Part shown: piece by piece, positions 1 through 64,000 of the stretch | How the letters are laid out: every line of letters begins with the position of its first letter | Numbering within the stretch: position 1 is the stretch's first letter | Assembly: GCA_002753095.1 (NCBI GenBank) | Contig: PDZU01000002.1 | Span: forward strand, 1 to 64,000 | Source: Magnetococcales bacterium | GTDB taxonomy: Bacteria > Pseudomonadota > Magnetococcia > Magnetococcales > Magnetaquicoccaceae | Length of the DNA: 64,000 nucleotides | Direction: 5' to 3' | Notes under the pieces: generated by a model | What the model was told of the DNA's origin: nothing | Databases searched by the model: none | The model's input: the letters and a program-made list of their open reading frames with translations, nothing else | Made by a program: the position numbers and the translations under genes

Positions 1-432
1 AGGGCAGAGCCCTGCTTGTAATGGCGCGCTTTTACCGAAGCAGATTTGGCGCAGCCAAATCTGCGCAGCGCGCCCAAATTTGTGCCCCGCAGGGGCACTC
101 CTTGGGAGGGCGGAGCCCGACTTTTAACGTTGAGGTATTGAGTTGCCTGCGGGCAAAACCCATTGGGAGGGTGTGCGGATTGGCGCAGAAAACCGCGCCA
201 ATCCGCACACCTTGCGTCAATTAGGCGCGCTGCGCCGACGCAAAAACCGCGTCGGCTTAGTGTGAAAAGCGCGCCAAAGGCAAAAGATAAAGGCAAAAGA
301 TAAAGGCAAAAGATAAAGGCAAAAGATAAAGGCAAAAGATAAAGGCAAAAGATAAAGGCAAAAGATAAGATCAACAGATAAATTCCCAGGGCTTCGCCCT
401 GGACCCACCAGGGGGGTGACCCCCCTGGACCC
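1..432 (+). repeat. Long-form mosaic hairpin element, copy A (truncated by window start)
   Basis: Series of palindromes shared with other copies: agatttggcgcagccaaatct, tgccccgcaggggca, gtgtgcggattggcgcagaaaaccgcgccaatccgcacac, ccagggcttcgccctgg, ccaggggggtgacccccctgg; ends ctggacccgcaattgttt. Confidence 0.9.
276..366 (+). repeat. 13-bp tandem repeat (aaaggcaaaagat) x7 inside hairpin element copy A
   Basis: Seven consecutive perfect 13-bp units read directly. Confidence 0.95.
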
Positions 433-447
433 GCAATTGTTTAAATC

Positions 448-2379
448 TCAATCATCATCATATACCGAGCAGTAGCAGTCTGTAGATCCCATGGGCAACC
501 ACTCCCGCAACACCCGCCCATGCGCATCCCGTAACACCAACACTTGCGCCGTTCCCTGCACACTGTTACCCATGATCATCACATCCGCTTGACTCAACGC
601 CTGCACCGTCAGGGAGCGCGGCACCGCACCCAAACGCTCCTGAATCGAACTCCGCCATAAACTGGCCAATAGTCCATCCGCCAACGTGGGCACAAACCAC
701 TCCTTGCCCAGACGCACGGCCACCGCCCGAATGCTCCCCTCGGTCACCCGCCCCAAACCGTTACAAAACAGTGCCTCATCCGCTCCCCCCTGCTTGGCCA
801 ACACCAAAGCATGCTCAAAAAGCTGCCGTCGCGTGGTCTTGTGCCGCAGCAAATGGTCCAGATGATCCACCGTCTGCGCCGCAAACTGCACCCGCAGTTG
901 CCGCAAAGGAACAGGACGAGGACGACGTTGCAGCACAATCTCCCCAGAGGTGGCCAAGGTCAAACGGACGATCCACTCCCCCCCCGGCGACCACGCCTCA
1001 CACTGCCGCCACAGACTCTGCTCAATCGCCTCAAGATCACAGATAAAACCCAAAGCCCGCGCCGAATCCTGCAACCGCTGCCAATGCGCCGCCAAACCGG
1101 GCAGAGAACCATCCGCCCGCAACAACATGGTCTCAATCAATAATAAATCAGATGGCAACGCATGCAGAAAACGGCCCTTGTCGGCAATCTCCTCCCATTC
1201 CCGCGCCGCCTGCGAGTCCGCCACAATACCACCACCCAACCCCAACCGGCCCGCCTGCTTGCCCTGCCAAACGATGGTGCGTATGGCCACGTTGCTGATT
1301 AAATCCCCACCCGGTTGCAGCAGAAAAAGACCACCAGTATACACCCCACGCGGGCGCCGCTCCAACCGGCGGATAATCTCCATGGTCCGATACTTGGGCG
1401 CACCCGTAATCGAGGCGGCAGGAAATAAAGCACCCAACAAAGAGACCAAACTCTGTCCAGGACGCTGCAAACCATGCACACGGCTCTCCAGATGCTGCAC
1501 GCTGGCAAAAAGACGTCGGGCAAGCAGAGGGTCCACCCGAACCGAACCGTTCCGACAAACACGGCCCAAGTCGTTGCGCGCCATATCTACAATCATCACA
1601 TGTTCCGCCCGCTCTTTCGGCGAGGCCAATAAGGCCGCACCCAGTTGGGCATCCTGCTCCAAATCATGACAACGGGTACACGTGCCCTTGATGGGAGCAG
1701 TCAGCAGATGCTCCCCACGCCGTTGCAACAGCAACTCCGGTGAAAGCGAGGCAATGGCAAAATCATCCGTATGGATCCAGGCCGCATAAGGATGACGGTG
1801 CGCACTTTGCAGCCCAAGAAACAACGCAGCCGGATCACAGGGGCTCAAAATGCCAGAGAGCGTGTAGTTGACCTGATAGCTGTCACCACAGGCGATACGT
1901 TCCAAAATGCTCTGCAAGTCGTCTTGATAACGCCGCCAATGACAATCCAGAGATAGAGATGGGCCTTCCACAGCGCCCGACGCAAACGTCGCCACCTCCG
2001 CACGATCAAAAATCGCCAACCACAACAAAGGCAAATCGCTACCCTCATGCACAGGTAGTGCAAAGGCCGCCGCCGCTTCGTAAGTGAGAAAACCCCCTAC
2101 CCAATGTCCCGCCAAAGCCGCCTGCTCCGCCTGAATCAATAACGGAATGACCTCCTGCGGCTGGTCAGCCTGCAGACACTGCAACGGTTGTCGGAAAAAA
2201 AGTGGCGCGGGCAGCCCATGAAAATCAAATAACAAATTGGTGCCAGCGTGCAACAGAGCGGGAGTGAGATGGCGCATCGGTAACCGATCAATACCCAAGA
2301 CAATGGCGGGTCCAGGGCAGAAAGTGTGTGAATCAATCGTCGCGAGCAAGCCTATGGGCTGCGCAGCAGATTTATTCAT
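448..2379 (-). CDS. pabBC: Aminodeoxychorismate synthase component I / aminodeoxychorismate lyase fusion (PabB-PabC)
   Basis: Chorismate-binding motifs (PIKGTCTR, SITGAPKYRTMEII, YTGGLFLL) followed by class IV aminotransferase-like domain (LLIETMLLRADGSLPGLAAHWQRL, KTTRRQLFEHAL). Confidence 0.88.
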   Translation of the reverse strand: MNKSAAQPIGLLATIDSHTFCPGPAIVLGIDRLPMRHLTPALLHAGTNLLFDFHGLPAPLFFRQPLQCLQADQPQEVIPLLIQAEQAALAGHWVGGFLTYEAAAAFALPVHEGSDLPLLWLAIFDRAEVATFASGAVEGPSLSLDCHWRRYQDDLQSILERIACGDSYQVNYTLSGILSPCDPAALFLGLQSAHRHPYAAWIHTDDFAIASLSPELLLQRRGEHLLTAPIKGTCTRCHDLEQDAQLGAALLASPKERAEHVMIVDMARNDLGRVCRNGSVRVDPLLARRLFASVQHLESRVHGLQRPGQSLVSLLGALFPAASITGAPKYRTMEIIRRLERRPRGVYTGGLFLLQPGGDLISNVAIRTIVWQGKQAGRLGLGGGIVADSQAAREWEEIADKGRFLHALPSDLLLIETMLLRADGSLPGLAAHWQRLQDSARALGFICDLEAIEQSLWRQCEAWSPGGEWIVRLTLATSGEIVLQRRPRPVPLRQLRVQFAAQTVDHLDHLLRHKTTRRQLFEHALVLAKQGGADEALFCNGLGRVTEGSIRAVAVRLGKEWFVPTLADGLLASLWRSSIQERLGAVPRSLTVQALSQADVMIMGNSVQGTAQVLVLRDAHGRVLREWLPMGSTDCYCSVYDDD

Positions 2380-2424
2380 AAATTCAGAGCCCAAGAAAGT
2401 GACAGTCCCTTTTATGTTAGGGGC

Positions 2425-2680
2425 TTTTGCCGTCGTGAGTCAATGGGTAACAGAACATCAGCACCCATGCAGCGAAAAACAATAAAAGTTGTCATGGCGC
2501 GCGATGTGAATAGTCGGGCGTCCGCCCTCCCAAAGCGTGCCCCTGCGGGGCACAGATTTGGGCGCGCTACGCAGATTTGGCTACGCCAAATCTGCTCCGG
2601 TGAAAGCGCGCCATTACATGCAAGGGCTCCGCCCTTGCAACCCGGCAGGGGCGGTGACCGCCCCTGCACCCCGCAATCCA
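2425..2680 (-). repeat. Short-form mosaic hairpin element, copy B
   Basis: gtcgggcgtccgccctccc, tgcccctgcggggca, agatttggctacgccaaatct, aagggctccgccctt, gcaggggcggtgaccgcccctgc. Confidence 0.85.
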
Positions 2681-2738
2681 TTTGCCGGCCAACGGGGATC
2701 AGAGAATAATCCCTGATCCCCGCAAAACAATAGAAAAT

Positions 2739-3626
2739 TTACAGCACCTTCCGACTGGCCAAAACCGCACTGGGATCCACATGCAGACGATTGATCCCCA
2801 ACGTGTCAGGACTGATACCCAACGCCAAACCAAGCAACTGGGCAAAGTTCATCTCCGGCAGATTGATCTCCTTGCCCACAGCATTCTCGGCAGGCTTCTG
2901 ATAGGCACCCATGGCCATGTCACACAGCGTGCAGGGACTGATCATCATCTCAGCCCCGGAACCCTTGGCATTCAAACAGTTGTTGGCCACCATGGTGCGC
3001 ATCTCCGTGGCATCAGAAAGCATGACATGAAACCCACAGCATTTGTCATGACCATCATAGGCAACAGGATTGCCCCCCAACACCTTGATCAGACGGTCCA
3101 GATGATCGGGGCTCTGCCCCTCCTTGACCGAAAAGATTTCCGCAGGACGCAAACTGTGACAGCCGTAGAAGGGAGCTACCTTCATGCCGTTCAAAGGTTT
3201 TTTGATCTTCTGCTGCAACAGCGCCGGATCTACTTGATCGGTGATCACCCACAGCAGATGATAAACATTAATGCTGGCCTTGTAAGCCCGTACACCCGCC
3301 TGAACAATGACCGCATTGATGTTTTCCAACAACTCCGGCTCATTCTTGAAACGGTAGTTGGCATGGCTCAACGTCTGCAAGCAGGTGTTGCAGATCGTGG
3401 CCAAATGACGACCCTGCGCCTCCGCTTCGGAAAGAATGCGCGCCGCTACCGCCAAAGAAAAAGCCGGCTTGCTCTCGCGCAGACTCACCGCACCACAACA
3501 GGAAGCTTGCGGCATGGCATGCAAAGTGATTCCCAATTCACGGGCAACGGCACGCGCGGCCCAGTCCGCTTCTTTTTGTACCTGCTTGGCGGCACAACCA
3601 GGATAATAGGCAAATTCCAGAGACAT
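2739..3626 (-). CDS. CCG-domain (HdrB-like) succinate dehydrogenase subunit, SdhE type
   Basis: YYPGCAAK...SCCGAV and FYGCHSLRP...DKCCGFHVM cysteine-rich CCG motifs; directly downstream of sdhAB. Confidence 0.85.
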   Translation of the reverse strand: MSLEFAYYPGCAAKQVQKEADWAARAVARELGITLHAMPQASCCGAVSLRESKPAFSLAVAARILSEAEAQGRHLATICNTCLQTLSHANYRFKNEPELLENINAVIVQAGVRAYKASINVYHLLWVITDQVDPALLQQKIKKPLNGMKVAPFYGCHSLRPAEIFSVKEGQSPDHLDRLIKVLGGNPVAYDGHDKCCGFHVMLSDATEMRTMVANNCLNAKGSGAEMMISPCTLCDMAMGAYQKPAENAVGKEINLPEMNFAQLLGLALGISPDTLGINRLHVDPSAVLASRKVL

Positions 3627-3650
3627 TGTATTCCTCCTATTGGACCGCCC

Positions 3651-4628
3651 TTATTCAGGGACAACCTCTTTGGCTTTGGTTTCCACATCAACGGGATTCT
3701 GTTCCAGCAACGTGTAAATCTTCTGCAGTTGCTCCACCCCCTGCGCCTGGTGCGGGAATGGCGAGGGAATTTTCCCCTTCTTCAATAAATGCAGGGCCGT
3801 ACCCAACTCAGCAATGGATCCCAAAATACCCACCGTGCGCTGCAACAGAGTAAACTCATTCAAGTCACCCCACTTTTGAATGTCCTGGTGGAAAGCCAAC
3901 GCATGCCGAGGACCAGGACCATCCACAAACCCCTTCTCCATGCCACGCGTGCGCAACTTGACAATGGCCTCCATGGGCTTCACATCCTTGGGACAACTCT
4001 CGATGCACATGGAACAACGGGTGCAACTCCACATCATGCCCGGTTCGGAAAGCTCCTGCAAACGGGCACTCTTCTGCCCCTCACGCGGGTCGGAGACAAA
4101 ACGAAACGCCTTGGCCAAAGCAGCAGGCCCAATGTACGCCTCACTGACCTCCTTCATGGTGCAGTCAGAATAACAACAGCCACACATGATGCACTGCGTG
4201 ACATGGTTGACCTGATCATAGGAGGAACGATCCACCTTGGTGGCCTTCTCCGGTCCATCCTGCAAATACGGCTTGATCTGATGCACCTTGCGGAAAAACG
4301 GCCGAATGTCAATCACCAAATCCTTGATGATCGGTTGATTGGCCATCGGGGCCAACTCAATGATACCATCACGGGCCACAGAACCCACATGGGTCTTGCA
4401 AGCCAAACGGGTGCGGCCACTGATCTTCATGGCACAAGAACCGCAAATGGCCGAACGACACGACTGACGAAACGTTAATGTACCATCCTGGTCACCCTTC
4501 AACTCCTCCAGGGCGTTCAAGACAGTGGTGGTCTCATTCAACTCCAGGGTGTAATCCTGATAACGGGTCTCCAGGACGCCCTGAGCATTTTGTTGGTTGC
4601 GTTGAATGCGGAAGGTATAAACGGGCAT
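3651..4628 (-). CDS. sdhB: Succinate dehydrogenase/fumarate reductase iron-sulfur subunit
   Basis: [2Fe-2S] motif CRSAICGSCAMKI...C and two cysteine clusters CIMCGCCYSDC, CTRCSMCIESCP. Confidence 0.9.
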   Translation of the reverse strand: MPVYTFRIQRNQQNAQGVLETRYQDYTLELNETTTVLNALEELKGDQDGTLTFRQSCRSAICGSCAMKISGRTRLACKTHVGSVARDGIIELAPMANQPIIKDLVIDIRPFFRKVHQIKPYLQDGPEKATKVDRSSYDQVNHVTQCIMCGCCYSDCTMKEVSEAYIGPAALAKAFRFVSDPREGQKSARLQELSEPGMMWSCTRCSMCIESCPKDVKPMEAIVKLRTRGMEKGFVDGPGPRHALAFHQDIQKWGDLNEFTLLQRTVGILGSIAELGTALHLLKKGKIPSPFPHQAQGVEQLQKIYTLLEQNPVDVETKAKEVVPE

Positions 4629-4667
4629 ACATGCCTCCAGTAGCAAACAGAAGTCGGAATAACCACC

Positions 4668-6353
4668 CTAGTAAGAGCGGGCCGTCGGCTCAAACTCAGG
4701 GAGACCCAGAGTGCGAACCGGTTCATAAGAGAGAACAACCTCCCCCTTGCCCGCATCCCAACTGGCCAGAGTATGCTTGCGCCAGTTTTGATCATCCCGG
4801 TTGGGTAGATCCGTGCGGAAATGAGCCCCGCGTGACTCCTCACGGGCCAAAGCTCCCTTGGCAATACACTCGGCCAGATCAAGCATGTTACCCATCTCCA
4901 TCGTGCGCAGCAGATCAATGTTGAAAATGCTCGACTGATCCTGAACGCTGATCTGTGCATACTCCTGACGCAACTCCGGCATCATCTCAACCATCTGGCG
5001 CATCCCCTCCGGCGTGCGAAACACACCGCAGTGCAAATTCATGGCCTGCGACATGCGCGTATGCAACGCCGGTGCCCGCATGCCCTTGCCCCTCTTCAAC
5101 GTCTGGATCCGGGCCTTGACCTCCTCCACCGCCTCCATGGGAAAATCCGGTTGCGCCTCCGTCTTGACAAACTGACTGGCATGCTTGCCGGTAATCTTGC
5201 CAAAAACAACCGTGTCCAACAGAGAGTTGCCCCCTAAACGGTTGGCCCCATGCACGGATACACAAGCCGCCTCACCGGCAGAGAAAAGACCCAGCATCGG
5301 GGAAGCACCCCACTTGTCAGTACGAATGCCACCCATGGAATAATGAACCGTCGGACGCACCGGAATCGGCTTGTAAATGGGATCAACCCCCTCCAGATCC
5401 AGTGCCAATTGACGAATCTGCGGCAACCGCTCCAGAATTTTTTCCGCACCCAAATGGCGCAGATCCAGGAAAATGGCCCCATTCTCACCCCGACCCTCAA
5501 TGATCTCCGTCTGCTCGGCACGGGCCACCACATCACGAGAGGCCAACTCCCACTTCTTCGGGGCATACTTGCCCATGAACCGCTCGCCAAGCGTGTTGAT
5601 CAAATAACCACCCTCCCCACGCGCCCCCTCGGTCACCAACACACCCGTCGTTAACAAACCCGTGGGGTGAAACTGCACAAACTCCATATCCGCCAGCGGC
5701 GCCCCAGCCCGCAACGCCAACGCCATGCCGTCACCCGTATTGGTGGTGGCGTTGGTGTTGGAATGGTAAACCCGACCATACCCGCCAGACGCAATCAAAA
5801 TCCCCTTGCCGCCAACCGGGAAAACTTCACCCGTTTTAATGTCATACGCCACCACCCCAGCCGCCCGTCCCTGCTTGTCGGTGACCAGACGAAGAATGGC
5901 ACACTCCTCATACACCTTGACCTGCGCCTTGACCAACTGCTCCCACAACACATGCAACATCACCTGACCCGTCCGGTCAGCCGCATAACAGGTGCGGTCA
6001 AAATTGGCACCACCAAAGGGACGCTGCGCAATACTGCCATCTTCCAGGCGCGAAAAAGGAGCACCCATCCGGTCCAACTCCAGAATGACCTCCGGGGCCT
6101 CATGGCACATCAGTTGAATCGCATCCTCATCGCCGATATAATCCGCTCCCTTGACAGTGTCAAAGGTGTGCGACTCGCGGGAGTCCCGAGGATCAATGGC
6201 CGCATTCACACCCCCCTGTGCCGCGCAGGAATGGCTGCGCAAAGGATGGATTTTACTGATGATGGCGACATCGATTCCCGCTCTGACACCCTCCAGTGCG
6301 GCGCGCAAACCCGATAATCCGGCACCGACGATGACCAGGTCATGTTTTCTCAT
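4668..6353 (-). CDS. sdhA: Succinate dehydrogenase/fumarate reductase flavoprotein subunit
   Basis: [71 protein letters not shown]. Confidence 0.95.
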
Positions 6354-6565
6354 AACTCCTCCTTGCTGCAAGCTATTCCCATTCCGGGAGGTTGTAAACT
6401 CCGGGAGAATTTTTGATCTATAGTAAATTCTTGCTCATGCAACAAAATAAACAGCTCAATTCAGTAAAATGCTGCACCGCATTATGAAGGATTGCACAAC
6501 AAACGTCTAGCTTTTTCTTCCATGTTGCTGTTTTTTTCTCTCCCCTGTGGCCGGGTGGTGTTTGA

Positions 6566-7753
6566 GTGGTAGATAATCGTGAAGTTGTTAATGAAGCAGA
6601 ATTAAAAGAATTATTGCGGGCCAAGGCGCTGGCGTCTGGTTTTGATGTGGCGGGTTTTGCAGCGGCGTTGCCGCCACCACGGGCAGAGGCGCTCACCCCC
6701 TGGTTGCAGACTGGTGCGCATGGGGGGATGGCATGGCTGGCGCGCGAACCGGAAAAAAGAGAGGATCCGCGCCGGTTGATGGAGGGGGTTGCGACGGTGC
6801 TGGTCTTGGGGGTCAACAGTCGTCCAGAGGCGACGGCGGGTGCCCAGCCGGCGGCAGGTTGTGGGACGATCGCGGTGCATGCCCGCCGGCCAGATTACCA
6901 TGTCGTATTGCAAAAGCGTCTCAAGGGGCTGCGGGTCTGGCTGGAGCACCATTTGGGCCGCCCGGTGCCGTGTCGTCTGTGTGTGGATACGGCCCCGCTT
7001 TTGGAAAAGCCGTTGGGGGTGGCGGCAGGGTTGGGGTGGCAGGGCAAGAATGCGCTGTTGGTCTCGCCCCGCATGGGCTGTTGGCTGCTGTTGGCAGAGA
7101 TCCTGTTACCGTTTGCCTTGCCGCCGGATCGACCGTTGCCGGACCGTTGTGGCCGTTGTCGGCGTTGCCTGCAGGCCTGTCCGACCGATGCCCTGGCCGA
7201 GCCCTATCGCCTGCAGGCCAGACGCTGTCTGGCCTATTTGACCATTGAGTGGGATGGTCCTCTGGCCCCTGCCGATCGCTTGGCCATGGGCAGCCGTCTG
7301 TATGGCTGCGACGACTGTCTGGTGGTCTGTCCCTGGAACCGTTTTGCCGTGCCGAACGGGGATGCAGACTGGCAGCCACGGGTCCAGTGGCTGGCCCCAT
7401 CCTTGTTGCAGTGTGGTTCCCTGGATGAACAAGCCTTTCGCACCCTGACCCAGCAGATGCCCATGCGCCGCATGGGGTTGGTGCGCTGGTTGCGCAATGT
7501 GGCGGTGGCGTTGGGCAATTGGGGCGCACCGCAGGCTCTGCCGGTATTGCGGCAACTGCTGCACCACGATGCGCCCCTGGTGCGGGGCCATGCCGCCTGG
7601 GGAATCGGGCGTATCCTAGCGCAACCAAACGGAAAAGAGTGTGGCAGCGCACCACTGCTGTGGTTGCAGGAACAGAGACAACGGGAAAGCGAACCAATGG
7701 TGCAGGAGGAGATTGCTGCAGCTTTGCAGACTGTCGCAGGCGCACTGCGCTGA
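6566..7753 (+). CDS. queG: Epoxyqueuosine reductase
   Basis: DUF1730 region, ferredoxin motif CGRCRRCLQACPTDAL, YGCDDCLVVCPWNRFA, C-terminal HEAT-like repeats. Confidence 0.92.
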   Translation: MVDNREVVNEAELKELLRAKALASGFDVAGFAAALPPPRAEALTPWLQTGAHGGMAWLAREPEKREDPRRLMEGVATVLVLGVNSRPEATAGAQPAAGCGTIAVHARRPDYHVVLQKRLKGLRVWLEHHLGRPVPCRLCVDTAPLLEKPLGVAAGLGWQGKNALLVSPRMGCWLLLAEILLPFALPPDRPLPDRCGRCRRCLQACPTDALAEPYRLQARRCLAYLTIEWDGPLAPADRLAMGSRLYGCDDCLVVCPWNRFAVPNGDADWQPRVQWLAPSLLQCGSLDEQAFRTLTQQMPMRRMGLVRWLRNVAVALGNWGAPQALPVLRQLLHHDAPLVRGHAAWGIGRILAQPNGKECGSAPLLWLQEQRQRESEPMVQEEIAAALQTVAGALR

Positions 7754-7794
7754 AATGCAAATGCGTCGTCGGCGGCACGACTGACGAAATTGTC

Positions 7795-8547
7795 TCAAGA
7801 GATTAACTCCCGCTGTGGTGCAAACTGTTCCACCCACATCAAAGTGGCTCCGACCACGGTGGCGGGCATGGCCAGAAAATTCAGGATGGGAATGGTGTTG
7901 AGCAGCAGTGCCATGGCTCCAAAGCCCAGAGACAGGGCTCTTTGCTGACGCAACTGCTGGCGGACCGTCTTGCCGCTCCAGTCGTGGTTGCCCATGGGCA
8001 GATCCAGGTATTGAATGGCCAGCATCCAGGCCGAGTAGAGCAGCCAAAAAAACGGGGCGGCCACGTTGATGAGCGGTAAAATAAACAGAACAAGAACCGG
8101 AATCATCCAGGCCAGGGTGTAGAGAATTTTATTGAGCTCATTCCACAGCAGAGGAACCGTTTTTTTCAGCAGGGCTGCCGTGCTCAAAGGGGTGGCATTG
8201 GGATAACGACCGGTCAACTGCCACTCCACCTGCTCGGCGAGAAGCGTGTTGAACGGGGCGGCAATCAGATTGGTCACCATGGAGAAGGTGAAAAAAAGTG
8301 TTGTGGCCACCGCCAGCGTGAGCAGTGGCGCCAACAGCCACTGAATCCAGTGCAGCCAACTGGGCAAAAAACCGTTGACCCAGTCGGTCATGGCAAACAG
8401 ATGGCTCAGAAACAGAGAGAGCCCCGCAGCAAACAGTACCGTATTGATCGTGACCGGAATGATCACAAAGGGGCGAATGCCGGGTTGTTTGAGTAGGGCA
8501 AGACCCCGCAAAGGATAACTGCTGCCGAGCATCAATTTGGCGAACAT
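7795..8547 (-). CDS. EI24 domain-containing (CysZ-like) membrane protein
   Basis: Multi-pass membrane protein with FNTLLAEQVEWQLTG, LLYSAWMLAIQYLDLPMGNHDWS. Confidence 0.7.
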   Translation of the reverse strand: MFAKLMLGSSYPLRGLALLKQPGIRPFVIIPVTINTVLFAAGLSLFLSHLFAMTDWVNGFLPSWLHWIQWLLAPLLTLAVATTLFFTFSMVTNLIAAPFNTLLAEQVEWQLTGRYPNATPLSTAALLKKTVPLLWNELNKILYTLAWMIPVLVLFILPLINVAAPFFWLLYSAWMLAIQYLDLPMGNHDWSGKTVRQQLRQQRALSLGFGAMALLLNTIPILNFLAMPATVVGATLMWVEQFAPQRELIS

Positions 8548-8569
8548 GCGTAACCTCCATGCGATAATA

Positions 8570-9790
8570 TCATTTATATAAAAGATCTGGAGTAATTTTC
8601 TGACTGATTTTCCGCAGGCAGAGCAACATCCTGGCCGACCAGAAGGCAAAGAGGAGCAGAGCGGCCAGGATCAGGGTCAGCAGGAGAGGTTCGGGGGGGT
8701 GCCAGCCGAAAGGGGTGCTGACTCTGGCCAGAGCGATGCTGCTCCACAACAGGAGGAGGTAGCAGAGCAGGCGGTCGTTGAGGGCGGGGATGCCGGAAAA
8801 AAAGCTGACCACGCGGGCAGCCACGCCGAGGATGAGCAGGGTAAACATGCCGGCGCCGAGCAGATGCACGGCGGCATCCGGGGGAGTGGGCAGGAGTGAC
8901 AAAAGGGCGGCAGCAGTGGCGCTGCCGAAGCCGAGCAGCAGGGTCAGTTGGATGGCAGAGAAGCCAAAGCGCCAGGCGGACTGCAGCAGGCGCGTGGCCT
9001 GGGCGGTAAAGAGCAGGAGGGCGAGCCAGGCCAGGGCGGCGGCAGGCCAGAGCATGGGGGCAGCGAAAGCGGCCAAGGTGGTCAGGCTCCAGGCGGCGAT
9101 GAGGAGGGCGGCGAAGGGGCGGACCTGTTGCGGGCGGATCAAGGTGCCGCCAAGGACATTTTGGATCAGTTGCTGGGCGGCGACCAGGGCGCTGGTGACC
9201 GGGCCACACCAGAGGATCCAGAGGGCGGTCTGGGGCTCTTCCAGGGGGAGCCAGGGGGCGACAGCCAGGGGGAGAAAGGAGGCCGTCAAGGGGATGCCCC
9301 GTGTCAGCATCCGTTGCCGATCACCAGTGCGGGTGATGTGGGCCAGAAAATAGCATGCCCCCAGGTAGGCGGCGCTGACCATGCTCTGGCCGATCCAGGC
9401 AGGCCAGGCGGGGCTAAAGGGCAGGGAGAGCAGAAAGCCGAGCTGCAGCAGGGCGAGCAGGCGCAGCAGCGGGATTGGGGCGGGCGCTTTGCCGCCGATG
9501 ACATGGGGACCGGATTGCAGGGCAAAGCCGAGCAAAAAGGAGCCAATGAACAGCTCAAGCTGCAGGCGGGCGTGCCAAAGTTTTAAGGTATCCCAGGCTG
9601 GGGGGAGGGCCAACAGACCCTGTTGGCTGCTCCAGAGCCAAACGCCCAGGGCAAGACCAGCCCAGGCGGCCAACAGGCCGGTCAGCCAGAAGCGCTGCAC
9701 GATGGGCCTTCTGGAAAAGAGCATGCCAGTCAGAGGAGGGTCGGGGGGCAACAGGGTGCGCAAAAGAGGGTGCATGGGAATTCCACTCAT
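8570..9790 (-). CDS. NnrS family protein
   Basis: WHARLQLELFIGSFLLGFALQSGPHV, LHLLGAGMFTLLILGVAARVVSFFSG; start ATGA overlaps lptG stop. Confidence 0.75.
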   Translation of the reverse strand: MSGIPMHPLLRTLLPPDPPLTGMLFSRRPIVQRFWLTGLLAAWAGLALGVWLWSSQQGLLALPPAWDTLKLWHARLQLELFIGSFLLGFALQSGPHVIGGKAPAPIPLLRLLALLQLGFLLSLPFSPAWPAWIGQSMVSAAYLGACYFLAHITRTGDRQRMLTRGIPLTASFLPLAVAPWLPLEEPQTALWILWCGPVTSALVAAQQLIQNVLGGTLIRPQQVRPFAALLIAAWSLTTLAAFAAPMLWPAAALAWLALLLFTAQATRLLQSAWRFGFSAIQLTLLLGFGSATAAALLSLLPTPPDAAVHLLGAGMFTLLILGVAARVVSFFSGIPALNDRLLCYLLLLWSSIALARVSTPFGWHPPEPLLLTLILAALLLFAFWSARMLLCLRKISQKITPDLLYK

Positions 9791-10890
9791 CTTTGGGATT
9801 TGGGATCGGCCAGATGGAGCATCAGGAAACCGCCCAGACTGGCAAAAAAACAGACCGGGGCCCAGGCGGCCAGAGGGGGTGGCAGACGACCGCCCAGGCC
9901 AAGGGCTTGCGCCAGATCGGCGACGACGAACAGGGTAAAGCCGATCAGAATGCCGAGCAAGAGGGAACGGGTGACACCACCCCGGCGCGGCAGGCGCAGG
10001 GTAAAGGGAAAGGCGAGCAGAATGGCCGCCAGGGTGGTGGCCGGTTGGGAGAGACGGTTGTGCAGCAGGACATGCAGGCGGGTAGCGTCGTAACCTTCCC
10101 GTTCGGTCCGCTCGATGAGCTGCTTGATCTGCTCGAAGGAGAGAAAATTGGGATTGATGGCGGTACGGTTGAGTTGGTCCAGCCCCAGGATGGCGGGCCA
10201 CTCCCGTTGCGTGAACCGTTCGGCCTGGATGGTGGGTTCGTAGAGATAGAGGATGCCCTGGTTGAGCATCCATTTGCCTTGCACCATCTGGGCACTGCGG
10301 GCCTGGATATGGGAGCGCAATTTTTGTTCGGCGTCCCATTCGAAGATGGTGACGTTGAGGAGCACCTGTGCATCGGAGAGCAGTTGTTGCACGTGCAGCA
10401 GTTGTCGTGCCCCTTGCTGGGTCCATACCTTGAGCCAGAGGTTATCCAGATCGGACTGGGAGGGGGAGTCATGGCCGAGCAGGCGATCTTCCATGTGTTG
10501 GGCCAGTCGGGTGGTCCAGGGCACCAGTTGGTCGCGCAGAAGCAGTTGCGTGCTGGCGATGAGTAGTCCGCCAAGCAGGAAAGGGATCAGGATGCGATAA
10601 AGGGAGACACCACTGGCGCGCATGACGGTAATTTCGTTTTGCCGGGAGAGACGGGCCAGAACGGTGAGGACGGTTAGCAGGGTGATGGAGGGCAGCAGCA
10701 GGGTGATGAAATCGGGCAGGCGACAGAGCATCATCCAGAACATGTCGGACCAGTTGAAGGCCGGTTTGAGGGCAAAACGGCGGACGCTTTCGATGCCATC
10801 GATGAGGAGAAAAAGGCCGATGAAGAGGCCGATAATCTGCAGCAGACCAACCAGGAAGAGGCGCAACAGGTAAAGGAAGAGGATCGGCAT
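9787..10890 (-). CDS. lptG: LPS export permease LptG
   Basis: N-terminal TM helices, LTVLARLSRQNEITVMRASGVSLYRI (YjgP/YjgQ signature), adjacent to lptF. Confidence 0.88.
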   Translation of the reverse strand: MPILFLYLLRLFLVGLLQIIGLFIGLFLLIDGIESVRRFALKPAFNWSDMFWMMLCRLPDFITLLLPSITLLTVLTVLARLSRQNEITVMRASGVSLYRILIPFLLGGLLIASTQLLLRDQLVPWTTRLAQHMEDRLLGHDSPSQSDLDNLWLKVWTQQGARQLLHVQQLLSDAQVLLNVTIFEWDAEQKLRSHIQARSAQMVQGKWMLNQGILYLYEPTIQAERFTQREWPAILGLDQLNRTAINPNFLSFEQIKQLIERTEREGYDATRLHVLLHNRLSQPATTLAAILLAFPFTLRLPRRGGVTRSLLLGILIGFTLFVVADLAQALGLGGRLPPPLAAWAPVCFFASLGGFLMLHLADPKSQR

Positions 10891-10891
10891 G

Positions 10892-12058
10892 TCATTTATC
10901 CTGGGGCGCAGCAAGCAGGCGTTGGGGAAGAGTGGCGAGGCTGTTGGCAAGCCAGTTGGCCCAGTAGAAGGGGCGGCATTGGTGGGCGGCACGGATGATG
11001 TAAAAGGTCAGGGCGGCCATCAGCAGATTGGGCAGCCAAAAGCCGACGATCGGGTTGATGATCTGTTTACGGGCCAAGGTTTCGCCGACCGAGAGGAGGG
11101 CAAAGTGGAGAATCAGGGTGACCACGGCCACGACCAGGGCATAGCTGCGCCCGGAACGATGATTTTGCTGCAGACCCAGGGGAACGGCAAAGAGGCCAAG
11201 GATCAGGGTGGCCAGGGGGAAGGAGAAGCGTCGGTGCCACTCCATCCAGGCTTCGTAGGACTCTTTGGGTGGGGCTTCGCGCATCAGGCGGCTGAGTTCC
11301 CCCTGGGAGAGTTCATCGAGCTGCTTTTGGGTGGTTTTTGTTTTGAGGCCCAGAGCGATGCCCAGATCCATCTGGTAGTTGGCAAAGCGGAGGGCGCGAT
11401 AGTGTTGATCGGGGAGGGTTTGATGTCGTGTCCCCTCCTGCAGATGGAGGATGGTTTCGCCGCTGGGCAGGGCGCGGATTTCGCCCCGGCGGGCGGTCAA
11501 GGTGATGGGGGCTGCCGGGTTGCGGCGGTCGTGGATGAGCAGGCCGTACAGCAGATGGGATTGCGGATCCTGCTCTTCGATATAAAAAGTCAGACCGGGG
11601 ATGGCATGGCTGAAGGCTTGTGGTTTCAAGGCCAGAGTGGTGGAGGAGAGCAAAGCCTGTTTCAAGGAGGCAAAATGGTGGTAGGCCCGTGGCAGCCACA
11701 GGGTACTCAAGGCCAGTGCCAAGGCGGTATAGAGCAGGGCCAACAGGGCAATGGGACGCAAAATCTGCAGGGGGCTGATACCGCACGCCTTGAGGACCAC
11801 CATTTCGCTCTCTTGGGCCATGCGCCCCAGGGCCAACAGAACGCCGACCAGCAAGGCCATGGGGAGGGTAGTCAAGAGAATTTTCGGGATGGACAAGGAG
11901 ATCATGGTACCCAGGATGGAGACGGGCATCTGGCGGTTGACCCACAAATCCACCAGACGCAGCACCTGTGGCAGCATGGTCATGAAAGAGAGTACCAGGA
12001 GTGCGATCAGCGAGGTGATGCTGCACTCACGGAACAGATAACGGTTGATTCGATCCAT
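10892..12058 (-). CDS. lptF: LPS export permease LptF
   Basis: LLALGRMAQESEMVVLKACGISPLQI and RRFSFPLATLILGLFAVPLG motifs. Confidence 0.88.
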   Translation of the reverse strand: MDRINRYLFRECSITSLIALLVLSFMTMLPQVLRLVDLWVNRQMPVSILGTMISLSIPKILLTTLPMALLVGVLLALGRMAQESEMVVLKACGISPLQILRPIALLALLYTALALALSTLWLPRAYHHFASLKQALLSSTTLALKPQAFSHAIPGLTFYIEEQDPQSHLLYGLLIHDRRNPAAPITLTARRGEIRALPSGETILHLQEGTRHQTLPDQHYRALRFANYQMDLGIALGLKTKTTQKQLDELSQGELSRLMREAPPKESYEAWMEWHRRFSFPLATLILGLFAVPLGLQQNHRSGRSYALVVAVVTLILHFALLSVGETLARKQIINPIVGFWLPNLLMAALTFYIIRAAHQCRPFYWANWLANSLATLPQRLLAAPQDK

Positions 12059-12282
12059 GGTTGGCCAACCTTCTGCCGAAGTGGAGGTCGAGGGGTGGGT
12101 AAAAAGATCACCCTGCTTGGCCGATATTCCACCCCATTCCGTTCCGCTTTGCAAAGGGCGACAGTCATGGGGATGGATAATTCCTTGACCAACAGGGCAA
12201 AGGGCAGGAAAATCAGCCTGCTTTTGGGGGTTAACGACAGTATGGCTCGATCTGTCATGGTGGGGACAGGGGTGGTGTGACG

Positions 12283-13419
12283 ATGCGTTTCAAGGTGGCA
12301 TTTTTTCGGCATGATCTGGGTCAGGAAGAGATTGACGCCGTGGCGGCGGCGTTGCGCCATCCGGTATTGACCACGGGTGAGACGGTGGAGCGGTTCGAGC
12401 GCCGATTGGCGGACTATTTGGGCTGTCGTCATGCGTTGGCGGTGACCAGTTGCACCGGGGCCATGCATCTCTCTTTGTTGGCGTTGGGAATCGGTCCGGG
12501 CGATGAGGTGATCACCACGCCGATGACCTTTATTGCCACCACGACGGCCATTCTGGAGGCTGGGGCCAAGCCGGTATTCATCGACGTGGAGCCGGAGACG
12601 GGCAACATGGATGTCGCCCGGATTGAGGCGGCCATTACGCCGCGCACCAAGGCGATCCTGCCGGTTCACCTCTATGGTCGGATGTGTGACATGGTGGCCA
12701 TGCGTGCGGTGGCGGAGCGGCACGGCTTGGCGATTGTCGAAGATGCGGCGCACTGCCTGGAGGGGCAGGATCGGGGGATTCGGCCAGGGGGGGCGAGTCA
12801 GACGGCCTGTTTCAGTTTTTACGCCACCAAGAATATCACCTGTGGCGAGGGCGGGGCCTTGGCGACCAACGACACGGCGCTGTATCAAAAGTTGAAACTG
12901 TTGCGTTTGCACGGCATGGACCGTACTGGTGCGGAGCGAACGGTCAAGGGCTATCAGCACTGGGATATGGTGTTGATGGGGTGGAAATATAACATGAGCA
13001 ACATTGATGCGGCGATTTTGCTGCCGCAGATGGAGCGGGTAGAGCGTAATCTGCAGCGACGGCGGCAGTTGACCGATCGTTATCGGGCGCTGTTGCAGCC
13101 CGTTGCGGGTGTTACCGTGTTGCCGCCAGTGGCGCCAGAGTCGGTACATGCGCACCATCTTTTTCCGATTCTGGTGCAGGGGATGGAGCGGGATCAACTG
13201 GTGCAGGCGTTGCAAAGCCAGGGCATCAGTGTCATGGTCAACTATCGACCGGTCCATTTGACCCGTTATTTTGCCGAGACCTTTGGCTTTGCTGCGGGGG
13301 ATTTTCCCATTGCCGAGCGGATTGGCGACACGGTGCTTTCGCTGCCGTTGTATCCCACCATGCCGGATGCGGATGTGGAAATTGTCGCCCAGAGTATTGC
13401 CGCTCTGCTGGCGGGTTGA
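12283..13419 (+). CDS. arnB: DegT/DnrJ/EryC1/StrS aminotransferase, ArnB-like
   Basis: ALAVTSCTGAMHLSLLALGIGPGDEVITTPMTF, EDAAHCLEG, ACFSFYATKNITCGEGGALATN; first gene of arn-like cluster. Confidence 0.85.
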   Translation: MRFKVAFFRHDLGQEEIDAVAAALRHPVLTTGETVERFERRLADYLGCRHALAVTSCTGAMHLSLLALGIGPGDEVITTPMTFIATTTAILEAGAKPVFIDVEPETGNMDVARIEAAITPRTKAILPVHLYGRMCDMVAMRAVAERHGLAIVEDAAHCLEGQDRGIRPGGASQTACFSFYATKNITCGEGGALATNDTALYQKLKLLRLHGMDRTGAERTVKGYQHWDMVLMGWKYNMSNIDAAILLPQMERVERNLQRRRQLTDRYRALLQPVAGVTVLPPVAPESVHAHHLFPILVQGMERDQLVQALQSQGISVMVNYRPVHLTRYFAETFGFAAGDFPIAERIGDTVLSLPLYPTMPDADVEIVAQSIAALLAG

Positions 13420-13432
13420 GGATTGAGGCGTC

Positions 13433-14431
13433 ATGGAAAGAGTGAGGGAGGGTATGTCCGCAGTGGGGGATGGAGCGCCGGAAATTTCGATTGTCATTCC
13501 GGTCTATAACGAGGAGCCGGTATTGCCGATGTTGTTTCATCGCCTGTATACGGTGATGGATGGTCTGCACCGCACTTATGAGGTGATCTTTGTCGATGAT
13601 GGCAGTCGGGATCGCACGGCGTGGTTGTTGCAGCAGCAGTTCCAGGCGCGCCCGGATACCACGCGGGTGGTGATTTTGCGCACCAATTTTGGCCAGCATG
13701 CGGCGGTTATGGCCGGATTTGGCCATAGTCTGGGGCGTTATGTCATCACTCTGGATGCCGATCTGCAAAATCCTCCAGAGGAGATACCCAAGATCATCGC
13801 CAAGATGGATGAGGGCTTTGATTATGTGGGCAGCATCCGGCGCAAAAGACAGGATGTCTGGTGGCGGCAGGTGGCTGGGCGGTTGATGAATCGTCTGCGC
13901 GAACGGTTGACCCGCATTCGCATTACCGACCAGGGCTGTATGTTGCGTGGTTACCACCGCGATGTAATCGCCCCCTTGTTGGCCTCCCAGGAGTCATTCA
14001 CCTTTATTCCGGCCTTGGGTTTTCTGTATGCTGGCAATGCCACCGAGGTGGTGGTCGAGCATGAAGAGCGTGCTGCCGGACGTTCCAAGTATTCCTTGTT
14101 CTCCCTGATCCAACTCTATTTTGATCTGATGACCGGCTTTTCGGCGGCCCCCTTGCGGATTTTTTCGTTGACCGGCATTGGTGTTGCCATTGCCTCTTTC
14201 TTTTTTGTGGTCTATCTGACCATTCGCCGTCTGGTGATTGGGCCGGAAATGGAAGGGGTTTTTACCCTTTTTGCCATTGTTTTTTTCCTGATTGGTCTGT
14301 CCCTGTTCGGCATGGGGATGATGGGGGAGTATCTGGGCCGCATTTATCATCAGACCAAACAGCGTCCCCGTTATTTGGTGCGGGCGGTATTGCAACGGCC
14401 TGACCTACCCTCTGCCGGGGAGTTGTCATGA
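13433..14431 (+). CDS. arnC: Undecaprenyl-phosphate glycosyltransferase, ArnC-like
   Basis: GT2 fold SIVIPVYNEEPVLPMLFHRL, VDDGSRDRT, ITLDADLQNPPEEI, two C-terminal TM helices. Confidence 0.85.
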   Translation: MERVREGMSAVGDGAPEISIVIPVYNEEPVLPMLFHRLYTVMDGLHRTYEVIFVDDGSRDRTAWLLQQQFQARPDTTRVVILRTNFGQHAAVMAGFGHSLGRYVITLDADLQNPPEEIPKIIAKMDEGFDYVGSIRRKRQDVWWRQVAGRLMNRLRERLTRIRITDQGCMLRGYHRDVIAPLLASQESFTFIPALGFLYAGNATEVVVEHEERAAGRSKYSLFSLIQLYFDLMTGFSAAPLRIFSLTGIGVAIASFFFVVYLTIRRLVIGPEMEGVFTLFAIVFFLIGLSLFGMGMMGEYLGRIYHQTKQRPRYLVRAVLQRPDLPSAGELS

Positions 14432-15384
14432 GTGGTGTGGCGGTTGTCTTCGCCTATCATACTGTCGGGGTGCGTTCCCTGGCGGTGTTGCTGGCGCGGG
14501 GGGTGCGGGTCGCCTTGGTGGTGACGCACCAAGATGATCCCAATGAAAATCAATGGTTTGAGAATGTGGCCGCTCTGGCGCGCTTGGAGGGGATACCCGT
14601 CATAGAGCCGGATGATCCCAATACGGCGGCGGTGGTGGCCAGGGTGGCGGCCTGTCAGCCGGATTTTATCTTTTCTTTTTATTATCGGCATATGCTGGGG
14701 GCGGAGCTGTTGGCTTTGCCCTGTCGGGGTGCATTCAACCTGCATGGTTCGTTGTTGCCGAAATATCGCGGGCGGGTACCGATCAACTGGGCGGTCTGTC
14801 ATGGCGAGTCGGAGACGGGGGTTACGTTGCACGAGATGGTGCTCAAGCCGGATGCCGGGGCCATCGCCGGGCAGGAGGCGGTTACCATTCTGCCCAACGA
14901 TACGGCCCATCAGGTGTTTCAGAAGGTGGTGTGTGCGGGTGAGCGGTTGTTGTGGCGTGTTTTGCCGGCGTTGCTGGCCGGGCGGTTGCAGAGGGAGCCG
15001 ATGGTATTGAGCCAGGGCAGTTATTTTGGCCGCCGTCGCCCGGAGGACGGTCGTCTGGACTGGCAGCAGAGTGCCTGGAGTTTGCACAACCTGATTCGGG
15101 CGGTGGCGCCACCCTATCCGGGGGCCTTTTTTGCGTGGCGCGGGGGGACCATGCTGGTTTGGGGCAGCCACTATCGGGGGGAACAGGCGCGTGAAGAGGG
15201 GGGGCCGCGTCTTTATTGGCAGGCGGGGCGCTGTTATGTGGATTGTCGGGATGGCCACCGCTTGCAGTTGACGCAGGTGGTTTGGCAGGGAGAAATATTG
15301 GATCAGTCTGCGTGGTTTCAATTGTGGGGGTCGGAGGCATGTGCGTTGCTGCCGGTTCCGGTGCGAGAGGAGAACGGGTTGTGA
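14428..15384 (+). CDS. Formyltransferase (ArnA N-terminal domain equivalent)
   Basis: FSFYYRHMLGAELLALPCRGAFNLHGSLLPKYRGRVPINWAVCHGESETGVTLHEM. Confidence 0.85.
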   Translation: MSGVAVVFAYHTVGVRSLAVLLARGVRVALVVTHQDDPNENQWFENVAALARLEGIPVIEPDDPNTAAVVARVAACQPDFIFSFYYRHMLGAELLALPCRGAFNLHGSLLPKYRGRVPINWAVCHGESETGVTLHEMVLKPDAGAIAGQEAVTILPNDTAHQVFQKVVCAGERLLWRVLPALLAGRLQREPMVLSQGSYFGRRRPEDGRLDWQQSAWSLHNLIRAVAPPYPGAFFAWRGGTMLVWGSHYRGEQAREEGGPRLYWQAGRCYVDCRDGHRLQLTQVVWQGEILDQSAWFQLWGSEACALLPVPVREENGL

Positions 15385-16478
15385 ATGTCTTGATTTTCGG
15401 TGTCAACGGCTTTATCGGCCACCATCTGTCGCAGCGGATTATCGATCGCACGGATTGGCATGTCTACGGCATGGACATGCACGCCAACCATATTGCTCCT
15501 TTGCTGCAGCATCCCCGTTTCCACTTTTTTGAGGGGGATATTGCCATCAACCGGGAGTGGATGCAGTATCATGTCAAGAAATGCGATGTGATCCTGCCTT
15601 TGGTGGCTATCGCGACTCCGGCTTCGTATGTGCGCCATCCTTTGGCCGTTTTTGAGTTGGATTTTGAGTGCAACTTGCCGATTATTCGCGACTGTGTGCG
15701 CTATCGCAAGCGTTTGGTCTTTCCCTCCACCTCGGAGGTTTATGGCATGTGCCGGGATGGGGCTTTTCATCCAGATGAGTCCAATTTTGTCTTGGGGCCG
15801 ATCAACAAGCCACGTTGGATCTACTCCTGTGCCAAACAGTTGATGGATCGGGTGATTTGGGCCTACGGCATGGAGGAGGGGTTGGATTTTACCTTGATTC
15901 GCCCTTTCAACTGGATTGGTTCTGGTTTGGACAGCCTGCATACCCCAAAAGAGGGTTCCTCGCGGGTGGTTACGCAGTTTTTGGGCCATATCGCCCGTGG
16001 CGAGGCCATTCAGTTGGTGGATGGCGGTTCGCAACGGCGCTGCTTTACCGACATTGACGATGGGGTTGATGCGTTGATGCGGGTGATTGAAAATCCCAAT
16101 GGTGTGGCCAGCGGTAAAATCTATAATATCGGCAATCCGAAAAATGGCTACTCCATCCGCGAGTTGGCGCAGTTGATGTTGGAGATTGCCGCAGAATTTC
16201 CGGAATATCAGCCCGGCTTGCGGCGGGTGCAGTTGATGGAGGTCAATTCCGCCCGTTATTATGGCGAGGGCTATCAGGATATTGAGCATCGGGTGCCCTG
16301 GATCGAAAACACCTGCCAGGATCTGCAGTGGCAGCCCAAGGTGGAGTTGGCTACCTCGTTGCGGCGTATTTTTGCCACCTACCGCACCGAGGTGGAACGG
16401 GCCTGTGCTCTGTTGGATCGGGACGAATTGCCGGGGTCATTGGGGGTGTCGGGATCATCGGGGTCGCGGGAAGGGTAG
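15381..16478 (+). CDS. NAD-dependent decarboxylase (ArnA C-terminal domain equivalent)
   Basis: VNVLIFGVNGFIGHHLSQRII, STSEVYGMC, RWIYSCAKQLMDRVIWAYG, LIRPFNWIGSGLDSL; GTG start overlaps preceding stop. Confidence 0.85.
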   Translation: MNVLIFGVNGFIGHHLSQRIIDRTDWHVYGMDMHANHIAPLLQHPRFHFFEGDIAINREWMQYHVKKCDVILPLVAIATPASYVRHPLAVFELDFECNLPIIRDCVRYRKRLVFPSTSEVYGMCRDGAFHPDESNFVLGPINKPRWIYSCAKQLMDRVIWAYGMEEGLDFTLIRPFNWIGSGLDSLHTPKEGSSRVVTQFLGHIARGEAIQLVDGGSQRRCFTDIDDGVDALMRVIENPNGVASGKIYNIGNPKNGYSIRELAQLMLEIAAEFPEYQPGLRRVQLMEVNSARYYGEGYQDIEHRVPWIENTCQDLQWQPKVELATSLRRIFATYRTEVERACALLDRDELPGSLGVSGSSGSREG

Positions 16479-16481
16479 GCG

Positions 16482-17381
16482 ATGCGCGTTGCCCTGAAGG
16501 TGGATGTGGATACGCTGCGTGGTACCTTGGAGGGGGTGCCGGCGCTGTTGCGTTTATTGGATCGCCATCAGGTGCGGGCCACCTTTTTGTGGAGCCTGGG
16601 ACCGGATCATACCGGTCGGGCTTTACGACGGATTTTTCGCCGGGGTTTTTTGCGCAAGGTGAGTCGCACCTCTGTGCTCAGCCATTACGGCCTGAAAACC
16701 TTGATGTATGGCGTATTGTTGCCGGGTCCAATCATTGCTGAACAGGCGGCGGAGGTGTTGCGTCAGGCGGTGGCTGAGGGGCATGAGAGCGGCATTCACT
16801 GTTACGACCATGTTGCCTGGCAGGATTACGTGGCCCAGAAGGGGGAGGTGTGGACGCGTGCGGTGTTACAGAAGGCGTTGGCGTTGCATGAGGCTGTTGT
16901 GGGACCACCGACAACGCACGGTTCTGCCGGGTGGCAGTTGAACAGCCATCTGTTGGAGGTGGAAGAGGAGTGGGGGTTGCCTTATGCCAGCGATACACGA
17001 GGCAGTCATCCTTTTTTGCCGGTGATGGAAGGGCGCACCTTTCGTTGTCCGCAGATGCCCACTACCTTGCCAACCCTGGATGAAATTTTGGGGGTGGATG
17101 GTGTCGGGGTGGAGCAGCTGCATGAGCGGGTGTTGCAGGAGAGTCGGCGTGAGGTTTCCTTTGGCCATGTGTATACCCTGCATGCCGAATTGGAAGGGAT
17201 GAAACTGTTGCCGGTGTTGGATCGATTATTGACGGCCTGGCGGGCCGAGGGGATGCGGGTTGGCACGATGGCGGAGAGTCATGGGGATCTGTTTGGGGTG
17301 ACGTTACCCCGGCATCGGGTGGAGTGGGGTGAGGTTGCTGGCAGGTCCGGTTTGTTGGCTGTGCAAGGGGTGGCCTGCTAG
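16482..17381 (+). CDS. arnD: Polysaccharide deacetylase family, ArnD-like deformylase
   Basis: LKVDVDTLRGT...HQVRATFLWSLGPDHTGRALRRIF; ESGIHCYDHVAWQD; last in arn-like cluster. Confidence 0.85.
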   Translation: MRVALKVDVDTLRGTLEGVPALLRLLDRHQVRATFLWSLGPDHTGRALRRIFRRGFLRKVSRTSVLSHYGLKTLMYGVLLPGPIIAEQAAEVLRQAVAEGHESGIHCYDHVAWQDYVAQKGEVWTRAVLQKALALHEAVVGPPTTHGSAGWQLNSHLLEVEEEWGLPYASDTRGSHPFLPVMEGRTFRCPQMPTTLPTLDEILGVDGVGVEQLHERVLQESRREVSFGHVYTLHAELEGMKLLPVLDRLLTAWRAEGMRVGTMAESHGDLFGVTLPRHRVEWGEVAGRSGLLAVQGVAC

Positions 17382-17405
17382 GCTAACGAGACCTGAAACA
17401 ATGAT

Positions 17406-17790
17406 GGGTCCAGGGAGCTTAGCTCCCTGGCGGGTCCAGGGCAGAGCCCTGGGAATTTATCTTTTGATTTTAATCTTTTTGGCGCGCTTTTCACGATAAG
17501 CCGACGCGTTTTTTGCGTCGGCTTAAGCGCCTAATTGACGCAAGGTGTACGGATTGGCGCGCTTTTTTGCGCCAATCCGTACACCCTCCCAATGGGTTTT
17601 ACCCCTGCAGGTGATAGAGTACAACGCGGTTAAAGTCGGGCGTCCGCCCTCCCAAAGCGTGCCCCTGCGGGGCACAGATTGGTGCGGCGTGCGCGAATGC
17701 TGCGCATTCGCTTCTTAAAAACGCCGCACATTACAAGCAAGGGCTTTGCCCTTGCATCCCAGCCGGGGAGATGATCTCCCCGGCACCCCA
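17406..17790 (-). repeat. Long-form mosaic hairpin element, copy C
   Basis: gggtccagggagcttagctccctggcgggtccagggcagagccctgg ... ccggggagatgatctccccgg with all internal hairpins in reverse orientation to copy A. Confidence 0.9.
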
Positions 17791-17845
17791 CAATAAATTT
17801 TAACAGATTTATTGATGCAAAGGTGGATCGGATTGGATTAAATAC

Positions 17846-19399
17846 ATGGACAAAAACGGACAAAATCTAAAAATTTCAGTGGTCAACGGTGCCGTATCCT
17901 CCTGGAAGGGCGACGCCTTGGTCATCGGCATCTACGAGGGCGGTGAAGCCCAACCGGCACTCGCCCATTGTGGCAAAAAGGTGGAAAACGAAGTCCGTAA
18001 ACGCCTGGAAGAGGGTTGGTTGCGCGGTTCCCTGGGCGAATCCATCCTGTTACCACTCCCAACCGGCAGCGGCCTGAACGTCTCCCGCCTGATCCTGCTG
18101 GGCATGGGGAAAAAAGAGTCCCTGAGCACGGAGAGCTTTCGAGCAATCGGCGGCTATATCACCCAGTTGTGCCACCGGGTGCAGATCGAAACCTGCCACA
18201 CCCTGCTCAGCCTGGATAGCCACCACAAAGCCAAAAATAAACGCCAACACATACCAGTGGTGGAAGCCTTGGCAGAAGGCGCCTGGCTGGCCAACTACCG
18301 CTTCGATTCATTCAAAAGCAAAGAGAATAAAAAGGAAGAGCGCGAAGAGTTCCCCTTCAAGCAGTTGCACTTAGCCGTTCCAGGGGAGCGCGTCTCCCAG
18401 GAGAAAAAACGACTGACAGAGATAGAAGGGATTGTACATGGCGTGGCCCTGGCGCGAGATCTGGCCAATCAACCGGGCAATGTATTGAATCCAGAGGGGT
18501 TGGCAGCACAGGCGCGGCAACTGTCCGAACGGTTCCCAGCCATCAAAACGACGATCTACAGCGAAAAAATGCTGGCCCGCAAAGGGATGCAAGGTATTCT
18601 GGCGGTGGGTAGCGGTAGCCAATCCCAACCCCGACTGATCACCATGGAGTACCGCAAAGGGGGCGATCGACCACTTTTGGCGGTGGTGGGCAAAGGAATT
18701 ACCTTCGATTCTGGCGGTATATCGCTCAAAGGAGGCGAAGGTATGGGCGATATGAAATTTGACATGTGCGGTGGGGCAGCAGTTTTTGGCCTGTTGCAGA
18801 CGATCGCGGAGCTGGACTGGCCGATCAACGTGGTCGGCATTGTCCCCGCCGCCGAAAACATGCCCTCAGGAACAGCACAGCGCCCCGGCGATGTGATTCG
18901 GACAGCCAAAGGGGTAACGGTAGAGGTGCTGAATACCGATGCCGAAGGGCGCTTGGTTTTAGCAGATGCCCTGTACCACGCCAGCACTTTCAAACCGGCA
19001 GCAATCGTTGATTTAGCCACCTTGACGGGAGCCTGTATGGTGGCGTTGGGCAGTCAGGCCAGCGGACTGATGGGCAATGACAACTCCTTGTTGCGGCAGT
19101 TGGAGAAGGCCGGCGAGGCCACAGGAGAACGGGTGTGGCGCCTGCCGATGTACAGCGAGTACCAAGAGTTGATCAAATCCACTGTTGCCGATATTAAAAA
19201 TATTGGTGGGCGTTGGGCGGGGGCGATCACGGCGGGCTGTTTTCTGTCGCGTTTTGTCGAGGAAAAACAAGCCTGGGCCCATATCGACATCGCCGGTACG
19301 GCCTATGACACGAGCAGTAGCCGTCCCCACTATCCCAAGGGGGCGGCAGGGGTCGGGGTGCGTTTACTGAGTCGTTTTATTCAGACGCACTGGATGTAG
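17846..19399 (+). CDS. pepA: Leucyl aminopeptidase
   Basis: NTDAEGRLVLADALYHA, GKGITFDSGGISLK, TLTGACMVALG. Confidence 0.97.
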   Translation: MDKNGQNLKISVVNGAVSSWKGDALVIGIYEGGEAQPALAHCGKKVENEVRKRLEEGWLRGSLGESILLPLPTGSGLNVSRLILLGMGKKESLSTESFRAIGGYITQLCHRVQIETCHTLLSLDSHHKAKNKRQHIPVVEALAEGAWLANYRFDSFKSKENKKEEREEFPFKQLHLAVPGERVSQEKKRLTEIEGIVHGVALARDLANQPGNVLNPEGLAAQARQLSERFPAIKTTIYSEKMLARKGMQGILAVGSGSQSQPRLITMEYRKGGDRPLLAVVGKGITFDSGGISLKGGEGMGDMKFDMCGGAAVFGLLQTIAELDWPINVVGIVPAAENMPSGTAQRPGDVIRTAKGVTVEVLNTDAEGRLVLADALYHASTFKPAAIVDLATLTGACMVALGSQASGLMGNDNSLLRQLEKAGEATGERVWRLPMYSEYQELIKSTVADIKNIGGRWAGAITAGCFLSRFVEEKQAWAHIDIAGTAYDTSSSRPHYPKGAAGVGVRLLSRFIQTHWM

Positions 19400-19403
19400 C
19401 ACG

Positions 19404-19901
19404 ATGGCACGCAGCCATCAGGAGGCGCCGGTCGTGCGCTTTTATCAGTTGTCCGCCATGCCGTTGGAGATGGCGTTGCTTAGCCTGCTTGGTAAGTCGT
19501 GGCAACAGGGCTTGCGGAGCTGCGTGTGGGTACGGGATGTGCCTCAGGCACAGCGTCTGGATGAACAGTTGTGGTCCATGCCCCCGCCGCAGCAATTTTT
19601 GCCACATGGTTTATGGTCTGGCGCCGAGGCAGCACGACAGCCGATTTTGATTGCTGTCGAGCCGACTGACGTGAATGGGGCGACCCTGCTGGTGGTGCTG
19701 ACGGCACAGGGGGTGGAAAAGCCAGAACAGTTTGACATGGTGATCGATTTTGTTTCTGGTTCCGATGCGGAAGGGCTGCGGGCCAGTCGACAGCGCTACC
19801 GCCATTATCGGGCCTTGGGCTGCCGCCTGGAATATTGGTTGCAGGGGGCGCAGGGGGGTTGGCAAAAACAGGAAAAGAGTGCCAAGGAGGATTCGAAATA
19901 G
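19404..19901 (+). CDS. holC: DNA polymerase III chi subunit
   Basis: VRFYQLSAMPLEMALLSLLGKSWQQGLRSCVW, LWSMPPPQQFLPHGL; adjacent to pepA. Confidence 0.85.
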   Translation: MARSHQEAPVVRFYQLSAMPLEMALLSLLGKSWQQGLRSCVWVRDVPQAQRLDEQLWSMPPPQQFLPHGLWSGAEAARQPILIAVEPTDVNGATLLVVLTAQGVEKPEQFDMVIDFVSGSDAEGLRASRQRYRHYRALGCRLEYWLQGAQGGWQKQEKSAKEDSK

Positions 19902-19992
19902 TCTTGAAAAGCAAAGCGCACTGCGGCTAGACTTGAGCGGCGAAATTTTTGGGTGGTGTTATTGTCTTTCAAGATCAAAAGGGGACGAGGCA

Positions 19993-20364
19993 ATGGGTAT
20001 GAAGCGTGTATTGGTCGGGATGATGGTGCTGGCAGGGGCTTTGACGGGCACTGCGTATGCGGATTGTGTGTTGCATTACGAGCGCATTGCCTGTGTGGGC
20101 AAAGAAGCGGAAGCGTTCAAAAAGTGTGATGGCAAGGCCGCCTGCGACAAGGCTGTGAAAGATGCCACCAGTAAGGAAGCCTGTGCAGCCGCAGCGCTCA
20201 AGGCGTGTGACAATGACCGCTTGGACATCACCAAATATAAAAAGATGACGGCAGATTTTGCTGGCAAGCCGTTGGTGGGTGGTTTCAACGCCGTGGGCAA
20301 GGCGGACAGCAGTGGTGGCAACTTTTGTGCTGCCGATCGTCCAGATATGAATAAGTGCCAATGA
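19993..20364 (+). CDS. Small secreted cysteine-rich protein of unknown function
   Basis: Signal peptide (MGMKRVLVGMMVLAGALTGTAYA) and eight Cys in mature part; followed by a strong terminator. Confidence 0.75.
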   Translation: MGMKRVLVGMMVLAGALTGTAYADCVLHYERIACVGKEAEAFKKCDGKAACDKAVKDATSKEACAAAALKACDNDRLDITKYKKMTADFAGKPLVGGFNAVGKADSSGGNFCAADRPDMNKCQ

Positions 20365-20415
20365 TTTTGAGGCTCTGACCAGAGTCGAAAGATGGCACGT
20401 ATCAGGCAATGCAGT

Positions 20416-20441
20416 AGGGACGGGAAACCGTCCCTTTTTTT
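20416..20441 (+). terminator. Rho-independent terminator
   Basis: agggacgg-gaaa-ccgtccct followed by T run. Confidence 0.85.
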
Positions 20442-20545
20442 ATGGTAAGCGCATGGAACGCTGCTGAAATGCTTCATATTCATTCTCTTAGACCATTCTA
20501 ATACATTGAATAGAATGTTCACGATTGAATGATAGGAGTAATATC

Positions 20546-21718
20546 ATGATAGAAAAAACGGCTTTGCCGCTATACCGGGAAGTGGCGACTACCCAGGATG
20601 GGCGCGACGTGACACGGGGGTATTGGTCGCCACTGGAGCGATTGGTCCCGCAGGATTCGGTGTTGCGGGATAAAGGGGGGGATTATGCGTTGTACGAGGA
20701 GGTGTTGCGCGATGATCAGGTGGCCTCGACTTTTCAGCAACGCCGCATGGCGGTCACCTCGGCAGAGTGGGGGGTGACGCCGGGAGGAACGGATCGGCAG
20801 AGTGTGCGGGCTGCCGCACAGTTGCACGCGATTCTGGAGCGGATCGGTTGGGATAATGTGACGGAAAAGATGTTGTATGGGGTGTTTTATGGCTATGCGG
20901 TGGCCGAGTGTTTGTGGGAGCGTGACGGGCAGGAGGTGACCCTGGCGGCCCTCAAGGTGCGCAAACAGCGCCGTTTTGCCTTCGATATGCAGGGACATTT
21001 GCGGTTGCTTCTGCCGGACAACGCACGGGGCGAGCGGGTGCCGGAGCGCAAGTTTTGGCATTTTTGCACGGGTTCGGACCATGATGATGAACCGTATGGC
21101 TTGGGCTTGGCGCACTGGCTCTACTGGCCGGTCTATTTCAAGCGCAACGGGATCAAACTATGGTTGATTTTTATGGATAAATTTGGCATGCCGACGGCGA
21201 AGGGGATCTACCCGGCCACGGCAAGCGAGGAGGAAAAACGCCGCTTGCTGGCGGCGTTGCAGGCCATTCAAAGTGACTCCGGGATTATTGTCCCAGAGGG
21301 AATGCAGATTGAATTGATCGAGGCGTCGCGTGGTGGTCAGGTCCATTATGAGGCATTCATTGACCGAATGAATGCGGCCATTGCCAAGGTGGTGTTGTCG
21401 CAGACCATGACCACGGATGCGGCGGGCGGTATGTACCGTTCGGAGGTGCAAAAGTCGGTCCGCAATGAGGTGGTGCGTGCGGATGCGGACTTGATTTGCG
21501 ATACCTTCAACCGCAGTGTGGCGCTATGGTTGACGGCCTGGAACTGTCCGGGCGCGCGTCCGCCGCGCGTGTGGCGCCAGATTCGCGAAGAGTCGGATCT
21601 GCGGCCCCAGGCAGAACGGGACAAGATCATCTATTCCATGGGCTTTCGCCCCAGCTTGTCCTACATCCGCCGTACCTATGGCGAAGGGTGGGAGGCGGGC
21701 GAGTCTGTACCTGGTTAA
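20546..21718 (+). CDS. DUF935 / Mu gp29-like phage portal protein
   Basis: REVATTQDGRDVTRGYWSPL, DDQVASTFQQRRMAV, WDNVTEKMLYGVFYGYAVAECLWE, MTTDAAGGMYRSEVQKSVRNEVVRADADLICDTFNR. Confidence 0.85.
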   Translation: MIEKTALPLYREVATTQDGRDVTRGYWSPLERLVPQDSVLRDKGGDYALYEEVLRDDQVASTFQQRRMAVTSAEWGVTPGGTDRQSVRAAAQLHAILERIGWDNVTEKMLYGVFYGYAVAECLWERDGQEVTLAALKVRKQRRFAFDMQGHLRLLLPDNARGERVPERKFWHFCTGSDHDDEPYGLGLAHWLYWPVYFKRNGIKLWLIFMDKFGMPTAKGIYPATASEEEKRRLLAALQAIQSDSGIIVPEGMQIELIEASRGGQVHYEAFIDRMNAAIAKVVLSQTMTTDAAGGMYRSEVQKSVRNEVVRADADLICDTFNRSVALWLTAWNCPGARPPRVWRQIREESDLRPQAERDKIIYSMGFRPSLSYIRRTYGEGWEAGESVPG

Positions 21719-21898
21719 GCATGTAATGGATAGATTGCAAGATCTCTGGTGTATGCTTATTATTTAGAGCATGCACCAGGATCTTTCTTGACAGGTTTGA
21801 TGTTTTTAGTTTATAGACTGCAACAGGTCAGTGGTTGGTTTGGTCGTCGAGATTGTCTGTGTGCGTTTCATTGCTGGTTTATACTTTGGAGTTATCGC

Positions 21899-22890
21899 AT
21901 GTACAAGAATTATGAGTTGCTTGATATTGATATAAGTGATGCTGCATTTTATGAAGAGCTTGGGGAGATAGTTGGTCCATTGAATCAGTCTGATAGATGT
22001 GTGTTGAGTGGAATATTACGTCCGTATTCGCGGAATATGGTTTGTCTGCCGAGTATTTTGACCTGGAATATGCTGGCGAGTTATCAGGTCTTGTGATAAA
22101 CTCTGCCCCTTGGTACACTGTCCGTCCCCCTGCTTGGGTGCAAAAAAGTCAACAAATTGATGCGCTGATTCGTTACCTGCATATTTATATTGACAGCGGA
22201 TTGCCTCCTGTCATCGGTTTGCCGGGACATGCGGTGGTGGCGTTTGGTTATGTGTGCAGCGATCAAAGGTTGGTCCACAGAGCAGGAAAAATCATCCCGG
22301 CGTCCGATTTTGTGGAAGGTCTTACCATCAATGATGATAATGTAAGTCCCTACCAAAAAATTTTCAGGCAAGAGAGAGAGCCAGAGTGCTGGCCCTATGG
22401 CAACTGTCTTGAGAGTGTTGACGGTTTTATAGCGCCTTTGCCGGAAAAGGTATTCCTTTCGGTTGACCAAGCTGAAAGGGCCACAGAAGTGATCATGGCA
22501 CGGCATATCGATGAGGCAAGTCTGGGTGATTCTCAATTGGTTCGCCGCATGTTTTGTACTTCATCGAAGAACTATAAGCTGTTTAGGGGATCTGAAGAAG
22601 GCGAAGTGACACGTACCGTCGTTGGGCAACCTCTGCCTCACTTTCTGTGGGTTACAGAGTTTATACCGGTGACACAATGGCAAAATCGCGATAAAGGAAA
22701 GGTCGTTTGCATGGAGATCGTTTTGGACGCAACTGCGGGCATGAAAGATACAAACCCCTTTCTGTGGATACGGGCTCCGTTTGGCGCAAAGTTCAACATG
22801 CAGCGGATGCATGGTAGTGGTTCAGTCCAGTCTTATGGAACAGCATTGGAACCAATTCGCTCGTTTCGTGGTAATCATGTACCATTCTAA
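21899..22890 (+). pseudogene. Frameshifted hypothetical protein, possibly papain/C39-like peptidase fold
   Basis: Frame 2 (MYKNYELLDIDISDAAFYEELGEIVGPLNQSDR) continues in frame 1 (CVEWNITSVFAEYGLSAEYF...SGLPPVIGLPGHAVVAFGY...LTINDDNVSPY) across a tgtgtgt tract near 21995. Confidence 0.5.
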
Positions 22891-22907
22891 TAATAAAAGG
22901 GGTTGTA

Positions 22908-23084
22908 ATGGCAGCAATAATACGACGGCAGTCTCCTCCCTCAATCTTGGAAAAGTGTGTAGAGGACAAGCCAGATCCAGTGCGTTTCAGGGAGTCTGAG
23001 GTAATAGCGAGTGAGCTTTTTCGCAAGGCTGAGAAAGCAAAAATGGAGATGGATAAACGGGCAAGGGATCACTGGTTCGGCTGA
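22908..23084 (+). CDS. 58-aa hypothetical protein (below ORF-track length cutoff)
   Basis: MAAIIRRQSPPSILEKCVEDKPDPVRFRESEVIASELFRKAEKAKMEMDKRARDHWFG with purine-rich aaaagggg upstream, immediately downstream of the frameshifted gene. Confidence 0.55.
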   Translation: MAAIIRRQSPPSILEKCVEDKPDPVRFRESEVIASELFRKAEKAKMEMDKRARDHWFG

Positions 23085-23175
23085 CTTATTCTGCTTGTTG
23101 GCGTGATTTGCGCGCGTTACCCATTGTCATGGCTTCCTCTGACTGGGTAACGTGCGCTGCCAAGTCATTTTTCCA

Positions 23176-24165
23176 TTACAACCACCCCGCCAACTCCTGT
23201 CGGGTGAGTTGTTCCAGAGCGGTCAGCCAGCCAGGGTTTTCGTTGAGGCAGGCGACCCGCTGAAAGTATTCCCCCCCAGCGTGCAGAAAGGTCTCCTGAC
23301 CACGCACGCCGATCTCTTCCAACGTTTCCAAACAATCACTGACAAAACCAGGGCAGATCACCAGCAGGTTGCGAATCCCTTGCGCAGGCAACTCCTGCAA
23401 GCGTTGCTCGGTGGCGGGCAACAACCAGGGTTCGCGGCCAAAACGGGATTGATAGGTCAATTGCCAACGTTCATTGGGCAGATCAAGACGCTGGGCAATG
23501 GCTTGCGCAGTCTGCTGGCACTGCTGGGCATACGGATCCCCTTGATCCACATGGCGCTGCGGCAGGCCGTGAAAAGAAAAAAGTACAAAATCAAATTGTG
23601 ACGGATCACTCTGCTGGCGGATCTGTTGGCACCAGGCCTCCAGGAATGCCGGGTGTGCGAAAAATGGTTGCGCAAAGCGCAGGACAGGAATACAACGGCT
23701 GCTGGCATAGGCGGCCTGCACGGCATCGAGGATGGTGGCTGTGGTGGCGGCGGAATATTGCGGAAAGAGGGGAAAGATCAAAAGACGTTGTATCCCAGCC
23801 TGTTGCATGGCCTGCAGCATGACCGGCAAGGCCGGATTGCCATAGCGCATGGCAAAGTGAACCAGAATCTGACTGTCGCGCAACGCCTGGGCCACGGCTT
23901 CGCTTTGTTGGCGGGTATAGTAGAGCAGCGGCGAAAGGCCGTCACTGCGCCAGATCTGCTGATAGAGCAAGGCCGACTGGCGGGGGCGGCTGCGCAGGAT
24001 GCGCCCGTGCAACAAGGGCAGCCAAAACCAGCGCGGCAGATCAACCACCCGCCGGTCGGAGAGAAATTCCGCCAGATAGCGCCGTACCGCCGCTTCGCTG
24101 GGATCGTCCGGCGTGCCCAACTGAACAAACAAGACACCCGTATCGGGAATGGATGAGCGAGACAT
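23176..24165 (-). CDS. hemH: Ferrochelatase
   Basis: GVLFVQLGTPDDPSEAAVRRYLAEFLSDRRVVDLPR; FSFHGLPQRHVDQGDPYAQQC; YQSRFGREPWLLPAT. Confidence 0.95.
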   Translation of the reverse strand: MSRSSIPDTGVLFVQLGTPDDPSEAAVRRYLAEFLSDRRVVDLPRWFWLPLLHGRILRSRPRQSALLYQQIWRSDGLSPLLYYTRQQSEAVAQALRDSQILVHFAMRYGNPALPVMLQAMQQAGIQRLLIFPLFPQYSAATTATILDAVQAAYASSRCIPVLRFAQPFFAHPAFLEAWCQQIRQQSDPSQFDFVLFSFHGLPQRHVDQGDPYAQQCQQTAQAIAQRLDLPNERWQLTYQSRFGREPWLLPATEQRLQELPAQGIRNLLVICPGFVSDCLETLEEIGVRGQETFLHAGGEYFQRVACLNENPGWLTALEQLTRQELAGWL

Positions 24166-25531
24166 GGGGCAATTTCCTAGAATATTCATTGGCGCAACCC
24201 GCAAAAGCTCCGGCAAGACCATGGTTTCCATCGGTCTGCTGGCCGCACTGAAGGAGCGGGGCCTCCAGGTGCAACCGTTCAAAAAAGGACCAGACTATAT
24301 CGATCCGCGCTGGCTGTCGGCGGCAGCAGGTCAGGAGTGTCACAACCTGGACTTCCATATAATGGGGCGGGAGCGCATCCTGAGCAACTTTTTTCGTTAT
24401 GGCCAGGGGGCGGATCTCTCCTTGATTGAAGGCAATATGGGTCTGTTCGACGGTCAGGATCTGCAGGGGGCAGACTGTGGTGCAGCCCTGGCAGCACTGT
24501 TGGCAGCGCCGATTGTCCTGGTGGTCGACTGCCTGGGCATGGCGCGCGGGATCGTGCCCTTGATCACCGGCCATATCGCCTTTCCGGGTGGGGAGCGCAT
24601 CGCGGGCCTGCTGCTCAACAATGTGGGTTCCAGCCGCCAGGAAGGGAAAATTGTCTCGGCATTGCAGCACTATTGTCCGGTACCCATTGTGGGCATTCTG
24701 CCGCGCGAGGCGGCGGTGGGCATCGAAGAGCGCCATTTGGGCCTGGAACCCGCCGGAGAGCGGGAAGGGCTGGCCGAGCGGATCGAGGCCATTCGTCACC
24801 TGATTGCCAGCCGGGTGGATCTGGAGGCCATTGTGCGCATGGCCCGTCAGGCGGGGCCACTGTCTGTCGGTGCAGAGCGCATCACAGAGCCAGCCCAGGG
24901 CGGAGCACGCCTGCGCGTGGCCTATGTGACCGATCAGGCGTTTCATTTCTATTATCCAGAAAATCTGCAGGCGCTGCGCGAGCAGGGGATTGAACTTGTG
25001 CCCTTTTCGCTGTTGCAAGGCGACTCCCTGCCGGATGTGGCCGGTCTCTATATCGGGGGCGGCTTTCCGGAGATGTTCATGGATGCCTTGTCCGGCAAGC
25101 AGCAGCTGTTTGCCGCATTGCGGCAGCGCATTCAGGATGGCCTGCCGGTCTATGCCGAATGCGGCGGCTTGATGGTGCTGGCCGAGCAGATGCACTGGGA
25201 AGGGGCAACCGCCGCCATGGTGGGGGCGCTGCCTATCGACATTCGTATGGGCAAGCGACCGCAAGGCTATGGCTACATGGTCGTGGAGGGCAACCAGGCA
25301 GGGTTGTGGCCCGGTTTGGGGCAGCGGGTGCCCTGCCACGAATTTCACTACTCCCGCATCTCCCGCTGTGGGGAAGGGGTCTCCTATGCCTATCGGGTGG
25401 TCCGGGGGCATGGCATCGATGGTCAACGGGACGGTTTGCTGTATCGCAATATTTTTGCTTCGTATGCACATATACATACGGATGGTGCGCCAGGATGGGC
25501 CAACTTCCTGCGACGCTTCTGGCAGCGCTGA
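24164..25531 (+). CDS. dsrN: CobB/CbiA-type glutamine-dependent amidase, DsrN (siroheme amidation)
   Basis: IFIGATRKSSGKTMVSIGLLAAL, GLFDGQD, class I GATase triad region YAECGGLMVLAE; upstream of dsrEFH. Confidence 0.85.
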   Translation: MGQFPRIFIGATRKSSGKTMVSIGLLAALKERGLQVQPFKKGPDYIDPRWLSAAAGQECHNLDFHIMGRERILSNFFRYGQGADLSLIEGNMGLFDGQDLQGADCGAALAALLAAPIVLVVDCLGMARGIVPLITGHIAFPGGERIAGLLLNNVGSSRQEGKIVSALQHYCPVPIVGILPREAAVGIEERHLGLEPAGEREGLAERIEAIRHLIASRVDLEAIVRMARQAGPLSVGAERITEPAQGGARLRVAYVTDQAFHFYYPENLQALREQGIELVPFSLLQGDSLPDVAGLYIGGGFPEMFMDALSGKQQLFAALRQRIQDGLPVYAECGGLMVLAEQMHWEGATAAMVGALPIDIRMGKRPQGYGYMVVEGNQAGLWPGLGQRVPCHEFHYSRISRCGEGVSYAYRVVRGHGIDGQRDGLLYRNIFASYAHIHTDGAPGWANFLRRFWQR

Positions 25532-25655
25532 ATGGGTCTGTTTTTTTACTTGCCAGAATATTAGTAAGTCATGATATACTGCCCGCCGTTTTTGTGATTC
25601 ACTGCGGTGGAGGGGCCGGTTGGGCCTTTACCGATCTCTTGGAGGATGGCTACGT

Positions 25656-26012
25656 ATGAAAATTGCGGTTTGCATCTACGAAGGACCATACAATCATGAG
25701 GCTTCCGATAGTGCCTATAATTTCATCAAGGCGGCTATCGACAAGGGTCATGAAATTCAGGGCATTTTTTTCTACCATGACGGCGTTTACAACGTAACCA
25801 AACTCATGGAGCCACCTCAGGATGACCGGCATATTGCCAATCGTTGGTCGGAATTGGGTGCGAAGGGCATAGACATTGTCGTGTGCATTGCCGCAGCCAA
25901 GCGCCGTGGCATTGTTGACGATGTATTGGTACCCAATGTGCGCATTTCCGGCTTGGGACAGTTGACCATGATGGCCATTCAGGCCGATCGCATGGTTGTG
26001 TTCGGCGACTGA
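25656..26012 (+). CDS. dsrE: DsrE sulfurtransferase subunit
   Basis: MKIAVCIYEGPYNHEASDSAYNFIKAAIDKGHEIQGIFFYHDGVYN; conserved Cys in IVVCIAAAKRRGI. Confidence 0.93.
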   Translation: MKIAVCIYEGPYNHEASDSAYNFIKAAIDKGHEIQGIFFYHDGVYNVTKLMEPPQDDRHIANRWSELGAKGIDIVVCIAAAKRRGIVDDVLVPNVRISGLGQLTMMAIQADRMVVFGD

Positions 26013-26030
26013 GACAAGGAGTAAGAGCCA

Positions 26031-26432
26031 ATGGCCGAAGAGGTTAAAAAAATCATGTTTACCGTGCGTAAACCGCCCCATGGGTCGATTTACGTCTACG
26101 AAGGTTTGGAAGTGAAGTTGATCATGGCGGCCTACGATGCCGACATTTCCGTGGTGTTCATGGATGATGGGGTGTTTGCCGTCAAACGTGGCCAGGATAC
26201 CAAAGAGCTGGGGATCAAAGGCTTTGAGGCCACCTATGGCGCTTTGGTGGATTATGAGATCCAGAAGGTCTTTGTGGATCGCCAATCCATGGAGAGTCGT
26301 GGCATGACCGAAGAGGATCTGGTGATCATCGGTGAAGACGAAGATACCGAAGAGCCGATCAGACCGCAGGTTGTGGATGCGAGTGAAATCGCGGCCATGA
26401 TGGCGGAACAACACAACATCCTCAGCTTCTAG
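26031..26432 (+). CDS. dsrF: DsrF sulfurtransferase subunit
   Basis: KKIMFTVRKPPHGSIYVYEGLEVKLIMAAYDADISVVFMDDGVFAVKRGQDT. Confidence 0.93.
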   Translation: MAEEVKKIMFTVRKPPHGSIYVYEGLEVKLIMAAYDADISVVFMDDGVFAVKRGQDTKELGIKGFEATYGALVDYEIQKVFVDRQSMESRGMTEEDLVIIGEDEDTEEPIRPQVVDASEIAAMMAEQHNILSF

Positions 26433-26452
26433 TGTCCAGGAGAGGATTCAGC

Positions 26453-26746
26453 ATGCTTCATACTGTCAATAAATCGCCGTTTCAGAATAACGCACTGACC
26501 GATTGCAGCCGTTATGTGCAGGCCGGGGATGTGGTTTTGCTGTTGGAGGATGGCGTGTTCGCGGCGCAAGCCGGTACAACGCAGAGTGCTCTGTTGGAAA
26601 AAATGATGGAGCAGGTAACGATTTATGCCCTGAGTGCTGATTTGAAGGCACGGGCCATCAAGGCGTTGGTGGCGGGTGTCCAGGTGACCGATTATGCAGG
26701 GTTTGTGGAACTGGTCGAACAGCACAAGATTCATTCCTGGCTGTAA
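26453..26746 (+). CDS. dsrH: DsrH/TusB-like sulfurtransferase subunit
   Basis: MLHTVNKSPFQNNALTDCSRYVQAGDVVLLLEDGVFAA; third gene of dsrEFH. Confidence 0.92.
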   Translation: MLHTVNKSPFQNNALTDCSRYVQAGDVVLLLEDGVFAAQAGTTQSALLEKMMEQVTIYALSADLKARAIKALVAGVQVTDYAGFVELVEQHKIHSWL

Positions 26747-26794
26747 ACTGGGTAACCACTTCCGATCCTCTTGCAGCCAGGGAGATTGCGTACC

Positions 26795-27160
26795 GTGTTG
26801 CGACTCTCATCATTAGTGCGGTTCGTGCTGACGATTTTACCGATTGTGGCTGGATTGTTGTGGGTGAATCCGGTTGATTTATGGGCCCATGATGGACAGG
26901 GGGGCCATGCAGGCGCATTACGACTGGAACTGCCGGAGGGCAAGGAGTGTGTCAAGTCGGCGGAATGGATGCGTCGCAACCATATGGATTTTCTCAAACA
27001 TAATCGTGATCAGGCGGTACGGGAAGGAATACGGGTCAAAACCGATAGTTTAAAAAACTGCACGACCTGCCACACCAGTCGGGAAAAGTTTTGTGACCGG
27101 TGCCACACCTATACGGGTGTTGCTCCCAACTGTTTTGAGTGCCATCACTATCCCAAGTAG
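26795..27160 (+). CDS. dsrJ: DsrJ triheme cytochrome c
   Basis: Signal-anchor then C(VKSAEW)MRRNHM and three CxxCH motifs (CTTCH, CDRCH, CFECH). Confidence 0.9.
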   Translation: MLRLSSLVRFVLTILPIVAGLLWVNPVDLWAHDGQGGHAGALRLELPEGKECVKSAEWMRRNHMDFLKHNRDQAVREGIRVKTDSLKNCTTCHTSREKFCDRCHTYTGVAPNCFECHHYPK

Positions 27161-27223
27161 GCGGAATGCCGGTATTGGGGGAGCAGGTGGCATAACGCAG
27201 CAGCTAAACTGAGGAATGATGCC

Positions 27224-27967
27224 ATGACCATGGCCACATTAGAAAGAAGAGCAGTGTTGGGGTTGGCAGGGGCGTTGGCCGCAGGGGTGACGCTGGCACC
27301 GGGTATGACTTTGTTGGCGGCGCCTGCCGAGCGGACGGAGGCGTCGGCGGGTCGTCGCTGGGCGATGTTGATTGACACCACCCAGTGTGCGGCCAACTGC
27401 ACGGCCTGTACGACGGCCTGTCGCAAAGAGAACAATGTGCCGTTGTTTGGCGAACCATCGCGGGATATTCACTGGATTCGCAAGGTGGAGATTCGCGACA
27501 AGGATCAGCGTCGTCCCACGGTCAGTTTGCCGGTTTTGTGCAACCATTGCGAGAATCCGCCGTGTGTGCATGTCTGTCCGACGGAGGCTTCGTTCATTCG
27601 CAAGGATGGCATTGTGCTGGTGGACGAGCACCGTTGTATTGGTTGTCGTTATTGTATTATCGCTTGCCCGTACAAGGCGCGTTCTCTGGTGTACCATGAG
27701 ACCAAGCGGGGTGCGGAGAGCAATCCCGATGTGCCCATTCGCAGCAAGGGTGTGGTGGAAAAGTGTACGTTTTGTGTACACCGTTTGGACAATGGACAGG
27801 AACCTGCCTGTGTTGAGGCGTGCAAGGGAGAGGGGAAGGGTGCCATGCTTTTCGGTGATCTGAACGATCCCCGTTCCGAGATTGCCAAGCGCGTGCATAC
27901 GGTAGCCACCAAGACGATGCGGCCCGATCTGGGGTTGAAACCCCGCATTTACTATCAGGGATTGTAA
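27224..27967 (+). CDS. dsrO: DsrO periplasmic iron-sulfur protein
   Basis: Tat-like N-terminus (ERRAVLGLAGALAAG), multiple 4Fe-4S cysteine clusters CAANCTACTTACRKEN, CNHCENPPCVHVCPTEA, CIGCRYCIIACPYKAR. Confidence 0.92.
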   Translation: MTMATLERRAVLGLAGALAAGVTLAPGMTLLAAPAERTEASAGRRWAMLIDTTQCAANCTACTTACRKENNVPLFGEPSRDIHWIRKVEIRDKDQRRPTVSLPVLCNHCENPPCVHVCPTEASFIRKDGIVLVDEHRCIGCRYCIIACPYKARSLVYHETKRGAESNPDVPIRSKGVVEKCTFCVHRLDNGQEPACVEACKGEGKGAMLFGDLNDPRSEIAKRVHTVATKTMRPDLGLKPRIYYQGL

Positions 27968-27981
27968 AGGGGGATAGCGCC

Positions 27982-29178
27982 ATGATTGATGAATTTGCAG
28001 CGATTGAGGGACGTTCCCAGGGTTACTGGAAGTTGCTGGCGGGCATGGGTGTGTTGTTGTTGCTGGGGGCTGCGGCTTTTATCTACATCGAGGTCAACGG
28101 CCATGGTGTGACGGGCATGAACAACACGGTGGTGTGGGGATTGCCGCATGTGTTTGCCATTTCGTTGTTGGTGATGGCCTCCGGTTCTTTGAATCTGGGT
28201 TCCATGTCCACCATTTTTGCGGTCAAGCATTTCAAGCAGTTTGGCCGTTTTTCGGCCTTTTTGTCCATCGTGTTGTTGGCGGGTGGTTTGACGGTGTTGA
28301 CGTTGGATCTGGGGCGCCCGGATCGCATGTTGTTGATCATGTTGCACATGAACTTTCGCTCCATGTTTACCTGGAACGTGTTCTTGTACTCTGGTTTCAC
28401 GGTGCTCTGTTTTCTGTATCTGTGGAGCATGTTTCAGTTTCCGCAATATACCAAGGCAGCTGGGTCGGCGGCCTTCATGTGGCGCTTTATTCTGACCACG
28501 GGTACGGGGTCGATTTTTGGGGTGATTCATGCCCGTGAGGTGTTTCATTCGGCCATCACGGCACCGACTTTTGTGGCGATTTCGTTGACATCGGGCACGG
28601 CGCTGAGCATCTTGCTGTTGTTGGCCTCTTTTCGCTTGACGGCGCGGGAGTTGGATCTGCGTCTGGTGCATGCCTTGCGCAATGCGTTGATTTTCTTTTT
28701 ATTGTTGGTGTTGTATCTGCTGGTGGTGGAGAAATTTACCAAATTCTATTCTCCGGCATTCTATGCTGTGGAGACGTGGATCTTGAGCGGTTCATTCGCT
28801 TGGTTGTACTGGGGTGGGGTCGTTGTGCTTGGTATTTTGGCTCCGTTGGGTGTTTTGTTCAACGCCAAGTGGGGCAATCAGGTAGGGGGTATTGCTTTTT
28901 CGTCTGGGATGGTGGTTCTTGGTCTGTTTTGTTTTGTGGGTTTTGTCCTGATTGCCGGGCAATCCTATCCGTTGGACATGTTTCCGGGCTATGAGGTTTC
29001 CAGCGTTTTTCAGGATGGGCTTGAGGGCAGTTATGCGCCAACCTTGGTTGAGTTGCTGTTGGGGTTGGGTGGTATCGGGGTAAGCGGGTTGTTGTACCTG
29101 TTGGGCATACGTTTCTTCCGTCTGTTGCCGCGCAAGGCGGTGGTACCACAAGGATGGGATGTTGCCTGGCGTCCGTAG
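27982..29178 (+). CDS. dsrP: DsrP NrfD-like membrane protein
   Basis: Multi-pass NrfD/PsrC family protein following dsrJO. Confidence 0.9.
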   Translation: MIDEFAAIEGRSQGYWKLLAGMGVLLLLGAAAFIYIEVNGHGVTGMNNTVVWGLPHVFAISLLVMASGSLNLGSMSTIFAVKHFKQFGRFSAFLSIVLLAGGLTVLTLDLGRPDRMLLIMLHMNFRSMFTWNVFLYSGFTVLCFLYLWSMFQFPQYTKAAGSAAFMWRFILTTGTGSIFGVIHAREVFHSAITAPTFVAISLTSGTALSILLLLASFRLTARELDLRLVHALRNALIFFLLLVLYLLVVEKFTKFYSPAFYAVETWILSGSFAWLYWGGVVVLGILAPLGVLFNAKWGNQVGGIAFSSGMVVLGLFCFVGFVLIAGQSYPLDMFPGYEVSSVFQDGLEGSYAPTLVELLLGLGGIGVSGLLYLLGIRFFRLLPRKAVVPQGWDVAWRP

Positions 29179-29208
29179 GGGGGATGTTGGTCAAAGGGGG
29201 GGTAGAGC

Positions 29209-29244
29209 GGGGTCCAGGGTTTATTCCTGGACCCTGTTTTTTTT
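29209..29244 (+). terminator. Terminator after dsrP resembling the outer arm of the mosaic hairpin element
   Basis: gggtccagg-gtttatt-cctggaccc then T run, followed by gattgtggggtgcaggggcggtcatcg resembling the element terminus. Confidence 0.75.
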
Positions 29245-29391
29245 GGATGATTGTGGGGTGCAGGGGCGGTCATCGTTCCAGGCGCTGAGTGTGTGTACAT
29301 GCCGTTTCTGCAGGTTCGTTCTGGCGCGGCCATCATTTTGGATGTAGAATCGCTATCGCACTGCAAATCAACAATAGAGGAATGGATCACC

Positions 29392-30165
29392 GTGTCAGCA
29401 AGCATACCCGTTGAACGTTTGTTGAGCGCGCGCGTGCGCCTGAACCAGCATCCAGTGTACGGTGCGATTCAGGATTTGCCGTCTGTGCGCCTTTTCATGT
29501 CGCACCATATTTATTCGGTGTGGGATTTCATGTCGTTGCTCAAATATCTGCAGCAACAGATTGCCCCGCATTCGCAGCCATGGAGGCCATACTCCTCACC
29601 TCGGATTCGGCGCTTCATCAACGATATTGTGTTGGAGGAGGAGTCAGATCTGGCGCCACCCTCTGCGACTGGCATTCCCGGCTATGCCAGCCATTTTGAA
29701 CTCTACCTGCAGGCCATGGCTGAGGTGGGGTGTAGCACGGCGGGGGTCATTGAGTTCACGAACCGGGCGGCTCTTCTGGGTTTTCGTCAGGCTGCCGTGC
29801 AGGCTGAGGGGGTTCCGGCGGGGGCATTGGCCTTCATGAGCAAAACCTTTTCCTTCATTGAGACAGGCAAGCCCCATGTGGTTGCAGCGGCATTTGCCTT
29901 GGGGAGAGAGCATATTATTCCGGCCATGTTTCGTGAACTGTTGCAGAAGATGGCCATCGGAAAGGAGCAGGCGCCTTGTTTCCACTACTATCTGGAGCGC
30001 CATATCCATCTGGATGAGGATCATCATGGCCCGATGTCGCTGTTGATGTTGGAGGAGTTGTGTCAGGGGGATGCAGTGCGGATCGAAGAGGTGATCACGG
30101 CAGCGCAGGAGGCAATTCAGGCGCGTATTGCTTTTTGGGACAGTGTGTTGGCTGTCCTGTCATAA
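29392..30165 (+). CDS. DUF3050-like (heme-oxygenase-like fold) protein
   Basis: LNQHPVYGAIQDLPSVRLFMSHHIYSVWDFMSLLKYLQQ; HYYLERHIHLDEDHHGPMSL. Confidence 0.75.
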   Translation: MSASIPVERLLSARVRLNQHPVYGAIQDLPSVRLFMSHHIYSVWDFMSLLKYLQQQIAPHSQPWRPYSSPRIRRFINDIVLEEESDLAPPSATGIPGYASHFELYLQAMAEVGCSTAGVIEFTNRAALLGFRQAAVQAEGVPAGALAFMSKTFSFIETGKPHVVAAAFALGREHIIPAMFRELLQKMAIGKEQAPCFHYYLERHIHLDEDHHGPMSLLMLEELCQGDAVRIEEVITAAQEAIQARIAFWDSVLAVLS

Positions 30166-30167
30166 CA

Positions 30168-30578
30168 AGTCCAGGGGCGATCATCGCCCCTGGCGGGTGC
30201 AGGGCGGGGCCTCACAAGTGTTAACATGATCCAGGGCTTTGAAATCTTTAAAAATTTCTGCGGGGTCCAGGGGCGATCATCGCCCCTGGCGGGTGCAGGG
30301 CGGAGCCCTGCTGAAATGGCGCGCTTTTACCGAAGCAGATTTGCGCAGCAAATCTGCGCAGCGCGCCAAATCTGTGCCCCGCAGGGGCACGCTGCTGGAG
30401 GGCGGACGCCCGACCTTTAACATCGCGAGTCATAACGGCATTTTTTCTGTCGAATGGGTGTTCGTTGTTCGGTTAACGCGTCTGGGGCGGAGCCCTGCTT
30501 GTAATGGCGCGCTTTTACCGAAGCAGATTTGGCTGCGCCAAATCTGCGCAGCGCACCAAATCTGTGCCCCGCAGGGTA
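30168..30578 (+). repeat. Nested/tandem mosaic hairpin element copies D1-D3
   Basis: Two ccaggggcgatcatcgcccctgg arms about 100 bp apart, agatttgcgcagcaaatct and agatttggctgcgccaaatct hairpins, short-form tail ending gttaacg. Confidence 0.85.
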
Positions 30579-30830
30579 GCCGGTCAGACCAGAAACGGCC
30601 TCCACCAGCCCAACCCTCTTGACCAGGGTGCCATGGATGGGGATGATCGCGATGCCGTCTGGCGTGATGATTGGGGGGGCAGAACGGGTGGCAAGTGGCG
30701 TGTCCGCAGGCAGCACGGCATCAATACCGCTGCGTGGCCCGATCACCGCCAGGATGTTCTCCATTCGGGCCCGCTCAACCAGGAGGGGTGCACCCAGAAT
30801 CCGACCGGCAAGGTGTGGGAGAAAATGCAT
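30572..30830 (-). pseudogene. N-terminal fragment of phage S49-family (head maturation) protease
   Basis: MHFLPHLAGRILGAPLLVERARMENILAVIGPRSG...TPDGIAIIPIHGTLVKRVGLVEAVSGLTGY, then reads into the hairpin element. Confidence 0.7.
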
Positions 30831-30902
30831 GCACCGACTCCTGAAAAACAAAAACCTCGCTGTAGCGAGGTAGAGGAAAATGCCAACCTGGGCATTTCAT
30901 GG

Positions 30903-31211
30903 TTGTACAAGTCAACAGTTGTCGATACGATAAATAGCACGGAAATCACTTACGATCCGAATAAACGAGCAAAAACCCTCGAAGAACGAGGATTGGACTT
31001 CAAAGAATCCTCGGCTGTCTTTGCAGGGTATACCTACGAATTGGAGGATACACGTCATGACTACGGAGAACGCCGCATAATGTGTTTTGGCACATTGAAT
31101 GGGCGTATGGTAGTAGTCGGATATGTACAACGAGATAACGCTCGACACATTTTCTCTATGAGGAAAGCCAATGAACGGGAAATCGCCCGCTACAGCAGCA
31201 GGTTGGCCTAA
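30903..31211 (+). CDS. brnT: BrnT-like toxin (start codon uncertain, TTG assumed)
   Basis: EITYDPNKRAKTLEERGLDFKESSAVFAGYTYELEDTRHDYGERRIMCFGTLNGRMVVVGYVQRDNARHIFSMRKANEREIARY. Confidence 0.8.
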   Translation: MYKSTVVDTINSTEITYDPNKRAKTLEERGLDFKESSAVFAGYTYELEDTRHDYGERRIMCFGTLNGRMVVVGYVQRDNARHIFSMRKANEREIARYSSRLA

Positions 31212-31416
31212 ATCTGATACTCATATTATTCAAGAAGATGAGTATGACGAACTGCCGGAATGGACTGACGAGATGTTCGATGCCGCTGAGATCCGTGATG
31301 GAGGAAAACTGGTACGTAACGGACTCTCGCTGGACATGAGGTCAGTAACATCACGAAACACATCTCAGATAGGCAGTAAAATTAACGCCGTCTCAGTGAC
31401 AGCTCCAAGTCAATAA
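31171..31416 (+). CDS. brnA: BrnA-like antitoxin, atypical C-terminus
   Basis: IQEDEYDELPEWTDEMFDAAEIRDGGKLVRNG; overlaps brnT end; no recognisable C-terminal DNA-binding tail. Confidence 0.7.
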   Translation: MNGKSPATAAGWPKSDTHIIQEDEYDELPEWTDEMFDAAEIRDGGKLVRNGLSLDMRSVTSRNTSQIGSKINAVSVTAPSQ

Positions 31417-31589
31417 TTTCTGTCTTTCTGTCCTGCCTCAGTCAGCACCCGGAATTTGTGCGTGACACCCTTCGATAATAAAATATTGATTGTAAATGAA
31501 AAATTTAACGATTTACATAGGTGCAAAATCAAGATAATAACTCATTGTTTGTAAACAAAAATTCCTTGATTTTCGTCCGAAAGTTCCGT

Positions 31590-31865
31590 TTAACTGTGAT
31601 GTATTGAGTCGCCTGCGGGAAAAACCCACTGGGAGGCTGCACGTGTTGGCGCAGAAAAGCGCGCCAGAAGCAACAGATTAAAATCATAAAGATAAATTCC
31701 CAGGACTCCGTCCTGGACCTGCCAGGAGGCTCGGCTCCCTGAACCCGCAATTGTTTTGGAGAAGTGAACAGTTTCCAAACGCGTAGCATGCGCGCATACC
31801 GCACCAATCCGTGCCCCCGCAGGGGCACGGATTGGGATGGCGGACGCCCGACCTTTAATCCCGCG
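31590..31865 (+). repeat. Degenerate mosaic hairpin element copy E
   Basis: attgagtcgcctgcgggaaaaacccactgggaggctgcacgtgttggcgcagaaaagcgcgcc...ccaggactccgtcctgg...tgcccccgcaggggca. Confidence 0.8.
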
Positions 31866-31898
31866 CTCCTGGCGCGTTCTTGAAAAGGAAAGATATTC

Positions 31899-32363
31899 TT
31901 AATGGCCGTGATGGTGTTCCTGCGTTGCCGCTACGGGAGCAGTGCGCACCTCAGCCATCACAGTCTCCTGTGTGCCGTCGCTCAATTGCAACATCACCGG
32001 TACCTTGCTGCCGGTCTGCAACGCCTGCCCCTGCAGACCAATCAACATGATGTGATAGCCACCGGGTTTGAGGGCGACCTGTCCGCCGGCATCAATGACC
32101 AGGCTGTCTCTGGCCACCATTCCGGCCACACCATTCTTCTGGACTGTCTCGTGAAACTCCACGCGGGAAAACAGGGGGCTGGCTGCACCGACAACGGTTT
32201 TGCCCACCGTACCTGTGTTGCGGATGACCATATAGGCTGCCGTCGTCTGCATGTTCGGCGGAATGGCCCGTACCCAGGGATCTTGAATGGCCAAATCCCC
32301 TGCCCACAAGGCCAGTGGCAGACCGCTCAACAGTAAAGCCAACCCACCAATTCTGCTTTTCAT
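31899..32363 (-). CDS. Periplasmic copper chaperone PCu(A)C family
   Basis: Signal peptide, WVRAIPPNMQTTAAYMVIRNTG, HETVQKNGVAGM, HIMLIGL, His-rich tail HHHGH. Confidence 0.88.
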   Translation of the reverse strand: MKSRIGGLALLLSGLPLALWAGDLAIQDPWVRAIPPNMQTTAAYMVIRNTGTVGKTVVGAASPLFSRVEFHETVQKNGVAGMVARDSLVIDAGGQVALKPGGYHIMLIGLQGQALQTGSKVPVMLQLSDGTQETVMAEVRTAPVAATQEHHHGH

Positions 32364-32522
32364 TGTGTCTGATCCTCTCAAAAGATGTTTACTTCCTGTA
32401 CCAACAGCCTTTATCTTGGCCCACCGCCAAGTGTGGGCTGATGATGGCGCCCTCTTGCGTAAAAAATTCCGTCAAGAATTGAACGGTATCGACAAATCAT
32501 TGACATTCCGGCGAGGTGACGC

Positions 32523-32912
32523 ATGACAATGCTGGCCGAAAAAGAACGCACCCGTTTGCTGGCCGCTTGGCAAAAACTGACCGAAGAGGATCAGCGCACG
32601 GTGCGCCTGTTTGCTGAGTTTTTGCTGCAGCAAAACGGCGCCGACACAACAACCTCGAAAATAAACCTGGAACCCGTGCCCATCGCTAAACCCGCCGAAG
32701 AGTCCGCCGTGTTGGCCATGAAACGCCTTAAAAAAAGCTATCCCATGATTGAAGCAGACTTTTCTCTATTGGAGTCAGCATCGCAACTGTTGCTCAAGCG
32801 GATCATGGGTACCCCGGATGCGGAGGTGGTTGCTGAGCTTGAGGCGCTTTTTGCCAACCGCTACCAGGTTTGGAGAGATACTCGCGAGCAAGGAGAAACT
32901 GCGTCACCGTGA
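32523..32912 (+). CDS. Hypothetical protein
   Basis: 129-aa ORF after a purine-rich RBS (ggcgaggtgac); helical, no recognised domain. Confidence 0.55.
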   Translation: MTMLAEKERTRLLAAWQKLTEEDQRTVRLFAEFLLQQNGADTTTSKINLEPVPIAKPAEESAVLAMKRLKKSYPMIEADFSLLESASQLLLKRIMGTPDAEVVAELEALFANRYQVWRDTREQGETASP

Positions 32913-32960
32913 GCTGGGCACCGGGAACCATTACGGGTCCACGATGGTGCCCAATACGCG

Positions 32961-33066
32961 TTAACCGAACAACCGTTCGATAGCAAGAAAGCCGTTATGG
33001 CACGCGCTGTTAAAAGTCGGGCGTCCGCCCTCCCAAAGAGGGCCTCGCCCCTGGACCCCGCAAAAA
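32961..33066 (-). repeat. Short-form mosaic hairpin element copy F (truncated)
   Basis: gttaaccgaacaaccgttcgatagcaagaaagccgttatggcacgcgctgttaaaagtcgggcgtccgccctccc...gcccctggaccccgc. Confidence 0.75.
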
Positions 33067-33091
33067 TTTTTTGTAACACAATTCCTTGTTT

Positions 33092-33364
33092 TTAGGGCGC
33101 TTTCTGCTGCGACGGTAGCACGGAAGGCGCCGTCCAATCGGCAGGCATGCGACCATCCAGGGCCAAGCGATCCCCAATCATGATCATAAACAACACCAGC
33201 AGCACCAGTGCTACCCCCCAGGCCAACCAACGCTCCCACCGGGCCATCACCGTATCCACCTGTCCAGCGACAGGCGGATGCCAAACACGCCACATCAAAC
33301 GTGCCCCATACAGCACGCCCAACACCACCAATACACACAACAACACGACAATGAATATACGCAC
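33092..33364 (-). CDS. Small membrane protein of unknown function
   Basis: Two predicted TM segments (IFIVVLLCVLVVLGVLYGA; WLAWGVALVLLVLFMIMIG). Confidence 0.5.
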   Translation of the reverse strand: MRIFIVVLLCVLVVLGVLYGARLMWRVWHPPVAGQVDTVMARWERWLAWGVALVLLVLFMIMIGDRLALDGRMPADWTAPSVLPSQQKAP

Positions 33365-33460
33365 AATACCGCATTCCCATCGCAGGTCAGAAAAAATCCG
33401 CCATGCTCACAGTTGGCACATATTTAGCGAGCATGACGGACAGAATGGGTAACGGCCAGA

Positions 33461-34252
33461 TTAACGACGCAGCACGACGATCGGAATCTCGTCCGAACTG
33501 TCCACAGTGTTCCTCGCTTCGTAGCGGGAACTGATGTGGCGCGCCGCCACATAAGGCACAACGCGCGCAGTGTGGGTCGGCGTGGAAGCGCTGACAGATG
33601 CGGTTTGGGAATTTGACGACTTGCTGCGGTTTTTGACGGAATGAACCGCCTTGGGCGCCGGAATGGGGCGGGGCGAACGCACCGAAGGTGTATCCTCGCC
33701 ATCCTCGTCCGTGTTGCCCAGGAGGCGAACGACCCGTTGGTGCGCGTCAGCAACCAAAGTGGGATCGCTGTCTTGCTTCTTGCGCGCCCGGTAAAGCTTC
33801 TTGGGGTTGTTGCTTCCTGGCACGCTCTTTGCGAAGTAACTCATGACGTTGTGAATGTAACGCTTGGTGGCCGGGAAGGGGGGAACACCACCGAACCGAC
33901 TCACCGCATTGGGACCAGCGTTATAAGCCGCCAGCGCCATGGGCAGGCTGTTGGGATAACGCTCCATCATCTGCTTGAGGTAGCGTGCCCCGCCCCGCAG
34001 GTTTTGTTCGGGATTAAAACGGTTGCTGACCCCTAACTCGCGGGCGGTTTCCGGCATGAGCTGCATGAGTCCTACAGCGCCCCGCGTCGAAACCGAAACA
34101 GTATCGAATTGCGATTCAACCGCAACGACTGCCTTGAGGAGATTCGGGTCTACCCCCTCCTGCTGTGCAACCTGACCAATCAGACTGCTGAGCTTGGGCG
34201 GGCTGGCCCAGGCAATGGTCGTGGCCAGAAGCAAAACGGCTGTGACTCCCAT
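33461..34252 (-). CDS. Lytic transglycosylase (SLT domain)
   Basis: LLKAVVAVESQFDTVSVSTRGAVGLMQLMPETARELGV, NLRGGARYLKQMM, LAAYNAGPNAV; signal peptide at MGVTAVLLLATTIAWA (an upstream start at 34387 is also possible). Confidence 0.88.
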   Translation of the reverse strand: MGVTAVLLLATTIAWASPPKLSSLIGQVAQQEGVDPNLLKAVVAVESQFDTVSVSTRGAVGLMQLMPETARELGVSNRFNPEQNLRGGARYLKQMMERYPNSLPMALAAYNAGPNAVSRFGGVPPFPATKRYIHNVMSYFAKSVPGSNNPKKLYRARKKQDSDPTLVADAHQRVVRLLGNTDEDGEDTPSVRSPRPIPAPKAVHSVKNRSKSSNSQTASVSASTPTHTARVVPYVAARHISSRYEARNTVDSSDEIPIVVLRR

Positions 34253-34271
34253 CCAAAGGGAGCTTCGTCGA

Positions 34272-35111
34272 TTAGACCAGGAGAATTCCTCCCATTTGTC
34301 GTCCACACGGGGCGATGTGCCGCTGTGTGGCGTGTCTATGACTGAAAAAGTCGTTATTTCTCGAACAGGTACATTGTTTGGCATCATGTATTCTCTCTCT
34401 CGATAAACCATACATCTCCAGTCTTTCCCGTAGGTACCCCGGCAAATCGAAGCGCAGTTTACCAATATTATTTTGTTTTGAAAAGAATTTTTTATAATCC
34501 AAGCGCATTTTATCGCTGTGGTGCGCGAACTCTTCCAGAAACGGCGGCTCGACGCTGTAAGATTCGGCATGAATGCAAGGGCCTATGATTGCATGGATTT
34601 CGTTAATTGAGGCGCCGCTGGCGCGCATGCCGTCCAGACAGGCTTCGCTGACTCCGTGCAACGCGCCCCGCCACCCGGCATGTGCGGCACCGATCACTCT
34701 GGCCTGAGGATCTGCAAACAGCACAGGCACACAATCAGCGGTGAGAATGGCCAGCACAACGCCGGGTGTACGGCTGACCTGGGCATCCGCTGCGGGGGGC
34801 GTGCTCCAGGGTTCGGCAGTGGTGTGTACAGTGTGGGTGCCGTGTACCTGATCAAGAAAGCTGATCCAACGCACGGCAGGCCCTAAGACTTGGGCAACCC
34901 GGTGCCGATTGATGGCCACCGCCTGCGCATCATCCTGCACGTGTGTGCCCAGATTTAAGCTGGCATGCGCTCCCTGACTGACGCCGCCATGGCGGGTGGT
35001 GAAAAAATAGAAAATGCCCGGCCACCCCTGCCCATTTTCTGCAGTCAATAGTGGAATTGTTACTTGCTCTCCATTGGGGGAGTCTGTCATACTAAAGGAC
35101 TTTATTTGCAT
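34272..35111 (-). CDS. pgeF: Peptidoglycan editing factor PgeF / polyphenol oxidase family
   Basis: TTRHGGVSQGAHASLNLG, LTADCVPVLFAD, AAHAGWRGALHG, CTCSRNNDFFSHR. Confidence 0.88.
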   Translation of the reverse strand: MQIKSFSMTDSPNGEQVTIPLLTAENGQGWPGIFYFFTTRHGGVSQGAHASLNLGTHVQDDAQAVAINRHRVAQVLGPAVRWISFLDQVHGTHTVHTTAEPWSTPPAADAQVSRTPGVVLAILTADCVPVLFADPQARVIGAAHAGWRGALHGVSEACLDGMRASGASINEIHAIIGPCIHAESYSVEPPFLEEFAHHSDKMRLDYKKFFSKQNNIGKLRFDLPGYLRERLEMYGLSRERIHDAKQCTCSRNNDFFSHRHATQRHIAPCGRQMGGILLV

Positions 35112-35227
35112 GAGCCGATCTTCCTTGCTCCGGATGCCGTGTGGACCGGGGCTGTTTGGTTCCGGCACCTGTGGCACAAGCGGCAGGATGACGGAACATT
35201 TTTATCAGTGAGCCGAAAGGAGGCGCT

Positions 35228-35638
35228 GTGGCTTTTTACGAAACCATCTATATCTTACGTCCAGACCTGACCACCGAACAAGTGGAGCAGATCAACAAGC
35301 GGGTTGCCGATATTATCGCCGGGCAAGGGGGCAAAATATTGGAAACCGAATTGTGGGGACGCCGTCAACTGGCCTATCCGGTCAAAAAAACCAGCAAAGG
35401 TTTCTATGTTTTTCATGTGGTCGAGGGGGGTGGTCCCCTGGTAGCCACCTTGGAAGCTTGGCTGAAAATCAACGAAGATGTTCTGAAATATCAGTCCATA
35501 TCGGTGCGCAAGCCCAAGACAGGTCCGTCGCCCCTGGTGCCGTTCGAGGAAAAACGGACTGAGGGTGAAGGAGCAAGTCAACTTGCCAACGAAGAGGAAG
35601 AGGCCGCCTCGGCCATCAATGCCTTCGAGGATGTGTAG
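35228..35638 (+). CDS. rpsF: 30S ribosomal protein bS6
   Basis: FYETIYILRPDLTTEQVEQI, WGRRQLAYPVKKTSKGFYV. Confidence 0.97.
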   Translation: MAFYETIYILRPDLTTEQVEQINKRVADIIAGQGGKILETELWGRRQLAYPVKKTSKGFYVFHVVEGGGPLVATLEAWLKINEDVLKYQSISVRKPKTGPSPLVPFEEKRTEGEGASQLANEEEEAASAINAFEDV

Positions 35639-35988
35639 TGCCTGATCCGGTTGTCGCTTTGCCGCCACGGGCCAACCAGATCGTCTTGGCGGGTACCCTG
35701 GCAGACGAACCGGAATTTCGTTTTACACCGTCAGGTCGATTGCTTGCCTGTCTGACCGTGGAGCATCTCTCCCAACAAGAGCAGTTTGCCGCCCAGCGCA
35801 TCGAGGTGCGTATGGGGGTTCTGGCACTGGGAGATTTGGCCGAATGGTGTCGTCCGCTGCGTCCAGGTCAACTGCTGCAGGTGGAGGGCAGGCTCAATCA
35901 AAAGCGTTGGATTCGGGATGGCAAGATCCGCTGGGGTCAGGTCGAACTGTGGGCGGAGCGCATCGCTCTGTTGCCAGAGTCTCTCTGA
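35638..35988 (+). CDS. priB: Primosomal replication protein N (PriB-like)
   Basis: NQIVLAGTLADEPEFRFTPSGRLLACLTVEHLS OB-fold; between rpsF and rpsR; GTG start overlaps rpsF stop. Confidence 0.88.
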   Translation: MPDPVVALPPRANQIVLAGTLADEPEFRFTPSGRLLACLTVEHLSQQEQFAAQRIEVRMGVLALGDLAEWCRPLRPGQLLQVEGRLNQKRWIRDGKIRWGQVELWAERIALLPESL

Positions 35989-36065
35989 ATGGCCTTGTGT
36001 GGCCCAGGCCGCCGAGTCGTTGATTCCTTTTGGAACCTTTTTCAGAATAGTAAGGATTTTTTTCC

Positions 36066-36380
36066 ATGTCAGATTTTGCTGCTGCCGAGAGCGCCAACTC
36101 GGATCATCGCTCCCCGGAGTCGGGTAGCGAAGGGAATGCCCGTCCATCTGGCGGTTTCCGTCGTCCATTTTTGCGTCGTCGCAAGGTGTGCCTGTTTTGT
36201 GCGGATAAAACGGTCACCATCGACTACAAGGATCCCAAACTGCTCCTGCGTTTCATTACCGAGCGGGGTAAAATGGTTCCCAGTCGTATCACCGGTGTTT
36301 GCGCACCCCATCAGCGCCATCTGAGCAAAGCCATTAAACGGGCGCGTAACATTGCTCTGTTGCCGCATCTGGTTGCCTAG
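36066..36380 (+). CDS. rpsR: 30S ribosomal protein bS18
   Basis: [59 protein letters not shown]. Confidence 0.97.
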
Positions 36381-36538
36381 CAACCTCTGGGTATGGTGCA
36401 GGCTTCCGTCAAACAGCATCGGTCCATGTTTACCCCTTTGCGCCACGGTGATGGTGTGCGTCGTGCGGGGGGTACTGCTGCGGATTGCCCGCAGTGGTCT
36501 GCAAACAGGGCGTTGCCGGTCAATGCGGGGCGCAACGC

Positions 36539-37495
36539 ATGTTGAGTCGCTTGACGGTACACCCTTTTGCAGCGGGAGCAATGGCAACGTTTCTTTTGTT
36601 GTTGCCGCTCTGGGTGCCATTGCTGACGCCGTTGCAGGCGCTGGTGCCGCTGCCTCTGTTGTTGGTCAGTTTGCGTCTGGGCAACAGAGCAGCGCTTATC
36701 GCCGTGTTGGTGCTGTTGACTGGTGCGAGCGTGGTGGGAGGTGGATGGCCGTTTCCGTTGGCGGTCTTCCTTCTCTTTGCCGCCTTTCCGTTGCTGGCGG
36801 CGCGTTTGCTGCGCATGGGTTGGCAGACCAGCCATTGTGCCTTTATTGCCTTTTTGCTGGGTAATGTGGTGTTGTTGCTTCTCTTGGGGGGTAGTACGCT
36901 GCTGGGCTGGGATCTGCCCGTGTTGTTGACCCGTGAGATGAATACCATGAAAGAGGCTGTCATGACGGCCCTCACCGAGCAAGGCACGGGCAATGCTGCC
37001 GTGGTGGAGCTTGGCATCAGTCTGGACCGTATCATTGCCTGGGTCAGTCTCTTGCTGCCAGCCATGGTGCTGACCAGTTGGTATCTGATCCAGATGGCCA
37101 ATTTGTTGATTGCGCGCAATGTGGTGCAGCGCTGGGGTGGTGCGGGGTTGGCAGGCGAAAATTTGGCAACGGTACGCCTGCCCTTCCTGTTGGTTTGGCT
37201 GTTGATCGCGATGGCCGCTTTGGCGCTTTTTGCGCAGGGGGCGTGGCGTTATGTCGGGATCAACTGGGGGCTGTTTTTGGCCATACCCTATTTTTTTCAG
37301 GGGTTGGCTATCCTGCAACGGGCTTTGCAATGGTACCGGGCCAGTCCGGTGGTGCGGGCTGCTGTCTATACGGCTCTCTTTTTTTGGACCGGTTTAGTCC
37401 TGCTGGTTTTGCTGGTGGGACTTTTCGATACGTGGATTGATTTCCGTCTACGCTTTTTTGACAACAAAGAAGGTGAAAACCCTTCGGGGAGGTGA
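36539..37495 (+). CDS. DUF2232-like membrane protein
   Basis: Polytopic membrane protein in conserved position between rpsR and rplI. Confidence 0.75.
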   Translation: MLSRLTVHPFAAGAMATFLLLLPLWVPLLTPLQALVPLPLLLVSLRLGNRAALIAVLVLLTGASVVGGGWPFPLAVFLLFAAFPLLAARLLRMGWQTSHCAFIAFLLGNVVLLLLLGGSTLLGWDLPVLLTREMNTMKEAVMTALTEQGTGNAAVVELGISLDRIIAWVSLLLPAMVLTSWYLIQMANLLIARNVVQRWGGAGLAGENLATVRLPFLLVWLLIAMAALALFAQGAWRYVGINWGLFLAIPYFFQGLAILQRALQWYRASPVVRAAVYTALFFWTGLVLLVLLVGLFDTWIDFRLRFFDNKEGENPSGR

Positions 37496-37500
37496 TTGCT

Positions 37501-37953
37501 ATGGAATTAATTTTGCTCGAGAAAATCGGCAAATTGGGAGATTTGGGTACGGTCGTCAAGGTGCGCAACGGGTATGGACGCAACTTCTTGATTCCGCAAG
37601 GCAAGGCGTTGCCCGCCACGCCGGCCAATCGGGCCCGTTTTGAGTCCGAGCGCCAAGCCTTCGAAGCGCGCCAGGAGGCGATCAAACAGTCGGCAGAAGA
37701 TTTGGCTGTGCGCATCCAGGAGGTAACGGTGTTGTTGGATCGTCCGGCGGGATCTTCCGACAAACTGTTCGGTTCGGTGACCAATGGCGATATTGCCCAC
37801 TATTTCCACGAGAAGGGTATTGAGGTGCCGCGCAGTACCATTGATGTGCCACGGCCCATTCGTACCCTGGGTGAGCATCTGGTGCGTATCCGTCTGCACC
37901 CGGATGTGGTGCCGGAGATTACCATCACGATCACCCGTCGCGTCAACCGCTAA
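37501..37953 (+). CDS. rplI: 50S ribosomal protein bL9
   Basis: MELILLEKIGKLGDLGTVVKVRNGYGRNFLIPQGKALPAT. Confidence 0.97.
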   Translation: MELILLEKIGKLGDLGTVVKVRNGYGRNFLIPQGKALPATPANRARFESERQAFEARQEAIKQSAEDLAVRIQEVTVLLDRPAGSSDKLFGSVTNGDIAHYFHEKGIEVPRSTIDVPRPIRTLGEHLVRIRLHPDVVPEITITITRRVNR

Positions 37954-38087
37954 GGGGGAGTCGTTCTGCCGGCGGGTGGTATTTGGCGAGAGGCGGTTAC
38001 GGTTTCCACGGCTACAGGGGGGCAGCCCTCTGCCTGGGGGCTTTTGCCGTGGCCCGCCCTGGAGAGTGTGTGTAAAAGGAGACGACC

Positions 38088-38315
38088 ATGCCATTGTACG
38101 ATTATAAGTGTGATGCCTGTTCAACCCGTTTTGAGGTTGATCACCCCATGTCGGCCCCACCGGTCAAGGAGTGTCCGCATTGCGGTGCCCAACAGGTGCG
38201 CAAGATTCTCTCCACGGGGGGGATCAGTGTTCGGACCAAGAATATTGGTTCATCCAGCGCCCCACCGCCCATGTGTGGGAGTGGAGGCTGCGGGGGCGGC
38301 ATGTGTGGTTTGTAG
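38088..38315 (+). CDS. FmdB family zinc ribbon protein
   Basis: MPLYDYKCDACSTRFE...KECPHCGAQQVRKILSTGGI. Confidence 0.9.
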   Translation: MPLYDYKCDACSTRFEVDHPMSAPPVKECPHCGAQQVRKILSTGGISVRTKNIGSSSAPPPMCGSGGCGGGMCGL

Positions 38316-38336
38316 TGTGTCGTCAGGAGGTTGCAG

Positions 38337-38370
38337 AAAAAAGCCGGAGGGATATGCTCCGGCTTTTTTT
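38337..38370. terminator. Bidirectional terminator between convergent genes
   Basis: aaaaaagccggag-ggatatg-ctccggctttttt. Confidence 0.85.
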
Positions 38371-39235
38371 ATGAAAAAAGGATAGCCGACAATTTGGGCC
38401 GATATTCGGCTACCAACGGGTGACCCTGTCCCAGCAGATCAAAAACTTGCAGCAAGGCTTTGCGGGCTGGGGATTCCTGGCTGTTTTTCTCCCGCCGCAG
38501 GGCTTCCAGGAACTGCTCCATCCCTTCGGCGTAGCGCTCGTGGCGCACCATGGCATGACCCAGGTTCAGGCGGGCGGCTACATTGCCGGGGGCGATGGCC
38601 ACTTTTTCTTGCAACTCTTCCAGGTTGTCCTTGTTTTGACTGCTCCCAGAGAAGGCAATGCGGGCGCGCAACAGTTTGCCTTCCTGGCTTTCGGCTGTTT
38701 TCATGGGCAGGCGGGCAAAATATTTGGCGGCCTCTTCGCTACGTTGCTGGTTGAGCAGAACGCGAATCATCCCGAACAGGCCCAATACATGGTGGGGATT
38801 TTGTTCCAGAACCTGCGAGAAAAGCTCGCCAGCCTTGTCCCAGGCGCCCTGGTCAGCCAAAATACCAGCCTGTTGGGCCAGACGGTCTAACGGGGAGGGA
38901 ATGGCTCGATCCAGAAACTGACGGATGGCTTGTTCGGGCAGAGCACCAGTAAACTCATCTTCCACTTCGCCATCCACGAACAGTTTTACTGCTGGAATGG
39001 AGCGTACCTGAAACTCTCTGGAGAGTTCGGGGTTTTTGTCGGAGTCGATTTTGGCCAGCACGAAGCGATCAACCATCTCCCGTTGCAATTTTTCCAGGAC
39101 GGGCCCCAGGGCCCGACAAGGCGCGCACCAGGGGGCCCAAAAGTCCACCAGAACGGGTACGTCGCTGGAACGTTCCAGCACATCCCGATCGAAGTTGCTT
39201 TGATCCACCTCAATCAGCCATGCATTATTTTTCAT
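38369..39235 (-). CDS. Thioredoxin-TPR protein, YbbN/CnoX-like
   Basis: VLVDFWAPWCAPCRALGPVLEKL then TPR-like C-terminus. Confidence 0.9.
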   Translation of the reverse strand: MKNNAWLIEVDQSNFDRDVLERSSDVPVLVDFWAPWCAPCRALGPVLEKLQREMVDRFVLAKIDSDKNPELSREFQVRSIPAVKLFVDGEVEDEFTGALPEQAIRQFLDRAIPSPLDRLAQQAGILADQGAWDKAGELFSQVLEQNPHHVLGLFGMIRVLLNQQRSEEAAKYFARLPMKTAESQEGKLLRARIAFSGSSQNKDNLEELQEKVAIAPGNVAARLNLGHAMVRHERYAEGMEQFLEALRREKNSQESPARKALLQVFDLLGQGHPLVAEYRPKLSAILFS

Positions 39236-39367
39236 CGATGGTCACCCCATTATCCAGTGATCGGTTCATCAGATCGCGCACACTCCTGCGATCCACCCCT
39301 GAGGATACACGCAGCCCCGTTACTATTCAACCGGGTTCACACAGGGCAATTGCATTTGCTAAAATGG

Positions 39368-39524
39368 GGTCAAGGGGAGATTATCTCCCCTTGCGGGTGC
39401 AGGGCGGAGCCCTGCTGAAATGGCGCGCTTTTAACGAAGCAGATTTGCGCAGCAAATCTGCGCAGCGCGCCCAAATTTGTGCCCCGCAGGGGCACGCTTC
39501 TGGAGGGCGGCAGCCCGACATGCA
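39368..39524 (+). repeat. Partial mosaic hairpin element copy G
   Basis: caaggggagattatctccccttg, cagggcggagccctg, agatttgcgcagcaaatct, tgccccgcaggggca. Confidence 0.85.
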
Positions 39525-39663
39525 CCGTGTTGTTGGAGTATGGCTGGCGAAAAAATCCAAAAGCAGCGACTCTGCATCCGGGTGGATTGATTGCCTGTAC
39601 CGGGGCGGCGCAGGAAAACCATTGAATGCGACCACGGCCTTTGCTAAACTCCTTCGAGTTTGT

Positions 39664-39748
39664 GCGGATGTGGTGAAATTGGTAGACACGCTGTCTTGAG
39701 GGGGCAGTAGCTCACGCTGTGCCGGTTCAAATCCGGCCATCCGCACCA
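39664..39748 (+). tRNA. tRNA-Leu (GAG anticodon), CCA encoded
   Basis: GCGGATG/CATCCGC acceptor, ctgtc-ttGAGgg-ggcag anticodon arm, variable arm, GGTTCAAATCC T-loop. Confidence 0.93.
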
Positions 39749-39798
39749 ATCCCTGTTTTACACCTGTCACAGCCCCTTCTTGCGTCTCTTTTCCCAAT

Positions 39799-40224
39799 CT
39801 ACCCAACCTTCGGTACCTGTACGGCAAAACCCTTTTGCCGCCACTCGGTAATGCCTCCCAACAGTTCACAGGCGATCAATTCGTGCTCGAGAAAGCTTTC
39901 CAGAGCGATGGCGGTACGGGGGCCGGTACGACAGATCAAAATATATTCGTGCTGCGGGTCAAAGGCATCTGGACTGAATTTGTCGTGAAAACTGGCCGAA
40001 AAAACGGCGGTGTTTTCCAAATGTTGCAGGTCATGATCACACGGAAAAAGTTGTGATCCAGGAATGATGCCCTGCGCCTGTTCTGTCGGAGTGCGCACAT
40101 CCAGCAGCGTGACCTGTGGCGGCAGGCCATTGTGCAGGAGTTGTTGCAACTGCTCGACAGAGATCATCTCTGCCGCCATCGCTTTTGCCAAGATTTGTTC
40201 TGAGTTCACAGCTTGATTGGTCAC
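39799..40224 (-). CDS. Rhodanese-like domain protein
   Basis: VTLLDVRTPTEQAQGIIPGSQLFP, active site loop LICRTGPRT, ELLGGITEW. Confidence 0.88.
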   Translation of the reverse strand: MTNQAVNSEQILAKAMAAEMISVEQLQQLLHNGLPPQVTLLDVRTPTEQAQGIIPGSQLFPCDHDLQHLENTAVFSASFHDKFSPDAFDPQHEYILICRTGPRTAIALESFLEHELIACELLGGITEWRQKGFAVQVPKVG

Positions 40225-40316
40225 GATCACTCTCCTCTATGCAACGGTGGTTTTGCCACGGTCGGCCATTCTCTTCACTTCTGACAGCGGCGTAAAGGTA
40301 TGACGATCCCATTGTG

Positions 40317-40757
40317 TCAGGGAAGCGGTGTGGGCCGTCCGGCGACAAGCAGTTGCACACCCAGTGTAGCAAGGGCATTTTCCAGGCGTGGCAGCTTGGA
40401 AGGATGGTCGGGATCCAGGAGGCGCCTGATCTCCTTTTCATCGAGGTTAAGACGCTTGGCAAGGGCCGTTTTGCTGACGCTCTGCTGCCGCATGGCCAAG
40501 TAAAGGGTGGCCTTGCAGGCGAGCAGGGCAGGGATGGTTACCCAAACTTTGCTGCGCTGTGCCGCCGGGATGGGTAATGGCTGGTTGGTGCGCATGCGCT
40601 GGGCAACGGACAACGTCAAAGCCTCTCTGAGGGCAGAGAGAACCCCTTCCAGGGAGCTGCCTTGTCGGGAAAGTTCTGGCAGGTCAGACAGATGGGCCTG
40701 CAGGCGTTGATCTGGTAACTGGCGTACAACGACCGGAAAATAAAAAGAGGTTTCCAT
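40317..40757 (-). CDS. HicB-like / XRE-domain regulator without an adjacent HicA
   Basis: METSFYFPVVVRQLPDQRLQAHLSDLPELSRQGSSLEGVLSALREAL then HTH KTALAKRLNLDEKEIRRLLDPDHPSKLPRLENALATLGVQL. Confidence 0.75.
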   Translation of the reverse strand: METSFYFPVVVRQLPDQRLQAHLSDLPELSRQGSSLEGVLSALREALTLSVAQRMRTNQPLPIPAAQRSKVWVTIPALLACKATLYLAMRQQSVSKTALAKRLNLDEKEIRRLLDPDHPSKLPRLENALATLGVQLLVAGRPTPLP

Positions 40758-40861
40758 ACGGGGAGATCCAGGCAGAGGCGCTGCACAGGCGATGTTGAGC
40801 GCAGGCACAACAGGACATTATCTGTATCGGCAGAAAACGGCGGAACATGAGAAAAAAATTT

Positions 40862-40975
40862 TCGGACATATTTGACCGTATCACAGGCGTTGAAGCGGTC
40901 AAGCAGGTCAGGTGATACGGACAATGTTGTCCGAAATGAAAGCGCAGCAGGCGGAATCGGACAAAATTGACCGAA
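40862..40975. promoter_or_regulatory. Three related inverted-repeat operator-like sites
   Basis: tcggacatatttgaccgta (40862), acggacaatgttgtccgaa (40917), tcggacaaaattgaccgaa (40957). Confidence 0.7.
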
Positions 40976-41240
40976 ATTTGTGCGCAAGGATGCACAATTT
41001 TTCGGGACTGCGATGGAAAAAATCAACGATCATCAGATAAAATCAACCATGCGTGAAAATAATGCTGAAAATCGCATCATCGTTACCGGGTAAATGCAGA
41101 TAAATTTCTTGACTGGAGTCGCTTTTACCGGCATCAATAGTGCCACTTCCGATGAAATTCGGCGGATGTTACGGTAAAAATCAACTATCCCGATCCCGGT
41201 CGGGTGGACGGAATCACTAGAGCAACAGGAGTCACCATCG

Positions 41241-42092
41241 ATGAGTATCTCCATCAACAATTCCAGCACCGTGTTAATGGCCCGTCAGGCTTTGGAACAG
41301 TCCAACGCGGCCTGGAGCAAAAGTTTGCAGCGTTTGGCCACGGGCAGCAAGATTGTGACTGCCGGTGATGCACCGGGGATGATCTCTTTTGCCATGCGGT
41401 TGGCTTCGCAAATCAGTGGCATGACGGCAGCCAAGCAGAATGCCAATGATGCGTTGTCGCTGTTGCAGGTGGCGGATGCCGCCCTGCAGGAGAGTGCGGA
41501 CGCTTTCCAGCAGATTCGGGATTTGGCGGTGGATGCCAGCACCGATACCAAGACCAGCAGTGATCGGGCGGCTTTGCAGGAAGAGGTTGAGGGGTTGGTG
41601 GCCGAGATCAGTCGTTTGGCCTCGGACACCACCATTTTCAGTCAGACCCCCTTGGATGGCACTCTCAATCTCAACATGATGGTGGATCCCAACACCGGAC
41701 AGACCTTCAACATCACGTTGGGAGGGGCGACGTTGGACGATTTGATCGGTGATGCCACCGGTTCGGCTTTGGCCGTATCCACCTCGGCTGGTGCGGATGC
41801 AGCCGTCGACGTGGCCGACACGGCTTTGGATTCCATCAGCATGTTGCGGTCGACCGTGGGGGCGTTGCAGAACCGCCTGCAATCGATTGTCGACACGTTG
41901 GATGCCACTTCGCTGGGGTATACCCAAGCCTATTCCCGTGTGGTCGACAGTGACATTGCCGAGGAGAGTGCCAATGCCACCAATCAGTCTATTCGGCAGC
42001 AGGCGAGCATGGCTATCCTGGCCCAGGCCAATCTGCAGGCGCAATCATTGTTGAAACTGTTGACCCTTTCGACAATCGGTGCCAATGCATAA
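41241..42092 (+). CDS. Flagellin
   Basis: MSISINNSSTVLMARQALEQSNAAWSKSLQRLATGSKI..., C-terminal SRVVDSDIAEESANATNQSIRQQASMAILAQANLQAQSLLKLL. Confidence 0.95.
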   Translation: MSISINNSSTVLMARQALEQSNAAWSKSLQRLATGSKIVTAGDAPGMISFAMRLASQISGMTAAKQNANDALSLLQVADAALQESADAFQQIRDLAVDASTDTKTSSDRAALQEEVEGLVAEISRLASDTTIFSQTPLDGTLNLNMMVDPNTGQTFNITLGGATLDDLIGDATGSALAVSTSAGADAAVDVADTALDSISMLRSTVGALQNRLQSIVDTLDATSLGYTQAYSRVVDSDIAEESANATNQSIRQQASMAILAQANLQAQSLLKLLTLSTIGANA

Positions 42093-42124
42093 TTGCCCAC
42101 CAGCAATTATTGCAGTGCAATATA

Positions 42125-42162
42125 CGCCCCTGTTCTCCATTTTGAACAGGGGCGTTTTGTTT
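42125..42162 (+). terminator. Flagellin terminator
   Basis: cgcccctgttc-tccatttt-gaacaggggcg then T-rich tract. Confidence 0.85.
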
Positions 42163-42427
42163 TATGGGTGGTGGTATTGTTGCGTTGGCCTCCATTTATA
42201 TTGCAAACATGAATTTGCAAATCTAGCGAATTTGATAATTATCTAAATTTTTCCAGCGTTTGTTTATATTAGAACTTCAGGATTTCCTGTTGTATGAATG
42301 GTCGCGCTTGGTTTATACTCGCGGCAATTAATCGATTGTGGATGCAATTGAGGCGGAATCATTGGAAAGATGCAGTCTAACTGGTTGTTTATTATCTCTA
42401 TCTGAACCTCTCGCCAAGGAGTGTCGC

Positions 42428-43711
42428 ATGAGCAGCGAAGACAGTTCCCCTGGAATGGCGTTGAACACGCCGCTGTTGAATGAGTTGGAATCGGGCCCCT
42501 GGCCCAGTTTTGTCAAAGACCTGAAGGAGTATTCCAAGAAGCGGCCACAGATTGTCCAGCTTCTCAACCAGTTGGAAGAGTCTTACGAGAATAAGTGGAA
42601 TTATTGGCTGGGTAAAATCATCAATGTGCCGGGCTATGGCGGTGGGGTGATTGCCCGTGTTTCAGAAAAGGCGGATAAATATCCGGCTCTGGCCAATTTT
42701 CACACGGTACGGGTTATTGAGCCACCGGGTTGGGTATATAGTACGGCGGCGTTGCGCAATTTGGCGGACAGTGCCGAGCGGCATGGGGCGGGTATTTTGC
42801 AACTGCATGGCATGTCTGGCGATATTTTGTTGTTGGGTTTTGATGACAACGGCTCGATGAATGTGGCCGAAGATTTGATGCATGATGGTTGGGATATTGG
42901 GGGATCTGGTGCGGCCATGCGCACCTTGCAGTGTTGTGTTGGTCAGGCGCGTTGCGAAATGGCCTGCTTCGACACCATGAAGACCACCAAGTTCATCACC
43001 GACAGTTTTATCGAATATCTGCATCGTCCTGAGTTTGTTTATAAATTCAAGTTCAAACTCTCTGGCTGTGCCAATGATTGCGGCAACTCGATCGTGCGCT
43101 CCGACATGCCGATCATCGGCACGTGGCGTGGTCCCATGCAGGTCAATCAAGAAAAGGTGGCGGAATTTATCGACGAGAAGGGGTTGGAATATCTGATTGA
43201 CAATGTGATCACCCGCTGCCCGACCCGTTGCCTGAGCGTGCGCGGCAAAGAGTTGAAGGTGGAAAACGATGAGTGTGTGCGTTGCATGCACTGTATCAAT
43301 GTCATGAACAAAGCCCTGAAGCCGGGCAAGGACCGGGGTGTAACCATCCTGGTTGGTGGCCATCGTACCCTGAAGATTGGCGATACCATGAGTTCGGTGT
43401 TGGTGCCTTTCATGAAGTTGGAGACTGATGAGGATCTGGAAAATCTCAAAGAGTTCATCGAGCGGGTTTGGGAGTTCTGGAACGATAACGGGATGGATCA
43501 TGAGCGGATTGGTGAATTCATTCATCGGGTTGGCATGGCCACTTTCCTGGATGGTGTGGGTTTGGAGCCGGATCCCCGGATGATTTTGCGGCCGCGCACT
43601 TCGCCCTACATTAAGTTTGAGGAGTTGGCGCCCAGCCGTTTTGGTGGTGAGCAGGCGCACAGCCCAAAGGTGTGGAACCGGGAATCCGAGGGGCCGGAAA
43701 CGGCGGATTGA
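42428..43711 (+). CDS. dsrA: Dissimilatory (reverse) sulfite reductase alpha subunit
   Basis: CCVGQARCEMACFDT, KLSGCANDCGNSIVRSD, CPTRCLSVRGKELKVENDECVRCMHCINVM. Confidence 0.96.
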   Translation: MSSEDSSPGMALNTPLLNELESGPWPSFVKDLKEYSKKRPQIVQLLNQLEESYENKWNYWLGKIINVPGYGGGVIARVSEKADKYPALANFHTVRVIEPPGWVYSTAALRNLADSAERHGAGILQLHGMSGDILLLGFDDNGSMNVAEDLMHDGWDIGGSGAAMRTLQCCVGQARCEMACFDTMKTTKFITDSFIEYLHRPEFVYKFKFKLSGCANDCGNSIVRSDMPIIGTWRGPMQVNQEKVAEFIDEKGLEYLIDNVITRCPTRCLSVRGKELKVENDECVRCMHCINVMNKALKPGKDRGVTILVGGHRTLKIGDTMSSVLVPFMKLETDEDLENLKEFIERVWEFWNDNGMDHERIGEFIHRVGMATFLDGVGLEPDPRMILRPRTSPYIKFEELAPSRFGGEQAHSPKVWNRESEGPETAD

Positions 43712-43772
43712 GCGGGCAGGTTTGCAGGATCTCTCATACGACTGACTGACACTTTGTGGAGATAGGATAACA

Positions 43773-44846
43773 ATGAGCGAAAGACCGATGGCACCTCGGG
43801 ACCAGGGGGCTCCCGATTATACCCAATACCTGCATCCGTTGATGGCCAAAAACTATGGCCAGTGGGACTATCATGAGCGGTTGCGTCCGGGTGTTTTGGT
43901 TCATGTGGCGGAGAACGGCGACAAGCTGTATACCGTGCGGGCGGGTTCGCCCCGGACCATGAGCGCGGACACTGTGCGCAAGGTATGTGATATTGCGGAT
44001 AAATATTGTGAAGGATTTGTGCGTTTCACCACCAGGGCCAACATTGAGTTTTTGTTGGGTGATGCCTCGCAGTTGGACAACCTGATTGGCACGGTGGAGA
44101 ATGATCTGGGTTGGCCGGTTGGTGGTACGGGTCCGTCGGTTTCCAACATTGCCCACACGCAGGGATGGTTGCACTGCAACCTGCCTGGTACGGATGCTGC
44201 GGGTTCCGTGAAGGCGATGATGGATGACCTGATTGAAGAGTTCAAGACGGAGAGTTTCCCCAACCGGGTGCATCTTTCCACCTCTTGCTGTCAGATCAAC
44301 TGTGCCAGCCACGGGGATATTTCCGTCATTGTGCAGCACCATCATCCGCCTCGGATCAACCATGACAACATGCAGATTTGTGAGTTGCCGAAGGTGGTGG
44401 CCATCTGTCCGGCGGCCGCCATTCGTCCGGCGGTGGTCAATGGTCGTGAGAGTGTGGAAGTGGTGCAGGAAAAGTGCATGTACTGTGGTGCATGCCATGG
44501 TCAATGTCCCAGCATGGAGATTCGCGATGCGCAGACCGACACACTGTCCATTTGGGTAGGTGGTAAGATGTCCAATGCGCGCACTGCGCCCAGTTTCATG
44601 AAGTTGGCCGTGTGGGGTTTGCCCAACAATCCGCCCCGTTGGCCGGAGATTTCTGCGGCGGTGCGGCGGATTTTGCAAGCCTACAAGGAGGGGGGCAAGG
44701 ATTGGGAGCGTATTGGTGAGTGGATTGAGCGCATTGGCTGGCAGCGTTTTTTCGAGAAGACTGGCTTTCCGTTCACCAAGTATCACATTGATGACAGCCC
44801 GGAAGCGTTGTCCAACCTGAACCGATCCGCCATGGTCCGTTTGTAA
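43773..44846 (+). CDS. dsrB: Dissimilatory (reverse) sulfite reductase beta subunit
   Basis: RFTTRANIEFLL, STSCCQINCASHGDISVIVQHHHPPRINH, CPAAAIRP, CMYCGACHGQCPSM. Confidence 0.96.
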   Translation: MSERPMAPRDQGAPDYTQYLHPLMAKNYGQWDYHERLRPGVLVHVAENGDKLYTVRAGSPRTMSADTVRKVCDIADKYCEGFVRFTTRANIEFLLGDASQLDNLIGTVENDLGWPVGGTGPSVSNIAHTQGWLHCNLPGTDAAGSVKAMMDDLIEEFKTESFPNRVHLSTSCCQINCASHGDISVIVQHHHPPRINHDNMQICELPKVVAICPAAAIRPAVVNGRESVEVVQEKCMYCGACHGQCPSMEIRDAQTDTLSIWVGGKMSNARTAPSFMKLAVWGLPNNPPRWPEISAAVRRILQAYKEGGKDWERIGEWIERIGWQRFFEKTGFPFTKYHIDDSPEALSNLNRSAMVRL

Positions 44847-44906
44847 CAGGGGCTCTAGACGAGATCATTTTCGGCGCACGAGACAATCGGGCAGAAGGAG
44901 TCATCC

Positions 44907-46787
44907 ATGTTAGTACCCACTATCTTGACCAAAGATTTTACCCGTGACGACCTTGAGCCGACGTTGCGCAAGGGGATTGCGGAAGAAGTTGTTGTGCGCA
45001 ATGGCAGCAGTTGGAAGTGTCCCACGTATGTGCAGCGTTTGCCGCCCTGTAAAGATGCCTGTCCGAGCAGCGAGGATATTCGCGGCTATTTGACGGTCAT
45101 TGCGCAGGCCAGTCAGTACAAAATGACCCAGGAGCAGGCTTTGGACCAGGCTTGGGAGATTTTGACCGACAAGAATCCTTTGCCGGCGACGCATGGCCGG
45201 ATTTGCCCGCATCCTTGTGAATCGGGTTGCAACCGTCAGCACAAGGAAGATGGTTCGGTAGCCATCAACAACATGGAGCGGTTTATTGGTGACCATGGGT
45301 TGCGTCGCAAGTTGAAGTTCAAGAGGCTTACGGACGAGAAGAAGGCGCAGAAGGTGGCGGTGATTGGTTCTGGGCCTTCTGGTCTTTCTTGTGCTTATCA
45401 GATGGCCCGGCGTGGTTATGCGGTGACCATTTTTGAGGCTTTTGAGAAGGCGGGTGGCATGTTGCGGTATGGCATTCCCACGTATCGCCTGCCGGACGAG
45501 GTGTTGGATGGAGAGATTCAGAATATTCTGGATCTGGGGGTTGAGCTCAAGTGTAATACCCGTATTGGCCGGGACGTCTCTTTTGAGCAGTTGCGCAAGG
45601 AGTTTTCGGCCATTTATCTGGCTTTGGGGGCGCACAAGGGCAGCAATATGGGTATTCCTGGCGAAAATTCGGCCAACGTGTTTACGGCGGCCAGTTTTCT
45701 CAATCGGGTCAACACGGGGGCCAAGGTAGAGATTGGCAAGCGGGTTGTTGTGATTGGTGGTGGTGACAGTGCCATGGATGCGGCCCGTGTATCGTTGCGT
45801 TTGCAGAAGGATCTGCTTGCGGCGGAGGAGTCGGGGGACGAGGCGCGTTATGATGCGGTGCGTCAGGCCATCGATGAGGAGGCGCGCAAGGAAGAGGAGG
45901 TGGTGACCACGGAGAAGACGGCGGTGGATTCGGCGCGTATTGTGCGTCGGGTTGCTGGTGGTTCCGAGGTAACCATTCTGTATCGCCGCACCAAGGATGA
46001 GATGCCTGCCATTGCCAAGGATGTGGATGAGGCGATGGAGGAGGGGGTCAGATTTGAGTTGTTGGCGGCGCCGGTAGAGTTGATTACGGAGGGTGGTCGT
46101 GCGGTGGCTGCGCGTTGCATTCGCATGCAGTTGGGTGCACCGGACAAATCGGGGCGTCGTCGTCCAGAGCCAATCCCAGGATCGGAGTTCACGGTGCCTT
46201 GTGACACGGTGATCATGGGTATTGGTCAGGTGCCGGAGTTGGAAGAGGGCATGGCGGGGTTGGCGGACAAGTGGGGTTGGATCAGTGCCAACACCTCTTT
46301 TGAGACCTCTTTGCCGGGGGTATTTGCTGGGGGTGATGTGTTGGGGTTGGGTATTTCCACCCGTTCTGTCGGCCATGGGCGGCAGGCGGCGCGGGCGATG
46401 CACAGTTTCCTGAAGGGGGCCAAGCATCAATTGCCGAGCAAGGTCAAGCCGATTCGGGTGGAGGAGATGCGGTTGGATTATTACCGCGCACTGCCACGCA
46501 ATGAAGAGGCCAGACTGGAGGTGGCTGAGGCCATTGAGGGGTTCAAGGAGACCACCTTCACCATCACGGCGGAGCAGGCCATGGAGGAGGCCAAGCGTTG
46601 CATGAGTTGCGGCTTGTGTTTCGCGTGTGACCAGTGCCGTATTTTCTGTCCCAAGGAGACGATTCATCGTGATTTGAAGCGTCCGCAGGGGCAGGTGATG
46701 TTTACGGACTACACCAAGTGCAACGGTTGTCATGTATGTTTCCAGGCATGTCCTTGTGGTTATATTCAGATGGGCATGGGTTTGTGA
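44907..46787 (+). CDS. dsrL: DsrL-like iron-sulfur flavoprotein oxidoreductase
   Basis: GltD-like: VAVIGSGPSGLSCAYQMARRGYAVTIFEAFEKAGGMLRYGIP, C-terminal ferredoxin CMSCGLCFACDQCRIFCPKE...CNGCHVCFQACPCG; follows dsrAB. Confidence 0.92.
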   Translation: MLVPTILTKDFTRDDLEPTLRKGIAEEVVVRNGSSWKCPTYVQRLPPCKDACPSSEDIRGYLTVIAQASQYKMTQEQALDQAWEILTDKNPLPATHGRICPHPCESGCNRQHKEDGSVAINNMERFIGDHGLRRKLKFKRLTDEKKAQKVAVIGSGPSGLSCAYQMARRGYAVTIFEAFEKAGGMLRYGIPTYRLPDEVLDGEIQNILDLGVELKCNTRIGRDVSFEQLRKEFSAIYLALGAHKGSNMGIPGENSANVFTAASFLNRVNTGAKVEIGKRVVVIGGGDSAMDAARVSLRLQKDLLAAEESGDEARYDAVRQAIDEEARKEEEVVTTEKTAVDSARIVRRVAGGSEVTILYRRTKDEMPAIAKDVDEAMEEGVRFELLAAPVELITEGGRAVAARCIRMQLGAPDKSGRRRPEPIPGSEFTVPCDTVIMGIGQVPELEEGMAGLADKWGWISANTSFETSLPGVFAGGDVLGLGISTRSVGHGRQAARAMHSFLKGAKHQLPSKVKPIRVEEMRLDYYRALPRNEEARLEVAEAIEGFKETTFTITAEQAMEEAKRCMSCGLCFACDQCRIFCPKETIHRDLKRPQGQVMFTDYTKCNGCHVCFQACPCGYIQMGMGL

Positions 46788-46808
46788 GTTGTTGCGAGGC
46801 GGATGTTG

Positions 46809-46842
46809 GGCGGAAGGGGATTTTCTCTTCCGCCTTTTTTTT
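46809..46842 (+). terminator. Terminator after dsrL
   Basis: ggcggaag-gggattttct-cttccgcc followed by T8. Confidence 0.85.
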
Positions 46843-46872
46843 ATTGATATTGAGAGATTTATAAATTTCTGC

Positions 46873-47094
46873 GGGGTCCAGGGGCGATCATCGCCCCTGG
46901 CGGGTGCAGGGTGGAGCCATGCTTGTCATGTGCGGCGTTTTACGAAAGCAAATGCGCAGCATTTGCGCACGCCGCACAGATTTGTGCCCCGCAGGGGCAC
47001 GCTCCTGGAGGGCGGATGCCCGACTTTTAACATCGCGTGTTATAATGGCTTTTTTGCTGTCGAATGGGTGTTTGTTGTTCTGTCAACGTGTGTG
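46873..47094 (+). repeat. Short-form mosaic hairpin element copy H
   Basis: ggggtccaggggcgatcatcgcccctgg, aaatgcgcagcatttgcg, tgccccgcaggggca, tail aacatcgcgtgttataatggc...atgggtgtttgttgttctgtcaacg. Confidence 0.85.
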
Positions 47095-47108
47095 GGGGAT
47101 TGCGTGCG

Positions 47109-47993
47109 ATGAAGCACATTTTTGAACTGGGTGATGATGTGGCCTATCAGGCTTGGAAGCGTGAAAAATTGGCGCATTATCCCAGTGCATTAGCCGATTT
47201 GGTGGTAGAGATTTCCGACCCGCTGGCCTTGACCGTGCAGGAGCGGGGAGCTCTTTTGTCCCGTTGTGCCAAGAGCAACATGGCATTGTTTTGTTTGAGT
47301 CACCCGGAAAAGCTGCGAGAAAATCCGTTACCGGCGTTGACGGCCCAGTTGGGGTTGCGGGAGTGGGACCGCAATTTGGGGGCGGGTGAGGAGGGTTTGT
47401 CGGCGTTGACGCCTGGGGGATCGGCCTATGATCCGTTTGCCCACTATATCCCCTACCGTGCGGCGGCGATTGGCTGGCATACGGATGGATACTATAATCC
47501 GGCGGACCATCAGGTGCAGAGTTTGTGTTTGTATTGTGAGCGACCGGCGCATGAGGGGGGTGAGAATGCGTTGTTGGACCATGAGTTGGTTTATATGCAG
47601 TTGCGGGATCGTCATCCAGAGTGGTTGGCCACGTTGATGGAGCCGGATGTGATGACCATTCCAGCCCGTTTGGATGAGCAGGGTCAGGTGGCGCGACCGG
47701 AGCGCACGGGGCCGGTTTTTTCGGTGACGGCGCAGGGGGCGTTGCATGCCCGTTTTACCAATCGGCGCAAGAGTATTCGTTGGCGTGGTGATGAGGCGAC
47801 GCAGCAGGCGGTGGAGGGGTTACGGCAGTTGTTGCAATCCTCGTCTTATCTGTTTCTTGGGCGGTTGGAGGCGGGTTGGGGTTTGGTCAGTCATAATGTG
47901 TTGCATACCCGCAATGCTTTTAGCGATCCGGCGGATGGTCCGGTGCGTGTTTTGTATCGGGCGAGATTTTTTGATCGTTTGCCTGCTGCGTAG
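47109..47993 (+). CDS. TauD/TfdA-like Fe(II)/2-oxoglutarate dioxygenase
   Basis: IGWHTDGYYNPADHQVQSLCLYC (HxD), SHNVLHTRNAFSDP...VLYRARF distal His/Arg. Confidence 0.82.
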   Translation: MKHIFELGDDVAYQAWKREKLAHYPSALADLVVEISDPLALTVQERGALLSRCAKSNMALFCLSHPEKLRENPLPALTAQLGLREWDRNLGAGEEGLSALTPGGSAYDPFAHYIPYRAAAIGWHTDGYYNPADHQVQSLCLYCERPAHEGGENALLDHELVYMQLRDRHPEWLATLMEPDVMTIPARLDEQGQVARPERTGPVFSVTAQGALHARFTNRRKSIRWRGDEATQQAVEGLRQLLQSSSYLFLGRLEAGWGLVSHNVLHTRNAFSDPADGPVRVLYRARFFDRLPAA

Positions 47994-48018
47994 AGCAGAC
48001 CTGTCAATATATCAATTT

Positions 48019-48520
48019 GCTGCGGGGTCCAGGGGTGATCATCGCCCCTGGCGGGTGCAGGGCTTAAGCCATGTAAGCGTTAATATTCTATAAATGTTTG
48101 AAATCTTTAAAAATTTATGCGGGGTCCAGGGGCGATCATCGCCCCTGGCGGGTGCAGGGCAGCGCCCTGCTTGTAATGGCGCGCTTTTACCGAAGCAGAT
48201 TTGGCAAAGCCAAATCTGCGCAGCGCGCCAAATCTGTGCCCCGCAGGGGCACTCTTTGGGAGGGCGGACGCCCGACTTTTAACCTCGCGGTACTGAGTCA
48301 CCTACGGGTGGCAAAACCCATTGGGAGGGTGTGGGCATTGGCGCAGAAAAGCGCGCCAATGCCCACACCTTGCGTCAATTAGGCGCGCTGCGCCGATGCA
48401 AAAAGCGCATCGGCTTGTCGTGAAAAGCGCGCCAAAGGCAAAAGATAAAGGCAAAAGATTAAAAGCAAAATTCCCAGGGCGCTGCCCTGGACCCGCCAGG
48501 GGGGTGTCCCCCCTGGACCC
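48019..48520 (+). repeat. Long-form mosaic hairpin element copy I (48122-48520) preceded by a solo terminal arm (48019-48065)
   Basis: Complete element bounded by gggtccaggggcgatcatcgcccctgg and ccaggggggtgtcccccctggaccc; includes gtgtgggcattggcgcagaaaagcgcgccaatgcccacac. Confidence 0.92.
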
Positions 48521-48543
48521 ACAATTGTTTTTATGTCTCTCAT

Positions 48544-49326
48544 TCAACTCAACGGGACACCCCGTTCAATCCGCTTCACCTGCCAAAGCGCAGCAGCCAA
48601 ACAGACCACAGCCCAAAGCACAGTCACCAACAGGGAAAGTTGATACTCCGGCAGAGTCAAAAGTTGCGGTGCCGACTGATAAAAGGGCAACCGGATCAAA
48701 CGCAGGGCGTGCGTCACCGGGTTGATCTGCATCAATACCTGCAACCAACCGGGCGTATGCTCCATGGGGAAAAGAGCACCAGACAGCAGCCACAAAGGCA
48801 TCAAAAAAATCGACATGATGGCATGAAAGCCCGCCGTGCTTTCCATATTCCAGGCGATGAGAAAACCCAGGGTGGTAAAGCCAAGAGTTGCCAACAACAG
48901 CCCGAACAACAGCAATAACGCCTCACCCAACCCCAGATGCAACCCCAACCAGGGAATGGCCAACAGCAGCACAACTACCTGCAACAGAGCAACCCCCATC
49001 GCGCCACCCACCTTGCCCAGTACGATGGCCATACGTGGCAGAGGGGCAACCAAAACCCCCTGCAACAACCCCTGGCTGCGATCCTCGATCAGGGTTATGG
49101 TGGAAAAAATGCCAGAAAACAGCAACAACATCAAAAGAATACCCGGATAGAAATATTCCAGATAACTGATGCCGGAAAGCCCCGGTGGGCGGAAAGAAGC
49201 ACTAAAACCACTGCCCAGAAAAAGCCAGAAAAGCAGCGGTTGCGCCAAACTGCCAACCACCCGGTGCGGTTGCCGAAAAAAACGGACCAACTCACGCTGC
49301 GCCAGGGCGCGAATGGGGCGGATCAT
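48544..49326 (-). CDS. ABC-2 type transporter permease
   Basis: Polytopic, ALAQRELVRFFRQPHRVVGSLAQPLLFWLFLGSGF; overlaps the ATPase gene. Confidence 0.88.
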   Translation of the reverse strand: MIRPIRALAQRELVRFFRQPHRVVGSLAQPLLFWLFLGSGFSASFRPPGLSGISYLEYFYPGILLMLLLFSGIFSTITLIEDRSQGLLQGVLVAPLPRMAIVLGKVGGAMGVALLQVVVLLLAIPWLGLHLGLGEALLLLFGLLLATLGFTTLGFLIAWNMESTAGFHAIMSIFLMPLWLLSGALFPMEHTPGWLQVLMQINPVTHALRLIRLPFYQSAPQLLTLPEYQLSLLVTVLWAVVCLAAALWQVKRIERGVPLS

Positions 49327-50255
49327 GGCGCGTTTCCTGTTCTAGTGTGGTGAATGAAGACATCCTCCAAAGTGGGATGATGCATGGCCAACGACTGAAA
49401 CTGTTCTCGATGGTGAAAAAGTAGTCGCTGCAGCGTATCGGCATCAATACCAGTCAAACGCAACTCCTGTGCGTGTTCCGTCACCCGAATGGCAGGGCGC
49501 TGGGCCAGCAACTGTAAAAGCTGTTGCCGATCCTCCGTCTGCGGGGTTTGCAGAATCACCATCTCCTGCCCCAACTGGTTGCGTAACTCCGCCGGAGATC
49601 CGCTGGCTAATAGACGGCCCTGGTGCAAGATGGCGACCCGGTCCGCCTGTTCCGCCTCATCGAAGAGATGGCTGGTGAAAAGGATGGTCAAACCCAACGC
49701 ACGACGCAGATGCAGCAGATTGTCAAAAAAGTCACGGCGCGCACCCGGATCAAGCCCATTGGTGGGTTCGTCCATCAATACCACAGGGGGGCGATGCAAA
49801 AGAGCCTTGATCAACTCGACACGGCGCGCAGTGCCACCAGAAAGGGTGCCTACCCGGTCGTGCAAACGGTCGGCAAGACCCGACCAGCCCAGATCACTTG
49901 CCAGTCGTTCCTGAAAGGTGTGACGGTCAATATGGTGCAAATCGGCGTGAATACGTAAATTTTCCAGGATAGTGAGATGCTTGTCCAAGGCGGGGTGTTG
50001 AAAGACCACCCCCAGCAATTGACGGACAGCCTGCGGGTTGCGCAGCGTGTCAATGCCGTTGATGCGCACAGAACCCTGACTGGGCAAACTCAAGCCACTC
50101 AGAATACGAAAAAGAGTGGACTTGCCACCACCATTGGGTCCGGTCAAGGCAAACAGCGTGTTGGCAGCGACAGCAAGGTTCAGGTCCAGCAAAGCGGGAC
50201 GGGGAGGCTGCCGTCGTTGCCCATAAGAGTGACTTAATTGGCTGATCTGGATCAT
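49323..50255 (-). CDS. ABC transporter ATP-binding protein
   Basis: Walker A GPNGGGKST, signature LSGGTARRVELIKALLHRPPVVLMDEPTNGLDP. Confidence 0.95.
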   Translation of the reverse strand: MIQISQLSHSYGQRRQPPRPALLDLNLAVAANTLFALTGPNGGGKSTLFRILSGLSLPSQGSVRINGIDTLRNPQAVRQLLGVVFQHPALDKHLTILENLRIHADLHHIDRHTFQERLASDLGWSGLADRLHDRVGTLSGGTARRVELIKALLHRPPVVLMDEPTNGLDPGARRDFFDNLLHLRRALGLTILFTSHLFDEAEQADRVAILHQGRLLASGSPAELRNQLGQEMVILQTPQTEDRQQLLQLLAQRPAIRVTEHAQELRLTGIDADTLQRLLFHHREQFQSLAMHHPTLEDVFIHHTRTGNAP

Positions 50256-50392
50256 GACAGTCGCTGCAAACTCTTTTTTGCGTTTTATTCGGCGTTAGGA
50301 ATTGAACTTTTTCCGCGTAGTGTGTAGTATGGGGGAGCTTTACCAAACGGTGCCAGGATAGCCGGTTTTTTCCCATTGTGGTAGGTGGAAAG

Positions 50393-51247
50393 ATGCCTTT
50401 TGCGAACTATCTCGAATTGTTGAAGTTACGGATCGGCGGGATGATTGCCTTGACGGCGGTTGTTTCCTACCTGGCCATGGCCGAACGGGTTAGTCTTTCG
50501 CACCTGTTCTGGTTGACGTTGGTGATGCTGCTTGGATCGGCCAGTTCGGCGGTTTTCAACCATTGGTATGATCGGGATATTGACCGCATCATGGAGCGCA
50601 CTGCGCACCGTCCTTTGGCGCAGCGGGCTTTGAACGGTTCCAATCATGTGCTTTGGTTGGCGGGTTTGCTGCTGCTGGCTGGGGTTAGTATTTCGGTTTG
50701 GCTGTTCAACCCGATTGTGGCGGTACACCTGTTCCTGGGGGCATTTTTCTATGGTGTCGTCTATACGGTTTGGTTGAAGCGTCGCACTTGGCTTAATATT
50801 GTTCTGGGTGGGTTGGCGGGCAGCTTTGCCGTCATGGCGGGGGCTGCTTCTGTCAATCCTGGTCTGTGTGCGCTGCCCATACTGCTGGCTTTGGTGCTTT
50901 TTTTCTGGACCCCTTCGCATTTCTGGAGTTTGGCCATCCATTTGAAAGAGGATTATCAAAAGGCGGGCGTGCCCATGTTGCCGGTGGTGGTGGGTGAACA
51001 AAAGGCGGCCCGTTATATTTTCCTCAACAGCATGTTGTTGGTGGGGGCTTCTTTGTTGCCTTGGTATTTTGGTCAGTTGGGTAAGCTCTATCTGGCTGGT
51101 GCCTTGTTGTCGGGTAGTTTGTTCTTGTTTGAAAACTGGCGGTTGATCCGTACCCCGACCCGTGAAATGGGTTGGCGCAATTTTCTGGGTTCCATGCGCT
51201 ATCTGGGTGTACTCTTCCTCGCCATCGTGGCAGATGTGACCTTCTGA
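50393..51247 (+). CDS. ctaB: Protoheme IX farnesyltransferase (heme O synthase)
   Basis: FNHWYDRDIDRIMERTAHRPLAQ, VYTVWLKRRTWLNIVLGGLAGSFAVMAG. Confidence 0.93.
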   Translation: MPFANYLELLKLRIGGMIALTAVVSYLAMAERVSLSHLFWLTLVMLLGSASSAVFNHWYDRDIDRIMERTAHRPLAQRALNGSNHVLWLAGLLLLAGVSISVWLFNPIVAVHLFLGAFFYGVVYTVWLKRRTWLNIVLGGLAGSFAVMAGAASVNPGLCALPILLALVLFFWTPSHFWSLAIHLKEDYQKAGVPMLPVVVGEQKAARYIFLNSMLLVGASLLPWYFGQLGKLYLAGALLSGSLFLFENWRLIRTPTREMGWRNFLGSMRYLGVLFLAIVADVTF

Positions 51248-51337
51248 ATCGAGGCCGCTGTGCTGATGATCATGGGTTGGCGGACTCTGTGCCGTTTGTT
51301 GTGCCTGCCCTCCGAGCTTGCTAAATAAACGGATGAT

Positions 51338-52741
51338 ATGGCAGCTTTTCTCGCAAAAATTCCCCTTAAACGTGTCAAAGCCAAGGTGACGCCTGAGGCA
51401 ATTCCTTTCCAGACTGGTATTGGACCGGTTTTGGAGACCGATCCGCCTGCGGCGATGATGGCGACCTATTATCTGATTGTGGCCATGCTGGTTGCTGTTG
51501 TCGTGGTAGCTTCGGTGGCGGATACGGATATTGTTGTGGTAGGATCCGGGCGTTTGACCACGGATACGCCCCCGATTCAGTTACAGCCGGTGGATCGTGC
51601 GATCATTCGGGAGATGAAGGTCAAGCCGGGTGATGTGGTAAAAAGGGGGCAGGTGTTGGCGACTTTTGACCCCACTTTTGCCCGTGCGGATCTTTCTTCC
51701 CTGCTGGTACAACAACAAGCTTTGTTGGCCCAACTGCGTCGTTTGGAGAGCGAGGTGGAGGGGAGTGACTTTGTGGCGGATGCCTCTGCCAACGCAGACG
51801 AGCGGTTACAGTCTACTTTGTTGCAGCAGCGGCGTTCGCAGTACAAGTCTCGTGTCCGCATGTATGACGAAGAGATTCAGGGGTTGCAGGCTGCCATTCG
51901 CACCACGGAGGACAATCGGGCGCATCAGGCCAAGTTGATGGAGATCAACCGTGACATTGAGAGCAAGCGGCGTGATTTGGCCAAGACGGGAACGGGCACC
52001 AATTTGCAGTATCAGGAGTCGCAGGCCAGCAGTATCCGCACGGAGCAGGATTATCGAGCTTCGGTGAACCGTTTGGTGGAGTTACAGCATACGTTGCTTT
52101 CCAAGAAGGCGGATCGGCAGAACTATATCGACGATTGGTTGCGGCAGGTGTTGGACAGTTTGGTTTCGACGCGTACTGAGTTGGCCAAGGTGGATGAGGC
52201 GGTGACCAAGGCGCGTCGCATTACGGAATTTGAGGTATTGACGGCTCCAGAGGATGGGGTGGTACTGGATGTGGCCAAGCGTTCGCCGGGGGCAGTGTTG
52301 CCTGGGGCGGAGTTGTTGATTACCATTGTGCCGGCTGATGCTGTTTTTGTTGGGGAGATTAATGTTCCTTCGCGGGATATTGGCTATGTCAAGGTTGGGG
52401 ACAAGGTAGTCATTAAGATTGATGCTTTCCCTTATCAGCGGCATGGCATGTTGGAGGGGCGGTTACGTTTTATCAGTCAGGAGTCTTATGGTGGGGGGAA
52501 TGAGTCACCCAACAATAAAGAGTCCATGATTGGCACCAAGGATACCAAGACGGCGGGTGGGGCGACGCATGTTGGTCGGGTTGAGTTGTTGAGCACCAAG
52601 TTATACAATTTGCCCGAGGGGATTCGTTTGATTCGTGGCATGACGTTGAATGCGGAAATTAAGGTGGGAACGCGTAGTATTGCTGCGTATGTTTTGAATC
52701 CGATCACCCGTTCCTTTAACGAGAGTTTGCGTGAACCGTAG
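51338..52741 (+). CDS. HlyD family membrane fusion protein
   Basis: Single TM, DRAIIREMKVKPGDVVKRGQVLATFDPTFARADL, coiled-coil, LTAPEDGVVLDVAKRSPGAVL. Confidence 0.9.
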   Translation: MAAFLAKIPLKRVKAKVTPEAIPFQTGIGPVLETDPPAAMMATYYLIVAMLVAVVVVASVADTDIVVVGSGRLTTDTPPIQLQPVDRAIIREMKVKPGDVVKRGQVLATFDPTFARADLSSLLVQQQALLAQLRRLESEVEGSDFVADASANADERLQSTLLQQRRSQYKSRVRMYDEEIQGLQAAIRTTEDNRAHQAKLMEINRDIESKRRDLAKTGTGTNLQYQESQASSIRTEQDYRASVNRLVELQHTLLSKKADRQNYIDDWLRQVLDSLVSTRTELAKVDEAVTKARRITEFEVLTAPEDGVVLDVAKRSPGAVLPGAELLITIVPADAVFVGEINVPSRDIGYVKVGDKVVIKIDAFPYQRHGMLEGRLRFISQESYGGGNESPNNKESMIGTKDTKTAGGATHVGRVELLSTKLYNLPEGIRLIRGMTLNAEIKVGTRSIAAYVLNPITRSFNESLREP

Positions 52742-52767
52742 TAGGATTCAGGAACAAAAATAATTAC

Positions 52768-53174
52768 GGGTCCAGGGAGCTTAGCTTCCTGGCGGGTCCA
52801 GGGCAGAGCCCTGGGAATTTATCTTTTGATTTTGTCTTTTGATTTTGTGATCTTGTCTTTTGATTTTGGCGCGCTTTTCACGATAAGCCGACGCGGTTTT
52901 TGCGTTGGCTTAAGCGCCTAATTGACGCAAGCTGTGCATATTGGCGCGGTTTTCTGCGCCAATATGCACAGCCTCCCAATGGGTTTTTCCCGTAGGTAAC
53001 TCAATACATCGAGGTTAAAAGTCGGGCTCCGCCCTCCCAAAGAGTGCCCCTGCGGGGCACAAATTTGGGCGCGCTGCGCAGATTTGCTGCGCAAATCTGC
53101 TTCGGTAAAAGCGCGCCATTGCAAGCATGGCTCCGCCCTGCACCCGCCAGGGGAGATAATCTCCCCTGGACCCC
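52768..53174 (-). repeat. Long-form mosaic hairpin element copy J
   Basis: gggtccagggagcttagcttcctggcgggtccagggcagagccctgg...caggggagataatctcccctggacccc; complete element, reverse orientation. Confidence 0.92.
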
Positions 53175-53213
53175 ATGATAATGATAATGATAATGATAAA
53201 TCCAAATCCAAAT

Positions 53214-54434
53214 TCAAAAAGTCTGCACAACCATCCCGTCACGCAACTTCGGCTCAAACCACGTAGACTTGGGCGGCATAATCTGATCCGCATCCGCTAC
53301 CGCCAACAACTCCTCTAAACTGGTCGGACAAAGCGCAAAGGCCGCAGCCATCTGACCAGAATCAACCAACCCTTGCAACGCCGCCAAACCCCGTACCCCA
53401 CCCACAAAGTCAATACGCTGATCGCGACGCGGATCCTCAATACCCAAAATAGGTCGCAACAAATAACGATCCAAAAGCGCAACATCCAAAGAGGCAATGG
53501 GATCTCCCTCGTCAATCCAACGCGCATCCAAAGTCAGTTGATACCAGTGCCGCTCCACATAAAGACCAAAACTGTGCCGCTCTTTGACAAAAGTGGCAAC
53601 CGGCGTCACCTGAAAACGTTGCCCAATCGCCTGCAAAAAATCACCCGTCGACAGCCCACGCAAATCCTTGACGACACGGTTGTAATCAAGAATCTGTAAC
53701 TGGCTGTCCGGGAAAATCACCGCCAGGAATCGATCCGCATGCGGCAACCGCTCAGCTACCCGCGCCGCCGCCGCCGAACGATGATGACCGTCCGCAATAT
53801 AAAGCCTGGGCTGCTGCTCAAAAAGCGCCACCAACTGCTCAATATGCACCGCCTCCGCAACCACCCAAAGCGCATGATGTACCCCATCCTCAGCCAAAAA
53901 TGCCTCAGAAGGTGGTGCACTCCCCTGAATCCGCTCAATCAGATCCTGTAACGCCTGCGTGTGACGGTAAATCAAAAAAACCGGACCAGAATGCGCCGCA
54001 AGCCCCTCCGCCAACCGGGTGCGATCATTCTCCTTGTCCGGGCGGGTCAACTCATGCTTGCGAATCCGATTGCTGCAATAAGCAGCAACAGATGCCGCCG
54101 CCACAACACCAGTCTGTGAACGTCCCCCCAAGGTCAGTTGGTAAATGTATAAACAGGGCGCAGCATCCTGTCGCAAAATACCCTCCCTCTGCATCGCGGC
54201 AAAACGTCGGGCGGCTGTCTGATAAACCCGCTCGTCATACACGGAAATGGCCGGATCTAGAGCAATCTCTGCCTTGGATACATACAGAAACGACTCTGGA
54301 TTATCCTTGACCAATAAACGGGCTTCCTGACTGGATAACACATCATAAGGGGGAGCCGCCACTTTGGCCGCCATACCAGGTTGCGGACGCCAACCGGCAA
54401 AAGGTTGAATCAGTTTCACAGTGTTCCAATCCAT
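53214..54434 (-). CDS. DUF1015 family protein
   Basis: IQPFAGWRPQPGMAAKVAAPPYDVLSSQEARLLVKDNPESFLYVSKAE; YIADGHHRSAAAARVAE. Confidence 0.88.
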   Translation of the reverse strand: MDWNTVKLIQPFAGWRPQPGMAAKVAAPPYDVLSSQEARLLVKDNPESFLYVSKAEIALDPAISVYDERVYQTAARRFAAMQREGILRQDAAPCLYIYQLTLGGRSQTGVVAAASVAAYCSNRIRKHELTRPDKENDRTRLAEGLAAHSGPVFLIYRHTQALQDLIERIQGSAPPSEAFLAEDGVHHALWVVAEAVHIEQLVALFEQQPRLYIADGHHRSAAAARVAERLPHADRFLAVIFPDSQLQILDYNRVVKDLRGLSTGDFLQAIGQRFQVTPVATFVKERHSFGLYVERHWYQLTLDARWIDEGDPIASLDVALLDRYLLRPILGIEDPRRDQRIDFVGGVRGLAALQGLVDSGQMAAAFALCPTSLEELLAVADADQIMPPKSTWFEPKLRDGMVVQTF

Positions 54435-54437
54435 GGT

Positions 54438-55460
54438 TCAAAGAGAAGAGTGTTTACGTAACTCCGCGCCCAAAGCCTGCTCCATAAGCTGGATGGAGTG
54501 GCGCAATTGCTGCAGAAGTTCATGGGCCTGACCCAAATCCCGATTGCGACCCGCCTGCTCGAGTTGATAGGCCAAAGCAAAACTCAGAGTGCTCTTGCCA
54601 AATGCCCCAGAAGCCCCCTTGAGCGAATGAGCCGCCTCGCGGACCAAATCAGGATCCTGGCGCTGGATGCCATCCTGAATGCGCTGCAGTTGTTTTGGCG
54701 CATCCGTCCGATATAAATCAACAATTTCACCCAATAAACCCCAATCGTCCTCAACGGTCTTCAGCAAGGACTCCATGTTGAGACCAATGTCCAGCGCACA
54801 CTCCGTATCATCCAGAGCACGCTCAACCTCCGACACGGCAGGCGCAGGCAACAACTGCTCTATCTCGGCAAAAAGCTGATTGGCCTGCACCGGCTTGCAG
54901 TGAAATCCATCCATCCCTACCTGCTTGGCCCGCTGCCGATCCGCCTCATCGTTGAGCACCGTCACCGCAATAATGGGTACCCTGGGCCGCGCAGACTCTG
55001 CCTCCCATTGCCGGATGGCGTGCGTCGCCTCAAAACCATCCATGCCTGGCATGCGAATGTCCATCAAAACCATGTTGAAAGGCTCGCCCCGCACAGTCGC
55101 CTCCTGCAGCAGCTTGAGCGCCTCCTCACCCTGACCAGCAACCGCAATATGCTGGGCACGCATCGTCAGCAAACGTGACATCAACTTCTGCGTAAAAGGG
55201 TTATCCTCCACCAACAACAGACGTAAAGGACTCCCCTGCCCAGTCGCCCTCGGCGTAAACTCTGCCTGCCGCACGCTCTGCTCCACCCCAGCAGGTGTCA
55301 ATAAGGACAACAATGTATCACTGGCCATCTGCAGATGCTGCAAATGCGTTTGCATGACAGTGGACGGAGTGAGCGCATGCATCTGCCGCAGTTGCGCCTG
55401 AATAAACGCAACCCAGTGCAGCGGATCCTGTTGTTGGTGAGACGGCCAATCTTCCTGCAC
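54438..55460 (-). CDS. Response regulator with C-terminal Hpt domain
   Basis: Receiver LLLVEDNPFTQKLMSRLL...[19 protein letters not shown]; Hpt motif AAHSLKGASGAFG. Confidence 0.9.
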   Translation of the reverse strand: MQEDWPSHQQQDPLHWVAFIQAQLRQMHALTPSTVMQTHLQHLQMASDTLLSLLTPAGVEQSVRQAEFTPRATGQGSPLRLLLVEDNPFTQKLMSRLLTMRAQHIAVAGQGEEALKLLQEATVRGEPFNMVLMDIRMPGMDGFEATHAIRQWEAESARPRVPIIAVTVLNDEADRQRAKQVGMDGFHCKPVQANQLFAEIEQLLPAPAVSEVERALDDTECALDIGLNMESLLKTVEDDWGLLGEIVDLYRTDAPKQLQRIQDGIQRQDPDLVREAAHSLKGASGAFGKSTLSFALAYQLEQAGRNRDLGQAHELLQQLRHSIQLMEQALGAELRKHSSL

Positions 55461-55472
55461 GACGACTCCTGG

Positions 55473-58400
55473 TTAGCCATTCAAGGGGGAGTGGGAATCA
55501 TAATTTTGTACATACTGCTCCACTTGCCGCAGGATATGTTCCAGTTGGTCCATGAGCAAGAGCGCTTGATCCCAGTCGCCTTTGGCGACTGTTTTTTCCA
55601 AAGTGTTGGCGGCAGAAGACATGCTGATCGCCCCCATGTTGGCACACGCTTCCTGGAGTTCAAAGGCCGTATCATGCAATGACTCACCATTCTGGTCGCG
55701 AATGCACTGCCACAAACGGTCCAACAACTCCCGCACAGAGGCTGGAAATTGCTGGAGCAATTCTCGCACCATGCCGTCATCTTCCCCAAAAAGCTGCCGC
55801 AATTGCTGAATCTCAATGGCAGGCTGATTGTGGGTTCCTCTGGGCATCCAATACTGCAGTTTCTTGAGCAGAATATCCGGTGCCACCGGTTTGCTGAGAT
55901 AATCATCCATGCCAGCCTGCAAACAACGCTCCCGATCCCCCTTCATGGCGTTGGCCGTCATGGCCACGATGGGCGTATGCCGAAAAGAAGCCTGCTCCAT
56001 CTTGCGAATGGCATGGGTCGCCTCAAAACCATCCATGACCGGCATCTGACAATCCATCAGCACCAGGGCATAAGGCAAATTGGCAACCGCCTCTACAGCC
56101 TCGCGCCCATTGCTGACAGCATGCGCAGCATAACCAAGTTTCTTTAGTTGCAACAGCGTTACCTTCTGATTGACCGGATTATCCTCCACCAACAACACCA
56201 GACGACCAGACTCCAACGCATCAAAAGCATCCATGGCCGGATGGCCGGGCAGATCGTGGGACCAGGGCGGCGGAGTGGGCGCTACCTCCCCACTGTTGAC
56301 CGGTGTGAGCAGACGCAAAAGACAGTGCAGCCACTCCTCCTGACGCACCGGTTTGACCAAACAGGTGCGCATGCCAATCGCCGCCGCTAACTCCCGCAAC
56401 GCCTTGTCATCCTGATCCAACAAGGCAATCCAATGCAGCAAAGAGCCACCAGGAATGGGACGCTGCAGCAAATGAGGATCATGCAATGCCTGTCCAGGCA
56501 GGTGCAAAATCACAGCAGAATTGCTGGGTAAATCCTGGGTCAGTTGCTGCCAGGACCGCTCCGGCAGATTACCGCTGTACAGAACAGAATGATGAATCAA
56601 ACCCCAAGCCCGTAGATAACAATCCAAAATTTCTTGATCTGTCCTGCTGCCAAGTAGCGTCAAAACATGTATCCCAGGCAAAATGGTGCGCCCATTGCCC
56701 TCCTCACCGACGGCCATGGGATAGGCCAGACGCAAAGGCAAAATAAACCAGAAAGTGCTCCCCTGATTCACCTCTACCTCAGTGCCAATGGATCCTCCCA
56801 TGAGCTCCGCCAAACGCTTGGTAATGGCCAGCCCTAGCCCAGTCCCCCCATATTTACGGCTGGTGGTGCGGTCTCCCTGGGTGAAAGGCTCAAACAGACG
56901 TTCCTTGATCTCCTCCGGTAGGCCAATCCCCGTGTCGCTGACCGAAAAACGCAGCAAAACACGATCCTTGCCAAGAGAGTGACCTGCCTCGTTCTCCTGG
57001 CGCTGCACGCGGACAATAATTTCGCCCTCTTCAGTAAACTTGATGGCATTGTTCATCAAATTGAGCACCATCTGCCGCAAGCGCCCCGGATCACCGCGCA
57101 AAATCTTTGGAATTTCCGGGTCAATGAACGTCATCAATGCCAAGCCCTTGTCGTGGGCCTGGGCCGCCAGCAGTTCAGCACACCCCTCAACGACGGTGAT
57201 GGGAGAAAACTCAATCTCCTCGATGTCCATGCGACCGGCTTCGATTTTTGAAAAATCAAGAATATCATTGATTAAGGAGAGTAGAGACTTGGCCGAATCA
57301 CGGACAATGTCGCAAAACTCCTCCTGCTCCTCATTCATGGGGGTGTCCATGAGCAGGTCGTTCATGCCAATGATGGCATTCATGGGCGTGCGGATTTCGT
57401 GGCTCATGTTGGCCAGGAACTCGGACTTTAAGCGGGCCGACTCTCTGGCCACATCCCGTTCCTGTTCCAACTCCTGGATCCGCTTGCGCACGCGGGCGTT
57501 ATCGTGAAAGAGAGAGACAGAACCAATCATCTCCTCTTCGTCGCGCAGGGGGGCCGTGATGTGGGCCACAGGCAGCAAAGAACCATCCTTGCGGATGAAA
57601 TGGTCCTGCTCCACCCGAAAAATTCGGCCCAACAAGCTTTGGTGTACCATGCACTCCTCGGACGGGAAGGGTGTGCCGTCGAGTCGCTTAAAATGGATGG
57701 CCTCATGGACGTTTTTATGAATCAATTCCGCTTCGCGCCAACCAAGCAGACGTTCCCCCTCCTGGTTGAGGCTGAGCAGTTGCCCCTGCAGATCCATGAC
57801 CATGACCCCCTCGCCAATGGCATTGATGACCCGGTGCAAGAAATTACGATTGCGTTCCAGTCGCGTGCGGGTACGGACCATCTGCGAGATGTCGGTGGCT
57901 ACCCAGATATACTGAAAAGGGTGTCCCAAAGGGGTGAGACAGGGGACAATGGAACAATCTACCCAAAAAAATTCACCATTTTTCTTGCGGTTGCGGATTT
58001 CGCCACGCCAGACAGAACCGTTGAGAATGGTACGCCACAGCTCCTTGAAAAAAGATTTTGGATGGTACCCGGAGTTGAAAAGACGATGATTTTGGCCAAC
58101 TACTTCGGAGAGGTCATACCGGCACACCTCCAAAAACTTGTCGTTGACGGCGAGGATGCTCCCCTCTGGATCAACAACGCTGATCAGAACATGTTGATCG
58201 GTGGCATCCTTGAGCTGTTCGAGCAAAGAAAGAGAGTGGCGATACATCTGCGTCTGCTCTTCAAGCAGCGTGCCCAGACGATCCCGCTCGGAAACATCGC
58301 GGAAAATACCCTCAATGGCAATGGGCAGACCATTGCTGTCCAGAACCAGCTTGGCGGTCATGGAGACAGGCAAATGGCGACTCTGCTTGCATTGCAGTGG

Positions 58401-59102
58401 CAGTTGGAAATCATGAATAACACGTGTGTTTTTCAGTATTTCCAAAAGTTCGTGAAAATTTTCCTGGGTGGTGAGCCGATCGGTGAACAAGGTGCCGATC
58501 AGATCTTCCGGGCGGTAGAGCAACAGTTTTTGGCACGAGGGGCTGACAAAGAGCAACGTCCCCTTCATGTCCATGCGATAATAGACATCCTGCACAAAGT
58601 TGCAGATGGATTCGTATTGCTGCAGACTGCGGCAGACGGAATCATTTTGGCGCTGTTCCAAGGATCGGTCGCGGATCAAGAGCAGGTCAGGCAGGGGGGC
58701 GCTTTGGTCGGCATTTGGCGCGCTGCTGCCATCGAGTTCGAGCAGCAGGTGTGGATGTCCGCTATAGGTAACCTCGAAGGTGCGCATGACCAGCGGTCCG
58801 GTCTCTTCGGGGGCAAGATGGGCGGAGGTGGGTTCCGGCAGGGTGGCCCGCACCACGCCGACCCGTTGTCCCAACTGGCAGATTGGGCACTGTGTGGGGG
58901 CTGGGGGGGTGATGTGGACAATAAACTGCAGCCACCAGCTTTCCGGCGCACCCCAGGGGGCGGTCATGGCAAAGAGCGAAGATGCGGGTTTGAAGCGGTT
59001 GCTCTGACTCCACAACAGGCCATAAGCCGTTTCGACCGGCCATTTATCCAGGCTGGCAACCTGTTTGCCGTTGATCGATGGATAAGAGTGGTCCAAGCTC
59101 AT
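55473..59102 (-). CDS. Hybrid sensor histidine kinase (multi-PAS, HisKA, HATPase, receiver, degenerate Hpt)
   Basis: PAS repeats, [74 protein letters not shown]...[19 protein letters not shown]. Confidence 0.92.
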
Positions 59103-59315
59103 GTGGAAATTATCTCCTGACCAATACCTGTGTGTCCATGGCAGGGACATGGGGTTGGTGTTGAGCGGCGGTTGCCTGTGCAGATTCAACGCAAGAGTAA
59201 ACCAATCGCGGCACGTTGGCGAGTGACGAAAATAATTCAATGGCCATAAATATCATTTATAAGTGACTGTATTGGCGCAATTCAAGACCTTATCGTGCGC
59301 AGGGGAGTAAAAATC

Positions 59316-60374
59316 ATGGGCGGTAAATCTATTTTTTCTGCATTGTTTTCAAAAATGGTTGGGAAAGCGCCGGTTGTTGCGGAGCGGGCCAGCCCGCAGG
59401 GGGAGCGGGCTGGGGTGGCCACTTTGGTGCAGTCGCGGCAGACGGCGCTGCAGGCGGCGCAGGCAGAGGAGGATTGGAAGGGGGCGGCCCGTGCGGCGGT
59501 GGAGTTGAGCAATATTTGGTTGTTGACGGGGGATTGGCAGCCGCTGGTTGCCTTGGTGGCCCAGGCGGACGACTGGTTGCGCCGCCATGAAGATCCCTTG
59601 ACGCGGATCTATCTGCACAGCCGTTTGGCGGTGGTGCGGCACCGCCAGGGTGATTTAGCCGAGAGCCATCGTCTGTTTCAGGAGGCGGAACGTTGGCAGA
59701 GTGAGCGGCAGACCGCCTATGCGTGGTTGATCGGTTTGCCGGGAAGCTCCTACTGTGACCTGTTGCTGGAGCAGGCCCGTGGCCAGGGAGATTGGGAGCG
59801 GGTCTTGCACCGCAGCCAATATTCGCAAAAGGTGGTCAAGAATCAGTTTGCCTTGGCGATGGATTGTCTGATGCAGGGGCGGGCCTTGGCGGGTTTGCAG
59901 CAATCTGAGGCGGCGCGGGTGGCGTTGCAGCAGGGGGTGGTGCTGATGCGGCGCGCCAACCGTCGTTTATATCTGCCGGAGTTGTTGTTGCAGCAGGGCC
60001 ATTTTTTGCGCCGTGTCGGCGAGGTGGAGATGGCGCGTGCGGTGTGGGAGGAGGCGTGGCAGATGGCCCAGGAGGAGAGTTTGCGGCCCTGCCTAGTGGA
60101 TTGTCAACTTTTGGCGGGCCATCTGGCGTTGGATGAGGGGGAAGCAGGTGCAGCCGAGGCCGCCTTGCAGGCGGCAGAGGCGGAAATCAGCGCGCTGCAG
60201 TACGGACAGCGTCAGGGGGAGGCCGCGTTGTTGCGGGCCCGCGTGTGGCAACGGCAGGGGCGAGAACAAGCAGCGGCAAAACAGAGTCAGGTGGCCAGGG
60301 AGGAGATGAACGCCCGCCAACAGTGGGGGGTGTTGGCGCTGTGGGAGGGGGAGATGGGCGCGCAGGGTGCGTAG
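59316..60374 (+). CDS. TPR-like repeat protein
   Basis: Repeated helical pairs (LHSRLAVVRHRQGDLAESHRLFQEAERW; LLLQQGHFLRRVGEVEMARAVWEEAW). Confidence 0.65.
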   Translation: MGGKSIFSALFSKMVGKAPVVAERASPQGERAGVATLVQSRQTALQAAQAEEDWKGAARAAVELSNIWLLTGDWQPLVALVAQADDWLRRHEDPLTRIYLHSRLAVVRHRQGDLAESHRLFQEAERWQSERQTAYAWLIGLPGSSYCDLLLEQARGQGDWERVLHRSQYSQKVVKNQFALAMDCLMQGRALAGLQQSEAARVALQQGVVLMRRANRRLYLPELLLQQGHFLRRVGEVEMARAVWEEAWQMAQEESLRPCLVDCQLLAGHLALDEGEAGAAEAALQAAEAEISALQYGQRQGEAALLRARVWQRQGREQAAAKQSQVAREEMNARQQWGVLALWEGEMGAQGA

Positions 60375-60388
60375 CTGCAAAGCACTCA

Positions 60389-61087
60389 CTATGGGGCATG
60401 GCTGAAATCACTTGCGTTCAGAATGGCGACACCACCCTTGCCATTCAAACGGGTGAGGATGGTCACAGCTTGTGAAAAGTGCGTATTTTCGATGGTCGTG
60501 AGAGGCACCATGTAATTGTTCAGGGCGCGTACCACCTCTTGAACCCTCTTGATGTACCTCTGTCCCGTTTCCTCTCTGGTTCCCTTGCGCATGCGTTCCG
60601 TCTCGGTCAAAAAGGCAAAGGTATCCATCACAGCCCAAAGGGGGAAATGAAACTCCCTGGGTGTCGTATTGGGGGCGTCCAGATGTTCAAATATTTGCCT
60701 CTCTGCGTTAAAGTAGATACACCAACGGCCCGGATCTGGATCTTGCGCACCGTTCAAGTTCTCAGTAGAAGGCATTCTCAAGGTGCCGAAGAGGCTTGTC
60801 AGTCGTTGTTGTCCGTCCAGAACAAGATTTACTCTGTTTTGTGCAATATTTTTTAAGAGGATAGGACCAATAGAGTCGCGACAGCGAAAGTTGCCGTCCG
60901 TATTCCATAACAACAAAGATCCGATGGGATAGTGATTGCAGATGCTATCCATCAATTCACAGATTTGTGCCCGTTCCCATGCAAAAGGCTGATGAAAAGT
61001 GGGTATGCGGATGTTGCCTTGTTCTACGCGACGAATCAGGTCAAAGAGGCAAATGATTTCATGTTTAACTTCAATTTTTTGGCTCAT
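60389..61087 (-). CDS. DUF262 (GmrSD N-terminal-like) protein, C-terminally truncated
   Basis: IRIPTFHQPFAWERAQICELMDSI, LVLDGQQRLTSLFG; ends at ILTRLNGKGGVAILNASDFSHAP. Confidence 0.8.
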   Translation of the reverse strand: MSQKIEVKHEIICLFDLIRRVEQGNIRIPTFHQPFAWERAQICELMDSICNHYPIGSLLLWNTDGNFRCRDSIGPILLKNIAQNRVNLVLDGQQRLTSLFGTLRMPSTENLNGAQDPDPGRWCIYFNAERQIFEHLDAPNTTPREFHFPLWAVMDTFAFLTETERMRKGTREETGQRYIKRVQEVVRALNNYMVPLTTIENTHFSQAVTILTRLNGKGGVAILNASDFSHAP

Positions 61088-61096
61088 TGGTATGCC

Positions 61097-61978
61097 TCAC
61101 GTTTCATCCATAATCATTTGCAGGAGTTTCTCCAATTCGCCGTGACCGTCTCTATCACGCAAATTCTCCCGAGTCAGTGATTGGGCATAGGTGTCTAATA
61201 ATTTGTAACATTCATCTCCGAATAATTCTTTAACGTTGCAATAGTCTCGTTCACATGTAGTGTGCGCCAGAAAATCATTTATTTTTGACTTATATTTTGT
61301 CATGTTTGGTTCTTTAGCCCATTCAATCCATATTGCATCTGGAATATAATTTTCTATAGATCTCTTGGTTAATACGTGATATGGTATGTTATGCTTATTG
61401 CATGTGGCTTTTATTTTATTGATGTGATCTTTTTGATCTCCAATATATTCTGAGTCACTATCTGACATCACAATAACTCTTAATGGGATCAAATTTGATT
61501 GTGCTGCGAATGCTTCAATTGTTTTTGGAAGTTCTCCGACTCCTCCAGGGCTGTCGCAGGTAATTGATTCCGGTAGGTTACAATAATCAATCAGCGCTTT
61601 ATCAGCTAACGTCCGAATCATTGCTTTTAGAAAAATGCCATCACTGTTACGGTTTTCAATCAGTATTTTTAAAGGTTTGCTAACAAAGATCACAGCATGA
61701 TCAGGCGTTAGGTTAGAATGAATATTGTTTGATTGATGCGTTACTGTGATTTTCTTGTTATGGATTGATGAAGGCCAAGCGGCACTCATTATCATTTTCT
61801 CAATAGATAATCTCCCAAAGAATTTTTCTATGTGATGATACCACTCACTACCCTCGATGTCCGTGAAGGATTGATGATCAAAGATGTGGTATCCTCTGAA
61901 CACACGACAAGCAATTTCAATCATGTAGGGCCAATCTTCCTGATTTGCAACGGCATCCGGGTTAATAAATATTTTCAA
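61097..61978 (-). CDS. TOPRIM/DUF4435-like protein (TTG start)
   Basis: KPLKILIENRNSDGIFLKAMIRTL (acidic E motif), RVIVMSDSDSEY (DxD), YHVLTKRSIENYIPD; TTGA overlap with AAA gene. Confidence 0.55.
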   Translation of the reverse strand: MKIFINPDAVANQEDWPYMIEIACRVFRGYHIFDHQSFTDIEGSEWYHHIEKFFGRLSIEKMIMSAAWPSSIHNKKITVTHQSNNIHSNLTPDHAVIFVSKPLKILIENRNSDGIFLKAMIRTLADKALIDYCNLPESITCDSPGGVGELPKTIEAFAAQSNLIPLRVIVMSDSDSEYIGDQKDHINKIKATCNKHNIPYHVLTKRSIENYIPDAIWIEWAKEPNMTKYKSKINDFLAHTTCERDYCNVKELFGDECYKLLDTYAQSLTRENLRDRDGHGELEKLLQMIMDET

Positions 61979-63189
61979 CGCAGGCTTCCTTTCTTGCCGT
62001 TCTTGTGATTGGCACGATTGATTGCCATAACCTCTTGGTAACCTTCAGAATAGATTCCTGGTGGCCACCAATCGACACTGCCATCTTCTTTAATCTCAAT
62101 CGGTTTAAGGGTGCTGCAGCCCTCTGGAGATTCGTCAACCCAATACAGAGCAACCAGCTTTGCATCCGCGCTACCTTCGGCAATGCGGCGGCGAATGCGC
62201 AGCAGCAGATTTTCCGAATGGGTTTCCACCAAAACTTGCCCCCGCCCAAGCTTGGCTGTCTCCAAGAATAGATCCCCCAGGGCTGCCTGTGCCGCTGCAT
62301 GGAGACTGTTCTCCGGTTCTTCTACCAAATCCAGGAAAGAATCAATCGAGGAAGTATGGTAACGGTGGGAGAGTTGTAAAGCAACGACGGGCAAAATCTG
62401 TTGCATCCCTTGGCCTGCATCGGCCAAATTAATGGCAATCCCCTTTTTGCGCAGAACGCACTCCACTGCTTTGCCGAAAGTGTCCAAATCGAGGCGCCAT
62501 CCATCCAAATTTTGCGTAAACCATTCTCCAACTTCGGCAAGTAGTTGCCCATTGTTCGCCAACCAGTTAATACAACCATTGCCGTTGAATGATACGGTAT
62601 CCACTTGACCAAGTTTGTAAACATGCTCAGCATGTGCCCGTGCAGGGCCAAGATGCTGCAGGCGGTTCTCATGTCTTTCAATGAGGAACTCCCATTCTCC
62701 TTGAATACGCTTATCGATTGAGCCCTCGATGAATCCAAGTACTATCGCACTATTTGACTTGTGAAGATTTATGACATGCTCGATATTTTCTGCTTTGATT
62801 TCGAGAATATCCTTATTGAGGCGAAGATTCGTAACCAAAGGTTGATCATTCATCGCATCTTGAACATGTTGTAAGGTCAAGGAAAAATCTCCTTCACCCA
62901 GGTTTGTATCCTCAAGAGTTAGAGAAAAGTCAATGCTGTTGTTGGGTGACTTTCCGTGAACAAGGTCAAGGAAGGTGTGACCATAAATAAGATGATCTAT
63001 TTTTAATGGAAATGGCGTGTGTAAAGTTCGATGGCTGAACATGCTCAACAATAGTCTAATCAGCCTCAGAATGGCCGATTTTCCGCTACTGTTCTTGCCA
63101 TAGAACAGGGTGAGAGGACGCACATCGACCGTGACTGGATCGCGAAAAGCCTTGTAACGCGCACAACCGAAGGAGCGAATTTTGATCAT
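61975..63189 (-). CDS. AAA/ABC-like ATPase, DUF3696-type
   Basis: Walker A LFYGKNSSGKSAILRLI; DAGQGMQQILPVV; Walker B LVEEPENSLH; VETHSENLLLRIRRRI; DGSVDWWPPGIYSEGYQEV. Confidence 0.85.
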   Translation of the reverse strand: MIKIRSFGCARYKAFRDPVTVDVRPLTLFYGKNSSGKSAILRLIRLLLSMFSHRTLHTPFPLKIDHLIYGHTFLDLVHGKSPNNSIDFSLTLEDTNLGEGDFSLTLQHVQDAMNDQPLVTNLRLNKDILEIKAENIEHVINLHKSNSAIVLGFIEGSIDKRIQGEWEFLIERHENRLQHLGPARAHAEHVYKLGQVDTVSFNGNGCINWLANNGQLLAEVGEWFTQNLDGWRLDLDTFGKAVECVLRKKGIAINLADAGQGMQQILPVVALQLSHRYHTSSIDSFLDLVEEPENSLHAAAQAALGDLFLETAKLGRGQVLVETHSENLLLRIRRRIAEGSADAKLVALYWVDESPEGCSTLKPIEIKEDGSVDWWPPGIYSEGYQEVMAINRANHKNGKKGSLR

Positions 63190-63294
63190 TTGCTGTCATC
63201 CCCAGGAAAAGCCATCATTTAAAGAATGCAACGATTGCTCTCGCAAATCATACTCAAACATCCGGCGTCTCGCCAGATTCTCTGTTTTGCTTTC

Positions 63295-63807
63295 TTACCC
63301 CTTCCGATTCCGATAAGCGGCAATGTGGCGGGCAGCGACAGGGCTGTGTGGTACGCTGGGTGCGGGTGTTGTCAGCGGGGGGGATGGCACAGCGGGGGCG
63401 GTTGTTGTCGTCGGAACCTGCAGACGTTGCAGCAGCTCCTGCCGACTGGCCGGGCTGGCCGCCGGTTTGCTCTGCGGGGCGGCGGTGGCCGCTACGGTCG
63501 GGGTAGTGGTTCCTCCGGTGCCCAACGCCTGCAGCATGCCGCTTTGTCGTTCGGCCAGGGAGAGAGGAATGGGCTTGATGCCGGTCTGTTCGCGCAAATA
63601 GTCCAGCAGATGTTGCAAGGAGACCCCCTGCTCCGCCAACGTAACCCCAGAAGGTGGGGCAGGGGCAGCGGGTGCCGGAAGCTCCGGGGCAAAAATGGAG
63701 AGCATGCCGCTCTCTCTCTCGGCACGGGAGAGGGGCGTGGGCTGAATGCCTGTCTGCTGACGCAGATGGTGCAACAACGCCTGCCAAGGATCTTCCGTAT
63801 TGCCCAT
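63295..63807 (-). CDS. Hypothetical protein with internally duplicated motif
   Basis: LLHHLRQQTGIQPTPLSRAERESGML and LLDYLREQTGIKPIPLSLAERQSGML; separated by Pro/Ala linkers. Confidence 0.65.
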   Translation of the reverse strand: MGNTEDPWQALLHHLRQQTGIQPTPLSRAERESGMLSIFAPELPAPAAPAPPSGVTLAEQGVSLQHLLDYLREQTGIKPIPLSLAERQSGMLQALGTGGTTTPTVAATAAPQSKPAASPASRQELLQRLQVPTTTTAPAVPSPPLTTPAPSVPHSPVAARHIAAYRNRKG

Positions 63808-63809
63808 GT

Positions 63810-64000
63810 TCAACCCTCCGGTTCGCTTGCCGGACGGGGGGCGCGGGCACGATTGCGCGGCGAGCGGCTCTGGTTGGCGCTGCTGCGTGCCCGTTCCTCA
63901 ACCTTTTTTGCCAAAAATTCAATCATCTTTCCCGCTACATCGATGCCTGTGGCCGTCTCCAACCCCTCCAGGCCGGGCGAAGAGTTGATCTCCAACACCA
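63810..64000 (-). CDS. RimK-like ATP-grasp ligase, C-terminal part (continues beyond window)
   Basis: [29 protein letters not shown]. Confidence 0.8.

What the first reader, a model, noticed from the sequence alone, without database searches (positions are those of the whole stretch)
48122..48520. Uncharacterised about 400-bp modular hairpin element present at about ten intergenic loci
The same ordered series of palindromes recurs at 1-432, 2425-2680, 17406-17790, 30168-30578, 31590-31865, 32961-33066, 39368-39524, 46873-47094, 48019-48520 and 52768-53174. Complete copies are bounded by GGGTCCAGG...CCTGG arms at both ends (terminal inverted repeats that are themselves hairpins) and contain at least seven further hairpins. 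No transposase or RAYT-like gene is visible in the window. The density in 64 kb suggests a genome-wide family. It could be a MITE/BIME-like mobile element, a structured-RNA source, or a nucleoid or transcription-insulation element.
Basis: partly seen in the sequence, partly recalled or inferred. Interest (0 to 1): 0.92.

Follow-up and report, generated by a model that had tools for sequence, protein, structure and literature searches.

The report
Palindrome-packed mobile repeat of magnetotactic cocci
About 400 copies of a hairpin-filled DNA element sit between genes of this magnetotactic-coccus genome; relatives show that it spread as a small passenger of known transposons, and its hairpin arms keep changing sequence while staying perfectly self-complementary.

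Summary
The repeat is real: all ten window loci are confirmed, and sampling gives about 400 loci (2.8% of DNA) in this Magnetococcales genome. Only four window copies (A, C, I, J) carry both half-modules; the rest are left-half copies with other tails or fragments. The full element is two related half-units in inverted orientation, about 410 bp.

In relatives the same palindromes lie inside true MITEs of two unrelated kinds. One has IS66/ISBst12-type ends (GTAACTATTCAG) and 8-bp target duplications; an IS66 transposon with those ends is in this genome. The other has ISAs1-type ends (CAGGGCAAKCGCATTTG) and 10-bp duplications. Most 410-bp copies in the window genome have neither end nor duplication, so their own mobiliser is unresolved. 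RAYT and Rpn partners were tested and not supported.

Hairpin arms co-vary strongly (156 two-sided against 3 one-sided changes in the right module) with almost no G-U, which points to DNA-level upkeep of the palindromes rather than RNA selection. Copies crowd convergent gene ends (47% against 14%) and avoid divergent promoters.

No description was found in the literature searched: a new variant of a known kind.

The parts
48116..48286 (+). Copy I, left half-module L: H1 48126-48148, H2 48154-48170, H3 48178-48229 (outer GGCGCGC/GCGCGCC, inner GCAGATTTGGC/GCCAAATCTGC), H4 48236-48252, H5 48262-48273
48277..48309 (+). Copy I, linker between half-modules (mean identity 0.72 among copies)
48310..48530 (+). 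Copy I, right half-module R: 17-bp stem H6 48328-48369, H7 48382-48433 with inner stem 48392-48414, A-rich tract, H8 48474-48490, H9 48496-48516; the reverse complement of R is a diverged L
48434..48470 (+). Variable AAAGGCAAAAGAT-type tract in copy I
48020..48076 (+). Extra end-hairpin unit directly upstream of copy I
48104..48120 (+). Left tip of copy I (AT-rich, semi-conserved for about 12 nt outside the hairpin)
48521..48532 (+). Right tip of copy I (ACAATTGTTTTT)
1..442 (+). Copy A, L+R, 5' end cut by the contig start; 13-bp tandem array at 276-368
2503..2677 (-). Copy B, left half only with a different tail
17396..17794 (-). Copy C, complete L+R; no element between the orthologous genes in WMHbinv6 (G004, about 70 bp there) or G001
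30169..30576 (+). Copy D, end hairpin + L + tail X + partial second L
31619..31861 (+). Copy E, R fragments followed by an L fragment
32950..33044 (-). Copy F, tail X with a remnant of L
39342..39568 (+). Copy G, left half-module (39362-39525) with a decayed ISAs1-type left end (CAGGGCAATTGCATTTG)
46868..47097 (+). Copy H, L + tail X; the tail reaches the start of the next gene
52758..53179 (-). Copy J, complete L+R between convergent genes

Best explanation
The element is a family of miniature, non-autonomous, palindrome-rich mobile elements (MITE type) of the order Magnetococcales. Shown: the same palindromic modules are carried in relatives inside MITEs with IS66/ISBst12-type ends and 8-bp target duplications, and inside MITEs with CAGGGC-type ends and 10-bp duplications; IS66 transposons with the first kind of end exist in the window genome and in a relative. 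Inferred: these transposases move them in trans (action at the ends, insertion with target duplication); the second mobiliser is ISAs1. In the window genome most 410-bp copies lack those outer ends and look immobile, or were amplified by an unidentified route. Shown: hairpin arms diverge between copies yet stay Watson-Crick complementary almost without G-U steps. Inferred: template switching between arms at replication (quasipalindrome correction), perhaps with selection for the hairpin in DNA, keeps them palindromic. Shown: surviving copies sit just behind stop codons and between convergent genes. Inferred: insertions in promoters and operons are purged and those at gene ends tolerated, with possible use as transcription barriers.
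For: IS66-type ends with exact 8-bp duplications in G004, UR-1 and G025 and in 13 of 21 end pairs examined in G021 and G028, mispaired control 0 of 1000. An IS66 element with the same ends and an exact duplication in G007 (L192), and one with the same ends and a 492-aa transposase in the window genome (L202; its outer flank is cut by the contig end). A published ISBst12-group IS, ISDge4, has ends GTAACTGCTCAGCA and an 8-bp repeat (PMC12898284). CAGGGC-type ends with exact 10-bp duplications in UR-1; a published ISAs1 IS with CAGGGC ends and a 10-bp repeat (PMC6305408); an ISAs1 relic in G027 with CAGGGAAATCGCATTTG upstream. One own copy keeps the full IS66-type ends (L074:131-439). Two-sided pair changes. 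Position bias.
Against: In the window genome the 410-bp copies show no target duplication, no excess of IS66-type ends, and conservation falls to random about 12-18 nt outside the hairpins while the internal linker stays at 0.72; so they were apparently amplified without those ends. The ISAs1 assignment rests on end sequence, duplication length and one relic, not on an intact transposon with these ends. The searches saw one draft genome per species.
Confidence: 0.72

Rival explanations
1. A REP/REPIN-like family moved by a Y1 (RAYT) transposase acting on the end hairpins; this would explain hairpin ends and the lack of target duplications in the window genome.
For: Own 410-bp copies end in hairpins and have no target duplication; three RAYT-like genes are in the genome; inverted pairs of end hairpins exist as minimal forms (L047:5785-5878; G003).
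Against: RAYT genes here are not flanked by the arms: of two loci read, one has a single copy about 800 bp away and a different palindrome (GGGGACA..TGTCCC), the other none. Genomes with many element candidates lack any Y1_Tnp match (G018, G040, G006, G036). Younger copies in relatives have ends and duplications typical of DDE transposons.
Confidence: 0.1
2. A host-selected regulatory element: bidirectional terminator, mRNA 3'-end stabiliser or nucleoid/supercoiling barrier at convergent gene ends, kept because it is useful.
For: 33 of 70 scored copies lie between convergent genes against 89 of 626 gene pairs, only 2 between divergent genes; median 31 bp from the left gene; same trend in G001, G004 and UR-1. 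Core hairpin H4 is 0.98 identical among copies.
Against: The scan found no terminator signature in the copy I region beyond chance (2 found, 1.2 expected). The sites checked in relatives are empty, so positions turn over. Purging of harmful insertions gives the same bias.
Confidence: 0.25
3. A dispersed structured non-coding RNA gene family.
For: Very stable predicted fold and strong pair covariation.
Against: G-U pairs are nearly absent in the right module (4 against 1696 Watson-Crick, and A-C mismatches outnumber G-U), unlike RNA-selected stems; no Rfam family; no promoter-like site in the region scanned.
Confidence: 0.05
4. An Rpn (YhgA-like, Transposase_31) nuclease element: L-rpn-R would be the autonomous form.
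For: L041:560-2136 is a 1577-bp element with L, an rpn gene and R, and a 12-nt direct repeat CCGACTTTTAAC at the two junctions.
Against: None of the 30 other Rpn hit loci examined (four of them own) has modules on both sides; reads as one insertion of rpn into a linker.
Confidence: 0.03

Closest known systems
Bacterial MITEs (Correia/NEMIS, BrickBuilt, ERIC type)
   Same: Short, non-coding, intergenic, high copy, terminal inverted repeats and target duplications in the relatives' copies, strong foldback
   Different: Two unrelated kinds of transposon end around the same palindromic modules; inverted dimer of half-units with many independent hairpins; most copies of the window genome have neither ends nor duplications
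IS66 family, ISBst12 group (e.g. ISDge4, PMC12898284)
   Same: End sequence GTAACTATTCAGCA-like, 8-bp duplication, single-ORF transposase present in own genome
   Different: The repeat has no transposase gene; only the tips are shared; most own copies lack the tips
ISAs1 family (e.g. ISArsp11, PMC6305408)
   Same: CAGGGC ends and 10-bp duplication in the left-half elements of UR-1
   Different: No intact ISAs1 transposon with exactly these ends was found in the genomes searched
REP / BIME / REPIN systems
   Same: Inverted pairs of palindromic units, extragenic, gene 3' ends and convergent junctions
   Different: Units of about 160-220 nt rather than 20-40 bp; no RAYT linkage; DDE-type duplications in young copies
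Rhizobium RIME and A-B-C mosaic elements (from own knowledge, not read here)
   Same: Mosaic intergenic palindromes with interchangeable modules
   Different: Sequence relationship not tested; different order

Membership tests
MITE | Short non-coding element present in many copies | tested here: met
   About 400 loci estimated, 2.8% of sampled DNA
MITE | Terminal inverted repeats | tested here: met
   In relatives: GTAACTATTCAG and CAGGGCAAKCGCATTTG. In own 410-bp copies only about 12 nt of imperfect AT-rich tips
MITE | Target site duplication | tested here: inconclusive
   Met in relatives; not met in 35 own full copies; one own copy has 6 of 8
MITE | Shares ends with an autonomous transposon | tested here: met
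   IS66 elements L192 and L202; applies to the end-bearing copies only
IS66/ISBst12-derived | GTAA-starting ends and 8-bp duplication | tested here: met
   for relatives; not met for most own copies
IS66/ISBst12-derived | Moved in trans by an IS66 transposase | not testable with these tools
   Needs a transposition assay
ISAs1-derived | CAGGG ends and 8-10 bp duplication | tested here: met
   for UR-1; published example read
ISAs1-derived | Intact ISAs1 transposon with the same ends in the genome | tested here: not met
   Only a relic in G027 with one matching end; own ISAs1 fragment lacks it
REP/REPIN-RAYT | RAYT gene flanked by the same palindromes | tested here: not met
REP/REPIN-RAYT | Element and RAYT occur together across genomes | tested here: not met
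   (draft genomes, so absence is not certain)
Structured RNA family | Match to a known family | tested here: not met
Structured RNA family | Stem covariation including G-U intermediates | tested here: not met
   Covariation strong, G-U nearly absent in the right module
Structured RNA family | Discrete transcript | not testable with these tools
   No RNA-seq available

The most novel reading that the evidence does not exclude
The palindromic half-unit is a transposon-independent passenger: it recruits ends from unrelated transposon families (IS66, ISAs1, and in the window genome a third, tip-poor form), and its arms evolve in concert at DNA level by template switching, so that it remains a perfect palindrome while its sequence drifts.
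Probability: 0.3. Interest if true: 0.75.

Novelty: new variant of a known kind. Interest (0 to 1): 0.58.

Why it matters
It ties an undescribed, order-wide repeat of magnetotactic cocci to two nameable transposon types, supplies about 400 natural replicates per genome of palindromes that change sequence without losing pairing (a direct test bed for template switching against RNA selection), and helps explain fragmented assemblies of these genomes, since the window contig itself begins inside a copy.

Tried and rejected
Rfam search: only a tRNA. Fixed-offset target-duplication scan in 35 own full copies: none. Search for IS66-type ends near own copies: no excess. RAYT partnership: not supported. 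Rpn partnership: one case only. ISAs1 transposon with intact matching ends: not found. Longer elements with the tips of the 410-bp form in the 842-kb sample: only L041 with rpn. Phage and plasmid collections: none and trivial matches. Hits in Arenimonas fontis: three contigs of 267-688 bp made of element sequence, up to 97% identical to UR-1 copies, judged contamination. Literature: no description of the repeat in the searches made; the held text of the UR-1 genome paper contains neither 'repeat' nor 'transposase'.

Full report
Identity of the genome. The window is the first 64 kb of a 134-kb contig of a 3.58-Mb, 177-contig draft genome.

The observation. The three largest contigs sampled hold 41 clusters in 371 kb, or about 400 per genome; clusters cover 2.8% of the whole sample. 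The second sampling batch was chosen from contigs with known hits, so the three-contig figure is the safer one. Architectures: 35 L alone, 35 L+R (23 plain, 7 with R split in two, 5 with an extra end unit), 6 L+X, and rarer forms.

Anatomy. L is about 170 nt with five hairpins; R is about 220 nt with a 17-bp stem, a second compound stem, a variable A-rich tract and two end hairpins. The reverse complement of R matches L, so the 410-bp form is two diverged half-units in inverted orientation. In G001 both halves are L-like, facing each other. As a single strand, copy I folds far better than shuffles (z about -14). End hairpins are exchangeable: some copies carry the left-type hairpin at the right end and the reverse.

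Mobile ends in relatives. In UR-1, WMHbinv6 and G025 the elements end in GTAACTATTCAG and its reverse complement, with exact 8-bp duplications at several loci. In G021, of another family of the order, 147-bp elements with the same ends, nearly all of those fetched containing the GGGTCCAGGG end hairpin, show exact 8-bp duplications: 13 of the 21 end pairs examined (20 in G021, one in G028), against 0 of 1000 mispaired flanks. The end motif (up to one mismatch) occurs 135 times in UR-1 and 293 times in G021, with zero in the reversed-pattern control. IS66-family elements with the same ends occur in G007 (with an exact duplication) and in the window genome itself, the latter with a 492-aa single-ORF transposase at a contig start. 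A published ISBst12-group element has near-identical ends and an 8-bp repeat (PMC12898284). A second kind of end, CAGGGCAAKCGCATTTG with 10-bp duplications (four exact, others 8-9 of 10), encloses the left-half elements of UR-1 and survives in decayed form in some left-half copies of the window genome, window copy G among them. It matches ISAs1 in end sequence and duplication length (PMC6305408), and an ISAs1 relic in G027 starts with CAGGGAAATCGCATTTG.

What does not fit. The 410-bp copies of the window genome show no target duplication and no excess of IS66-type ends. Among 32 of them, identity is 0.55-0.59 for about 12 nt outside the end hairpins and then falls to the random level, while the linker inside stays at 0.72. 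Loss of ends by simple ageing does not explain this, so I leave their mode of spread open. Only L074:131-439 keeps complete IS66-type ends. RAYT genes are neither flanked by the arms nor present in all element-bearing genomes. One copy, L041:560-2136, contains an rpn gene between L and R, but none of 30 other Rpn hit loci does.

Arms that change together. On 37 R modules, 98.4% of cells pair, 21 of 47 pairs show two-sided changes, 156 cells are changed on both sides and only 3 on one side; 0 of 500 shuffles reach this for paired cells or two-sided changes, and sliding the partners destroys it. L modules behave alike, 199 two-sided cells, with somewhat more G-U and alignment noise in H2 and H3. 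In the own genome 34 long stems have 25 distinct 5' arms and 26 of the 34 are perfect palindromes. G-U is nearly absent in R, 4 cells against 1696 Watson-Crick and 28 other mismatches. RNA-level selection would pass through and tolerate G-U; single-step copying of one arm onto the other would not. The tRNA yardstick, 7% G-U, rests on three tRNAs only. Template switching as a creator and keeper of hairpins has been published (PMC8794818, abstract seen). Shuffles do not remove relatedness among copies, so counts are of sequences, not events.

Position. With a simple gene caller, 33 of 70 scored own elements lie between convergent genes and 2 between divergent ones, while all adjacent gene pairs are 14% convergent and 15% divergent; 25 of 35 co-directional cases have the element on the genes' strand; median distance to the left gene is 31 bp. 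G001, G004 and UR-1 show the same trend (7 of 12, 6 of 9, 8 of 26 convergent). Two sites are empty in WMHbinv6 (copy C, with about 70 bp between the orthologous genes, and C114:26169); flanks were too diverged to read a duplication there. The bias fits purging of harmful insertions and does not by itself show a function.

Verdict. A palindrome-rich MITE family of Magnetococcales, new as a family in the searches made, related by its ends to IS66/ISBst12 and ISAs1 transposons in relatives, with an unresolved tip-poor majority in the window genome. Novelty lies in the shared modules across two transposon kinds and in the concerted, nearly G-U-free evolution of the arms.

Noticed in passing
window 276-368: Seven perfect copies of a 13-bp unit AAAGGCAAAAGAT in copy A; the same tract varies in length among copies genome-wide, a likely length-variable locus.
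   Followed up: partly
L041:560-2136 (G000:C128:84560-86136): An rpn-like (Transposase_31 + DUF4351) gene sits between L and R of one element, with a 12-nt direct repeat CCGACTTTTAAC at both junctions.
   Followed up: yes
L165, L168, L172: Three tiny contigs in the Arenimonas fontis 3729k assembly consist of element sequence up to 97% identical to UR-1 copies; likely cross-contamination of a public record.
   Followed up: yes
G027 (4.7 Mb, one contig): 34 IS66 matches in a Magnetococcales genome that shows no match to the 410-bp element in the first search; the one whose ends were read is of the GTAAGCG type.
   Followed up: partly
window 30504-31211: An ORF overlapping copy D has a C-terminal BrnT-type toxin domain; the part over the element may be a spurious extension.
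   Followed up: no
window 55012-55083 and 56005-56076: Imperfect direct repeat (76%) in a histidine-kinase/response-regulator region, probably paralogous receiver domains.
   Followed up: no
L131:520-575: A different palindrome (GGGGACACCATACG..CGTATGGTGTCCC type) lies near a RAYT-like gene and may be its true REP.
   Followed up: no
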